Of a stretch of 64,000 nucleotides of DNA, positions 1-64,000 are shown in pieces; within the stretch, counting starts at the first letter, position 1; each line of letters opens with the position of its first letter. The notes beneath the pieces were generated by a model, which worked only from the letters and a program-made list of their open reading frames with translations, made no database searches and had not been told where the DNA came from. Source of the stretch: Morchella semilibera (lineage: Eukaryota > Ascomycota > Pezizomycetes > Pezizales > Morchellaceae); NCBI GenBank assembly GCA_009192285.1, contig WBVU01000005.1:682001-746000 (forward strand), given 5' to 3'. A program made the position numbers and the translations under genes.

Positions 1-2
1 GC

Positions 3-3000
3 CCTCATAGCACAACCGGGCTTTGGTTCGTTCAGGAGAATGGTGTACAGACATGGTTGGATGTGGCAGACAAGTCAAAGAGATTCTTATGGTTAACTGG
101 TATTCCTGGAGCCGGTAAGTGCTGACTTTCCACCCACCTCTCTCTTGTACGTAAGGGTATGCAAGGGTATTGTTCCCATACCAATACCCGCCAGTGGAGT
201 CAAAACCATTGATACAAGGGCCTAGCGCCTCTAAACCGGCATGGCAACCCTAGGCCTGCATGGCGGCGTAGGCAGTCGTTCCTCTCGCTGGATCTGTGTC
301 CGCACATGTATCAATTCACTAATACAACCCACTTGATAGGCAAGACATTCTTATCAGCTTCGTTCTTGAGACATACGCAATCAACTTACGGCAAAAACGC
401 GCCTATAGCCTACGCGTTTCTCAGACATGATAGTGATAACACCTTCGCAATGATAATGCTGACACTTATCTCTCAACTACTCCACCACAACCTGCAGCAA
501 TTATCTTACTTTGACGAAATACGTGAATCGAAAACCCACCCTCCAAGCTCCCAGGAAGAGGTTCAAGAGATGTTCAAATTTGTACTTGGAAATATTGGTG
601 TTTCTTACATCTTTATAGATGGCTTAGACGAAATTGACATCGACAAGAGGAAAATGGTACTCGATACGCTATGTCATCTTTTAACGGCAGCGGAAAATCT
701 CAAGATATTTCTCAGCAGCAGACATGAGGTGGATATATCAACATCCTTGACAGACTTTGATAAACACATTCATCGGGTTGATCTAGCGGGGAAAAACCAG
801 CAGGACATCAAAACATATATTGCGGAGGAGGGCAAAGAGATTTTTACCAGATTTAGCCTGGACGATGAAACGCGACAGCAAACCCAAGATATCCTCGATG
901 AAGTGTGCGACAAGGCCGAAGGTGGGTAATCTCCGCCTCTACGGTACTACTATTGCTTACCAGGTGTAGGTATGTTTTTATGGGCTCGCTTGGTCATTAT
1001 CGACCTGAAAGGCCAGGTTGATTTTGAGGGGCTTGAAGATGCGGCCCGCCAATTACCAGTTGGGCTCGAAGCAGCGTTAGTATTGGCATATCACCGAAAA
1101 ACAGTCCTATGTCTGGCTAACTCGTGTTTGAATCTCGTTTTTATTCAGGTATGGGCGAATTTTAAACCGCATAAAGGAGAAATTATCTCAGAATGAACGA
1201 GATCTTGCAAGAAGAGTCTTAGGGTGGGTTATGTGTAGTACAAGACCTTTAAGTTTGAATGAACTTAAGCAAGCTATGGCAATCCGTGAAGGGGATAGTT
1301 GCATAAACAAGCGGAGGATAATATTGAGACGGTTGGATGAGCTTTGCGGGCCCGTCATAGAGATTGATGCAGAGGATAACATCCACTTTGTTCATTTTAC
1401 GGCGAAGGAGTAAGTTTTAGATATCTATTTCTAGTTATAAGTGGCTAATGTGGTGCGCTTCAAAGATACCTCACGAGCACCTATGGCGGAAGCTTTATAC
1501 GTCACTCGGAAGCTCATCAAGATATTGCGATTACCTGCATCAGATACCTGTCATTTTCCTGCTTTGATATAAACACTACAGATGACAAGGTTAAAGCGGA
1601 TGTACTATCGGGAGAGTATTGCCTCCACCTATATGCTGAAAGAAATTGGATGTATCATGTCAAGCATGCAATAGAGTTAGACCATGATGATAGCTGGACT
1701 AAGTCATTTGCTTCCTTATTGGCCGAGTTTGTACACCTTAGGTTGGACGAAGATTTACCCCAGGTCGCGAATCAAGATGTTCCCTCCGAATGGCGCTTCT
1801 TGGAACGTCTTAACTCCTCGCCAAATGTGCAGAGACATCTCATTAATTACTGTATATTCAATTCCGGAGAAGGTTTATCTAAAGGAATTTCATGTAAGTC
1901 GACCCCATTCATTTCTAGATATATATGTATAAATCTCGTTCTATGTCTTATACTATTTTACTAGTCGACCCCCTTACACTACAAAGATCGACGCAAAGGT
2001 TTAGACAGCATCTTGAAGATATCTTCACTTCCTTTTCGATGTCAAATCATCAGGACCAGCTTCAAAGTATCCACAGAAACTATGGTGGAAACATATTCAA
2101 GTGTTCTCGAGTACAATGCTTACATTATGTCAATGGATTTGACACCCGCAACAAAAGAGACGAGCATTTGAATACCCACACTCGACCCTTCCCATGCAAC
2201 GTCCAAGGGTGCGATTTTGTCTCGTTTGGTTTTGCGACTACGGGGGCCCTTAAAGCCCATCTTCAGCGGTATCACCAAACTCATGTTTCCGATGTCGATA
2301 CACACACTCGAGGCCATTCTAGCCTGGGTACTTATCCGCCCTTAGCAAAACTGGACCTCGAAATGCTCTTATTCGACTCAATAAGTACTGGGAATGTGTC
2401 AAAGGTCAAGAGCGTGCTGGAACTTGATCTCGACTTGAATTCTGGTAGCTTCAACGACAACGGCGAATCTTTCTTACATTACGCACTCGCGGCAGGGCAC
2501 AAAGATATATTTCAGCTACTTTTGGAGAAAGGAGCTTCTGCAAATACCCTGGATAGGGGGCAAACAACGACTATTCTCAACTCCGCAATCTCTAAAGGAT
2601 CAACAGAATATGTTGAGCTATTATTGGAATGGGGGGCTAGCGTTAATAGATTAGGGGAGTGGGTAGATGGGGATACTAAAGTGAACGATATTCGTGCGCC
2701 TCTAATAGTAGCGGTTCAATGCAGCCAGAAGGAGTCAGTTCGACTCCTCCTCGAACACGGAGCGGATATCAACTCAACAGATGGGGTTGGAACTGCAGCT
2801 CTCATACAGGCCGTCAGCAACTCCCCAGGGTCTCCAGATATAATCAAGATACTACTAGAGCAGGGGGTAAGCGCAAACACTGTATCACCGGACGGTACTC
2901 CGGCTTTGATACTGGCGGTTAAACAAAAGCAGAAGGAGTCAATTCGACTTCTCCTCGAACACGGAGCGGATGCCGACTCAACAGACCGGGCTGGAATTAC

Positions 3001-5605
3001 GGCTCTCGTGCAGGCCTTCGGCAACTACCCAGAAACCCCAGATATCACCAAGATACTGCTAGAACAGGGGGTAAGCGCTAACAATGTATCGCTGAACGGT
3101 ACTCCGGCTTTGATACTAGCGGTTGGACTCAAGCGGAAGGAGTCAGTTCGACTCCTCCTCGAACACGGAGCGGATGTCAACTCAATAGATCGGGTTGGAA
3201 TTGCAGCTCTCATACAGGCCGTCAACAACCCCTCAGAATCTCCAGATATCATCAAGATTCTGCTAGAGCAGGGGGCAAGCGCAAACACCCTATCGCCGGA
3301 CGGTACCCCGGCTTTGGGGCTGGCGGTTGAACGCAACCGGAGAGAGTCAGTTCAACTCCTCCTAGAACACGGAGCGGATGTCAACAATGGGGTTGGAGCT
3401 GCAGCTCTCATGCAGGCCGTCAGCAACTCCCCGGAATCTCCAGATATCATCAAGATACTGCTAGAGCAGGGGGTAAGCGCAAACACTGTATCGCCGGACG
3501 GTACTCCGGCTTTGAGACTGGCGGTTAAACGCAACCAGAATGAGTCAGTTCGACTCCTCCTCGAGCACGGAGCGGATGTCAGCTCAACAAATGGGGTTGG
3601 AACTGCAGCTCTCATACAGGCCGTCAGCAACTCCCCGGAATCTCCAGATATCATCAAGATACTGCTAGAGCAGGGGGTAAGCGCAAACACTGTATCGCCG
3701 GACGGTACTCCGGCTTTGATACTGGCGGTTAAACACAACCAGAAGGAGTCAATTCGACTCCTCCTAGAACACGGAGCGGATGTCAGCTCAACGAATGGGG
3801 TTGGAACCGCAGCTCTCATACAGGCCGTCAGCAACCGCCCGGAATCCCCAGATATCATCAAGATACTGCTAGAGCAGGGGGTAAGCGCAAACACTGTATC
3901 GCCGGGTGGTACTCCGGCTTTGATACTAGCGGTTAGACTCAAGCGGAAGGAGTCAGTTCGACTCCTCCTCGAACACGGAGCGGATGTCAACAATGGGGTT
4001 GGAACTGCAGCTCTCATACAGGCCGTCAGCAGCTACCCAGAATCTCCAGATATCATCAAGATACTGCTAGAGCAGGGGGTAAGCGCAAACACTGTATCGC
4101 CGGGCGGTACTCCGGCTTTGATATTGGCGGTTGAACATAACCAGAAGGAGTCAGTTCGACTCCTCCTGGAACACGGAGCGGATGTTAGCTCAACGAATGG
4201 GGTTGGAACTGCAGCACTCATACAGGCCGTCAGCAACTCCCCGGAATCTCCAGCTATTATCAAGACACTGCTAGAGCAGGGGGTAAGTGCAAACACTGTA
4301 TCGCCGGACGGTACTCCGGCTTTGATACTGGCGGTTAAACACAAGCGGAAGGAGTCAGTTCGACTGCTCCTCGAGCACGGAGCGGACGACGACTCAATAA
4401 ATGGGGTTGGGACTGCAGCTCTCGTACAGGCCATCAGCAACTACCCGATATCTCCAGATATCATCAAGATACTGTTAGAGCAGGGGATAAGCGCAAACAG
4501 CGTATGGCTGGACGGTAGGCCGGTTGCTCTACAAGCACTCTGGCGCGGCTCCGCACTAGTAGCTCGACAACTCCTTGAAAAAGGAGAGTACACCGATGCC
4601 CTCTGGAAAGATAACCGTGACGAAGCTGCGGTCGCGGCTGCGAAGATGTACTCCGAGGGGAAGTTGCCGATAATGAAGCTTCTAATATCGAAATATGGCG
4701 TTAATCCGAATACAAAGAATTCTGTAGGGGATCCAATCCTGGTTATCATGGTGTCTTCCTCGCAGGGTTGGTGCCCAGGAACAGCCGACTTTCTTATTTT
4801 GGGGGGAGCGGAGAGGGACCCGGACTTCAATGGTAGGCGCCTAAGTATCCTATAATTCAAATTCAGATACATACATGCATCTTCATTCAAACCCTTTTAG
4901 ACTAGGGAAAGTACCGCTAACCCACAAGATAGCGAGTTCAATTCCAACCAGGATAGAGGTAAGGACCGGTATGTAGTACATCCTCGTTAGCCTTACAACC
5001 GCGACCCAGGCATACATATAAATATGTACCTAAGCACTATTAAACTGCAGAAGCCGGCGCTAATCAAATACCTAACGGATATAGATGCACTGTTCGGAGC
5101 AATATATGTTGGAATGATAAAATTGGTTAAAGGTCTTATTAGGAGCAAAGTACGTCTCAACTCCCGAGACCCCGAGACAGGAGTGAGACCGGTTATGGCG
5201 GCCCTACTCAGCCCCCATTATGAATACGAGATTCTTGAAATGCTCTTGAACGCTGGGGCAGATGTCAACCACATTGACAAGAAAACCGGGTCGGGATCGG
5301 CAATCCTCGTTGCAGCGCAAAGGATTACGGCAGATTCCGGGGGTGATGCGCTGGAGCTTCTTTTGGGGCATGGTGCAAGGATCGACATGGTACTGGACAG
5401 GGAGGGGCAGACGGCATTGCACAGAGTGGCGGAAAAGAAAAATATATTCGCCGCTAGAGCTCTGCTGGAGCATGGAGCTCGTGCTGATATACCTGATAAG
5501 AAGGGAAAAACAGCACTGACAATTTGGCCAGAGCTTTTTAATCAAACAATAGATTCAACGGGCGAATCACAATCGAGTGTACCGGTGCCGATGGATGAGG
5601 TGTAG
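3..5605 (+). CDS. NACHT / C2H2 zinc-finger / ankyrin NLR-like receptor, 5' partial
   Basis: A large STAND/NLR-type receptor that enters from the left edge. Six introns fit: 115-339, 922-969, 1076-1148, 1410-1465, 1894-1964 and, less surely, 4833-5009. Together they leave one frame of about 1,650 codons. Seen: Walker A GIPGAGKT (residues about 33-40 of the visible part, split by intron 1), Walker B IFIDGLDE (about 128-135), sensor-like LSSRHE, two C2H2 fingers (about 543-602; CSRVQC...HLNTH and CNVQGC...HLQRYH), then many ankyrin repeats to the C-terminus. Known: fungal NACHT-ankyrin proteins are cytosolic sensors linked to non-self recognition and regulated cell death. The expected N-terminal effector domain lies outside the window. 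If intron 6 is kept, the protein ends at 4855 and loses the last ankyrins. No break is visible, so the gene looks functional. The ligand is unknown. Confidence 0.85.
2698..4505 (+). repeat. Nine tandem two-ankyrin modules, about 198-204 bp each
   Basis: Within the NLR coding region the unit ES-V/I-RLLLEHGAD ... PDIIKILLEQG-SAN ... GTPAL-LAV recurs nine times. The period is 204 bp, or 198 bp where two codons are missing. Copies 4-8 are almost identical in DNA. Differences concentrate in the four or five residues after LAV (KQKQK, GLKRK, ERNRR, KRNQN, KHNQK, RLKRK, EHNQK, KHKRK) and around the N-x-P-x-x-P turn, while the helix cores hardly vary. Long open frames on the opposite strand here are by-products of the repeated codon pattern. 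Confidence 0.92.
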
Positions 5606-6793
5606 GTATCAATCGAGGGCATGTGTATCTCGCGCTGTTGGGTTTGTTTGGGTAAAAGGAGTGTGCTTGGTTACCGTTCTTTCTTTATTTTTGTCTGGGC
5701 TTGGTGGAGATGATGGGCTATCTTCTTCTTGACTTCTTTTCTTTACTTTTCATTCGATTTCTTCTCTTTTTATCTTGAGGATGGGGGTTCTTAAATCATT
5801 TGTTGGGGACCTGGGAACTTTCGTTTTCTATGTGAAACATTTGTCATACCTCGCAATGATTGGTAAGTCGATCCGGTTTACTAACCACTTCCTCCTACCA
5901 TCGAAGATACATTGCATAGTCGTATTAACTGAGGTTGGGCTAATAATTTGCTAGTCGATCATTTCATCATAACTCTTTTCATTCACTTGTCTTTATCTAT
6001 CATTCATACTCGCTTAAAGTAAATCACATCCGTCCCCACCTGGCATCCCGTACCTGATCATGAGTTTGGTATCTAAAGATCAGAGTTAGAACCGATTGCG
6101 AGACGACGGCGAAGATTTATAATGATGGTGTCCGGTGGTAGTCTACAGAGTTATTTGATTTTACAGTGCTTTTTCTATATAGCGGCGGTGGTGGTGGGGC
6201 CTAGGTTTTTCCTTTGCTTATACTAAGTTATGTTTTATCGCTTTTTATTTTTTGAATCATTTCAATTTTAAGATACAACCCGAACCTCGTAGGCGGCAAC
6301 AGCAGACGGCGACCCGGAGACAACCATAGTCCTGTACTTACCGACTGAGCCAGTTGATAAATGGTCTCTCCGGCAGCGACCCGGTGGGCTGCGGTGTACT
6401 ATAGAATATAAAGACATTTGCAAACCTAAGCTCATCAATTAGGACACCCCCCCTAATCCCAGTGCCGGAAGAACCTCGCCCAGGGTAATGGCCTATCCGC
6501 CCGACCGATCTGCCCGCACCGGCTGGAAGGAAACGAGGAGTTCACAAAGGCAGATAAGGCTTATAGTTTGAATTCGCCTTGTCATTAGACCCACTCTCAG
6601 TGAGGCTGAACCCCGGGGTTGACAACCTTTGGCATGCAGTGTCGGAACCCTGCTGAATGGGTGGGCTTGGCAGTGTTTGCGCAGAGCCTCAAGTCTTACC
6701 CCGCAACGTAACCCCGCACTTGGAGCTTCTATGTGTTCGGTAACCGCCATCGCCCCAACGCAACGACCTTCGGCGTTTTGTTCCGGCCACAAC
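5606..6793. other. Intergenic, NLR 3' flank
   Basis: This stretch starts with a T-rich segment that probably holds the NLR 3' untranslated region and polyadenylation site. It then becomes mixed-composition DNA with a short GGTGGTGGTGGGG tract near 6190. Open frames are short and show no recognisable protein. Confidence 0.5.
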
Positions 6794-7185
6794 TAGGAGT
6801 TCGTACCCAGCTCTCCTGGAGCGTTATTGCTCCGGCTCTTGGTGACTTCCCTCTGCGCGAGTATTGGGGAGCTACTGTCAGGGTCGGAGGCCTGTCGGAG
6901 GCCTGTCGGAGGGCTGTGGGAGAGCTATGGAAGGGCTCGGAGGACCGTCGGAGGGCTGTCGGAGCTGAGTTTACATACGAAAGGTCCTTTTTAGCTTCCA
7001 GCGGAGGCCCCTAGCCCCCGGCTGCCTTCATTTGACTCTCCGATCGCGATACGAACATGAAGTATTTCTAGCTTCCCCGGGCTTCTTTTGGGTCACCAAC
7101 ATAATCAATGGAGAATGTTGGAAAGTTAATACTCCAGACCCTACGGTGAGCAGCAAGCTACTCGTGGAGGACGGGTACGAGACTA
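6794..7185. mobile_element. TIR element H, copy 1 (non-autonomous, 392 bp)
   Basis: The left end TAGGAGTTCGTACCCAG and the right end GGGTACGAGACTA form an imperfect terminal inverted repeat. The body resembles copy 2 at 10202-10608: GTCGGAGGGCTG runs, the TTCATTT-GG-TC-CCGA motif, and CTCCAGACCCTACGGTGAGCAGCA near the right end. No coding capacity is visible. The flanks GGCCACAAC and GAGGTAAGG do not match, so any target duplication has been lost or the ends are slightly misplaced. Confidence 0.65.
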
Positions 7186-8205
7186 GAGGTAAGGCTCACT
7201 CTTCGCCGGGAGCGGATGGGTGTCCGAATAACTCGTGCATAGCCTGTCCCCCATTTCCCCCCTACCCTATTTCTCCACTAATTATTGATCTAGGGCGGAA
7301 CAAGGTTTCGGAAATATCGTCTACGAGCTTCATAGTTTTTGCGGTGTTGCCTCTCTCGTCGTTGTTTGCACGGGAAAATACAACCTAGTCCTAACTCTTG
7401 TACAGGCTTCCCGCGCAGTTATTCCTTACTCCAAGAATAGCTCTCCCGGGCCCACCCTCTCGGAGGCATGCCAATACCCGCCGGTGGTAGGTAGGGAATT
7501 TATATAACCAGACAGCTTCTACCAAGCCTAGCCAGACCTTAGCCAACAATTCCGGGGCCGGATACCCGGGGGAAACAGCTGGCTCATCTCGCACTTGAAA
7601 GAGCACGGAAGTCGCAACGCCATTAATACACCGTTGTATATATCTTCATCCCGGGCTGGCGAGCGTTGACATTACGGTGAGATTTTCTGGGTTGGAAGTT
7701 ACAACTACAAACTGTTTTGCGTTCTATTCTATCCTATGGGTTTATGTAATATAGTCTTATGATGGTTGCGCTACTTAATACATCATGAAAAAAGTTGTCA
7801 GTGATAACCACGATCGAGACGGAGCCACATAGCGATAAACCCTCTTCGTGTTTCAAACGGAAATAGTTCTCAGGGTTATGCTGAAGTATGATGTTGTGGA
7901 GGTATATTCCTGGGGCATAGTATCTACAAACATTTTCAAATAAACGGCAGTCTAAAGTATCAAACAGGGAGCAGTATAACTACTTAGGTTCAATGGTGGG
8001 GGAATTTCCGCGCTTACGCTAGTTATTGTCTTAGGTTTTGTAATACTAGCTCATTGATGAAAGACGAGTGATATATCATGATCCATGCGGTTGGCCTTTT
8101 TTTTTCATTTTTATTTTTTTCTCATTAGTTTAGGAAGTAGAGATACGGGAAAGGAGAAAGGGGCGAAGTAGAAAACAAAGAAGGGAGGCTACGAGAGAGT
8201 GGGAG
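7186..8205. other. Intergenic, no gene seen
   Basis: Mixed DNA with short chance frames only. A 17-base motif near 7472 (CCAATACCCGCCGGTGG) also occurs with one change inside NLR intron 1 near 181, which suggests a dispersed repeat. A T-rich tract lies at 8096-8130. Confidence 0.45.
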
Positions 8206-9105
8206 GTGAAGCAGAGGAATAAATTGCGGAGACGCCTGCGCGCGAAGCTTATAAACTACAACTCTAAGCAACTACCACCGCCACCATACATTCCCGTAAC
8301 TGACGTGCTTGGCCGGTGTCGGGCTACGCTGACTACGTTGGCCCTCGGGCAGATAGCCGGGATTGGCAACCGACGGATCCTGTCGTGCTGCGGGAAAGAG
8401 GTGGCGCGGTTGGTTGAACGTTGCCCGCCCCCCGAGGACCTGTCTGTCCATGAAGGTGGGACTTGGTGATATTGTGAGTAATCCTTCTAATCATGAAAGT
8501 ATATAGTATATGGAATAAGATTGACACTCACCTAAAAAAATCGAGGTTGCGCCATGCTTGGCTGGACTCCCCCGCCTACCCCACCTGGCCCTGAAAGTTG
8601 TCCATGACAGCCCCTACCGAGCACCCCGCTAGTATCCTTGCCTAACATCTCCCACCAAGCTCCATCCCGCTGTGGTCCATGGTTCCGCCCCCCAGGATGG
8701 CTACTGGGCGCCCGCGCCCCCCACCGCCACCACGCCGCCCGAGAGGACCAACCCCACCTCCTCGCCGCAGGGCTAGTCTGGCGTGAGACCCACCCACCTC
8801 GACATTGTCAGCGCCAACACGGGTTCTTCCGCCGCAACCCCCTGAATTGGTACGAGATGCGTCGTGGCACCCCCGAGGACAGGAGGCCCGCGGTCCGGGA
8901 AAGCCCCCGGGGCAGAGGTATGAGTGGGGCGGCAGCGGGTTTGTGGTCGTGTGCGCGGATCGGTTCAGGGCGGGGGAGACGTTTGTGCCCGCTTCGTGGT
9001 GCACTTTGTGGGGGCAGTAGTCTAGTACGCATCCGGTTGGCGGATATGCGGGGTCAGCGGAGCAAGAACTTGGTTAGGGTTCTTTGTGATAGGTAGTCCC
9101 AATAA
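8206..9105 (+). other. GC-rich stretch with short unrecognised ORFs
   Basis: Two plus-strand frames (8206-8469, 87 codons; 8638-9096, 152 codons) and a shorter one (8805-9020) occur in GC-rich DNA. The end of the 8805 frame (WGGSGFVVVCADRFRAGE) looks protein-like, but I recognise no family. Competing frames overlap on both strands. This may be a degraded gene or chance open frames in GC-rich sequence. Confidence 0.3.
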
Positions 9106-9299
9106 ATCTCACCGCTGTAATAACGAGTCCTTGTTTATGTGAAACTCACGACTGAAAGCCGCTTTTTTGCTGCAGTGAGCAGGATGCCAGGCTACTGATA
9201 TTGGGGAGTTTAACAAATCTCTTACCTGACACGGGCTGAAACACATGCGACAATGTTCAGGAGGGATTATCCTACACTGACTCCCTCCGAGCGTGATAT

Positions 9300-9910
9300 C
9301 TACGGCGATACAAGATGGTGAAATAGGTTGGGGGGGTGAGTGGCGGTGAGAGGTTGGGAGCGGTAGTGATAGTGGGCGGAGTGGAAAGCGGTGGAAGTGG
9401 CAGGCTGTTTGGAAGTTAATGGAGGAGTAGAAGGCAGAGAAGTGTACCGCGGTGGGAGATCTGGAGAGGTTAACAGAGGTAGAGGTTCGGGAGAGTTGTG
9501 GTGGTGATTTAATGTTGAGCTTATAGATGAGGATACGGGGGGCTGAGCGGCTCGAGGTAGGGCTGAGTGGGTGGAGTGCGGATGACGGTGGATGAGGTGG
9601 AAGCGGAGTTTGATGGGTAGATGTGGTGGTGGCGGGGGATGGAGGTGGTGAAGGAGATGGGGGTGTTGAGGTTGGGGTAATTGAGGAGGTGGAGGTGGTT
9701 GAGGAGATGGGAGGACGGTTGAGGACGCGGAGGGGTTGAGGAGCTGCAAGCTTTAGAGTATTTGGGGAATGGTGGAGATGGCATAGTTTGGAGGATCCAG
9801 TGGTGGAGGTGGCAGAGGATGTAGAGGTTGGTGGCGGGGGCGGAAGGGTGTCAGGAGGCGGAAGGTAGAAGCAGGCGGAAGTGGAAGCAGGCGGGGGGGG
9901 GGGTACAGGG
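9300..9910 (+). repeat. Purine-rich, G-rich low-complexity tract
   Basis: About 600 bases in which GGTGG, GGAGGTGG and GAGG units dominate the plus strand, ending in a run of ten G near 9892-9901. The minus strand reads open for 271 codons (9109-9924) only because the complement is Pro/Ser/Thr/His codons. No domain is visible, so I do not call it a gene. The G-runs could form quadruplexes. Confidence 0.6.
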
Positions 9911-10201
9911 ACGAACAACTTCAATGGAGGCGGTGTCCATTGTCACTTGTTTCTTTATGAAGAATAAATACAGTCGGATAGCAGAATTTTTCACTCCTAA
10001 TAACTTCAAGTTTTCCCTTAATTCGTTGGGCTTACACCGGAGAATCCCTGCTGCAGCACAAAGCGGGGTAACAAGCCGGATCCAACCCCGCTCATGCAGG
10101 TACACGGCGCTTTATCGATAAGATATCCCTGCACCGCCCACACAGCGCCCAAGAGCCTCATCGCCAGTTCCCTGATCCCACACACCAGAGACGGCACTGT
10201 A

Positions 10202-10608
10202 TAGGCTCGTACCCAGCCCTCCTACCGGAGGGGCTGTAGCATTATCGTTCCGACCTTTGGTGAGATCTTTTTGTGGGAGCATTGGGGGCTCTCCGACTGT
10301 CGGAGGGCTGTCGGAGGGCTGTTTACATACCAAAATAAGGGTTTTTTTGGCCCCCGGCGGGCATCATTTAGGTCTCCGACGGGAAAATTAGCTTTTTTTA
10401 GCCTCTGTTTGACTTTCCGACATGGGAACTAACCACATTTAGCACTGTCGGACTTCATTTGGGTCACCGACATACCAGGTTGGGAGTGTCGGGCTTCATT
10501 TGGGTCTCCGACACAGTAAATCATATTTTTGTCGGAAGGTTGATGCTCCAGACTAGACCCTACGGTGAGCAGCATGCTAGCTGCTGGTAGGGGATGGATA
10601 CGAGACTA
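10202..10608. mobile_element. TIR element H, copy 2 (407 bp)
   Basis: It begins TAGGCTCGTACCCAG and ends GGATACGAGACTA, an imperfect inverted repeat. The flanks GGCACTGTA (10193-10201) and GGCACTGTG (10609-10617) are a 9-bp target duplication with one mismatch. The body holds about four copies of a mini-hairpin motif, TGTCGG...CATTTGGGTC...CCGACA, at roughly 10357-10515. No coding frame is visible. The 9-bp duplication best fits Mutator-like elements. Confidence 0.75.
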
Positions 10609-11864
10609 GGCACTGTGATATATTAATCATATATTGTGTCGTCGATTGCGACCCATTCTCCGACTCATTTAACAGTTGTATGTAGCTATACGGCAGAGCT
10701 CCTACAAGGGGTTCGGCGCTTCCCATTCTCTCTCCGGAGAGTGTCCCGGGGGGGGGGGGGCTCGACACTCTCCATTTCCCATGTCAGGGCATGAAATGTG
10801 GTATCGGTCTCTGAAATATGATATTGGGCTCTAAATCTATAGTATCGAAGTCCGCGGTGTGGGTTAGGGGCCGAAATATGATATCGGGGTAAAAATTAAC
10901 TTTACTCTTCATGGTCGGAGGTGCGGGATGTGATGTAGAAGACCGAGTTGTGACACCGGGTCAGAATAAACATTAAATTTCGTGTCGGAGGCTAAAAAAA
11001 CCTTAATTCTCTATTTTCTATGCCCTCTAACAGCCCCCGACCTCCGCCAGTAGCCTTTCCGACATGCATCCGAGTTAGGGCCCCGTCAAATATACAAGAG
11101 GAAGATACAGGGAGTAAGACGGTTATAAACCGGTTATAAACTCAGTTCCAATTGAAAGGGAGTTAGATACTGTGGCAGGGTTAGGGTTATTAAGCAATAG
11201 CACAGGAGGGCACACCCGCAGACAAAAGATACACCCGTATTTTCGGCTTATGTGATCCGGAATATCGTGTAGTCATAAACACCAGTTTCCAACAGCTTGA
11301 GTATTTTGCCCTGTTTTAAACAAGGTCTCCAGTATCTCACGGGACCCTGATCCGCGGATCCGAGTGCTGCCAATACCTCCGCAAAGGCCTCACTAGGACT
11401 CGGAACAATAGAGCCCCAGCCCCCTGGTAGGAGCCTGGATACGAGCGCCCGCGGCTGGAAAAAACAGTGTACGCTACTGACGGTGTTTATGTTAGCGCCA
11501 AGTCTCTACAGCAGTAAGCAAAAGGTCATAGAATGCAATTGAGGCATTCAACCGCAAATCTTTCCAGCCGCATTCAATGCCTTTTTACTTACCGCTGCAC
11601 TTGTTTGTGGGAAATATGGGCAAAAACTGCTAAGAAAATTAGCATATTTCTAAACATAAACCTAAGCATATGCTATTAATGGGGTATACATCGCTAAAGG
11701 TAGAAACGGCATGCAATATCAACGAGTCTACTTTAGGTCGCTATTTGAAAACCTCCGGACAGAAAACACTTGAAGAGTTACATCAGGAATGTCAAATATT
11801 GACAGTAACGGAAGAGAGGGCTTTGACTTGACGGCTTCAACATACCCACAAATAGGGAGACACT
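10609..11864. other. Intergenic with short repeat motifs
   Basis: The motif GAAATATGATATCGG recurs in diverged form three or four times at about 10795-10890. A ten-G run lies near 10750. At 11423-11447 there is an isolated match to the right end of element H (CCCCTGGTAGGAGCCTGGATACGAG type), probably a decayed fragment. No gene is seen. Confidence 0.45.
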
Positions 11865-12222
11865 TAGTCTCGTTCCCAGACCTAACTGGTTTGTGATTGA
11901 AATTACAGGGGTATTATTTTCACAAACCGGAACGGTCTGGTGTGCTTACCCAAAAGGTTTGTACCAGTCCTTTTTTTTGCCCGGTTGCTATGCCAAAAGT
12001 CCGGTTTCTATGCCAAAGAGCCCCCCAAAACTCCGGATTCTGCACCAAAAAAGTCCCGTCGCCCTCCAAAATCGCCGGTTACTGTGCCAAAAACTCCGGA
12101 TTCTCTACCAAATCATTTAGAAACCCGAAAGGTTATTGCTCCAGACCCTACTGTGATGAACCTAAATTATACAACAACCACCACCACCACTAACATCACC
12201 GTATGGGCTGGGAACGAGACTA
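11865..12222. mobile_element. TIR element H, copy 3 (358 bp), perfect TIR and TSD
   Basis: The ends TAGTCTCGTTCCCAG (11865-11879) and CTGGGAACGAGACTA (12208-12222) are a perfect 15-bp inverted repeat. They are flanked by a perfect 9-bp target duplication, GGAGACACT (11856-11864 and 12223-12231). The interior differs from copies 1 and 2 and has CTCCGGATTCT / CCAAAA repeats and no gene. The CTCCAGACCCTAC motif near the right end ties it to the same family. It looks like the youngest copy. Confidence 0.85.
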
Positions 12223-12847
12223 GGAGACACTCTACTATCTTGCCAACAGTATCCTACACGCACATATTGGTGACAGAACACAATGTATTGGATGCCACCT
12301 GACGTACCGGTTCTTGTACCGCCACGTGTGTGTTACTACAGTATATACCAAAAAAGCGGGTGTATCTAGTACCTTATCTGTCAGAATACCATGACACTCC
12401 GGTATTGCTACAGCATTGCTATGGTATAATGGCCGAAACTCCGATCTAATTCGGAAGTTTTTCACGATACCGTATTGCTATGGTATCTATTACATCCCCT
12501 TTTTTGGTACTGTATGTAATCAACAAGGCCAAGCCTGTTCCACTCGGCGCTGTCCTGGCGCTTGTTACATGGCATCGCTTGTAACTTTTCAACCAGACAA
12601 GATATCAATCTGTGAAATCAAAATCTCTATTATACCTATACCTGCAATTTGATTTCACATATTTTTGGAGGGGTATTGTTTAATATCAGTCGTATATTGT
12701 GGCTGGAACAGGTGGCGTAGCCTGGTTCTGTTGCCACATCAACCACCGCATCTCATCTTTATCCTCCTAGACATCCCCCACAGACCAGCAGCACCCACAG
12801 CTATGCGTAAGGACCGTTACATACCCCAAGGTTCCCCGCTCAGCTGC
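12223..12847. other. Upstream region of the 12.8-kb gene
   Basis: AT-rich intergenic DNA. The frame of the downstream gene stays open back to an ATG at 12665, so translation could start there or at the ATG at 12803. I prefer 12848, where the protein-like sequence begins. No clear promoter element can be fixed. Confidence 0.4.
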
Positions 12848-14074
12848 ATGCCGTCACTGCCGAGACCTGCTTCGTCAGAGCCTCACCTCGTCCTCGACCC
12901 CGCGACACCTGCGGAGGACCAGACTAAACCGTTTCAGACCCCCCCTCTCTCCGTATCCGCCTTCTTCACCGTGATCGAGAGCTTTCTCGAGAGCGATTAC
13001 TACTCCGAGCAGGGGCAGTCTCTCGTGCTCGAGCATGTCGCACCGTCTCGCTTCAGCTATTTCCAGGACTGGATACAGGAGCGGAACAAGCACCTCCGGT
13101 TTGCTAGCCACCCCCCCCCCAAGAAAGAGATCAGTACCTTTGATATATGGTGGCTAACTAACATGCATAGCTACGCGTACGACGAGCCACTCCGCACCCT
13201 CACCCTCCGTGCAATGCCCACGGCCGTGCACGAGGCGCTCATCACCTGGCTGACAGGGGTAGTCAACAACCTACACACCATCCTCTCCACCGACGAGAAG
13301 TCGCGATCGCGCGTGTCGCTGGTCGGCAGCCGCAATGTGGGTCTGCGAAGTGGGTCAGTGCGCCAGCCGGATGCGGCCTTCTTCTCTGCGCGGCTCGCGG
13401 CGGATGGGCGGTGGCAGCGCGATCCTTTCCCGAGGGTGGTGTTCGAGGTCGCATTCAAGCGGCGGTATAAGGAGGTGGTGGAGGTGGCAAGGCAGTGGTT
13501 GACGGGGTCAGGGGGCAGAGTCGTGGTCGTGGTGGTTGTGAATATCGAGGAGGGGGCTATTACGGCTGCGGGCGCTGAAGCGGAGGGGGCGGTGGTGCAA
13601 GACAAGGACGAAGATGAAGAGGGGGAGGAACGTTTCTCTTCGCCCTCCCACCTCGAGGAGTTCCATAGAACCTGTCACAGTGACACATCGCAGTGGGTTG
13701 GACCCCTCATGGCCACAATCGAACTCTTCCGCCTCTCCGGCGCCGAAATAGTCCGCGATGGGCCCAAATACGTATATATATCCCCACCCACTATATCACC
13801 GCTCCTTTAACCAAACCAGGAGATTCAGAACATGCTCCCACGCACTCCCGAGCCGGACCCTGTGCTGCAAATCGCGGACCTGATGCCGGGCTGCGCGGCG
13901 GACGATCACCGCGTCGTCCCGCTGCCGCTGGAGCCGTACCGCGAGGAGCTGGACATGGCAGTGACGGATTTGGCGTTGGCAAGAAATGCGGCGGTGCATA
14001 CGGCGCGGAAGAGGGCCAGGGGCGAGGGGGCCGGATTCGACGGAGAGGAGTTTGAGCAGCAGGAGCAGGAGTAA
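12848..14074 (+). CDS. Conserved-looking fungal protein, possible PD-(D/E)XK nuclease-like fold
   Basis: Two exons, 12848-13771 and 13820-14074, joined across a 48-nt phase-0 intron (GTATAT...CTTTAAC...CCAG). The product is about 392 residues from 12848. The N-terminus is Pro-rich. The middle has a QPDAAFF segment followed by PRVVFEVAFKRRY and ARQWLTG...VVVVVVVNIE. A D...(hydrophobic)E-V-x-F-K pattern between strands is what PD-(D/E)XK-fold proteins show; that reading is inference. The C-terminus is acidic and Gln-rich. At 13134-13170 there is a sequence with intron signals, but removing its 37 nt would shift the frame, so I leave it in. It follows a ten-C run at 13111-13120. No neighbour suggests a pathway. 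Confidence 0.6.
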
Positions 14075-15019
14075 GAGGGGAGGGACACGAAGAGGGTTCG
14101 GGGTAGGCACCTCCCAATGCCAGTATTCTTGGACAGAATCAGGGAGTTATGGAAGCAGTTAAGTCAGTGGAAGAGGATCAAGCGGGCTGTAATGCTATTG
14201 GCGTGATTAACATATCAGATGATGAGGTCTCAGAGCTTCAAGTGCTCCACAATGCTACTATTACCAAGGAAGGTTCCTCATCTCCCTTTTGCTAGGACCG
14301 GCGGTATGAACCCACGTTTTGATATCCCCTCTTCTCACAATTTTAGGCTCGATTGGCCATCAAACCTACGTTATTCTTAGGGGTTGATCTACAGGTGAAG
14401 GCAAGAAAACAAGGTTATATTGATTACTCTTCAGCCTTGGTTTAAGGAGACTTGTGGGATAGGGATTAGGGACAGTATTCTTAACCAAGTATTTGCTTGT
14501 GTATTTTGTGTCTATCCTTCCCCCACTCTAATCCGGACCGCCATTATGCTTTCTCTTTTCATCTTCTTTTGGTAGAGGCTCTGAGCAAGGAAACCTTATA
14601 GAGCAGTGCGATTAGTAGTTAAAAGCAGTTACTATAGTTTAGACATCTTGCAGTAGGAATAAGTCTTTATACCACTGGATATACTCTATGTAATGATTGT
14701 ACCTAGGAGTAATATAAATAATTTCGCAACAATACTTGCTCTGTAAATGAATGTTATTGTATTTTAAATTTTAGAAATGATGGCTCGAGAGGATCAGTTT
14801 GGGGGAGGGTGGGGTAGCCTTGCGGGCTGGTGGCAGTCTTAACCTGACATCTTGATGAAGGAGTGGCTAAAGTACAGCCACTCTGTAAAAGTGTTATTCA
14901 TTTCGTTAGTTTAGTTTTAATTAATATCATTACATAGTGTGGTACCCGTAATTTTGTTATTAAAATTTAGATACAAACTGCGGAAATATATAATATAATT
15001 CATGACTAAATAAAAGGTA
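14075..15019. other. Intergenic, one tiny ORF
   Basis: A 48-codon plus-strand frame at 14149-14295 (MEAVKSVEEDQAG start, ISDDEVSELQ inside) reads like protein but is too short to assign. The rest, up to the pogo element, is AT-rich DNA without recognisable features. Confidence 0.35.
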
Positions 15020-15119
15020 ACGTTTGGTACGGGGTAACGGGACAAGACAGGGTAATAGGGAACGACTTCAGGGTCAGCTGCGGGGTCAATAGAAATCCCG
15101 TTAACCACCAGACAACAAA

Positions 15120-17609
15120 ATGCCAAAATACAAGCAAAGAGATATCACCAACAGGAAGGAGGACAACATTCAGGCGGCAATAAGGGACTTCAATTCAGGA
15201 AGGTTCAGCACTATGAGAGCCGCTGCAGCTGAATATGATGTCCCAATCAATACCCTTAGCTGAAGACTTAAGGGGGCACAACCACGATCCCAATCTCACC
15301 CTGAGAGCTCTCTACTTACACCTGAACAAGAGGAAGCTATTGTGCGACTTTGTTTGAAGCTGGATAGCTGGGGCAACCCGTTAAAGTTGCCTTATGTGAA
15401 GGCTTTAGCACTTCATTTGCAACCTATCGAGCATAAAAAAGAACCAGGAAAGCATTGGATATCCAGATTTCTCAACCGGCACCCTATACTTGCTAGTAAA
15501 ATAGCTACTCGAATTGATAGACAGCGAGCAACTGCTGATAACCCGAAGGTTTTAGCATATTTCTTTCAGCTTGTATGTCCATTACCTCCATTGTTATGAA
15601 AACCATACTTATATATCCGTAGCTGGAAAAGGTTGTTAGAGAGCACAATATTCAACCAAATAACATATGGAATATTGATGAGAAGGGGTTTTTGATAGGG
15701 CCAGCAGCCAAATGTCGGGTAATTTGCCGTAGAGGGAGGAAGAATCCGAGATTGGTACAGGATGGGACCATGTCCCAGCGTCTTGGCATTTGTTCCAACA
15801 GTTCGGTAGGCGATGTACAGTTGTGATTGTTAGGGTAATGTTAAGCGAGAGCGGGGAGTGCGAGGTGGAGGCTGTCGTCATTAGGTTCTGGGAGGTTCGA
15901 TGCCGTGATGGATTGGTAATGTAGAATAGCGGAGATGTTGGGGAGGATTACGGGGTGTGGTAGAAACGGGTTTCTATGAGGTCTCATGAGCGAAAGTGTG
16001 AGTCATAGCGGACTAGGGGAGGAGGTGTGTTAAATAGCGGGGATAGATGTTTTCCTTAGTCCTTTCTTTCTTTTCTCTCTGTCTCGTCTTCCTGTTCTCT
16101 CGGTACATAGGAATCTACTCCTATCTCTAAGCCATAGCCTCTCGTACCAAAGACTCGATCCTCTGACAAGAGGAAACTCATAGCACTTCTCATCGTTCTC
16201 GTTGAGGTCCATTCGGTCCTCACTCTCCCTGCTCCGGGCTCTTGTGCCTTTGCTCTTGCCTTTGCCTTTGCCGGTGCCTGTGCTTGTGCATGCCCGGTGT
16301 TGTCCCTGTCTTCATCAGCCCCTCGTCGAGTAGACTGTGCTCCTCGAGTTCCTCTGCGTCATCATTGTCATCTTCTTCTTTGCGTCGGGTTACTCCGTCA
16401 CAGAGCAGAAACTTCGTAACAGTAATTGAAGGGGTATCAGCTGCCGGAGGATTGCTGAAACCAATGATTATACATCAAGGAAAATCACATATTACTGGCT
16501 GGTATACTTATGGTGATGCAAAGGAGCCGGCTACTTTTGCAATATCGAGCAAGGGGTGGACAGATAACGAATTAGGTGTGGAATATATCAAAGAAGTATT
16601 TGACAAACAGACTAAGGAAATGTTAGTATGTCTATTCATAATATAAAACATACTAACAGAATCTAGGGCTGATGGAGGAACCCGTCTCTTAATCCTGGAT
16701 GGTCATAATTCCTACACCAGCCCCGATTTCTTAATATATGCTATCGAACATGATATCATTATTTTATGTCTTCCTTCTCATACCAGCCATATTCTCTAGC
16801 CTTTGGATGTTGGTCTATTTGCTAAACTACAACGCTACTACTCAGCTGAACTTGATAAATGGACTAGTCATGGTCTCAGAACCGTTAATAAAGCGGAATT
16901 CTTCAAGTATGTATATTCATATAAAATACAACTAGTATAACCACTAATGTACATCAGACTGTTGATTGAAGCTAGAAAGCAATCATATAGCACAAGGGCG
17001 ATCAAAACTGCATTTGAAGCAACTGGAATATATCCACTCAATTCAAGGAAGGTATTACAGGTACCGGCCAGGAGTATTCTCCAAAATAGTCCTTCACCAC
17101 CTCAAACGCAGCTACCTACCACACCAAAGACTGGTCGGCAGCTCAACCGATTAGGGAGAGAGCTCTTAGGACTCATACAATCAGAAACCCCACGGTCCCA
17201 AAGAATCAGAGCTGGTATAAAAAAGATAGTGAAGTTTGGAGAGAAAGCGGATGCAAATCTTGATGTGGAGGTATTCCGGCACCAACAACTCAGGGAACAA
17301 GTATCTAAGAGGCCCAAAAGGCCTACTCAAGACCACCAAGTACTATCTAGAGCGCGTGTGGTTTCCATACAGGATCTAGTACGTCTTAGGAACGAGAGAC
17401 TTTTAGCAGATCAAAGGAAGAGAGTCAAAGCCAAAGCCAAAGTCCCATGCAAAAGAACATCTAACAAGCAAGTAACAGTAGAGAGTAGCGAGTCTGAGCA
17501 TTGGGAGGAGCATGAGACAGAGTCAGAGGAGAGCATGAGCGAACTACAGGATGGTAATAATGGAGGTATAGGGGATGTGATAGTGGTAGGGCGCCGGGAA
17601 GCATCTTGA
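15120..17609 (+). pseudogene. pogo/Fot1-type DDE transposase
   Basis: The reading starts at the ATG at 15120 with a psq-type helix-turn-helix (AAAAEYDVPINTLS). It continues through a CENP-B-type HTH (LTPEQEEAIVRLCLKLDSWG ... HWISRFLNRHP) into the catalytic core: NIWNIDEKGFLIG (first Asp), LLILDGHNSYTS (second Asp) and PSHTSH...PLDVG (third Asp), the DD35D pattern. Introns fit at 15573-15622, 16622-16666 and 16907-16957. A solo LTR interrupts it at 15771-16402 just after the first Asp. Two in-frame stops are seen: TGA at 15261 (probably from CGA) and a TAG in the HTSH-L-PLD motif (probably from CAG). Both fit C-to-T change. The C-terminus is basic, then Ser/Glu-rich. Confidence 0.88.
15771..16402 (+). 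mobile_element. Solo LTR, family A, copy A1
   Basis: A 632-bp TGTCCC...TCACA unit with near-matching 5-bp flanks (GACCA / GAGCA), sitting inside the pogo transposase. Its parts resemble an LTR: a TTAAATAGC TATA-like segment, a pyrimidine-rich CTTTCTTTCTTTTCTCTCTGTC stretch and tandem CCTTTG/CCGGTG repeats. No internal retroelement region is attached. Confidence 0.85.
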
Positions 17610-17777
17610 TATCTTGCATACATGACAATATATAATGCTCTCTGCCTTCTAATCTCTCTACCTTCTCCTGTAGTTTGGAATTCTCCTATATGCTAGCTGT
17701 TACTCATAGGTAGGTCGTGGTCCTCGCCTGTAGTTGTCCCACTTTCCCATCATATCCCGTTACCATATACCAAACGT

Positions 17778-18033
17778 TAAGTCATTGGTCTTATTCTTCA
17801 CTGATTCTGGCCATCATTGGTAATTGGCTGGGGAAGTCTTGTCTTGGGGCTATTGCTGGTCTGCCAATATTACATAACAGAAATCAGGACTACGAATATC
17901 TTTGGCGAGCGGCTGTATCTTTGTTATCTCCCCAAAAATTGGTTAAAGGATCAACTCTGCCAATTGCAATTTTGGTTTACGAACAGCTAATGAATCACAG
18001 TTGAATGTTTCTATAAAGGTATTCCCAATTCCC
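17778..18033. other. Short intergenic gap
   Basis: A plus-strand frame of 95 codons (17717-18004) overlaps the pogo end and has no recognisable domain. I treat it as chance. Confidence 0.4.
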
Positions 18034-19106
18034 TTCGCTGGTGATTAGCTGCTGTCAACTTTTGAGGGGCCACTCGGGCGAATGGCTAGGGCACCGGTAA
18101 AAGTAGACCGGTCAGTAGCTAGTAGTATTCAGTAAGGATATAGCATCCATCCGCATCTTGACCAAGAACGGGGAAAGAATTGAAATCATCGACTTCTAGA
18201 ATCTCGAAGTGAAGAAAAACACAAGGTGGAATTTGTGGGCACGGGCGCCAAACGGGAATGTGGCTGTTCAGTATCGTAAATAGAACCAAAATAATACCTT
18301 CGGCGACATGTGATGCGACGTTTAATCCAACTTAGACTAGCTAGCTAGGAGACTGTCTTTAATTGGGGCTTGGGGGTGTGGCAAGGCCTTCTTTTCGGTG
18401 TAAGGTAGACTGTCATTAGTACCGAGCTGTCGAGAATTTAGACCTTCGGAATATCATTTTTTAGGATGGAAGTAACAAAAAGCCAGAGTGATTTAGGGCC
18501 CCAAGCACCGCAGCAGCTTCCGAATTAAGCACTTGGGGTATAGGAAAAACATGGAGGCACAAAGTTTGGAGGCATCGGAACCGACGATCAAGTGTTCATT
18601 CAGCCAACCACCGAATCAGGAGGCAGAGCACGTGAAAGCCTCATAGATCTGATTACAGAGGGCCCAAGAACCTGGAAGCTGGGTCTAGAGCAGGTACAGC
18701 GGCGGGTAATAAGTCATCGGATGACCTAACCACAATTTTGCCTGCAAACGCGCGTTCTGGTGACGTTCCGTCCGACGACTTATTACCCACCGCTGTACAA
18801 TATCTAGTTCGGCCAATAGGAATCTTTCCATACCTGCGCGATCCACCACCTACAGGGCCCTTGCATTGCACAGATGAATCGTTGTTATTGGTTCGGTTGG
18901 ATATCTGTCCTGGCACCGCACCACAATAAGCGAACATACATCATCTATCGCTTATCTCTTTTGCTCGTGAAGCTACCAACATTAAAGGAGGCTACAGAGT
19001 GCACCGTGCACCCGAAAATTCCCTCAGAAATATGCCGCCTGTACTGACTGGTTCATGGTTCCGGAGGTGGCCCCTCAAGAGTTGGCAGCATTTAATCACC
19101 AGCGAA
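18034..19106. mobile_element. TIR element (1,073 bp) with 40-bp inverted ends
   Basis: The left end (18034-18073, starting TTCGCTGGTGATTA and ending GAGGGGCCAC) matches the inverted right end (19067-19106) at 36 of 40 positions. No transposase frame lies inside, and no matching target duplication is visible. A 105-bp inverted-repeat MITE lies within it. Probably a non-autonomous DNA transposon; the superfamily is undetermined. Confidence 0.7.
18694..18798. mobile_element. MITE G, copy 1 (105 bp)
   Basis: The left arm GTACAGCGGCGGGTAATAAG and the right arm CTTATTACCCACCGCTGTAC are near-perfect inverted repeats around a short spacer, so the whole unit can fold as a hairpin. A related, more diverged unit is at 30461-30577. 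If the TA just inside each end is the target duplication, the element would be of Tc1/mariner type; this is inference. Confidence 0.65.
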
Positions 19107-20211
19107 AGAGATACACATTGTTTGAACCGACATCTGTAGGGGATTAGTCATGAAGTTATATAGTTCACGAATGGGAATTATTTTGTTATTTTTTCAGGGT
19201 GTCGGGAATCGCAACGTGTGTTATTGGTTATTTGAATGCAGTTTGATTTCTAGCATCAAGGGAGTGAGCGGAGCGGGCTTTGGAAAGAAGGAAGCGAACC
19301 AACCGTTGATGAATGAGGGGGCGGTGTGTCGTTTAGAATAGGGACAGTAGGGGTTATGACTCCCCCCTGTTGTTTGTCCAGCTACGAAGTAGACCCCCCC
19401 CCCGGGGGACTGTAACGGTGCCACATGAACAGGTGCCACTGATCATGAGGCTCTGCCCATAGAGACGTCTTGGAAGTCCCCTAAAGCAGCGACACAGCCC
19501 CACCTTCCCGATCGGGAACAGTCCAGGATACTTGGCTACAACATGCAGTTAAATGAATGGACGTTTTCTTTTAATCCATCACAACTAGCTACCTTTGGAC
19601 CGGCTTCTACATTCCTTCGGCACCACATTGATAAACGAAGCGAAGTGCAGCATCAGATTGCAAGCAAAAGTCACCTCGTGCCTAGAACACACGGGCGTTT
19701 ATCGGGATGTCGGCTTACCGGATTACACGTGGGTTCCGTTCCATGCTAGCCCATCACCCCCGTGAGTTTGCGTATCATCTACGCGGTTCCGGTCTCGTTC
19801 AACCGATCCGTATCATCAAACCCATTTGCACCCAAGCATATCAACTGTGTCCGGCGAGTTATAGCAAAAGCTTGTTATAACGGTACGCTCCGGAATAGAA
19901 TTTGGTACCGTTATAGAAAGGTTACCCTTATATAAAACGTACTAGTGCTGAAGGCCGAGCAAAAAGGACCGGGAAGTGCTACCGCTATAGAGAGATTACC
20001 CTTATGGAAGGTACGTTATAGCACGCCACCGATGTATGCATAAGTACTTACTATGTGGCTCCATAGAAGTACTCGACCGACGGGAGCACTTCCAAGCCGG
20101 ATGATTTGGCTAACCGGGTCATAAAGCTGGAGAAGGTAATGTTTGCAACGGTACACCTGGGTATTTCGAGTGAGCATTGCTTTAACTGTTATCTAGGTTT
20201 TAAGCACCACG
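19107..20211. repeat. Intergenic with diverged direct repeats
   Basis: Between about 19860 and 20030 the phrase TACCG-TATAGA-AG-TTACCCTTAT occurs twice (near 19905 and 19980) with GGTACG-type borders, a short diverged tandem duplication. A ten-C run with GGGGG follows near 19393. No gene is seen in the rest. Confidence 0.4.
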
Positions 20212-20556
20212 ATGGAGGGCGGACTCCAGAAGGTGAAGGACGAGTTAAAGGAAGAGGTGAAGGGCGAGTTAACAATGAGCTTGGAAAAAGGCTTGGAAAG
20301 GAGCTTAGGGGAGAGTTTGGGGGAGAGCTTGGGAAAAAGATTGGAAAAGAGCTTGGAAAGGAGCTTGGAAAAGAGCTTGGAAAGGAGCTTGGAAAGGAGC
20401 TTGGAAAAGAACTTGGGGGAGAGCTTGGAAAAGAGGTTAGAAAAGGGTTTGGCAATGGCCAATGATGGAATCAAAGATCTCCGTGCATGGGTAAGATGGA
20501 TTGTGGGTACATTTTGTGTTGGGGTACGTTATCGGTGGGTGGATTCTCCTGCATAA
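20212..20556 (+). CDS. Small coiled-coil protein with C-terminal hydrophobic segment
   Basis: A 114-codon frame. Residues about 8-75 are runs of L-E-K-S-L-E-R-S type, an amphipathic Leu/Glu/Lys/Arg helix from a 12-15 bp tandem DNA repeat. The end, DLRAWVRWIVGTFCVGV, looks like a short membrane or hydrophobic anchor. The layout (charged coiled coil, then R-W-hydrophobic segment) resembles small coiled-coil proteins with a terminal membrane helix; that is inference. The +1 frame (20106-20465, LGKELGKE) is also open because of the repeat. A further exon may lie at 20637-20750. Confidence 0.4.
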   Translation: MEGGLQKVKDELKEEVKGELTMSLEKGLERSLGESLGESLGKRLEKSLERSLEKSLERSLERSLEKNLGESLEKRLEKGLAMANDGIKDLRAWVRWIVGTFCVGVRYRWVDSPA

Positions 20557-20636
20557 CTCTGGGCTAACGAATCTACTAGATCATGTTGAAAGTCGTTCTT
20601 TATGACCGTTATGTTGAGGATGAAATGGGGGAATGA

Positions 20637-20750
20637 ATGGGGGAGAGGCTGGGAGGGATGGAGACGAGGCTTACCACAATGACCCACTATGCTATAACTC
20701 AGCTTAAGCTAGAGTTGAATGTTGAGGATCAACAAGGGAAGTCTGGCTAG
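20637..20750 (+). CDS. 37-residue ORF, possible further exon of the coiled-coil gene
   Basis: MGERLGGMETRLTTMTHYA... continues the heptad-like Leu/Arg/Glu pattern of the frame upstream, which ends 80 bases before. No splice pair was fixed, so the link is a suggestion only. Confidence 0.25.
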   Translation: MGERLGGMETRLTTMTHYAITQLKLELNVEDQQGKSG

Positions 20751-23700
20751 AACGACAAGAACCAGTGGGAGGCCCGGGGGGAGTCTAGTTCTCTCTGTTT
20801 ACTTGAATGTGTTTGCTATTAGGCGTTTTTAGAAACTTGAACGGAAATCGGAACAATCGCTGGTTTTGCTTTAGATCAGTACACGCTTTGTAGACCTTTC
20901 TGGTTTTAATCTGCCCTTGGCGTCCGTAACCTAACTCTGTATTATTGGCCCCAAACCCCCGACCACCACCAGACATGACCCGACTCCACCCCGTGGGTAT
21001 TTGTACCGAAACATTGGCTATCCCCGGCCAGGGATTATCGCTCGCGTGATTGGTTGAATTACATAGATCTGCATGAGCAGTTTCCCACATGCAATTTTCA
21101 TCTCTAGAGGCTAGCGTTGTCGTGCGTAACTGTCTTAGGGCACGATCCTGATGCGGTCTTTTTCTCTGGCTCTGTTACTTGGCATTCATTACTAAGCGAA
21201 AGGCTAGACCGCATTATGTTCTAGGGTCGGGATATGGGGAAGCGGACACATGTAACCGAATTAGAGCTGGCGGGGATAAAGCGAGACGAGAGGAGGGTGG
21301 GGGGCCCCATCCTCTCCATCTTTTCTATCTCCGTTACAATACAACGCCATCAACTGGTTGCAGGTATTGAGCTACGCCTTTCTTCAACAGCGTTCTTAGA
21401 TTTCCTAGATTGAAGAGTTCCCGAGTAAACACTCATCATCAGTTCAACCCATTGAATGACTTCCACGGGTCCGTTGTTTCGTGGCAACTAAGGCAAGCCT
21501 CAAGTTTCAAGTTCCGACTGTTATAGTAGCTAAGTTAACGGGGTGGCCGAGAAAATTAGTACCGGCGACGAAGAGAACGGCAGCACAGATTTCCCCGGCC
21601 CCAATGCTTTGCCTGGGTGGACGCTCACATCTGAGAAGGTAAGCATTCGCATAACGAACCGATAGTCACTTGCGAAAATGCTTAGTGGCTGCCAGGAACC
21701 TGCATCTCCTGCTACAGAAATCAAGAACTTGAGATCAATAACTGAGCACGGATTTAGGAGGGCTGACAAAAGATTTGATGGCTTGGGTACCTGGATTAGG
21801 GGCGGATATTAGGGTTCGGTGTGGGAACGATGGGTCTTGGCTTCGCAGGAGTACATTGTTGCACCAGTCCTTGAAATTGCTGGCTTCTTCCGCTGACATA
21901 TCTCAAGACGATGCTTAAAAATCCCTATAGCCGCTAAGTGGCGGTGAATTGGGACCTGGGCAGTGGATTGTGTGTTTGTGGTGGGCCACATACCCCGCCA
22001 CTGGTTAGTCACCTACTTCCAAGGCTCCGGCATAAAGTGATCAAACGGTCACGGTTTGTCCTAAAGGTAGGCAGTAGTGCTTGAGATATGTACCCCGGGG
22101 GAGGTGATGCAACGAGCTCAATATTCTGGTGTCGCGACCACCATCAAAGCTAGACCCAGTCAATTCCTTCCATTTTTATTTCCAGTTAGTATTATTATAT
22201 AGGTCCGCCTGGTGCAATCTGACATATATGAATTACTTCCTAACTTTTGGGCATGGTAGCCAGTAGCTGCTTAAGGACCCCCGGGGTACATAGTGTTCTT
22301 GAACCCGAAAGTGGGGGGGTCTTTTCCCCAGTAGAGAAGGCCGTTCAAGAAGGAAACACTCACTCTAGAGAGGAACGTTTAGTATACCTGGAATCTCTTG
22401 GCTTGTTCCCTTCATACCTGGGCACGTTGGGAACGTTCCCATCTTTCCCGTGTCCCCTCGGGGACCGGAACACACTTCGTAGTCAAAGTTATCAGATCCT
22501 GCATTCCATTACCACCACTGATCTCCATTGTAAAGCAGTGCGATGATGACTCAATGCTGTCTGGGCTACCTCAAGTGTAGCCTCCTGAAGGCCGCCAATA
22601 ATTATAAGGACTACATGGATCCAGCCAGCTGGGATAAAAAATGAACTCTTTCAATCCGTCTTGACAATTCTCCCACCTGTCAGGGGTGGTGCAATCAACA
22701 CTAGCTTAGACCCCAGCAACCTCACCCCCCAACAACCTTTACCATCTAAATTTACCTCCATTTTCTTATGTAGGAAAGCCTCCTAATATTACTGGCTTCC
22801 GCCTCTAGTACAGGTGGCCAGAAAAGCCAGAATTTCCTTGCTCCACCAACTGACGAGGCAATGGTATCCTGCCCGCGGTCCACGTGTAAGTCGACCAAGG
22901 GGAGGATGGGAGTGGCACAGTATCCGGTACATCCTATACGGTGCCCCTTCCCGTGAGATACTGGTGGGGTACTCATGGCAAGTGGTGCTGGGAAAATATC
23001 AATGACATATTGGACCTCCGCTGGCCTATGGCTCTTATAGTGAAGCTGGAGTGCTCGAAACCTGCAAGCCTTGGTTGCTAGGACACCCCAAACACCGCGT
23101 CTCATGCCAGGATGCCCCTCGTGGCACGCAACTGCCCCTTTCCACAGCCCCTAACCACCGAGTCACACGTGTGCTCGTACGGGGGATCAGACTCAGGCCA
23201 TTCTACCACATGCCCGCACCCACTGACGCTCCTTGTCGCCCGGCTCGAGAGCCTTATCGGTCTCCTGATTACCTGATACGGCGGCCCTGTTAGCCCCGGA
23301 GGTCTTACAGTAACCCCTTGTGGAGCTTTTACTTTCACGCGCCTCTACCCGTCCTGATGCTCCTACCTCCCCTGTTGGCGCGGCGAAGAGCCCTGCTGCT
23401 GTTGGTCCTGGGATAGAGACGGTAACTGCTGTCTGTTAGAACCAAGATACAATCGCGACGCTAATGTACCCGTGTAAAGGGCGCCCAAGCTCTGTAATGA
23501 CTGCTCGTCTAGCAAAAGATCGATATCTGCTCTCCCAATCGCCTCCTGACCGTACGTGGCTGGTACCCGGAGGACATAGGACCTATGTATGCTCTGGAGC
23601 TGCATCCAAGGTGGCACTCAAACCCGACCCTTAGTTCTGTTTTCCTAGAAGTGTTTTGTCGTCTGTTCCGGTAGGACAGTTGGGAGCAGATGACAGGGCT

Positions 23701-25742
23701 GTTCTACAAAAGCTGTTTCTCCTGCTGGTGTTGCGTGGTTGATAGACAGTGGTGGGCCAGAGCTTGATGGTCGGTTCTGTGTGTCTGCCGCTGTCGGGAG
23801 GGACAGCGAGACAACGCGGAATGCTCACTACTGGGTGGACTTCCTCTGTAAAGGGGTAAGAGAGTGTGAAGACTTGTCATTGCCAACTATCGGGGAGAGG
23901 GCTCCCTATTTATGTGGGAATACGGTAGTACAAGGGGGATATAATGTACGTAAATATACCCCATACAATGTGACTCACCATAGTCTATAATAACATCATA
24001 ACCCACATACTATTGCGAGAGCGCATACTATTCAAGACTAGCAAACTTTCCTGTGGTGGAGTGGATGTACGGACTGGGGCAAGGCTTTTGGGGTGTCTCT
24101 GGGCTAGTCCTTAAAGGAGATGCTAGTGTGTACGTAGTGGATAATCCACCCGCGCGGGTGTGGGCTTGCTTTACTGGATCAGAGTATAGCTATAGGCCCA
24201 CTTCGGCACCACGGGAAGCGCTAGGCTCACATACCCGACCGGAGCACCCACTACTAGAAAAGAGACGCGGATCTGCATGTTATTCGCAAAAACGATTATT
24301 CATTGCGGTCAAGGTCGGCGGAGCTGCCCGGCGTGACTCAGCACTTGCGCCTTGCCGTATTCACCCTGGCTTTGGGGATGTCGGGCACGGCCGTTAATTA
24401 TCTTGGGTGGTCAATAGTTCCTTGTCTCCTACCACTGGAAATTAGTTCAATATCGATAGAAAAGGAAGCATGCCTGGGTCCGGAGAAGGATGAGCAAAGC
24501 ACCCTTTAACTCCGCTCCATTGCAGAGTCTCTGGTGAGCCAAGATCCATTGTGTAAATACAAGCCAATCATTCCCGATCCCAATGGATAGGCTTGAGAGT
24601 ACCTGCCGAAGTGGTCTTTGTGTGACATATCCAGTTGCATAGACCACCCGGTCTGGCAGGCGTATCTATCAGGTCAATCTGAAGGCGTTTGGGAAGGCCA
24701 TTGGGGACTATTGATTTCAGGGGTGCCGTTTTTGTCTGAGATTTCTTGATCGCGCAGGTTGAACAGTATCCACTCTACCTCCTTTCTTACAATCCCATAA
24801 TAATCTCAATCTAGCCCTGCAAACGGCTTCCTCATTCCCGCACGGCCAGGTTGGTATGTATTTTGACAACCAGGTCAAACACCTCCAAGTCGCTAACCAC
24901 GGCCTTGTCGTACCCTCTTTCCGTTTTGCTAACAATAATGCCATACTCGACCCCCACTCCACGCCCCAACCCCCCCCCCCCCCGCGTTCTCCTCCTAACT
25001 GAATGGTCCCAGTTAGTAGCTCCCGGATATTCTGGGCCCCTCCGGTCCTGGACGTGAACGATTCTTGTTTTCTGGACTGAGGGGCCTGAGGTACCAGCCC
25101 GGGCTGTCCCCGTGGAAAAAAGGAAAACTCAATGAGCCCGGAGCCATGGTTCCGGTGGGGTAGGGAATTGAGGAGCTGGTATGTGTTTGGAATGTTCAGG
25201 AGTCAGAAAGCGGGGGGTTGCCTACTGATGTATATAGAGGTCACGATTGTTAACCACAATAGTTCAGGATCTGCTAGGGTAGCCTTTCGTGTAGGGGGCA
25301 GGAGATAGTACCTAACTGACTCAATTCCGTTGTAGTCATACTTGGGGGTATAGTCCTCTCTGGAGAAAGAATGTTCTTTGTTGGTTGGTTAGAAGAGTTG
25401 ATGGACGTCCCTCTATGTTGGTATCTTGATCCCTTTGCAACCGTAGTAGCGGTATCAATGGGTCATTGGTTGGAACATGTTTGCACCGTTGCTTTTAGGA
25501 ATTACCGAACAATCACGTCATAGTTTAATTGACTCCCTACAACACCACCCCCTGCTACACTATATCCAGTATTAGACACAAGTGAGTATTCCGTCCAATA
25601 TAAGATATCCGACCGTCACGTGCTCTTTACATTACTGGTTGGAATTCACATATCCTCTGGTACTGAGACCAGAACGCACAGGGGGAATGACTCCGAGGTG
25701 ATACATCATCTATTGCCCAAACAAGTACATGTCCACTGTTAG
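20751..25742. other. Long stretch without recognisable genes
   Basis: About 5 kb of near-balanced composition with many short frames on both strands (the longest about 117 codons). None has a known motif, intron structure or biased codon use. A run of about 14 C lies near 24970-24983. I see no tRNA, TIR or LTR here. Confidence 0.5.
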
Positions 25743-28250
25743 GTGATGATACCCCCCCTTGCAACCATTACTCTTGCGGGTGGCGTGGGGGTATGGGTCG
25801 GTCGGAACACGCCAGAACTACGGCGGCAGCCTCACCACCCCACTGCCGCTTCTTCTCCGCGCCGGGACCATGAGGGCCCCCGTGCGAGTTGCATATACTC
25901 CCCACCATATGCACCCGACCACAAACCGTTGTCACTGCGCTTCACGCACATCCGCCTTTGTCCTGCCCGTCGCGCGGGTCCGGGTGTCGGCCCCTCAATG
26001 GCAAGGAAAGGGTACGTGAGCCCCGGCCCCGGATGCCCAAAGCGCTGTCCGGCTGCAGCACGCTCACGGTCTTCTTCGTCCCCCCTCCCAGGGCGCGTCG
26101 GTGATGGGGTGGTCGGTCGGCCCTGTCGCGACCACCCGGTCCTGTCGAAGCTGTTGTCGTGGAGATCCTACTGCCGACATCGTGCGACGTGGTGAGCGGG
26201 GGCCGTGTTGGGTAGAGGTAGCTGGCGGAGGGAGGAGATGCGGCGCAGATACGCTCGTATCCAGCGGGTTATAGGGTGTCTGTTTACTTGGACGTGGTGC
26301 GCTGCGGGGGAAGGAGTTGATGAGGATGATGGGCGAAGCAGTGAGGGAGGGAATAACTAGATGTGGCCACCATGGTGCTGGGGGTAGTCGGGGTTGGGTA
26401 GTAGTAGCGGTAGTTGTGTAAGTAGTAGTAGTTTTGGTGGTGGCGGCCCGGTGTGGGAAAGAGTGGTGGCGGACATGATTTCCGGGGCCGGAGGTGTCCC
26501 GGGATGAGGGACACGTACACACTGCACGAGCTCGTACGTCGTAGTGATGGTATGTGACGATGTAGTGGTGATGACCAGCGTAAGGAACATGAGCGGGACC
26601 CGAAATGATGATTCCATTCTGTTCCCGGATGGCTGACAAAGTACAAATACTACTGCAGTAACGGGCGCCCTGCGACCGCGATGGCGGGTTTTGGACACGG
26701 AGACACACCAGCCCCCGACCGGAGAGCGAAGTAATTGGGTTTGCACCGGGTCCCGGGCGCGCAGGGTCGCTGGGTACAGGGGTAGCTTGGGCGGTTGACA
26801 AGATAGCTTGAGTGGCTGTAAATCCCGGACGCAGGAGACAGAGTCAGTATCTGGGCTTTGGGGCTCTCTCCAGCTATGATTTCTACTATGAGCATGGTTA
26901 TTGACACGCTGCCAGTGGGGTTGTGGAGGCCATGGTTAATGGGGGTATGATTAATTAATACCGCCACCTTTGTCCCCACCTCCATCTCGAGTATCTCCCT
27001 ACCTTGATATTCCGCCACCTACACTAATATCTATACAGACCCCCAACCCAGCCCAACACAACAACCTCTGCAGGTAAGGATGTGGGCGCGCGGGCCGTAC
27101 ACAGACCCATAGCATCGCCCCGCGCGGGGCACCACCCGCCAGATTCTTGCCACTGTGACGTCAGTTTACCAGCTAAAGCGGGTCAAGGAGCTACTGTGAC
27201 CCGGGGTCTAGCAGAGGTACCATACGGTACTGCTCCTGCTCGCGGTGAGGAGGATATCCGGCATTTTGCTCATGTGAGCGGTATACTCCGTGGAGACGAA
27301 CCCCTACCCGAGGGGGCACGGTGACCTTTTCGTTTCCCGGGGGATGTATCTTTGATACATCCAGATGAACCCGCCAAGCGCACGCCGGACTAAGCACCAG
27401 GTGCAATGGTCGGCGGCTTGTAAACTGCATTACCCCCCAAATTCTAGCAAGTGACACCACACTAAACATAAACAAAACACTAGGGAAGACTGCACCAGTC
27501 CCCCATGACGAATCACCACGCACCACACGAGACGTGGACTACAGAGCAGAAAGCCTATCAACACCCCGCCCAAGTGACACCTCGTCGACAATATCACCGA
27601 GTTTGCGATGGGAGTGCCATGAAGTAAACAAAAAGACCCCTCCCCGACAAGAGCAACAGGCTGCTCAGAGAGGGTCGGGTGGGGTCCGCCGCAGTGATGG
27701 AGGCTACCGTGGCGACAGTGTGCCGGCGCGAAGCTGCGCCAGGAATCGAGCGGCGGTGCGAGTATTTCTGGGTGTGGAGCGGGTCGATGGAAATGTTCCA
27801 AACGATAATGACAAAACAAGATGTCCGAGAAATCGTGGCTGTGAGCGCCCCCCCAAAAAAAGGTTCACCAGGCAGAGGGCCCGCCCGACTGGGATAGTTG
27901 TTGAAATAATACGGCCTCTACGGGCGGCCCTGGCACAGGAGGGGTGGGCCTATCTGACAAATAGGAGATACACCGCATGGCTGGCAGCTCAGGAGTGAGA
28001 GGGGAAAACTTGGGCATATATTCACAAATCTGGGGTTGCCGAGCTGAGATATAGACCGGAGCAATATCCCAAACCCCCAGCTAAAGAACGAACGCTCCGA
28101 TTTATCGGGCGGAGGTGGAGCACATTGAAACCAGCAGGACCAAACATCATAATTACAAAACAGAACTACGCCAGCACAAAAAAAAAAGGCTAGAGTCCAA
28201 TAGGCGGATTCAGCAAAGTGTCTAGGCGGGTATTTTTGTTATTTTATGTT
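25743..28250. other. GC-rich stretch, no confident gene
   Basis: Raised GC content gives overlapping open frames on both strands: plus 25743-26195; minus 26064-26801 (245 codons, Ser/Pro/Thr-rich); plus 27534-27998 (154 codons, Arg-rich). None shows a domain. An A10 tract near 28180 ends the region. Confidence 0.4.
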
Positions 28251-29599
28251 TATCGGGCACAGACCCTCAGTGCAAGTGGCAGCCAGTTTCCACCTATATA
28301 AAACTTTGCGTTCAAAACCGGAGTCTCTAATATGTAATTTTCTTGCCAACAGCCATGGTGTATTTTGTACTTTCGAAACCTCAAGGTATCTCTACCAACT
28401 ATATAAATGAATCAGGGGAGGCATCATTTTCGCTTATTATGTTTTCATGTGAAATGAATCACTTTTAATGTGCTCTCTAAAGGGATCAAAATCGATGGAA
28501 AAGGCACCTTTGACTATGGGTAAACGAATCACAAAATGAATCCTTAGTTCCATTTGATACATTTAAAGTGCTTTTTCTAAAATTTTAAAAGAAAAAAAGA
28601 ATTGATCCTCAAGGAACTGAACCTTGGCTATTGCGATTAATTCACCTGAACCTTATCACCTACGCTATCAGACAATATATTAATTCATTGTTTGAGCTGT
28701 GTTGGATTGCTAGAGAGGAAAAGCATTAGAAAATTGGTGAGGAAAAGGCATCATGGAAAAGCATCATGAAAAATGAATCTGAATGTCTTTTACAAAAGCA
28801 TACCCTCTAAATGAATCAAAGGATTCATTTACCACAACTGACTGTTTGGAAAAACAAATCAAATGATTCATTTACATGGCTGGTAGAGAGGGTCGGCTGT
28901 TTAAAGTCTCAAGGGCATATTGAAATAAGTTGTATCTGGTTTGTTACTGAAAATATTCAGGAACCATGGTCTACGATTAAACAGAGAGAAAGGTACTATA
29001 TTGGAAAACACAGAGCAAGTCTTCTCTGTATGTGCATAATATAAAAAGTCATATGGGCTTGCGCTTCTATGCTGCATTCAAAATAACAATCGAGTAGGAT
29101 GCCTATCTTTAGGGAATGGAGTAAATATGGAACGTTGGGGATGTATGATGAGATGTAGATGAGGATTCAGGTTATAGAGAAGGAAATATGACAAAATTGT
29201 AATATAGCATCAGGATAGATCTTCTAAGGATAACCTGAAAATAAAATATATATCGATATGACTATCTTTAGCTACACCTTTGAGAACACGAGCCTAAGCT
29301 ATATCCTTGAGCCCAAACATATCGAGCCTCTTTCTCCACAATCCGGGCCAGCTCGAGCTTTAGGCCAGGCTCATACCTAATACTAGGAGTCCCTTTGTTG
29401 TGATAAAAAGAAAGAAAAAGCGAAGCCGTACTAACCGGAAAACCCGCATGGAGATAGCGTTCTTACAGACACTTTGTATTATATGATATCCGGGGTATTG
29501 TGTTAAGAGTGTTGCAACGGGTGTGGAATTAGAGTTATTAGTTGTGAAGAGAGTCAGTCGGGTAACCAACAAGGGTCTAGGTTAGATATAATGGGGTTG
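28250..29599. repeat. AT-rich region with dispersed AATGAATC motifs
   Basis: AATGAATC or its complement GATTCATT occurs at least seven times between about 28450 and 28880, including the palindromic AATGAATCAAAGGATTCATT near 28811. This may be a decayed inverted-repeat element. Frames are short and unrecognised. Confidence 0.4.
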
Positions 29600-30064
29600 C
29601 ACCATTCATGAGGGGTGGGTTGTAATAGCATGAGCTTGTTGGCTTACACGTTCTATCGCATGTGGGAGACTCTCCCTAAAAAAGCATAGAATTGGGGTAG
29701 GGTGCTTGGCACCTCTAACGTCCTATTGTATCGATGCCTTCAAGTTGGCTTTTTGGAAGGTTGCACGATCGCGGATAGTGTGGGTTGCTTTGGGAGGCAA
29801 TGACGAGGCATGGAATCGGGAATGCATTGCGAGGATAGAATATTATGGAAGGAATAATAGCGTGATCTTAGATAGAAGGCGCGTCTTTGCCATTAGCCAT
29901 TTATGTATAAATAGAAGCCTGATTTGCCTTCGTCTTGTTGGAATCATCATCCTTCTAGAACTGAAGCGAGCAGAATCTGGCTTACAATATTACTTGTTTC
30001 AAAGCTACGGAACTATTGCTTAGCACTAGCTATATCCCGAATCACTTCGGGATATCTCGTTATA
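29600..30064 (+). mobile_element. LTR-like repeat, family D, diverged copy D3
   Basis: The right half (about 29890-30064) matches copy D1 at 50320-50482. Shared features are TTTATGTATAAATAG (TATA box), AATCATCATCC, TACAATATTAC and the TATCCCGAATCACTTCGGGATA hairpin near the end. The left half is too diverged to fix the start exactly. Confidence 0.5.
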
Positions 30065-30204
30065 CTTTGAATTAGGTGCAGCTGGGTAGGTGGACTCAGA
30101 GTGGCTTAAAGAAAAAGTCTTTTCAGTCTCGGTCAAATCAAGAATAAGACCCCAAATATGAAGAGAATAGTGCTTAAGGTTGCTCTAATATTTGCGGGAG
30201 CAAG

Positions 30205-30387
30205 ATGAAAAAGAAATACGTTATTTATATTTCACTAAAGAATAACAGCGGGATTGGTTGGGGCAAATCAAAGCTTATTCCAATGGCTCCTAAGGATATT
30301 TGGGAAACAATGATTGTAAAATATCCTGGTGTTGGACAACTTCGCAATGAAACACGGAAGCTATTAGATCAACTATTTTCAGGATAG
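30205..30387 (+). pseudogene. Myb/SANT-like DNA-binding domain fragment
   Basis: A 60-codon frame reads KKKYVIYISLKNNSGIGWGK...PMAPKDIWETMIVKYPGVGQLRNE...LLDQLF. This follows the second half of the fungal Myb/SANT-like domain (Pfam Myb_DNA-bind_3): K-x-Y-x-x-Y...N-N-S-G-x-G-W...A-P...V-W-x-x-Y...H-P...F-R-x-K...L. The first half is not clearly readable upstream. Such domains often sit in transposon-derived or transcription-factor-like genes. No function is implied for this fragment. Confidence 0.5.
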
Positions 30388-30460
30388 AAGCAACTTACTC
30401 CAATACTATAACATCCAGCCAATTGATTTTTGCATTGGCTATGAAGCTATTTTCCTTCAG

Positions 30461-30577
30461 GTGTAGGGCGACGGGTAATAAGTGATAGAACACCCTCAGG
30501 TACAAACACCAAATGATGATTGTGTTTTACCAAAATGGCATTATTACTCCCAATCAGCCATTACCTCCTGCTGTACT
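30461..30577. mobile_element. MITE G, copy 2 (117 bp, diverged)
   Basis: The left arm GTGTAGGGCGACGGGTAATAAGT and the right arm ATTACCTCCTGCTGTAC match the arms of the 18694-18798 unit. The spacer is unrelated or diverged. Confidence 0.5.
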
Positions 30578-33067
30578 TGGGAACAGGTTGTCTTTAGCGC
30601 ACTTTTTCACTAATTCAAAAAGTGTTCTTACTGTTTTGCATCTTCAATAGCCAGACAGCATGGATAGTTCCAACATAAGAAGACCATCCGGCTCGACGGA
30701 CCTAATATTGAGGAGGGCAAAAAGTATCTTCCTCCCAATTTCTATTATGCTATGTGGGGCTGGATAATCTGTAGGCATAAGCTGTGATCTGTTGAATGTA
30801 CTTATCACCTTAGAAAGTGAAATATATTGTACTTGTCCAAATCACCCTTTGGACCAATAGGGGCTGCCCTTTTTAGTAGAAATTACTATATGACAAGCTC
30901 TCGTTATTGTTAAGGGCCCCAGGATATAGAGTAAGGTTCACCTATATCAAAAGGATAGTATACTCTATAAGCGTAGGAAACGATTTTGTAGTGTAGAATT
31001 ATCTATCCATAATCTATCAGTGGATGTGTTCTCGTGCCTAATTACTTTAATCTTATCAAGAAATCACGTGTCAGTATACACTATGACTCCCCTTTCCTTC
31101 ATATAATGAGTAGCTGGATATGTGGAATGAAGTAATATAAAGACAAGAATTTGAGGTAGGTGTACAAAAAAATAGAAAGCACCAGGTCCAGTAATTTACC
31201 TCAACTAGAACCTTTTAATGATATCAACGACATACGGTAGACACACCTTTCTACCCAATGGAAAAAATATTCCAATCCAATCCAGGATGTTGCCCCATAA
31301 CTATTTAAATGTCGCCACAAATGTTCCCAGAGTATAGTATCGTAGCTCCAGCTGGGCTGCAAAACTACAGTGCCCCCACTGTGGGTGAGCTCCGGGCGCA
31401 GAATTAAGGATATTTCTTGGTCAGCAGCCTCCTGCGCCTTCCCCAGTTGGCATGTGGCATTAACAGTGTATAGTCAGATTCACAGTGGTTACAGTCTAGA
31501 CACCGCGGGATGGTAGTCCGCTTTAAGATCCATCAAGTCCATGTGCCAGCATCAAGTAAAAGCAATAAGTACATCAGCAACTTCAACTTGTGATTGGAGT
31601 CACCCAACAGTCTCCTGAGTCTCTGGAGACATCAGGAGACAAATGAAGGCTTGCTGATGCAGGCAATCCCAGATGTCAAAGATTAGTCCACCTTATTTAC
31701 AGGCACCAGCACTCAATAGCAGTCAAACCGAGCTGCCAACACTTATTCAGTTACAGGCAGCAGCAGTGGGTCATAGGTGTTCAAAGCGCCAGCAGGTAGT
31801 CTCAGACACCAACCTTTGAATGCAGTATTCCTCGGGGCGCAGGGAGGCCCCAGGCACAAGCAGCCAGTGTTGGGCACCAGTAGCAAGTCTCCAGGCGCTA
31901 GCTAGAATTCTCAACGATAATCTGGTATTGTGCATGTGACACGTATCAAGAATATTCACTGGTGTTATAGTGAGGCAAGGATGATATTTTTATCTGTATC
32001 GATAATATCATGAGCATCATGCCGTGGGAAACTGACGCCTAATTAGATCTTTGTTTGCTCTTAATCCAGATTTATGTAATTCATGGATTAAAAACGAGGA
32101 AGAAAGTAGAAAAACCTATATTTATACTCCGGAACACTTCCAGGAACATAAGCTAGTACTCAATCACGGTACCATATATTATAGTTGGTACAATAAGGAG
32201 TCCGCAAAACTCCATACAGTTCAATAACCACCGGCGGTGAATGCGGTATAGCATAAAAACCATACCGATACATACTATTGAGATCTCTGGCGCTAGGATG
32301 TTGTGGCAGTGACCTGTAGGAATTCTTGTGCACCACCTATTTTAGAACAGTAAGTGCCAGGGGCAGCAGGCACTATTCAGTGTTAGGTTCCATGTATCGT
32401 AGCATGACTCGCTTAATTCAGTGTGGTGTAGTGGAGTGTGACAAAGTGAGGTAGTGGTGCGACTCGCTGGAAATTGATGTGGTATGGTGGTGGTAGGGGA
32501 GCCGTCCCTGTATTGGAAGAGTAGTTTCTGATGAGATCCTAAGAAGTGGCGGATTACTGCCGAGTGCTGGGGGCTCGGTGGGAGTGATGGATGTAAGTAA
32601 ACTAGTAGTAGGCTATCATGGTGTCGGAAACCACCCCAGGAGTAATACAGTTATCACGGTATCGGGGGGAGCTTTTCTATGATTCTCATGCAGTAGCAAA
32701 AGCTATGCTGGCATTGGTGGAAGTGACATGAACCGTTAGAGCGGGCTTGATGGTTGAGCTGTTCCAGTAGTAGTAGTGGGTGTCATGTAGCTGGGGATTG
32801 AAGCCAGTCTTGTCCGTTTCCTATATAAAGCGGGGTTAACTAGCTATACCGCAGTTTAAGAGTGGATGGTGTTGGTTAGGGAGTCATTTGGGTGGTGGCT
32901 TCTATCCAGCTCTAATACCCCCATGAGTCCGGTCAGAATGAGTGTTATCCCTTTGTCTATTTCCGAAATTCACCACCTCCCGACGATGGTGATTTTCATT
33001 GCTTCAGCCAAATTGGGACGCACCCAAGTTATAGAAATCATCAACGGTCGTACTTGTTTATTATAGA
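30578..33067. other. AT-rich intergenic DNA
   Basis: No gene recognised. It contains one short MITE E copy (31572-31659) and CAG/GCAGCAG-rich phrases at about 31380-31860. All other frames are under 70 codons. Confidence 0.45.
31572..31659 (-). mobile_element. MITE E, copy E1 (88 bp, internally shortened)
   Basis: It has the family termini CATCAGCAA...TTGCTGATG and the flanking phrases of the 137-bp copies, but lacks the central part with the AAAAAAT loop. The flanking dinucleotides (TA and CA) differ. Confidence 0.7.
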
Positions 33068-33693
33068 CATCAATCTATCTCGTGGTACATTCTCATACAG
33101 AACTTGCGCCACAAAGGTTGTTTAGGATGTGAACACTGATAATTAATGTGATGTATCTTTCCCTGAGGACCATCAGCCCTATTAAATAGGTCTACTCTTC
33201 CTTTTGACAAATAGCGAGAAAATAAACAAAGTCTTTTTGAACCTTTTTGTAGTTCATGACTACCCGGAGCCTCGCTAACAGGAGCGAACTTATAATCTTT
33301 TCCAACATACCTGCTTCATCCACTTTCCTTAATACCTCACATAGGGACAGCACTAGGACAATTTAAAATATTTGGAGTTAGTTTGAGAGTGGTTGCCACC
33401 TGTATTAACTCTGTATAATTTGAATTGATGCGATAAAATTCTGCGGTTACTCGATTCCATCCTAGTCATGTACAGAATAATTCATGTTGTGTCCAGAATG
33501 TCTCTTCTTTTTTAATCAATGGTTTCCGTAGCAATAATTAATGCATTTATTATTGTGGTATCAAGGGGCCAGAAAAAAAAGGGGAACCAATTGCGACATA
33601 CTCGAAGTTGTGTAAAGTAATAAGTCCTTCTCTGGTCCGCTATATCTACTCCTCCTAAATTATCATTATAATCGATTGAAAACTTTGGTATAC
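33068..33693 (-). pseudogene. piggyBac-like transposase, C-terminal remnant
   Basis: The minus strand reads IDYNDNLGGVDIADQRRTYY...RNWFPFFFWPLDTTIINALII (33512-33693). This is the GGVD-x-x-D-Q and W...N-A signature of the piggyBac (DDE_Tnp_1_7) family. After a frame change and two stops, the tail continues to a Cys/His-rich end (CSHPKQPLWRKFC...YH) near 33080. A solo LTR (A2) abuts its upstream side at 33694, and no N-terminal half is found beyond that LTR. Confidence 0.6.
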
Positions 33694-34323
33694 TGTGACG
33701 GAGTAACCCGATGCAAAGAAGAAGATGACAACGATGACGCAGAAAGACTCTAGGAGTACAGCCCAAACGATGAGGAGACCGACGAAGACAAGGGCAACTT
33801 CGGGCAGGCACAAGCACAGGCACCGGTGAAGGCAAAGGCAAGGGCAAAGGTACAAGGGCGCAGGGCAGGGAGAGTGAGGACCAGATGGACCTCAATGAGA
33901 ACGATGAGAGATGCTATAAGTTTTCCTCTGGTCAGAGGATCGAGTATTTGGTACGAGAGGCTATGGCTTAGAAATAGGAGTAGATTCCTATGTACCGAGA
34001 TAACAGGAAGACGAGACAAAGAGAAAAGAAAGAAAGAACTAAGGAAAAGATCTAACCCCGCTATTTAACACTCCCCTCCACCAGTCCGCTATGACTCATA
34101 CATCACCCCATGGAAACTCATAGAAATCCATCGCATTTACATCTCATATTCCTCCCCACTATCTGCGTTATTTACATTACAAATCCATCACGCCACCGAA
34201 CCTCCTAGAACCCAATGACGACACCCCCTTTAGCACACCCCTTCCTCGCTTGACCATTCCTAAACAATCACAACAGCACTTCCACTACCGAACCCTCGGG
34301 ACTAATGCCAAGACGCCGGGACA
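33694..34323 (-). mobile_element. Solo LTR, family A, copy A2
   Basis: A complete 630-bp unit on the minus strand (TGTGACGG...GGGACA as read on plus). The flanks TATAC / AGTAT do not match as a 5-bp duplication, so rearrangement next to it is likely. Confidence 0.82.
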
Positions 34324-34609
34324 AGTATCTCTTGAATTGCTCATATCGAGATTGAGTCATGTACTGTAATATCATATAATTTAGTGATTATCTCTTTTGA
34401 TCTCAATAAAGTGGGAGTTGCATGACTTTGCAAACCGCTATATAAATAATTAATCCAACAAAAATCATCAACCCCACTGCATTAGCTTTTCTCTAACGTC
34501 TCTCTCTACCTCCCAAACCTTATCTCTTTGATTCCGCATATGCATTGGTGTTGACAGCTAGTGCCCGAAACACTCAAACCATGAAGAAAATATCATGTCA
34601 TGGTTCGTA

Positions 34610-35113
34610 TTTAACTTTCATGGATATGCTAGGTTCCGGAAGTTGGAACAATTGGCAGGGTTGGCATTATTGTAAGCTAGTAGTCGGAGATGAGTCGGAA
34701 TAGGTTCTATGGTTTCTGTTACACGAGAATGTGAGTCATGGTTGGGGTTATGCGAGGGTATGAGTCAGGCTTGGCTCTGGAACATCAGTAAGACCTGATT
34801 AGTCTCCTGATGTATCCTGAGTCTTAGGAGACTCAAAAAATCATCAGGAGTCTCAGGACTCTCTCAGGAGACCCAGGAGACTGTTGGGAGACTCCAGTCA
34901 TAAATTGAGTTTGCTGATGAATAGCGGGTATATAAGGGAGGCAACGGCGCCAATTTCTGTACTTTCCTTCTTCTTCTTTTCTCTTTACGCAACGTCTTCT
35001 GTATCTATCTACGATATATTATAGTTTCTACTTTCCATTAGTGACTATCATTGCTTTCTATACTTCTCATTCATACCTCCCCCTCTCTTAGTAAGTATCG
35101 CTGCCACTACCCC
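34610..35113 (+). mobile_element. LTR-like repeat, family C, copy C1 (left part)
   Basis: It matches copy C2 (55255-55680): CATGGATATGCTAGG start, GGTATATAAGGGAGGCAACGGCGCC (TATA region), CAACGTCTTCTGTATCTATC and GTGACTATCA. A MITE (34783-34919) sits inside it. The copy is cut at 35113 by an 11.7-kb element and resumes at 46859 (GCACCCTGCGGAACGAAG..CCCTCTTGAGAG). Confidence 0.7.
34783..34919 (+). mobile_element. MITE E, copy E2 (137 bp)
   Basis: CATCAGTAAG...GTTTGCTGATG flanked by AA on both sides. The paralogous family-C copy C2 near 55440 lacks it (CGGAATGAGGGG there), which confirms insertion with a 2-bp target duplication. Confidence 0.88.
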
Positions 35114-35463
35114 CATCAGCAAGCTTGGGGTTTTCCTCGGGCACGCATGCATGCGTCCGGTGTCATGTGCCAGTAATCAACCCGCCCTAAACGTCCCCAG
35201 CACCCCTTGCGCCCCGGCGAACTACCAAAATTTCGTTTCCTCCTAGAGATATCAACATTCCTCTATTAGCACTGGCGAGTTCTATCTCCGTCATCAACCA
35301 CCTGGCGACTTCCGTCTCAGCACTCTCTCACTCTATCTTTGGTGCACACGGATCTCGCCCCAAACAAATCATCACTCTAAAGCTCCTATCATAGTCATGA
35401 ATACTCTATTATGGATCGCTACTGCTGTGAAAGGTATGTTCACTTCCCTGAGAGCATTGTGTT

Positions 35464-38400
35464 TTATTTATAGCTAAAATCATTCCATGTACGTAAATCT
35501 ATTCGGGTATTTACAAGCCAATTAGAGCTGTCCACCTCAAAGATATGTGCCATTCCCAAGATGCTACGAATGTTCACAATCCACATCTTTCTCCTTCTTC
35601 TTCTGGAGGCTTTGGGAAGAACGTGGGAGGTGTCGGAAATCCCCCGATCCTTCACCTACAGGAGCTCTATCAGGCACAACCTGTGTGATCGGCCCCTATC
35701 ATCCTGAAGCTTAAACAACGCCTCTAATCGCCCTGGTAGGCGTTCTCCAAACACTCCCCAATTGTCCCGGCGTCTTGGCATTGGTTCCGATAGTTTGGTA
35801 GGCGATGTACGGTTAGGGATGTTAGGGTAATATTTAGCGAGGGTGGGAAGTACGAGGTGGAGGTTGTCGTCATCGGATTCTAAGAGGTTCGATGGGCTGA
35901 TGGATTTGTAATATAGATAGCGGAGATGGTGGGGAGGATTATGAGGTGTGGATACGACGGGTTTCCATGGGTTTCTATGAGGTGATGTATGAGTGATAGC
36001 AGACTGGTGAAGGAGGGGTGTTAAATAGCGGAGATAGATATTTTCCTTAGTTCTTTCTTCCTTTTTTCTCTGTCTCGTCTTCCTGTCAGCTCAGTACATA
36101 GGAAACTACTCCTATTCCAAGCCACAGCCTCTCGTACCAAATACTTGGTCCTCTGATAAGAGGAAACTCATAGTATCTCTCATCGTTCTCGTTGAGGTCC
36201 ATCTGGTCCTCGCTTTCCCTGCTCTGTGTTCTTGTACCCTCGCCCTTGCTTTTGCCTTTGCCCGTGCCTGTGCTTGTGCCTGCCCGGTGTTGCCTCTCTC
36301 TTCGTCAGTCTCCTCGTCCCTAGACTGTGCTCCTCGGGTTCTTCTGCGTCATCATTGTCATCTTCTTCTTTGCGTCGGGTTACTCCGTCACACCAATGCT
36401 CTGAAGACGCTACTGAAACCCATGCCCAATCCTTTCTCGCTGTTCGCTTTCTGAACGCCGCTTCTCCGGTATATCGGAGGTTGTCAATCTCATACATGTC
36501 CAGCTTTTGGAAGATAGGTATCGGAACTTGCAGGCAGGTAAATCTTTCCACACGATATTCACCAAAACTCTCTAAGCTTTCAATAAAGCCCTGGGAGCAA
36601 CCTTCATCCTCTGCATACTCCTTGACCAGACGATATAATGCCGTTTAGTTCATCTTTACCTCATCGGCGATATTGTAGAGCTTTTGCGGCCTAGCCGATG
36701 GATTACATAGTTCCCTTGAAGGCAGGTTAGCGTCAATTGAAGCCCGTTCGTTTGTTGATTTTTTCCTGTCTTGGATTTTGAAAATATGGAGCAGCTCCTT
36801 TAGGTTTTCGCGATGATTCCAGAGGAAGTCATCATTGCTCTCTGAGCATCCAACGATATCTTTGAGGTTTAATATTCGCATGTCCAGTGCTAGTCGCTAC
36901 CAGCCGTAGTCTAAGATCTGCGTCACCGCATCAACCTTGTTTGATGCTTCGCATGGTTCTTTGACTTGATGAACGTGAGCTAATTCGCTGATGTCGGTGG
37001 AGAACATTGGAATGCTGCTAAAGCGCTCTACATGCTCTCTGTAATGCGGTAATAGGTACAATTTGATGAAGTTGAAATGGGGTCTTTCACGGGTCTCGCG
37101 AATCTCCTCCAAGCTACGGTAATTGCCCTGAGAGCCTTGAGATTGCAAAGCTCTGGTCCGATCTTTTGCCTCTTTCCGCGTACGCTTATATGCTCGAAAT
37201 TCCAGGAAGATGTCCTTATGTCTATGGAAGCCTTTGAGATAGTTCTCTAGATATTCCAAAGTACTTGTTGTCTGACTTCCGTATTGTGCCATTAAATGGA
37301 AGTCAATCAAGGCTCGCAAATATTTCAACGCCTTATCAAAGTCTACCCTTATAGCATTCGGCGGGTTTCTCACAACAACCGCGAGTGCCCCTAGGACAAT
37401 CCGTCTATGATTTTGCATCTCCTTTCCCAGCCATTGTGTTGTCGCCCTGTAAGGTTTGTTTGGTACTGCAAGTCCAGGATATGGTGCAATTGACGACCAA
37501 GCCTTGTCGAATTTGTCTAATCGGTGATGTTTCTTAAGGAAACCTTGCACTCACTCCATCATGTGTTTTAAAAGCCCAAGATAGATATTGTGCAAAATAT
37601 CAGGCTTGTTCAAGTCGTAGGCGTTGAATCTAGGTATATCCCAGAAAACATTGAAGAGTGTCTTTACGGTCTTCGACACAAGGTATTCCACTGGCGAAGG
37701 ATTCGCTGGATTCTCGTTGAACTGCCGTACCATCTCCTGATACGTTTCCTGATTACTTGGAGGGCTTCGCCCAATGCTCCCAAGACTTTTGAAATCAACT
37801 TCGCACCTTGGACAGGCTTGGTCGCTGATGTTCTGTAAGGAGGCGTGTTCAGGTTGGTCGGCGATCTGCCCGCACAACACAGGATAACATAATCGCTCAT
37901 AACCATCGGCGCAATTGATAAGCTCGCCTCCACTGCTCCTGAAGCTCCTGAAAATGTCTTTAAGAGCTCGGTGAAGTGCCATTTGACTTTGACGTCGCAG
38001 TATCGCATTGGCAGTTTGGTTGGTACCTAACTTCGGAGGCACTGCCAACAGTGGTAGGAGTAATAGCAAATGCCCAGAGGGCTTGTTTCTTACTAATAAC
38101 TTGATATTGCCAATCGTCAGGTATACTGGCCAAGCCTTCTTGTCACCGCTGAAGTTCGTCAGATGGGTTCCGTCCAATGCGCATATAACGGGTACCAAAG
38201 TGGACCCTTCTGGGAGTGAGTTCTACCCTTAAGTGTTAGCTACTGCTCCCAGAGTAGTCATTAGAGCTCCTAGAGTAGTCGTTAGAGCTCACCTGTATTT
38301 CCCACCACCAATCTGCTGTATGTAGTTCCACGTACATCGGCTCACCAGATTCATTATGTTCTACCACAGGTGCATACACCAAAGACTCTCTGAATGCGCG

Positions 38401-39051
38401 TTGACCTAAAAGAAATCGCACAATAGTCATTGGGTCGCGATAGTAGTAGGGAACTTTCGTCCCGCCTATCTCGACTTCGGAATGCTGCCAGCTTGATTTT
38501 CCCAGGCAATCACTCAGCTCCTCCATCTTCCGTATAAATCCACTGCCATTCCTGTAGGAGCTTTCGCGGTTGCTATCCTGGGTGTGGAGGAAGAAGCTGT
38601 CAATGTTGCCCTTTGACGCTTTCGATAGTATGAAGTAACGTGCTATTCCAAATTCGTATGCAGAGTTAAAAAGGCGCCATGGGTCCCTAAGAAGGCTCTC
38701 CGAGGTTTCCCCATAGTCCTACAAGGCAAACAATCGCTCTCCGGCGACTTCGTAAATAGTGGTTCTTGCCACACGCGTCTCCCCGTCCGAGTCGTCTGTT
38801 TCGTCATTGAAGTAGGACTCTGACTTGAGGTCTGAATTGTGATAGTCGGAGGAGGCGAGGTCGCCATCTATAGAGCCCTCAGGGGTATCATTCGTATTCT
38901 CAGGGGTGTTGTTATGCTCTTCGAGGAGTTGTTATTGATTGCCGAACCACCCATCGGCCTCGAAGGGATGCGTAGCGCGAAGATGCTTATCAAAATTCAC
39001 TGAAGAGCTGTAGCGTTTGGGGCAGAAAGGGCAAGTCGACTTCATGAGCAT
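35464..39051 (-). pseudogene. Plavaka transposase, decayed
   Basis: Read on the minus strand from the ATG at 39051. An N-terminal C2H2 finger (CPFCPKRY...DKHLRATH) is followed by an acidic linker and PYYYRDPMTIVRFLLGQ. A 70-nt intron lies at 38223-38292. The hallmark DGTHLTNFSGDKKAWPVYLT and IGNI follow, then CPRCEVDF, FNAYDLNKPDILHNIYLGLLKH and a basic C-terminus. These are features of Plavaka transposases of the CACTA group. About six in-frame stops are seen (near 38938, 38717, 37552, 36897, 36645 and 35656), all explainable from CAA, CAG or TGG by C-to-T or G-to-A. No frameshift is needed across about 2.9 kb of coding sequence. A solo LTR lies at 35763-36392, and the frame matches on both sides of it. 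Confidence 0.82.
35763..36392 (+). mobile_element. Solo LTR, family A, copy A3
   Basis: 630 bp, TGTCCCGG...CGTCACA, with a perfect 5-bp target duplication CCAAT (35758-35762 and 36393-36397), inside the Plavaka transposase. Confidence 0.92.
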
Positions 39052-39803
39052 TCGCGACTACTCTCTACGTAATCTAATTCCTACTCTCTAGGTAAGCTAA
39101 TCCTTGACGACTGTTTGGAAATTAGACTCGCCAAAGGTCCCTGCCAAGATATGCATGATTAGTAATTTTCTGTTTGTTCAACCAACCACCTCCCTCACGT
39201 CATCTATCAACATCTCCAACATACTACTTCAACCAAACCTCCTAACCACCCACCTCATCTCTCTCGTTTCACTCCAAGTATTCGCAGGTCTTTTTTCTCT
39301 CTCTGCAAGCATTGGTGACTTTCCATTGGGTATTCGCAGATGCTCTTCCCGACTATATTGAAATGTAAGGTCTATCTACCAAATCTATAGACTAAATCTA
39401 TTGACTAAATCTATCGACTAGTAGTCACTGACCTCCAATATTGCAGCTGTAAGCAATCACCAACAGCAACACCAATTGCATGAGTCCGCCCGACCGACGT
39501 CATATATTGATAATGTTCGAACAAGGCATATTGGGTCAGTGCGGAAGCTCTGATAGCACTGATGACTCTCCGTTGAGTTTTGGGTGACACTCAGCATATA
39601 AGAATGCCTTTACCCATCTGGTGTTCCTCTCCCCACCTTTTCTACTACTATACCCACTATCAGCTCTATTTTCAACTCTGACGGTTTCTACTCTTCTTTC
39701 AATTTTCAAGATGCCTTGACTTTCAAAGCATGGGCCGGACCTGTATAAAAGCATTGAGGTTTGCCTTCCTAAAGTCATAGGTTATTTTCACAGCTCCGCC
39801 CCC
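39052..39803. other. Non-coding DNA inside the Plavaka element
   Basis: Upstream flank of the transposase start. It contains a three-fold ACTAAATCTAT(T/C)GACTA phrase near 39385-39420. No gene seen. Confidence 0.45.
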
Positions 39804-40268
39804 TGTATCTCGCCTCCCGCCAAGACGTCTTCGGAACAGGATTGTTGGATAATATCGGTCGATGTCGGAAGTAGAATAATAGATTAGGAAGGAGCTCGGG
39901 TGATAGAATGTAAGCGCTAGGAAGGATGGAGTAGTATCAGGATAGAAGTATGGGTATTGGGAATAGTATGGGTGGTACGGAAGTGGGGGCAGTTCTATGG
40001 GATTCTATGACTATGAGTCAGTGGTGTGACGGGGTAGTTGTATATATAGTGTTCGTTCTTTCCTATGTTTCTGCCTCTCTAGGCAACGTCTTCTTTCTGT
40101 TAGCAATATATTACTTTAGCTCCGGCCCTTCTGTCTGTGTCTCGTTCCTGAACCTGACCCCGAACCTGAACCTGCCTCGCCTCGGGTATCTCCTGCGCCG
40201 ACCCCGTCCTTGTCTCTGTCCCTGGATTTATCTCGCTTTACCCTGGGCCCGGCTCTGCCCCGTTAGAG
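39804..40268 (+). mobile_element. LTR-like repeat, family F, copy F1
   Basis: It matches F2 (56247-56827, minus): TGTATCTCGCCTCCCGCCAAG start, TATATATAGTGTTCGTTC, CTAGGCAACGTCTTCTTTCTG, then Pro-rich CCTGAACCTGAACCTG repeats to CCGTTAGAG. F2 carries a MITE that F1 lacks. Confidence 0.65.
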
Positions 40269-40379
40269 TTATCCGTTCGTTACTCACTACATTGGTCTTT
40301 ACTAGGGGTTTAGTATTGCCTCCCAAAGCATTCCCGGGAGCTCCCACAGGCCTCCCATTGATCCATACAAAGTCCCTCA

Positions 40380-42038
40380 AACCCCCAAGAGAGTCAGTCC
40401 TGAACTCGGCGCCCCTAGAACACCCATAGTCGCGACCATTGCTCCTAGAAACGCCGCTCGCCTCCCCGAAAGCCGCCTCCCTGACAGCCCTCCGGTCAGT
40501 AACACATCTGGTATCTCCCCTACCGCTTGAGATTTAGTAGAACATCGCTCCAACTCCGACACCGCGGGAGTGAGTCTAGCCCCAGTAATAGGAGCAAAAG
40601 GCCCAGCAGGCCCAGTAAGGCCGGTACCAGTAAGATGACTAAGGAAGACTCTACCTCGGCGCCCCGCTCCTACTATAAGGGATTCCTCCTCCCGAGCATC
40701 AAGCTCCTTGTCAGCACCAGCAACACCAACAGCAGCGAAAGCAACATCAGCGAAAGCAACACCAGCAAAAGCAACACCAGCGACACCCAGCACCCGCATA
40801 GTACTCGCCACCCATAGGAAAGCATCCGCGGACGACATGACAACTCCGGCAGGAAAGGCCAAGATGGCCCTAAGCCTAGCCAATCAGAGGAGTGTCTATA
40901 TTCGCCCCCGGTAGGAATTACACGGGCAAATGATATCGACAGCTTGGGTAAATAAAACCATCTCTGGCACTGCCGCCTTCAACGACCTTTGTAACTGGAT
41001 GATGAGAACCCCATATCTCTCTGAGCACAGGCCTGTCTGGGCCGGACCTAACACCGCTGACCGGAGAAGAATCGAGGAAGTTCTCAAGTGGGTCATCGCC
41101 AACGTTGGAAATACGGAAAGGTCTTCAAAGATCACAAGGCAGCGAGAGCTCCGTGAGAATAATGGTTCTGACACACCTAATGACCCTGAAGACCCTGAAG
41201 ACTTGCCCCCCCAAAGCGCCAGAAGGATCGCATGAGCCCGCAGAGTAATCGGGGGTGACTGTGATGGTTACTGTAGTCGACCCTGATGCCATCGCTCCCT
41301 ATGACCCCGATACTGCCCCGAACTACACGTGGGACAACCCGCTCAACGAGCCCAGTTTCATAGTAGTGTTGAATGGAGAGTTGTTTGGTGGGCTGTGCAA
41401 GGTGATAATGAAGCCATGCCTGATAGCGTTATCAGGACCATCCGGGGAGCAATCGCGAATGCTCCACTCTCTTTTCCAGGTGCTCCGACAAACGACCCAC
41501 CAGTGGTGCAGATTACTGACGGCAAAGAGCTTGAGGGGTGGTTGGCCGACACCACCGCTAGACCTCGACGGCTCTTAGCAATACTCCAAAGGGAAGGCGC
41601 TGGTTTTGGTGAAAGTGGTGACGAGTCCCCGCCCAGCCGCCCAGCCAGCAAAGGTTTCCGCACATTGAGGAAACTGATTCTTTCATGCTCGACATTCCTG
41701 CAGAAGACTCCAGCTTTGATCCCAACTTTAGGGTGACCAGTATTGGGCGCGGTATGAATATGCCCCGTACCTTTGAGAGCTTTCAGAGGATCATACAGGA
41801 ATATGTTGTCCGTTGTAATAGGCAATGGGGTGGTATTGACCTTCTTGAACCTATATACCAAAGGAAGTTTCTCGACGCCATCTGTGTTGGAGACCCAGAT
41901 TTCCTGCTCGGGAAGATATGGACACGGACAGAGATAGCAGCGAGGAGAGCTGCTAGTAACGTTCCCAAAGCCCCCAAAGCCGCACCTAAAGGCACACCAA
42001 CTATACCTAGGCCTGCTCACTCGAGCGCCGCCAGGTAG
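40380..42038 (+). pseudogene. Decayed coding region, unknown family (possible retroelement ORF)
   Basis: Plus-strand stretches read as protein in several blocks: ISTAWVNKTISGTAAFNDL near 40930, DPDAIAPYDPDTAPNYTWDN near 41280, and FESFQRIIQEYVVRCNRQWG near 41785. The region is broken. I recognise no domain. It follows LTR-like repeat F1, so it could be the first ORF of an old LTR element, or cargo of the surrounding transposon. A 230-codon minus frame (41358-42050) is a shadow. Confidence 0.4.
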
Positions 42039-42965
42039 GTGGGCAATCACGGCGACTCAGAGAGTATTGGCGATATCTTACAGTTGGCTATCTTCCATTC
42101 TCTATTAGCGCTGTTTACTTTTCTAATTAGTCAGTAGTATACATACCTTTCATTTGTCTGTATATATTTAGAGGGTTGTTGGCGCTATATTTCGAGGATC
42201 GTGTTTTGATTTTGATTATTAGTAAGCAGTGATTAGTAGGCATCTTAACATCTCACCTAGCCTTTGTAGGTTTCGATATTTGAGGAGGATTGGAAAGGGC
42301 TCTGGGAGTAGTCGTCATGATTGATGGGGGCGCTTGGTATCGTAGGGTCGGTTAGGACTGATTTAGATTTTTTATGTAGGCCTAGTCGGAATGGATGTTG
42401 AACCTATTATTTGCCTAATAAGATAATCATTTGCCCTGATTGGGTTATGTTTGGTGCCTTCTTAGAGCCCGATTAGGCTTAATTAAGGATCTTTAGTGAA
42501 TAAGTGAATTGGACTCAAAGTGGAAAGCAGGGTTAGGGTTAGGAAGAGGGGGTTAGTCCTTACGCTCCACCCTCATCTCTCTATTTGCAATTGTACGTCT
42601 ACGGCTTTATCTCTATGGCTTCACCTACCCCCCATCCTCCACCTCAACCTCTATACAGAGTATATTCATATCTTATGATAGTCATCAATACTAACGTTGG
42701 ATACACAAAAGTGGGGGGTTTCTAACATCGAAAAATCGTTTCGTCGCGATCCCGAGGTTTCGAAACTAGAGCATATCATTTTCTCGATGTATTTCCGGCT
42801 CACAGTAACTATGGTTTTCGGGACGCTATTTAGTTTGTGAAAAGCGGCTGTACGCAATAAGCGTGATTATTAGTGTAACTACATATTAAAAGTTTTAATC
42901 GAATAAACATTACTTAATTATTATCCAAGAGGACGATATTGCACTATCAAATAAAAATATCAGAC
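42039..42965. other. AT-rich spacer
   Basis: No gene or repeat recognised between the decayed region and the tRNA-like units. Frames are under 65 codons. Confidence 0.45.
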
Positions 42966-43187
42966 CTAGTCAAAAAAAATTATCTAATTGAAATGTCAGA
43001 CTGCCTCATTGCGATAGCTCAGAGAGCAATGGCCAGTACTGTGAGGATGCTGTGTGGTTACCGAGTGAGCACTTGTGATAACATCTAGTCAAAAAAAATA
43101 TCTAAACACCTCACCACGGTAGCTCAGGTGGTAACGACCAGTGCTGTGGGGCATGTAAAGTTATCGAGTGAGCACTTGTGATTACAT
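42966..43187 (+). repeat. Two tandem units with tRNA-like A box
   Basis: Units at about 42966-43084 and 43085-43187 both start CTAGTCAAAAAAAA and end CGAGTGAGCACTTGTGATAACA-like. Each contains a pol III A-box-like phrase: TAGCTCAGAGAGC near 43015 and TAGCTCAGGTGG near 43120, the latter an exact A-box match. A GGTTACCGAGTGAGC phrase stands where a B box would be. No cloverleaf is convincing, so this is not called a tRNA gene; a tRNA-derived SINE-like repeat is possible. Confidence 0.45.
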
Positions 43188-43334
43188 ACTATCCCGATTG
43201 ATACTAGTGTCCGTCTGCTTTCAGTTTAGCTCAAAAATTGCCTTGCCAAGCCTTGTGCTCAAAATCAGGGGCAGGGGCTCTTCCAACCACACTATTCTCG
43301 AAATACCCGTATCATCACCGTGATTACTATCACC

Positions 43335-45826
43335 ATGCCTCCTAGCAAGCGAGCTTCTACTGGAGAAGTGTACCCCTCTACTAATAGTAAACGAACAAGA
43401 CCCCCAAAGTAGCCTGATGAGGATGCGGAGATACCTCAAGTCCCACTAGGAATGCCCCCGCCCAGAACGACTCGGAAACCTTCTATAGCATCACCCCCAT
43501 CTTCTAAACACCCCCAATTGGCAGCCCCTAGCAAAGGCCTTCTGCGCACTCGAGGATTCTCTAAGAAGCATGGGGATGCCTCACAAAGAGTGACGATTCA
43601 TGTACCCGAGGATCATGTAGGCGGTATGGAATCAAATGCTGAAGAAAATAACAGCAGCGGATCTGATTATGAAGACACTGCCCAGAGCGATCAGGAAAGC
43701 TCTGAAGATGATGAGGAAACTATGAATTCAATCCTATCACAGGGAAGCCAAACAGGTAGAAGGAAGCCTGCATCGCTGCCCCCCACAACTGTGAGAGCAT
43801 TGGCAAAAGCCCCAAAGAAACCTACAGCGGCAGCCGCAGAAGCAATTGCCTCATCGGTTAATCTTCACGTAGTTGAGGTTCGTGAATATGGCTCTTATCC
43901 CTAATTTAATTGGTCCTGCTAATGTTCAGTGATGACGAGTCAGAAAGGCAATCGGCCGCCTCCCAAACCAATGCAAAAGCGAAGGCGAACTTCCGCCGTT
44001 TACCCAACAGAACCACCGACTGCTCTAGCAACTTCCGCGGGTGCTTCCCGGGCACCGGAAACACCTCCTGTCTATATTCCTGACTCCTCACCTATGCCTA
44101 TGCAATTCTCTTCACCGGCTTATCGTGACCCACATGAGATATTTCCTTCGTCGCCATTGCATAGTAGAATGAAGGAAGAGATACCTTCAAACTCTCCCCA
44201 AATCCCTCCTAGCACTCCCTATTCCCCCCCCAGTCAACGTCGACTTTACCGACCTGCCCCGCTGAGTAGCCCCGCGCCCTGTGAGCGGGCCTCCTCTGTC
44301 CCTGAGAGCGAAGACACAATAGACGATTACATGCTCTCCCGAGTCTCCTCGCATATGCTCTCTCCAAGCACTCCCTACCCTTATCCAAGCGCTGACGATA
44401 GCTCCGGGAGCTCTCAGAAAACCCAGTCAAGCAAAGCGCAAAGTTCCAGGAGTGCTAGTGTATTGTCCCTTGAGTGTCAAAGAGTAGAACACGAGTGTAG
44501 TTCATTGATCGGAGAGCATACTCTTCTACGTAAACCGTTTCCGTGCGCGGCAAGACTAACGGTTTCAATAAATATATGGAAAAAGGCTTGTAACACTTTG
44601 GGGTGTAAAACAGATATTGATGACACCGTCATTAAGCAGGCAAGTGCTCTCGCAACACTCCCTAATGCTCTAGCAGCACTCTCTAATGTTCTGACCCAAT
44701 GTTCTGAGAGATGTTAATCAAGCGTAGGTCAGAAGTCTTCACTCCCGAGTCCGTTCACATTTGATGCATGAAGTGAAAGGGCGGCTCGCCAACTCATCTC
44801 TTTATGGGTTTGCTAAGCTCCCAACATCGCATGAAGGGGCGAGCCGTATCCGTTACCTTTTGAAGAATGATCATTTCATCAGCCAACTAGATCACTACGA
44901 GGTGGTAATTCCACATACCCACTAGAGCATTGAGTATAACTCTCTGTCCCGGCGTCTTGGCATCTGTCCCGACAGTCCGGTAGGTGATGTATGGTTATGA
45001 TTGTTGTGGTAATGTTAAGCGAGAGCGGGGAAGCGAGTTGAAGGTTGTCGTCATTAGGTTCTAGAAGGTTCGATGGCGTGATGGATTGGTAATGTAGAAT
45101 AGCGGAGATGGTGGGGAGGATTACGAGGTGTGGTAGCGACGGGTTTCTATGGGGTTCTATGAGCGAAAGTGTGAGTCATAGCGGACCAGTGAAGGAGTTG
45201 TGTTTAAATAGCGGGATAGATTTGTTTCCTTAGTTCTTTTCTTTCTTTCTCTCTGTCTCGTCTTCCTGTTATTCTGGTACATAGGAATCAACTCCTATTT
45301 CTAAGCCATAGCCTCCCGTATCAAAGACTCTGTCCTCCGAAAGAGGAATCTTATAGTACTTATCATCGGCCCCGTTGAGGTCCATCTGGTCCTCGCTTTC
45401 CCTGTTCTGTGTCCTTGTGCCTTTGCCCTTGCCTTTGTCTTTGCCGGTGCCTGTGCTTGTGCCTGCCCGGTGTTGTCTTTGTCTTCGTCGGTTTCCTCGT
45501 CGCGTAGACTGTGCTCCTCGAGCCTATCTGCGTCATCATTGTCATCTTCTTCTTTGCGTCGGGTTACTCCGTCACACTCTCACAGCTATTAGGAGTATCG
45601 TTGCCGGTTCCTAGTGCCGGAGATAGTTGATATTTTATATTATAAATTCTTTGAAGGTATCCGGATGCGAGAAGTCAGGGATCTCGAATTTCTCAAGCGA
45701 ATAAACCTTATCCTGATCTGTTTGGTGGCTACTGCAATTTGGCATGGGTTGCGCGCCTGGTCGACAGGGGTTTACATGAAACTAGACCATTTTCAGTCCG
45801 GGAATGAGACAGTTGTGAGTAAGTAG
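43335..45826 (+). pseudogene. DUF6532-like fungal protein gene, interrupted
   Basis: The frame starts at the ATG at 43335 (MPPSKRASTGEVYPST), with an alternative start at 43452. A 48-nt intron fits at 43882-43929. Disordered Ser/Pro-rich sequence leads to a folded part: RVRSHLM...LYGFAKLP...RIRYLLKNDHFI...YEVVIPH. After the LTR at 44945-45576 come FFEGIRM and NLILICLVATAIWHGLRAWS-TG. The order (charged helix, LL--F, Y, then LVATAI--ALR-WSTG) fits DUF6532, a fungal family of unknown function. Stops occur at 43410, near 44726, near 44920 and near 45615; the first three fit CAG-to-TAG. It lies inside the Plavaka-type element, so it is probable cargo. Confidence 0.55.
44945..45576 (+). mobile_element. 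Solo LTR, family A, copy A4
   Basis: 632 bp with a perfect 5-bp target duplication CTCTC (44940-44944 and 45577-45581), inside the DUF6532-like gene. Confidence 0.92.
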
Positions 45827-46029
45827 TGGCCACTACCCAGGAGGCTATCGGGGATGCTCATACTGATGTGGTGTGTGCCCCAGAGACATTCACGAGAATG
45901 ACAAACATATGGAATAGCCAGACACCAGGAAATTAGGCTGGAACGTTAGAGTTGATTAAGGAGAATCTTCGTGATATGGTAGTTTTTGATTAGAACGATA
46001 TCGCCGAAACATACCAACCTTGAAAATAT

Positions 46030-46346
46030 GAGAGAAGAAGGGCGTTGTGCTGGAGGTAATACCAATAGATGGTCTTAAGGAAGATGATGATGCTCTCGCT
46101 GCAGCTCTGGCCGCATTCCGGAATTCTAGAAGGGGGACCACGGTCACTCCAGGGGCATCTCAGGGGACTAACTATGAGGACAGTCTTGATCCTGAGGTAG
46201 TTGGACCCAGCTGCGGGAAGTTCATGTCGATGTCTACAGGGAACCTGAGGAGGAAGAACAGAATCTCCCAGTTGAGCCAGAGCAGGATTTCGAGCAAGAT
46301 GAATAATACAAACAAGTCCCTACAAGATATCGTGATAGCTCTCTGA
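46030..46346 (+). pseudogene. Acidic-tail coding fragment shared with the second large element
   Basis: The frame reads VIPIDGLKEDDDALAAALAA then FRNSRRG, and ends at 46346. Its start is the twin of IPVEGLSEDDDALAEAPEAL on the minus strand at 63757-64000. It may be the C-terminal part of the DUF6532-like gene or a separate cargo gene; the frame between 45830 and 46030 is broken. Confidence 0.5.
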
Positions 46347-46858
46347 GCTTTGGAAGACGTTATTATTTTATTGGGATTATTTCTATCGGGATTATTCTCA
46401 TTGGGATTATTTCTATTGGGATTATTTCTATTGGGTTTCTATCGGGATTATCTTTATTGTAATATTATTTCATGGACATGGATGTATTATCAAGAGCGGA
46501 ATTTAACCACCAATAGCTACTAGAGGTATCATGAGTGCTATGAGAACGAAATGGGACCCCTATTAATTCACGGTGAGGAGTGAGACCGTCAGGCAGCTCC
46601 AGGTAATATAGGCACCTTCAGGTGAAGCCAGGGAGATATATGTATCTTCAGGAGCATCTATGACCACGCCAGGAGGAATCAGAAAATGGTAATAGCGCCA
46701 GGAGGGGTTCTTCACGCCAAGAGAGGCATGACGTTATATGCACGCCCAGGCGCGCCCTGAGATTTAAAGAACCTCCAGAGATTTGAGTTTGTCTTGGATG
46801 TGCCCTGGGCGTCCTGAGCGCCGTGAACGTCTGAAAAGGCGATCCAGGTTTGCTGATG

Positions 46859-47250
46859 CCGCACCCTGCGGAACGAAGCTACACCCCTGATGCCCTCTTG
46901 AGAGTAGGTAGGTTGCGGGAAGAAAGATTAGTTAGGATGGCTCCTTTTGACTCCATGGTTTTCAGGTGTAGGAGTGTAGGTTGGGGTTGAGCTTCAGGAA
47001 TAGAAGATAGTTTCGGGATTCATATATAAAGGTTTTTGGGGTATCTTATGAGTTTTTGATGGGATAACTAGGTTGGTTATCAGGTATGAGTAACGAGATA
47101 TATATGGAGGACTTGCCGTCGCTTGTAAATAGTTTTTTTCTTCTTCACGCAACCTTCGTATCCTTTTAGCCAATACAATCTTAGCACTCCTAGTCATCAC
47201 TAAGATGATTCTTCTTTCCCATTTGAGACAGAGGTACACCTAGAGTCTTT
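46859..47250 (+). mobile_element. C1 continuation, then LTR-like repeat B, partial copy B1
   Basis: 46859-46903 is the downstream part of the interrupted family-C copy. From about 46904, GGTTGCGGGAAGAAAGATTAGTTAGG, ACGAGATATATATGGAGG (TATA region), TTCTTCTTCACGCAACC and CTTTTAGCCAATACAA match family B. Confidence 0.55.
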
Positions 47251-47347
47251 GTTTGATTTAGAGTGCTTGAGTTCTTTCTCTTCTAAATCTTTGCTCTTTG
47301 TCTTGTTGTGTTCTTGTTTCACTTGCCCTACCTTAGCTGAATACCCT

Positions 47348-47877
47348 TGTAAAGGGATATCTCAGAAGTCACCAAGATATAGCTAATGCTAAGCGATAGT
47401 TCTGTAGCTTTTAAACTTGTAATATTGTAGACTGGATTCCGTTCGCTTGAGAGATGATGATTCCCCTAAGACGACGGGAATCCTACTGACTGTTTATACA
47501 TAGAGGTGTCACTTGAACCCGTTTACTCCTCCAATAGCAAATCTCCCGCAATGCCTCCGCTACTACTCCGACTTCCTACGAGGTGGGGCAAGCAAGGGTC
47601 CACTCATAAGGTGTGGTAGTGTTTGCCGATTTATAACCGAACCCCGCTTCTGCGCCGTACGTCACTCTTCATCGCACCGCCATACCAGGACAAGACTATT
47701 GTACTACATCAGCAAACTCAACTTGTGACTGGAATCTCCCAACAGTCTCCCGAGTCTCCTGAGAGTCTCCTGAGACTCCTGGATATTTTTTGAGTCTCCT
47801 GAATCTCAGGAGACATATGGAGACAAATGAAGCCTTGCTGATCTACCAGTACCACACTTCCAAGCAATCCTGTAACA
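47348..47877 (-). mobile_element. Solo LTR, family D, copy D2, carrying a MITE
   Basis: It runs TGTAAAGGG...CTGTAACA as read on plus; inverted it matches D1 along its length. The flanks ACCCT / ACCTT are a 5-bp duplication with one mismatch. A 137-bp MITE E copy plus a 2-bp duplication accounts for the extra length. Confidence 0.8.
47707..47843 (-). mobile_element. MITE E, copy E3 (137 bp)
   Basis: CATCAGCAAAC...TTGCTGATC with TA on both sides (47705-47706 and 47844-47845). D1 shows the uninserted sequence (complement of GGTACTGGTAGTACAATGG). Confidence 0.9.
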
Positions 47878-47900
47878 ACCTTGACTTGTTTCACCCTCGT

Positions 47901-48331
47901 TATCACAGTGCAATGTGGAGATGAGGGAGAGACGATCTAAGGTACACGACCAAGACTGAGCGACGCGAGGTGGGATGTAGCGACCACAATTGAAAGATAT
48001 CGAACAAGGCGGGGTGTAGTAAGAACACGGAGACTAAAGATTAAGCAGAAGCTATAGTGGTTCTAATATTTCAGTTGAGTGAAGAGGGAAGAAATTCTTT
48101 ACAAGGGAGGGCAAGACTATCTCATATTCACACCCAATGACTAACCTGGCCATCCTTGTACAGAAACCCGTAGAACTCCACAAAATCTTTATACCCAAAT
48201 ACCATCCTATCACCTAATCCCGAATTCTAACTCCTACCAACACTCTTGCACCCAAAATCTATAAAACAAAGAAACATCCTGACTAAACCTTCTTCCTGTA
48301 ACATTACTAAACTGTACTCCACGCTGTGACA
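47901..48331 (-). mobile_element. LTR-like repeat, family B, copy B2
   Basis: 431 bp, TATCACAG...CTGTGACA as read on plus. The flanks CTCGT / CTCGC look like a 5-bp duplication with one change. Shared with B7 (62511-63033): AAGGTACAC-ACCAAG, ACAAG-GAGGGCAAGAC-TAT, and CTTCCTG/CGTAACATTACTA. Confidence 0.65.
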
Positions 48332-48493
48332 CTCGCCCTCGCATCACACCGTCATAGAAAGGTTTAAAAAATAAGATTGAAGATACTTCCTTGAGGTTTT
48401 CCCGTGATCGTATTTCTCATATATATTCTGTTGCTTCATGTCTGAAAGGTCTAAACTAAGATGGAGATGGAAGATTGATTGCGCTAGCAGTAG

Positions 48494-49133
48494 TGTCCCG
48501 GCATTTTGGCATCGGTCCCGAAGGCTTGGTAGTCGAAGCGTTGTTGTGATTGTTTAGGAATGGTTAAGCGAGGAGAGGGTGTGCTAAAGGGGGTTGTCGT
48601 CATTTGGTTCTAGGAGGTTCGATGGCGTGATGGATTTGTGATGTAAAATAGCGAAGATGTGGGTGAGGAATGCGAGATGTGGATGGAATGGGTTTCTGTG
48701 GGTTTCTATGACCTGATGTATGAGTTATAGCGGACTGGTAGGGGGGAAGCGCTAAATAGCGGAGTTGGACGTTTCCCTTGTTTCCTTCTTTCTTTTCTCT
48801 CTGTCTTGTCTTCTTGTTATCCCGGTACATAGGAATCTATTCCTATTTCCACAAGTCATAGCCTCTCGTACTAAAGACTCAGTCCTCCAACAAGAGAAAA
48901 CCTATAGTACCTCTCTTCGTTCTCATTGAGGTCCATCCGGTTCTCACTTTCCCTGCCCTGTGCCCTGTGCCTTTACCTTTGCCTTTGCCTTTGCCTTTGC
49001 CGGTGCCTGTGCTTGTGCCTGCCAGGTGTTACCTTTATCTTCGTCGGTCTCCTCGTCGCCGAGGCTGTGCTCCTCGGGTTCTTCTGGCGTCATCATTGTC
49101 ATCTTCTTCTTTGCGTCGGGTTACTCCGTCACA
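48494..49133 (+). mobile_element. Solo LTR, family A, copy A5
   Basis: 640 bp, TGTCCCGGC...CGTCACA. The flanks do not match as a 5-bp duplication. It faces A6 across a 29-bp gap. Confidence 0.85.
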
Positions 49134-49162
49134 TAGATGAGGAGATGGTTGGGATTAGAAGC

Positions 49163-49796
49163 GTGTGACGTAGTAACCTGACGCAAAGAAGAAGATGACA
49201 ATGATGACGCAGAAGAACCCGAGGAGCACAGATTACACGACGAGGGGAATGACGAAAGACAGAGGCAACACCGGCTAGGCACAAGCACAGGCACCGGCAA
49301 AGGCAGGGGCAAGAGCAAGGGCACAAGAGCGCAGGGCAGGAAAGGTGAGGACCAGATGAACCTCAACGAGAACGATGATAGGTACTATGAGTTTCCTCCC
49401 GTGAGGGGTCCGAGTCTTTGGTACGAGAGGCTATGGCTTAGAAATAGGAGCAGATTCCTATGTACCGAGATAACAGGAAGACGAGACCGAGAGAAATGAA
49501 AGAAGGAACTAAGGAAAACATCTATCCCCGCTATTTAACACACCTCCTCCCCTGGTTCGCTACGACTCACACTTTCGCTCATAGAATCCCATAGAAACCC
49601 GTCGCTACCACACCTCGTATCCTCCCCACCATCTCCGCTATTCTACATTACCAAATCCATCACGTCATCGAACCTCTAGAACCTAATGACGACAACCTCC
49701 AACTCGCATTCCCCGCTCTCGGCTTAACATTGCCACAACAATCATAACCATACATCACCTACCGAACTGTCGGACAGATGCTAAGACGCCGGGACA
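49163..49796 (-). mobile_element. Solo LTR, family A, copy A6
   Basis: 634 bp in inverse orientation with a perfect 5-bp target duplication AAGCG (49158-49162 and 49797-49801). With A5 it makes a 1.3-kb inverted repeat. Confidence 0.92.
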
Positions 49797-50084
49797 AAGC
49801 GCAATTGGAAAGAAATGGAGAAGGCGATGGCAAAAAGAAAATATATCATCATGATAAGTATGGATAGTTACGAAGTTATGAACAGAATTATGGAGTGGGG
49901 GGCATGGCCGGGGAAAAACTAGTATATAATATGGGATGACTATATGAGCTCACTCGGATGCAAATCATAAGCGTTAAATTAGAATGTGTGAAGGTGCATA
50001 AAGGGAATAAATGAAGCGAGGTGACAGATGAGCTATCTAAGGCAACAGCTAGTGGAGGAGTAATCGATAAGTGTGACTGGGGAG

Positions 50085-50482
50085 TGTTACAGGTTTGCTT
50101 GGGAGAAGTGTGGTACTGGTAGTACAATGGTATTGTCCTGGTATGACGGCGCGATGGAAAGAGTGACGTACGCCCAGAAGCGGGGTTCGGTTATAACTCG
50201 GCAACCACTACCAACACCTCATGAGTGGACCCTTGGATTACCCCACCTCGTAGGAAATCGGAGCAGTAGCGGAGGCATTGTGGGAGATTTGCTATTGGAG
50301 GAGTTAACGGGGTTTAAGGGGGTCTTTTATGTATAAATAGCTAGTAGGACTCCCGTCGTCTAGGGTAATCATCATCCTCTCAAGCGAACGGAATCCGGTC
50401 TACAATATTACAAGTTTAAAAGCTACAGAACTATCGCTTAGCATTAGCCATATCTTAGTGACTTCTGAGATATCCCTTTACA
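50085..50482 (+). mobile_element. Solo LTR, family D, copy D1
   Basis: 398 bp, TGTTACAGG...CCCTTTACA, with TATA box TATGTATAAATAG near 50328. The flanks GGGAG / GGGGG are a near-match. This is the best-preserved D copy and the uninserted reference for MITE E3. Confidence 0.8.
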
Positions 50483-50592
50483 GGGGGGTTGGGTTCAGGT
50501 TCAGGGATAGTGCAGGGACTAGGCTAGTCAGGACCGAGATGAGGACAAGAACAGAGACGGAGGCAGGGATAGGTTCGACACAGGATACTATC

Positions 50593-51852
50593 TGTCCCGG
50601 CGTCTTGGCATTGGTTCCGAAGGTTCGTCAGTCGAAGCGGTGTTGTGATTGATACGGTATGGTTCAGCGAGGAAGGGGTGTGCTAAGGAGGGGGTATCGT
50701 CATTGAGATCTAGGAGGTTCGATAGCGTGATTGATTTGTAATGTAAATAGTAGAGATGGTGGGTAGGAATAAGAGGAGTAGCTGCGATTGATTTCTATAG
50801 ATGTCTATGGGCTAGTGAATGAGTCATACCGGACCGGTGGAGGAGAGATGTTAATAGCGGGTAGAGATGTTTTTTTTAGTTCTTTTTTTCTTTTCTCTCT
50901 GTCTCGTCTTCCTGTTTGTGACGGAGTAGCCTGACGCAAAGAGAAAGATGACAATGATAACACAAAAGGACTCGAGGAGTACAGCCTAAGCAACGAGGAG
51001 ACCGACGAGGACAAGGGTAACACCGGACAAGCACAAGCACAAGTACTGGCGATGGCAAAGGTAAAGGCAAAGGCACAAGGGGGCAGGGCAGGGGGAGTGA
51101 AGACCGGATGGACCTCAACAAGAACGATGAGAGGTACTATGGATTTCCTCCTTCAGGAGGACAGAGTCTTTGGTACAAGAAGCTATGGCTTAGAAATAGG
51201 AGTATATTTCTATGTAGCGAGATAACAGGAAGAAGAGACAGAGAGAAAAGAAAGAAAGAACTAAGGAAAACATCTATCCTTACTATTTAACACTTCTCCG
51301 CTACCAGTCCGCTATGTCTCACACATTCTTTCACAGAAACCCATAGAAATCCGTCGCAACCACATCTCGTATTCCTCCCCACCACTTCGCTCATTCCTAT
51401 TACCAATCCATCACGTCATAGAACCTCATAGAACCTAATGACGACAACCTCCCAGTCGCACACCTCCATCCTCGCTTAACTTAACTTCATTCACTCTAAC
51501 AGCGCTGCAACTACCAAACTACCGGGACCGATGCTAGCACACCAGGAGACTGTTATTTTAGTACATCGGAATTTACTCCTATCGCCAAGCTATAGTTCTT
51601 TGTGCCCAAGACTATGTTTCCTTTAGAGAAGACTCATAGTAATCCCCATTGTTCTCGTTGAGGTCTATCCGGACCTTATTCTCCTTGCCCTGTACCCTTT
51701 TATTTTTACCTTTACCTTTGCCGGTACCTGTGCTTGTGCCTGCCCAGTGTTGTCTCTGTCTTCGTCGGTCTCCTCGTCGCGCTGGCTGCCCTCCTCGAGT
51801 CCTTCTGCGTCATCATTGCCTCTTCTAGCTTGCGTCGGATTACGCCGTCACA
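50593..51852 (+). mobile_element. Solo LTR, family A, copy A7, split by A8
   Basis: The left part 50593-50916 and the right part 51550-51852 belong to one LTR. The outer flanks CTATC / CTACC match at four of five bases. Confidence 0.88.
50917..51549 (-). mobile_element. Solo LTR, family A, copy A8, nested in A7
   Basis: 633 bp in inverse orientation inside A7, with a perfect 5-bp duplication CTGTT (50912-50916 and 51550-51554). One family-A LTR inserted into another. Confidence 0.92.
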
Positions 51853-53189
51853 CTACCACGGCGTATGGCTCTAGGTCCAGTTTGATCCTGTTCCTCCTTG
51901 TGCCTTAGGTTTTCCTTCCATGTTCTTGTTCTTGAATCCTTTATCCCATATCGCTTGGCCCTAGTTCCCTCCTCCCTCCTCCTGGTTGACCCGATCCCCT
52001 GTAGGCACCTCCTTGGTCACCGATTCCCATTGCACTTCATGAGGTAATATTCAACCTCACCGGCTCACACGTCCGTGAGGCATTTACCTAACAATTTCAG
52101 TTATGCATCCCGTCTCTTGTCCTATCGCCTCTTGCTCCCACCTTACCCCTATTTTTTCTGTCTCCTTGTCTATGTACTTTCTTTCAGTTTCTCTAGTGTT
52201 CTGTTCCTCATTTGAGGATTCTGTATTCCTGTCACATAATCTGGATTAATCAACAATGTTAAGATTCTTGTATCTAAGGAAGCTCTCCATTCTCTCGGAG
52301 AGGATTTCCTTTCTTCCTTGGTTGATTCTTTGTATGCTTTCTAATAATTATATCACGGCGTGGAGCGTACTTAGTAATGTTGCGGGAAGAAGGATTAGTC
52401 AGGGGTTTTCTATGGTGTTCTATGCGTTTCTGAGCAGGGATTCTATAAGTCAACGTTGCGTCTGTATTTCTAATAAATTAGCGTCAAAGTTCTGCCATGA
52501 CCGCTAGCCTGTTAAAAGGTACAAGATGAGGTTCCAGAAACTAAAGACGACATTCCGGAAACCAATGATGACATTTTGGAGACTAATGACGAGAGGTCAG
52601 CCTCGGGATCCAGAGACTATCTCGTGGCGCCTGGGCGAGGGGATACAAGTAAGCAATTGATTTTTGATGTCTTTTGCATCTTGAGCCAATTATGGCACCT
52701 GGGTGCCACAGGGCGCAGTGTCATTTTTTCCTGATGCAGGATGCAGGAAGCTGAGCCCTAATAGTTGCCCATTCTGTAGCTTCAAACTCTGCAAAAGCTC
52801 AGTAGGATCTCGGCGTAGGAAGGTATGCCACATGGACACGGACAAAGAGATGGAAGATACTGGTAAAGTTTTCGGCGTATTGCCACTTTCTAGCGTCGTA
52901 GCTCTTTCACTTAATCAAGTACTATAAAGGTAAGTAACGAGGATGGGAGTCAAGAAATTCGTCCACTTCCTATTCTTCATTACCATCAATAACAACCGGA
53001 GGGTCGAAGGAGGGATGTGTCCTGGCTGGGGGTCTATAACACAAGGTTCCAACAGACAACAAAAACTAGATCCTAATCTCCAGCCTAACAGCTGAACATA
53101 TTATGTGCAATCATCTCATAAATAGGACAGAGTAAAAAGAGACTCTTCTCACGAAGTATTCAGGACTACAGAAAGAGAAATGAAGATAG
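51853..53189. other. Degenerate region with a B fragment
   Basis: Near 52352, TATCACGGCGTGGAGCG and GTTGCGGGAAGAAGGATTAGTCAGG mark a truncated family-B start (to about 52500). At 52535-52600 a short phrase (GA-ACTAA-GACGACATTCCGGA) repeats three times in diverged form. No gene is seen. Confidence 0.4.
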
Positions 53190-53790
53190 TAGCGTAGATA
53201 CCATCGAAGGACATGGGCAGAGGAAGCTTGAGTAGGAGAGCACTGCAAAGACGAAGATAAAGGGACAGGGCAGGGGAAGTAAGAATCATAAGAGGAATAT
53301 AAACATAGTCTTGAGTGGCCTTAATAGACAACTTTCAAGCGAGACTATGAAAGACCAGAAAATATAGACTTATAAACTAGGATTGTATTTCTGTTTACCA
53401 GAATAATATGAAAACGGGACAGAGAAGAAAAACAGAAAAGAACCTAAGGAAAGTATCTACACACAGTATTAAATATTCTCTGCCTCCGGTTCGCTATAAC
53501 TCATTCCTCAGACTATGGAATCTTATAGAATCCCATTAATACTACATCTCTTATTTCTCCTGACCACCTTCCTATATTCGACTATAAATCTCCTATTTCA
53601 CCGAACCTCATACAACCCAATGACGACATCCTCACCTCATTCTTACATCATAAAATTCTGCAATAACCTCCTCACCTCACCTTCGCTTATTATGATCTGC
53701 TATAAGAAGAAAATACAGACTGAACTGGAGCGACAGGACAAACCTTGAGTGCAAATGCATATCAGAAACACAATATTTCGAGTACATACT
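53190..53790 (-). mobile_element. Old diverged family-A LTR, copy A11
   Basis: Collinear but strongly diverged minus-strand family-A phrases: CAGGGCAGGGGAAGTAAG, AACCTAAGGAAAGTATCTA, GTTCGCTATAACTCATTCC and ACCGAACCTCATACAACCCAATGACGACA. The ends are not exact. It is clearly older than the other A copies. Confidence 0.55.
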
Positions 53791-53810
53791 TACCAAGTTG
53801 TTAAGGAGGG

Positions 53811-54190
53811 AATATCACGGCATAGAGTAAGGCTTAGCAAGGTTCCGTGAAAAGGGTTAGTCAGGGTTTCTTCTATGTTCTTGAAGTTCCTATGGTATGG
53901 GTTCGGTTCGGAGTTCAGGTTCGGGATTAGTGTTAAGTTCGGGTTCAGGTATCAGGGTTTTGAGGGATTTTATAGGCTTCTGTACAGGAATGTTCCGGTT
54001 AGTAATCAGGTTTGGATATAGGATATATATAGACGTTTTGCCCTAACTTGTAGATAGTTTCTTTCCTCTTCACACAACCTTCTTGTCATTTTAGTCAATA
54101 CAAACTTTAGAACTCTTCAACCTCTCTTTGTATAGTTCCCCATCCATGCCCATGGAGCACGTCCTCTACTGGTATTTTCGTATCTACGTC
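53811..54190 (+). mobile_element. LTR-like repeat, family B, copy B4 (3' cut)
   Basis: TATCACGGCATAGAG start, AAAGGGTTAGTCAGGG, GGATATATATAGACG (TATA region) and CTCTTCACACAACCTTC. It ends at a MITE E boundary at 54191. Confidence 0.6.
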
Positions 54191-54327
54191 CATCAGCAAA
54201 CACAACTTGTGACTGGAGTCTCCCAACAGTCTCCTGGGTCTCCTAAGAGTCTCCTGAGACTCCTGGATATTTTTTGAGTCTCCTGAGGGTCAGGAGACAT
54301 CAGGAGACAAATGAAGTCTTGTTGATG
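54191..54327 (-). mobile_element. MITE E, copy E4 (137 bp)
   Basis: CATCAGCAAAC...GTTGATG, full length. The left flank belongs to family B and the right flank to family A, so it marks a recombination or deletion junction; the flanking dinucleotides (TC / CA) differ. Confidence 0.85.
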
Positions 54328-54831
54328 CAGGCACCAGCGAAGGCAAAAGCAAAGACAAGGGTAAAGAGCGTACAGCAGGAACAGTGAGGACTGAATGGAC
54401 CTCAATAAGAACGATGAGAGGTACTATGGGTTTCTTCTGACGAGGACAGGATTTTGAGTATGAGGAACTCTAGCTCGAGAATAGGAGTTTATTCATATGT
54501 ACCGAGATAACAGGAAGACGAGACAGAGAAGAAAGAAAGAAAGAAACTAAAGGAAAAGTCTTCCTGCATATTTAATACCCCCCTCCGTCAGTCCACTATG
54601 ACTCATACCCTCGTTCATAGAAACCTATATAAATCCATCGTAACCATACCTCATATTCCTTCCCAGCACCTTTTCTAGTCATATTCCAAATCTATCACAG
54701 CATAGAATTCTATAGAACTTAATGACAACATCTCCACCTTATCGCATTGCGCCTCGCTTAACATTCCTCTGTTAATCACATCAACGCTTCGACTACCGAA
54801 CCCTCGGGACCGTTGCGAAGACGCTGGAACA
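54328..54831 (-). mobile_element. Family-A LTR, copy A9, truncated at its left side
   Basis: It starts in the CAGGCACCAGCGAAGGC repeat part and runs to GACGCTGGAACA. The first roughly 130 bp of the full unit are missing at the MITE junction. Confidence 0.75.
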
Positions 54832-55254
54832 GCTTGGTAATGAGGAGATTTCTGGTCTCGCTTAGTCTCCCATCTCCTATCGTCTTGATCTTATATTTTT
54901 GTCTTCCATCTTGCCTCGGTTGTGTATCGTGGCTCATTACCTCTATGGCTTTACTTAGATCTGTGATATATAGTTGAGTATACATAGCACACCAAATCCC
55001 TATATAATCATTACTCTTAACTCGTGTAACACAAAAATATAGAAAATTAAACAGCTAGGTAAGGAACTTAACCAACAACCCCTTCCCCAGTATCTTTTTG
55101 TCTGCTAAGGTCTGTAATATGCCGTGATACAAGAGGCCAAAGGCGCAAGAGGGTAGAAGAAGAGAAACAAAGATACAAAAATCACATAGGTATTATAGAC
55201 CAGACACAGGATTGAGAAGGTATTATGTAGTAAAGTGAGACAGACGATATAAGG
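54832..55254. other. AT-rich gap between repeats
   Basis: Nothing recognisable beyond short repeat-like phrases. Frames are under 70 codons. Confidence 0.4.
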
Positions 55255-55680
55255 CAATTTCATGGATATGTTAGGTTCGCCGGACTGGAAGGATTGGGAT
55301 TGGCAAGGATGGGATTACTGTGCCCTAGGGGGAGATGATTAGTCAGAAAGGCTTCCCTGAGTTTCAGTTACTCGAAAGAGTTAAGTCATAGTGGGGGTTA
55401 TGCGAGGATATGAGTCAGGCTTAGCTACGGAATGAGGGGTATATAAGGAAGGCAACAGCGCCTACTCCTGTATTTTTTTTCCTTCTCTTTACTCTTCACG
55501 CAACGTCTTCTGTATCTATCAATCAATGTATCTTTATAGTCTCTATCTTACTAGTGACTATCACTGCCCTTTTTAGTATATTGTCCTCTAGAGTTCCTCC
55601 ATCTCAGGGACTCTCGAGGATACTACCCCGCATCCTGCCAAACGAAGTCTATACTACAACGCCCTCTTGAGAGGTGAAGT
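55255..55680 (+). mobile_element. LTR-like repeat, family C, copy C2 (uninserted)
   Basis: CATGGATATGTTAGG...GAATGAGGGGTATATAAGG...CAACGTCTTCTGTATC...ACTACCCCGCATCCTGCCAAACGAAG...CCCTCTTGAGAG. It serves as the empty-site reference both for MITE E2 and for the 11.7-kb Plavaka element. Confidence 0.75.
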
Positions 55681-56246
55681 GCATAATCAAGACTTATACA
55701 ATGTGATATAAGGTGAACTAAGATACAATATTTAAATAGAAGGAAGTAACAAGACAAATATTATCTCCAGAACGAGACGAAAGGTACCCTTGATGTCCCT
55801 TAAAGGATATCAGGGATGTCTTGAGCATAACTAGGATTCCTGAATCTTTTTATTCCCTAAAAGGACAAGAATGGTGTTATTACAGTGTAATATGATATCT
55901 AGCAGTATTGCAGGAAGAGGTATTAGTCAAGATTTCCACTATGTTCTTGTTACGGGATGGGGTCAGGATCAGAGAACACGGCTAACCAAATTCTACGGAA
56001 GGTCAGAAGCGGGGTACAAGGAAGGAACAGGAGGCTGGGCAGTAACCGAGGCAAAGCGGGTTCAGGCACGGAGTACCAAGGGGCATAAGCGAGGATGTGG
56101 ACAGGGAGAAATATTATCACCAAGTATATTGTATAGCGGAACTAGAGAGAGAGCCCGAAGGCAAAACTAGAGAGCAGAGGCTAAAGGAAAAAGTTGATCA
56201 CAGGACGTTGCCCAAGGAGAGAAGAAGGGAAAGGACAAAGGAGATC
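55681..56246. other. Repeat-derived gap with a B fragment
   Basis: Near 55877, TGTTATTACAGTGTAATATG and ATTGCAGGAAGAGGTATTAGTCA are a family-B start. The rest (plus frame 55871-56170, 99 codons) has no recognisable domain. Confidence 0.4.
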
Positions 56247-56827
56247 CTCTAACGGGACAGGACAGGTTCAGGAACAGGAACAGGGATGGTGTCGGCTCAG
56301 GAGACACCTGAGGCGAGATAGTTTCAGGTTCAGATTCAGGTTCAGGAATGAGACGGGCACATCAGCAAGACTTCATTTGTCTCCTGATGCCTCCTGAGCC
56401 TCAAGAGACTCAAAAAATCTCCAGGAGCCTCAGGAGACTCTCAGGAGACCCGGGAGACTATTGGGAGACTGCAGTCATAAGTTGAGTTTGCTGATGCAGG
56501 AGGGCCGAAGCCGAAGTAGAATATTGCTAACAGAACGAAGACGTTGCCTAGAGAGACAGAAACATAGGAAAAGCAAGCACTATATATACAACCATTCCAT
56601 CGCAACGATGACTCATACCATAGAATCCTATAGAAACTCCCACACTTCCATACCACCCATACTATTTCCGATAACCCCCATTCTATCCTGTTACTTCCCA
56701 ATCCTTCCTAGCGCTTACATTCCATTAGTACCCGACCTCCTTCTTAATCCATCATTCTACTTCCGACATCGACCGATACTATATGATAACTTTGTTCCGA
56801 AGGTGCCTTGGCGGAAGGCGAGGTGCA
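56247..56827 (-). mobile_element. LTR-like repeat, family F, copy F2, carrying a MITE
   Basis: Inverted, it matches F1 (39804-40268). Removing the MITE and one CA makes the two collinear. Confidence 0.7.
56360..56496 (+). mobile_element. MITE E, copy E5 (137 bp)
   Basis: CATCAGCAAG...GTTTGCTGATG with CA on both sides (56358-56359 and 56497-56498). F1 shows the uninserted state. Confidence 0.9.
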
Positions 56828-57019
56828 GGATACGGAGCCGTGATAGATCCCAACCCTATATATATCACATTTCATCTTACCGATTACCAATCCATATCAT
56901 GGAATCTCATAGAAACCCAAAGAAATACCACCACTTCCCATAACCAATCCTGATACCAACACCCGATCAATCCAACCTGAAGAATCCTGATGCAATTACT
57001 AATCGTTCCTTCCATTCCC

Positions 57020-57840
57020 TTGCGCCCAAGATATGCCGTGACAGTTCTATGAGTTTTGGAATCGCGGTATGGAAAGTGTTTAACGTTGTTGCGGGAAGAG
57101 GGGTTACTCAGGTTTTTCCCTTACGTCCTTGAAGTTTCTATGGCAGGAGTTGGATCAGAGAAACAGGGTCGAAAATAAGATTAAGTTCGGGTCCGGACAC
57201 GGGAGCCCCAAAACGTCCTACGGGCCCCCGTATCGGAATATTCAGATTATTTATCGAGTATGAATATGGGATATATACAAAGGTCTCAATCTCGCCTGTA
57301 GATAGTTCTTTCCTTCTTCACACAACTTTCCTAGCCTTTTAGTAAATGTATACTTTAGGACTCTTAGTATTCGCCAAGACATTCCTGCTGATCTCCGGGT
57401 AACAGAAGAACACCTCTAGTAACCGTCCCGACCGTAACACTCACGTTCTTCCTCGTATTGCTACTCGTATCCTCCTCACCTGACTTTATCTCATCTCACC
57501 TCGTCTTGTTTTGCCTTGGGTGTATACTATAGCATTCCCTACGCTAGTTTTCGTTTCATCTCCGTGATATTCAGTCAGAGTGATGAGGATCAGAGTTAGG
57601 CTTTCAATAATAGGGGATAAGATCAGGTTCAGATATAAGGATTTTGGGAAGTTCTACAAGGTTCTTTGCAAGGTTGTTCAGGTTGGTCATCGGATGTGAA
57701 TATAGGATATATATAGAGGCTTCACTATTGCTAGTATATAGTTTCTTTCCTTCTCTCTTTATGTAACCCTCTTATCTTTTAGGCAATATACATATTAGAA
57801 TTCTTAATAATTGCCTAGACATTTCTGCTACGCCTCGGGG
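57020..57840 (+). mobile_element. Two tandem partial family-B LTR-like repeats (B5, B6)
   Basis: B5 (about 57020-57420): ATGCCGTGACAG, GTTGCGGGAAGAGGGGTTACTCAGG, GGGATATATACAAAGG and CTTCTTCACACAAC. B6 (about 57600-57840): GGATATATATAGAGGC, CTTTATGTAACCC and TTTTAGGCAATA. B6 lacks its start. The exact ends are uncertain. Confidence 0.5.
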
Positions 57841-58329
57841 GACATAAAGGACATTCATAGTTATAACCCGTCAATAGTTATCGCTGTTTTGCTCTTTGCT
57901 TTTGTTACGGAGCAATTCATAGACAAGAGACAAGAGGGCCAAAGTATACACCCGAGGCGAGATGAAAACAAGGAATGAGGACGATAGAACTTAACTGAGC
58001 AAAAGCAGAGTCAGACGCAGAGTCCAAAGGGATTCCCTGGCGGGGACGTAGGGACGGAGATACCACTAGACGATACGTACTAAAGTCATGGACTATAGTA
58101 ATACGAGGTGAGACAAGACGAGGTCAGGCAAGACGAAGCGAGGGACAAAGACTATGGGCGAGACGAGAGTGAAGAGTGATCTAGAAATCCCGATTGGGAT
58201 ATCAGAGATGACTTGACGAAACCTAAAGGTATGACGCAATATATTCAGAGACAATACTAAAGACACAAGAGACCTAAACCATGAGGTTGGTAACAGGAAG
58301 AATAGGTAGGAAAAGAAAAAGAAAGAAAA
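57841..58329. other. LTR-like flank of the LINE insertion, left part
   Basis: Family-B/F-like minus-strand phrases (GAGACGAGAGTGAAGAG, ATCCCGATTGGGATATC hairpin, AGGAAAAGAAAAAGAAAGAAAAGG) continue after the LINE at 59660-59960 (GAGTATATATACTAC, ACGACTCATACCATC). The LINE thus split an older LTR-like repeat. Confidence 0.4.
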
Positions 58330-58345
58330 GGACAAAGGAAAGATC

Positions 58346-59643
58346 TTTTTTTTTTTTTTTTTTTAAATCATATTATTTTCATTCTAGGTACAAAACATTG
58401 CGTGCAGTCAAAGACTATGGCATAAAAGACCTTTCCCCTATCCAAAAACAAACATACGTCCCCAAAAAACAAAAATAAAAAAAATTCAAAACACATACAA
58501 TCAAAACAAAACAAAATTCGAATCCGCATAGTCGAAAATTAAACAAACAAAAATACATAGGAAATACCGATAATTCCTTTCTAATTCCACCGAGAGATTC
58601 TTTTGCTTCATAGAAGCTGGTGCCTAATATTAGGGCTTTTGCGAGTGGGGTAATCGGCAGGGCCTTGATTTTTCAGAGGAGACTGAGTGAGGAAACTGAG
58701 CTTAGGGTCGAGGATATTGATCCTGACAGTAGGGGTGACGGGGCCGCTTCAATTGGGAAGTTGGTTTTGGTGGCAGTAATATATGCGGCGAGCGCGAGTG
58801 TTAGAGGAAGATTGTCGAATATTTCTTCGAGGAGGATGGTATTGGGGAGAAGCGCGTTTCTGCTTTTCTCCTTAGCGGAGCATTCAAAAATTGCATGTTG
58901 AGTGGTTTCCGTGGCGATGCCACAGTGTGTGCAGATGTCTGATGAATTAATATTAATCCAGGATTTGTGTGCTCTGAGATAGCTTTTACAGACTCTTAAC
59001 TGATAAATTCTAGAGGGTGTGAACTTGTGGAGAGACGTAAAAATTGGTAGCTTTAGTGATGGGGGGTATGGGTAGTAGTCGGGGGGGGGTAGAGTTCTCC
59101 CCAATCCCGGACCAGGTTCTTTTTGGCCTGGATCGCCATCCGGTGGAGAGGAGTATCGCCCTCGATTAGTGGTTTAATCATCGAGCACAGTGCATCTATT
59201 GGGAGCGGATTGACTCCTCTAATAGCTTTGGAGTCCCATTTCTTTGGGGGGTTGGTTTTTCCTTTGAGGAGCGCTGTATGGGAATAAACCCTTATTGTGG
59301 AGGGGGTTGGGAAATTCTGTGGTAATCTTCCTGTTACTGGGTTAACTGAGGGGGAGGCGAGCGCAATTCTGATTGCGTACTTGGTGCGAAGGAATTTTAA
59401 ATAGAGATCCAGCGGAGGTGAGGCTGACTCTATATATAGTGCTTTGAGGTTTGTGGCCCTGAAGCATCCCGTGGCCCATCTGAGTACTGAGTTCCAGAAC
59501 TTTGTGATGGGCTTAAGAGACCCTGAGGGGGTGAGAACTGTGGCGCCATATGTAAGCATGGGCCGAATAGCTAGAGTGGCGAGTTTTAAGCAGTTCTTTG
59601 AGGAAAGACCTTTGCCCGCGGATGAGAAGCGTTGGACGAGGCC
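58346..59643 (-). mobile_element. 5'-truncated LINE (non-LTR retrotransposon), 1,298 bp
   Basis: A run of 19 T at 58346-58364 (the minus-strand poly(A) tail) ends the element. A perfect 16-bp target duplication GGACAAAGGAAAGATC (58330-58345 and 59644-59659) flanks it. Long target duplications, a poly(A) tail and 5' truncation are typical of target-primed reverse transcription. Confidence 0.93.
58673..59643 (-). pseudogene. LINE ORF2 C-terminal part (RT thumb to zinc knuckle)
   Basis: Minus-strand reading: LATLAIRPMLTYGATVLTPS, then WNSVLRWATGCFRATNLKAL (the region after the RT catalytic core), then ICTHCGIATETTQHAIFECS, a C-x2-C-x8-H-x4-C knuckle usual at LINE C-termini. The frame changes once, in a G9 run near 59083-59091. 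The catalytic RT motif and endonuclease are absent through 5' truncation. I cannot choose between Tad-like and other fungal LINE clades. Confidence 0.75.
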
Positions 59644-59659
59644 GGACAAAGGAAAGATC

Positions 59660-60103
59660 CATAGCTGAGTATATATACTACTCCCAATCCCCGCACAATC
59701 ACGACTCATACCATCATGTAATAGAAACATATAGAAACTCTAAAACCCAAAACAGAATACCGCAACCGAAAACCCACCCCCTAATATTCCCATCTTCTGC
59801 AAAGTCCGTGGTATGCCATGATAGCTCTTCGTTCTTTTCTTCTTCTCGTCTTATTCCTCTGACCCTTGTCTTATCTGATCTGTGTTGTATACTTTAGTAC
59901 GCTTTATCCTGGTCTCCGTCCTACCCCTATGATAGGTATGTGAGGAGAAATGAAAACAAATTATTTACAAATGAAGGCGAGGCCTCTATATCTTATAAGT
60001 ATATAGATATACCGATATGCAATGTGTATTTTAAAGGCTTTGATTGGCTAGGTATTAATATTGAGTTGGGTATATTGCTTTTTTGTCTATACTAATTGAA
60101 AGT
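59660..60103. other. LTR-like flank of the LINE, right part, then AT-rich DNA
   Basis: It continues the repeat split by the LINE up to about 59960, then AT-rich sequence leading into the minisatellite. No gene seen. Confidence 0.4.
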
Positions 60104-60430
60104 TTTGCTTTTTGCTTATATTGATATTGGTGGCAATTAGGGGACCATGCTTTGTATGTGTATTGGCAATCGATACCTTTGCTTTTTGCTTATATTAGTA
60201 TTGGTGGCGATTAGGGGATCATGCTTTGTATGTGTATTCACAATCGAGAGCTTTGCTTTTTGCTTATATTGGTAATGGTGGCGATTAGGGGTCCATGCTT
60301 TTTATGTATATTGGCAATCGAGAGCTTTGCTTTTTGCTTATATTGATGTTGGTGGCAATTGGAGGTCGATGTTTTGTGTATATTAGTAATCGGGACTTCA
60401 TTTTTTGTTTATATTGATATTAACAATTAG
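60104..60430. repeat. Minisatellite, 74-bp unit, about 4.4 copies
   Basis: TTTGCTTTTTGCTTATA starts at 60104, 60178, 60252 and 60326, exactly 74 bp apart, with a degenerate fifth unit near 60397. The unit also contains TGGTGGC-ATTAGGGG-CCATGCTTT. It lies about 180 bp upstream of the gene at 60610. Confidence 0.9.
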
Positions 60431-60609
60431 AGATATTTGAAACCCTTCTTTTTTCTATATTAATGTAATTAACGATTTAGCACATAAGTAAATATTCATA
60501 TTGTTATTATAATAGTTTAGATTGTAGTTTAAAATAACTTTTGATCGCACATTTTTTACCTTCGCCAACCAATTCTTAAGAGTCTCTGCCAAATATACCT
60601 AATACTACA

Positions 60610-61625
60610 ATGCCTCAAATTTTCAATGAGAATGCTTCCACTGAAATTCATTGCATAGTTGAATTCACCAATAAGACAAACAAGACTGGTTATCTTGAAA
60701 TCTACGATTCAACTCTATTTTGCTGGAGTGAAGGTTTACCCTCTTCAGTCATCGATGAAGAAGATATACCATGTCGTATTGTTTGTTTTATCAACGATTT
60801 CCTTTCAGAACCTACCGAAAACTCTGTTGCTTTATGTTGAGGCAGGTTTTGCGATATGGGTAAAAACAAACCAGTTGTTGTAACCTTACTAAATAAGAAC
60901 GAGTAAGTGAATCAATTTCTATATATTATATTATAACTAAGATTTTTTTACCTAGGTTTGCTGGTGATCCTACTCATCCACGATTTGACGACATAGCACC
61001 TGCACCCTCATGTGCCACTATATACTCAGTCAGGAAAGTTGTTGGACAGCCTAAAGGTACTATCAGTTCTCTTCCTACTGGCTGGAGATCTTTTGATTTA
61101 CGATCATCCTACTACGACTTGGAAGCTGCCTCTAAATCAGCCTCCCGAAAGTGCTTTGTTATTAGGTGGTATATACCACTGGCACCAGGCAAGAGATGGG
61201 AGAGTACAAAGTTACCCCAAGTCGATAGTGTTATTCAAATCACTGGAAGTTTGATTGGCAGAGTAGTCGTCGATAATGCATCATCACATTCTTTTCTTGA
61301 TTGTTTGGTATCGTCATTGAATTATATTTCCGTTATGCAATCAGGGTTTGGGGGTGGATCTAGTGGGCAAACATCGGAAAAGCTAGAGTCAAAGAAGGTT
61401 GGAAGATTTTGGGGTGCTCGGACTCAGAAAAGATCTGCAATGGATGATTCAAGTTTGTATTCAAATTCCCCTACCCCTAAAAGGGTTGCTGTTGGCTCAT
61501 CTCCTGTTTCGCAAACTCATACACCAGTCAAAAGAAAGGCTACAAGTGTATCTAATGATTGTTCTATTGGTGACGATTTTGAAAGTGTAGAGGATGGAGC
61601 TATTGAGGATGTTGGCTCCGATTAG
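60610..61625 (+). CDS. Unrecognised protein, possible OB-fold (RPA-like); one in-frame TGA
   Basis: Exons 60610-60902 and 60956-61625 with a 53-nt intron (GTAAGT...AACTAAG...CCTAG). The first exon has a TGA at 60838, so the gene is either broken or mis-modelled there. The reading is beta-rich: CIVEFTNKTNKTGYLEIYDS, then CATIYSVRKVVGQPKG, CFVIRWYIPLAPGKRW and VDSVIQITGSLIGRV. Two similar strand-loop-strand blocks would suit OB-fold single-strand-DNA-binding domains; that is inference from pattern. The tail is Ser/Pro/Lys-rich with acidic residues. The gene is much more AT-rich than its surroundings. If it pairs with the ORF at 61781, the two could be Helitron genes. Confidence 0.45.
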
Positions 61626-61780
61626 ATGATGTTTGTCATAATATTCAGGTTTCGGGATTATTGTTACTTGATTTACTTTTTGGGAAATATTTATAGTATT
61701 ATCAGGATATATATAGGGCTTGAGTATCTCTTTTGGGAAGTCTATAATACCTTTTGAGCATCAATATAATATTTTTCACA

Positions 61781-61951
61781 ATGCCAAGAACAAATTCCAG
61801 ACAATCAATCGAGGATCATAGACATGCAAATCGTATCCAAATGAGGAGGAACAGAAATTCTCAAGCCTCCAACAGCTCTCAATAAAATCAAATACGGACA
61901 CGATTCAATTTTCAAGCTGAGCATCAGATTAGAAATCGACGACAAACTACT
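61781..61951 (+). pseudogene. N-terminal fragment of an Arg/Gln-rich protein
   Basis: MPRTNSRQSIEDHRHANRIQ then MRRNRNSQASNSSQ, a TAA at 61883, then more Arg/Gln-rich sequence up to 61951, where a family-A LTR interrupts it. Arg-rich N-termini of this kind occur in Helitron replicase-helicases and other element proteins. The rest of the gene is not found after the LTR (63132 onward). Confidence 0.35.
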
Positions 61952-63131
61952 TGTGACGGAGTAACCCGACGCAAAGAAGAAGATAACAATGATGACGCAG
62001 AAGAACCCGAGAAGCACAGTCGGAGGGACGAGGAGACTGACGAAGAGAGAAGGTAACACCGGGCAGGCACAAGCACAGGCACCGGTGAAGGCAAAGGCAA
62101 GGGCAAGGGCACAAGAACACAGAGCAGGGAAAGGTGAGGACCAGATGGACCTCAACGAGAAACGATGAGGAGGTACTATGGGCTTCCCCTTGTCTTGAAG
62201 AGGAAAGAGATCTGTGATACGAGAGGCTAAAGAGCTATTGGTAAGTAGGAGTGGAAATTCCTATGTACTCGAGGTAACAGGAAGACGAGACAGAGAGAAG
62301 AGAAAGAAAGAACTAAGGAAAACATCTAACCCCGCTATTTAACATTTCTCCTCCAACAGTCTGCTATAACTCATACATCAGTTCATAGAAACCCACAGAA
62401 ACCTGTCGCATCCACACCTCGTATTCCTCCCCACTATCTTCGCTATCTACATTACAAATCGATCACGCCATCGAACCTCCTAGAACTCAATGACAACAAC
62501 CACTTTTAGCTATCACGGAGCGAAGCGAGGGCGAGGACAGGAAGTGCCAAGGTACACAACCAAGGCGGGACGAGGCGAGGCTAATAGGTATGAGACTTAG
62601 GCAGAGTAAAGTGCGGGCTTCGGGAACGAGAGACAGGGCGAGGCGGGAGTCACGAGGCGAAGACTATGTGATTTCCTCCTACCCTTGTAAGGTTAGGAGC
62701 GGGGACACTTCAGGGCAACTAGAGATCCTAAAGCTTGTATTGGCGAAAGGATAGGAAGATTGCGTGAAGAGGAAAGAAAGAAAGCTATCTACAAGCGAGG
62801 GCAAGACCCATATATATATCACACCACCTGATCCGATGACTCACCCGCGGATCCCAGTACAGAACCCCATAGAACCTCCTAAGACTCTTATATCCGAACC
62901 TGACCTTATCCCCTAACCCCGAAACTCTATTCTTGAACTGAACCCCTGATACCGAAACGCAGAGAATATAAGAAAAATCCCTGACTAACTCCTCTTCCCG
63001 CAACATCACTAGACCGCGCTCTACGCCGTAATAACTTTCAGCACACCCCTTCCTCGCTTAACCATTCCTAAACAATCACAACAGTGCTTCGACTACCGAA
63101 CCCTCGGGACTGACGCCAAGACGTCGGGACA
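61952..63131 (-). mobile_element. Solo LTR, family A, copy A10, split by a B repeat
   Basis: TGTGACGG...GTCGGGACA as read on plus, with a family-B repeat inside at 62511-63033. The outer flanks (CTACT / GATCA) do not match, so one side has been rearranged since insertion. Confidence 0.85.
62511..63033 (-). mobile_element. LTR-like repeat, family B, copy B7, nested in A10
   Basis: TATCACGG...CCGTAATA as read on plus. The A10 sequence ACTTTTAGC lies before it and ACTTTCAGC after it, apparently a 9-bp duplication with one change, longer than usual for LTRs. A2 shows the uninserted A sequence (CCTTTAGCACACCCC). Confidence 0.7.
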
Positions 63132-63256
63132 GATCAGGTCCCCTCCTAGGGCCTAGCTCCTAATAGGCCGAGGTTTCGAAGGATATTGATCATGCAATAC
63201 TTTTCAAAGGTCAGGACTATATTCGAGATCGCTTGAAGGCTGCCAGGAAGGTTCTT

Positions 63257-64000
63257 CATCAGCAAATCTGTAGATTTCATGGGGCGCTCCAGGCGTTCAG
63301 GGCGCTGAGGGCGTACGGGATAAAAACCCATTCTCCTGAGAACCTTGCTAAACCTCCGGGCGCTCCGGGCGGGGCTTTCAGCGCCCTGAGTGCCCTGAAC
63401 CAAATCACAACCTCGGTTAGCGCCAGGAGTTAGGTTTCCTCTCAGGAACGCCCCTGACGGAAACGTTTTGCGCCTGGTTCCGCCCGAGCTTTACCTTTCT
63501 GCCCCTATCTCCTCTGGTAACATACTTTTTATCATTCATCACGCCTGGATGTCCCTGGCTTGCACATCTAGCTCCTGGTGCAACCTGGTGCTTTTCATGT
63601 ATTTATTCACTTCACGATAGCTTTCAGAGATCTCTTCTATTCGTCGAATGGTACGGATATATTCACTTATAGTCTCGCCCCTATATAACAATTATAATAA
63701 TACATATTACTATCTCTACAGACTTCCCCATACATCTTAGAGATCTTGTTATTCCCTTAGTTATTATAGCTCTCGTCTTCTGTTATTTCTCCACCCTCCT
63801 CCTCCACTATTTCCTCTATCTCCTCCTCTTCTTCCATTAGGTCCGGCTCTCCATCCGTACCGTATTCAAGCCCGTGTAGTGGAAGGTTAGTTTGGTCGGG
63901 TTTAGATTTCTGACCTTGATCTCCCCGAGCACTCCTGAGAGCTTCCGGAGCTTCCGCTAGAGCATCGTCGTCCTCACTAAGACCTTCAACCGGAATATCC
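63257..64000. mobile_element. Terminus of a second large Plavaka-type element, runs off the window
   Basis: CATCAGCAAATCTG at 63257 matches the right-end type of the 11.7-kb element (CATCAGCAAAC, read inverted). GCGCTCAGG-like phrases follow, and then a minus-strand acidic-tail frame homologous to 46030-46346. Order and orientation match the first element's right end. The other terminus lies beyond 64000, so this is an inference. Confidence 0.5.
63757..64000 (-). CDS. Acidic C-terminal tail of an off-window gene
   Basis: An 81-codon minus-strand frame enters from the right edge and ends at 63757. IPVEGLSEDDDALAEAPEAL leads into a Glu-rich stretch (MEEEEEIEEIVEEE). Its first part matches IPIDGLKEDDDALAAALAAF of the first element. 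It is open throughout what is visible, so this copy may be better preserved. Confidence 0.5.
   Translation of the reverse strand, partial: DIPVEGLSEDDDALAEAPEALRSARGDQGQKSKPDQTNLPLHGLEYGTDGEPDLMEEEEEIEEIVEEEGGEITEDESYNN

What the first reader, a model, noticed from the sequence alone, without database searches (positions are those of the whole stretch)
35114..46858. An 11.7-kb Plavaka-type transposon with DUF6532-like cargo, defined by an empty site in the same window
Seen: matching short inverted termini (CATCAGCAAGC and GTTTGCTGATG), a CC duplication, and flanks that rejoin into the family-C sequence found uninserted at 55622-55660. Known: DGTHLTNFSGDKKAWPVYLT is a Plavaka hallmark. Inferred: the DUF6532-like gene, the decayed 40.4-42.0 kb region and the acidic-tail gene travel as cargo. 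I know of no described Plavaka element with a DUF6532 gene.
Basis: partly seen in the sequence, partly recalled or inferred. Interest (0 to 1): 0.85.

Follow-up and report, generated by a model that had tools for sequence, protein, structure and literature searches.

The report
Three-gene Plavaka transposon carrying DUF6532
This stretch of fungal DNA is a worn-out copy of a mobile element that, in the four families of it examined in this genome, carries its jumping enzyme together with two further proteins of unknown function, one holding a DUF6532 domain, which suggests that these are working parts of the element and not chance passengers.

Summary
Window 35114-46858 is one PlavakaB-type DNA transposon: CATCAGCAAGC/GTTTGCTGATG ends, CC target duplication, and flanks that rejoin into an interspersed repeat with 36 other uninterrupted places across the insertion point. 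All 5 independent loci with this family's left end pair with its right end, each with its own TSD.

The interpretation needs changing. The three 'cargo' items are two genes: ORF2 (the 'decayed' region) and a DUF6532 gene (ORF3) whose last exon is the 'acidic-tail gene'. They recur in four families; 12 of 13 insertions with both ends read hold all three genes (8 were picked for Plavaka-DUF6532 pairs). Genome-wide, 36 of 51 DUF6532 hits lie within 10 kb of Plavaka (rotation mean 2.2, maximum 9). Gene trees agree except on the place of one group; dN/dS is 0.18-0.48 in three moderately diverged pairs, other pairs being higher. I read ORF2 and ORF3 as resident accessory genes, perhaps like CACTA TNPA; that function is inferred. 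The window copy is broken. My literature searches found no description of this gene set. New variant of a known kind.

The parts
35114..46858 (.). whole PlavakaB-type element (11,745 bp, including two nested ~630-bp elements); broken copy
   Evidence: TIRs, CC TSD, empty sites, a relative homologous from end to end
35112..35113 (.). target site duplication CC, left
35114..35124 (+). left terminal inverted repeat CATCAGCAAGC
46848..46858 (-). right terminal inverted repeat (GTTTGCTGATG on the + strand)
46859..46860 (.). target site duplication CC, right
35467..39045 (-). ORF1, Plavaka transposase gene, broken by in-frame stops and by the nested element at 35763-36392; the start at 39043-39045 is read by eye from the sequence
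   Evidence: PF18759 on 37554-38222 and 38239-38718; C-terminal part by homology to C7; relatives have open frames of 993-1028 aa, one with a weak N-terminal C2H2 match
40306..42035 (+).
   Evidence: homologous to the 785-aa frame of C20; 38 genome matches, 32 merged loci
43336..46343 (+). ORF3, DUF6532 gene, last exon acidic (46032-46343); in-frame stop at 43410-43412 and nested element at 44945-45576; exon assignment by homology, no RNA
   Evidence: PF20149 at 45611-45799; homologous to the five-exon, 546-aa ORF3 model of C7 and to exons of C20 and C10
35763..36392 (+). nested ~630-bp TGT..ACA element, 5-bp TSD CCAAT; absent from the C19 copy at this place
44945..45576 (+). nested ~630-bp TGT..ACA element, 5-bp TSD CTCTC, inside ORF3; absent from the C19 copy at this place
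55430..55673 (+). uninserted copy of the flanking interspersed repeat (empty site; junction near 55626)

Best explanation
The feature is a decayed copy of a three-gene PlavakaB transposon of the CACTA-like (CMCT) clade. The element carries a Plavaka transposase on one strand and, divergently on the other strand, ORF2 and then ORF3 (DUF6532). All three genes are its own and have been inherited together since before the families in this genome split. SHOWN: ends, TSDs, empty sites, gene order, recurrence in four families with read ends, gene trees that agree except for one group, and purifying selection on ORF2 and ORF3 between moderately diverged loci. INFERRED: the transposase cuts at the conserved CATCA ends, while ORF2 and/or ORF3 bind family-specific subterminal repeats to help assemble or regulate the transposition complex, or to keep the element unsilenced, as TNPA binds subterminal repeats of En/Spm. 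The window copy is itself inactive: ORF1 and ORF3 each have in-frame stops and a nested insertion, and ORF2 has stops and frame changes.
For: Pfam: Plavaka; DUF6532 over positions 8-193 of 194 in ORF3 of the C7 copy, E 3.2e-16. Linkage: 36 of 51 DUF6532 hits <10 kb from one of 72 merged Plavaka loci, 29 of the 36 divergent to the nearest one (contig-pair twins not merged); rotation control mean 2.2, max 9 in 1000. ORF2: 27 of 32 loci <10 kb from Plavaka; 22 of 32 with DUF6532 <8 kb, 21 of those 22 same strand and downstream. Tet_JBP as contrast: 0 of 11. Insertions with both ends read: 13 (fam1 5, fam2 4, fam3 2, fam4 2); matching TSD of 2-3 bp in 12 of 13; in the two fam3 cases a TSD was a search condition, so the unconditioned count is 10 of 11. 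All three genes in 12 of 13; C19:1421599-1443356 has no DUF6532 hit; in three fam2 copies ORF2 is taken from their near-identity to C7, in fam3 from PF24465. Fam2 copies are >99.5% identical over most of their length. The same families group in all three gene trees. dN/dS C20 against C1f 0.30, 0.32, 0.28 for ORF1, 2, 3. PF24465 Tri-helical has 4 hits in the genome, all at the place of ORF2. Subterminal motif CCTGGCG: 11 + 3 in the two 450-bp ends of C20 against 0.18 per 450 bp inside.
Against: No biochemical evidence; neither ORF2 nor ORF3 matches a solved structure convincingly (only row 9q8p_A at E 0.48). 32 of 72 Plavaka loci have no DUF6532 hit within 15 kb, so some copies may work without it or are decayed. 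The fifth group (C10, C2:2516-2523 kb) sits with fam1 in the ORF2 tree (0.98) and ORF3 tree (0.75) but with fam2 and fam3 in the Plavaka tree (0.87), a conflict that could mean exchange of genes. Subterminal repeats are plain only in fam4; by the top-7-mer count only the fam4 left ends and one fam2 copy (C1b) exceed the 95% level of their own interiors, and in fam1, the window's own, the motif is modest and mostly at one end. Profile comparison did not link fam3's ORF2 with the other ORF2s. dN/dS is 0.34-1.0 in C20-C3, 0.53-0.70 in window-C19, 0.27-0.82 in two fam3 pairs and 3.4, 0.66, 0.78 in C10-C2c. One genome only, and the stretches were chosen because most held Plavaka-DUF6532 pairs.
Confidence: 0.7

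Rival explanations
1. ORF2 and ORF3 are passenger genes captured from the host that serve the host or nothing, and hitch-hike.
For: Many Plavaka loci lack a DUF6532 hit (32 of 72); transposons of this clade in other fungi carry a TET/JBP gene (PMC12730594, passages read); one group is placed differently in the gene trees.
Against: Same order and orientation in families whose transposases are 39-78% identical, dN/dS in the same range for all three genes in three moderately diverged pairs, 0.18-0.48, and no clear stand-alone host DUF6532 gene: of the 15 hits >10 kb from Plavaka, 4 lie within 8 kb of an ORF2 match and none sits in an open frame longer than 169 aa; frames are counted exon by exon, and most element-borne hits sit in short frames too, so this last point is weak.
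Confidence: 0.15
2. ORF2/ORF3 act as sequence-specific anti-silencing factors, like VANC proteins of Arabidopsis VANDAL elements, and not in the cut-and-paste reaction.
For: ORF2 evolves fastest (24-55% between families where Plavaka is 62-78%); fam2 has a variable 101-bp tandem repeat near one end and inside; VANC targets are fast-diverging tandem repeats (PMC10398659, abstract and outline read).
Against: No homology to VANC shown or tested; no methylation data. These elements lack the TET/JBP gene (0 of 11 near Plavaka), which speaks neither for nor against.
Confidence: 0.3
3. Two separate transposons happen to lie side by side and the outer ends were paired wrongly.
For: The genome holds many copies of the same 11-base end, some of them in short elements.
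Against: A second copy is homologous from end to end; 5 of 5 left-end loci pair with the right end, each with its own TSD; four families show the same layout.
Confidence: 0.02

Closest known systems
PlavakaB lineage of Plavaka transposons (Kojima 2025, PMC12730594; passages read)
   Same: PF18759-type transposase, termini CATCA..TGATG, 2-3 bp TSDs.
   Different: The passages shown describe TET/JBP as an extra gene of some PlavakaB families and do not mention DUF6532 or a Tri-helical protein; here no TET/JBP hit lies within 10 kb of Plavaka and two other genes do.
CACTA/EnSpm elements with TNPD and TNPA (background in PMC2613891; passages read)
   Same: Short conserved ends, a conserved transposase and a second, fast-evolving protein; subterminal repeats that differ between families (plain in fam4).
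   Different: Ends are CATCA, not CACTA; ORF2 and ORF3 lie divergently to the transposase gene, and DNA binding is not shown.
VANDAL/VANC anti-silencing system (PMC10398659; abstract and outline read)
   Same: Transposon-borne extra proteins; targets that diverge fast.
   Different: Different superfamily (recalled); no sequence link tested; function here unknown.
DUF6532, PF20149
   Same: ORF3 matches nearly the whole domain.
   Different: Pfam gives no function; one paper in the library names it (PMC8955403), listing it with Plavaka, KDZ and CxC2 among additional domains of two Ganoderma species (passage read).

Membership tests
PlavakaB transposon | PF18759 transposase | tested here: met
   E 7.3e-45 in the window; 4.9e-73 in C20
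PlavakaB transposon | termini 5'-CATCA..TGATG-3' | tested here: met
   one of 13 insertions has CATTA at one end
PlavakaB transposon | 2 or 3 bp TSD | tested here: met
   CC in the window; 12 of 13 insertions overall, 10 of 11 where a TSD was not a search condition
PlavakaB transposon | C(2)C and H(3-4)H motifs and catalytic acidic residues | not tested
   not examined residue by residue
PlavakaB transposon | position in the PlavakaB clade of a transposase tree | not testable with these tools
   no PlavakaA or Repbase sequences at hand
TET+ Plavaka | TET/JBP gene inside the element | tested here: not met
   11 PF12851 hits in the genome, 0 within 10 kb of a Plavaka locus
CACTA/EnSpm (canonical) | CACTA termini | tested here: not met
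   termini are CATCA
CACTA/EnSpm-like working | short repeated motif in both subterminal regions | tested here: inconclusive
   plain in fam4; post hoc motifs exceed shuffles in fam2 and fam3 too and, just, at the window's right end, but by the top-7-mer count only fam4 left ends and one fam2 copy exceed their interiors
CACTA/EnSpm-like working | accessory protein binds that motif | not testable with these tools
   needs a binding assay
DUF6532 (PF20149) | profile match over the curated cut-off | tested here: met
   ORF3 of C7 60.2 bits against 24; window piece 27.6 bits
Tri-helical (PF24465) | profile match over the curated cut-off | tested here: inconclusive
   28.4 bits at two fam3-like places (cut-off 27), 25.4 and 25.2 at one fam3 and one fam4 place; 15.5 bits in one of two fam2 ORF2s and none in the other; none in the window piece 40915-41232

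The most novel reading that the evidence does not exclude
DUF6532 and the Tri-helical ORF2 protein form a two-protein, family-specific recognition or anti-silencing module of PlavakaB transposons, a basidiomycete counterpart of TNPA/VANC that stands in for TET/JBP; and DUF6532 proteins of mushroom genomes at large are transposon genes, not host genes.
Probability: 0.35. Interest if true: 0.75.

Novelty: new variant of a known kind. Interest (0 to 1): 0.55.

Why it matters
It moves an orphan domain (DUF6532), and probably a second one (Tri-helical), from 'unknown fungal protein' to 'resident gene of a transposon' in this genome, with a testable role. If general, DUF6532 counts in mushroom genomes would measure transposon load and not host biology; one published Ganoderma comparison already lists DUF6532 and Plavaka side by side. 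It would also suggest that Plavaka, like CACTA elements, needs more than a transposase.

Tried and rejected
Considered and rejected: two adjacent elements wrongly paired; a TET/JBP-carrying Plavaka; TGT..ACA ends for the C17, C1 and C19 copies (up to 13 of 15 matching, at scattered places, against a 14-of-15 CATCAGGAAAAAAT pair found in both C17 and C19). No convincing ends were found for the C1:2033-2045 kb copy.

Led nowhere: PDB searches with ORF3 alone and with ORF3 and ORF2 profiles; PHROGs with the ORF3 alignment; profile comparison of fam3 ORF2 with the others (no significant match). Splicing by a simple script: C20, C3 and C10 gave only the first part of ORF3, C17 and C19f models that leave the frame inside the domain; only C7 and C2a gave a whole ORF3. 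Generality in other fungi was not tested: the whole genomes held are prokaryotic, and I did not search the viral or other collections. The organism was not identified. Of the 11 papers that name Plavaka, I saw passages of 4.

Dropped before counts: copies on C22 and C13 were counted with C21 and C12 among the 13 insertions, but contig-pair twins were not merged in the 51, 72 and 32 hit counts. Family searches score only the best candidates (123 of 153), so counts are lower bounds. Rotation used the span of hits on each contig as its length. Rows covering less than 30% of the query were left out of the trees; ORF2 of three copies (C17, C19f, C2l) gave no match, so the ORF2 tree has 10 of 13 rows. 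The motifs were picked, so its first-order shuffles overstate significance. The C20-C19d ORF3 value (0.47) may include a misaligned stretch. For C20 the chosen end pair tied on score with one other pair and was preferred for its TSD.
Full report
Where and what. The window is part of a 56.8-Mb genome of 23 contigs (C21:682001-746000), fungal by its contents; the organism was not identified. C22 holds the same 12.7 kb at 99.95%, so the two count as one insertion.

The element. CATCAGCAAGC stands at 35114 and GTTTGCTGATG ends at 46858, with CC on each outer side. With one CC removed, the joined flanks match window 55430-55673 without a break at the junction and 36 other scored places that run through the junction at 82-88%. 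C19:4653758-4662321 is the same element at 88-92%, with TSD GA. Left-end and right-end searches find five independent loci with both ends (window, C19:4653758, C1:1902177-1913790 TSD TG, C12:1069334-1079981 TSD CT, C19:1421599-1443356 with AAG on both sides and one end mutated to CATTAG); Plavaka and ORF2 matches lie inside all five, and a DUF6532 match in four. One further right end has no partner.

Nested pieces. Window 35763-36392 and 44945-45576 are ~630-bp elements with TGT..ACA ends and 5-bp TSDs (CCAAT, CTCTC), absent from the C19 copy at those sites; the C19 copy has its own at another site (TSD TGGGC). The C19 copy also lacks window 41896-43956, which holds the start of ORF3, and about 480 bp at 39785-40266.

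Genes. ORF1 is Plavaka. PF24465 (Tri-helical) has 4 hits in the genome, all at the place of ORF2: two over and two under the cut-off; it is weak or absent in fam2 and absent in the window piece tried. In C7, fam2 holds two ORF2 copies in a row. ORF3 in C7 is a 546-aa, five-exon gene by a simple splice model of my own, with a nearly full DUF6532 domain. Its counterpart in the window runs from 43336 to 46343, so the acidic tail is its last exon; that rests on the homologous exons of C20 and C10 and on position, not on RNA.

Linkage. 36 of 51 DUF6532 hits lie within 10 kb of one of 72 merged Plavaka loci, though such ground is 2.4% of the genome; 29 of the 36 are divergent. Rotating positions within contigs gave a mean of 2.2 and a maximum of 9 in 1000 trials. 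ORF2 lies with them: 22 of 32 ORF2 loci have a DUF6532 hit within 8 kb, in 21 of these downstream on the same strand. Tet_JBP, known from other Plavaka elements, gave 0 of 11. Against: 32 of 72 Plavaka loci have no DUF6532 hit within 15 kb.

Families. fam2 (C7, C2 and two C1 copies) is >99.5% identical over most of its length, with TSDs TA, TA and TC and one copy without: recent movement of elements with all three genes. fam3 (C17:135080-146339, C19:4633190-4646315) and fam4 (C20:2864861-2875537, C3:2050198-2060447) have TSDs CG, GG, TC, AT. A fifth group (C10, C2:2516-2523 kb) was seen only in part. The copies of fam2 to fam4 were chosen because they held Plavaka-DUF6532 pairs, so the 12 of 13 is not an unbiased sample; the fam1 count, found by ends, is 4 of 5.

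Age and selection. Between families Plavaka is 39-78% identical, ORF3 26-68%, ORF2 24-55% without fam3, whose ORF2 gave no BLAST match and no profile match. The same groups appear in all three trees; fam2 joins fam3 in both trees that hold fam3 (0.99, 0.96). The fifth group joins fam1 for ORF2 (0.98) and ORF3 (0.75) but fam2 and fam3 for Plavaka (0.87), so the trees are not fully congruent. dN/dS (ORF1, ORF2, ORF3): C20-C1f 0.30, 0.32, 0.28; C20-C19d 0.25, 0.25, 0.47; C20-C11 0.18, 0.48, 0.34. Younger or decayed pairs are higher: C20-C3 1.00, 0.88, 0.34; window-C19 0.53, 0.70, 0.54; C17-C2l 0.82 and 0.27, C17-C19f 0.58 and 0.82 (ORF1 and ORF3); C10-C2c 3.4, 0.66, 0.78. Between families only ORF2 could be computed (0.18, 0.21), with dS of 1.8-2.8, near saturation.

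Mechanism. In CACTA elements the transposase acts on conserved ends and TNPA binds subterminal repeats that differ between families (PMC2613891, passages). The layout here is alike: conserved ORF1 and ends, fast ORF2, and in fam4 a CCTGGCG motif 11 and 3 times in the two 450-bp ends against 0.18 per 450 bp inside. Post hoc motifs in fam2 and fam3 also exceed shuffles; in the window CCAGG (1 + 7) is just above the highest of 300 shuffles (7) and in its C19 relative (2 + 4) level with it (6). By the top-7-mer count only the fam4 left ends and one fam2 copy exceed the 95% level of their interiors. Hence the accessory role is my best guess, not a result.

Known or new. The PlavakaB ends and TSDs are published (PMC12730594). 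In the library searched, 11 papers name Plavaka and one names DUF6532, the Ganoderma paper, which in the passage I saw lists both as additional domains without linking them; PF24465 is named in none. I saw passages of 4 of the 11. The paper that I recall as introducing Plavaka (Iyer and others 2014) is not held, so I cannot say whether it mentions these genes.

Noticed in passing
window 34783-34919, 47707-47842, 54191-54327, 56360-56496, 31572-31659: Short (~137 bp, one truncated) non-autonomous elements with CATCAGCAA-like ends, probably mobilised by PlavakaB transposases; the 11-mer end occurs 237 times in the genome against 8 for the reversed control.
   Followed up: partly
window 35763-36392, 44945-45576, and related stretches at about 33.7-34.3, 48.5-51.8, 53.4-54.8 and 61.9-63.1 kb: A ~630-bp repeat family with TGT..ACA ends and, in the three copies examined, 5-bp TSDs; family not identified.
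   Followed up: partly
contig pairs C21/C22, C12/C13, C9/C10: Matches at near-identical coordinates on paired contigs, as if both haplotypes were assembled; C21/C22 are 99.95% identical over 12.7 kb.
   Followed up: no
C7:825121-837320 and three relatives: A 101-bp tandem repeat near one end, with an inverted-orientation array inside, varies in copy number between otherwise >99.5% identical copies.
   Followed up: no
window 43004-43187: A ~80-bp stretch repeated at about 105 bp distance just upstream of ORF3 (74% match).
   Followed up: no
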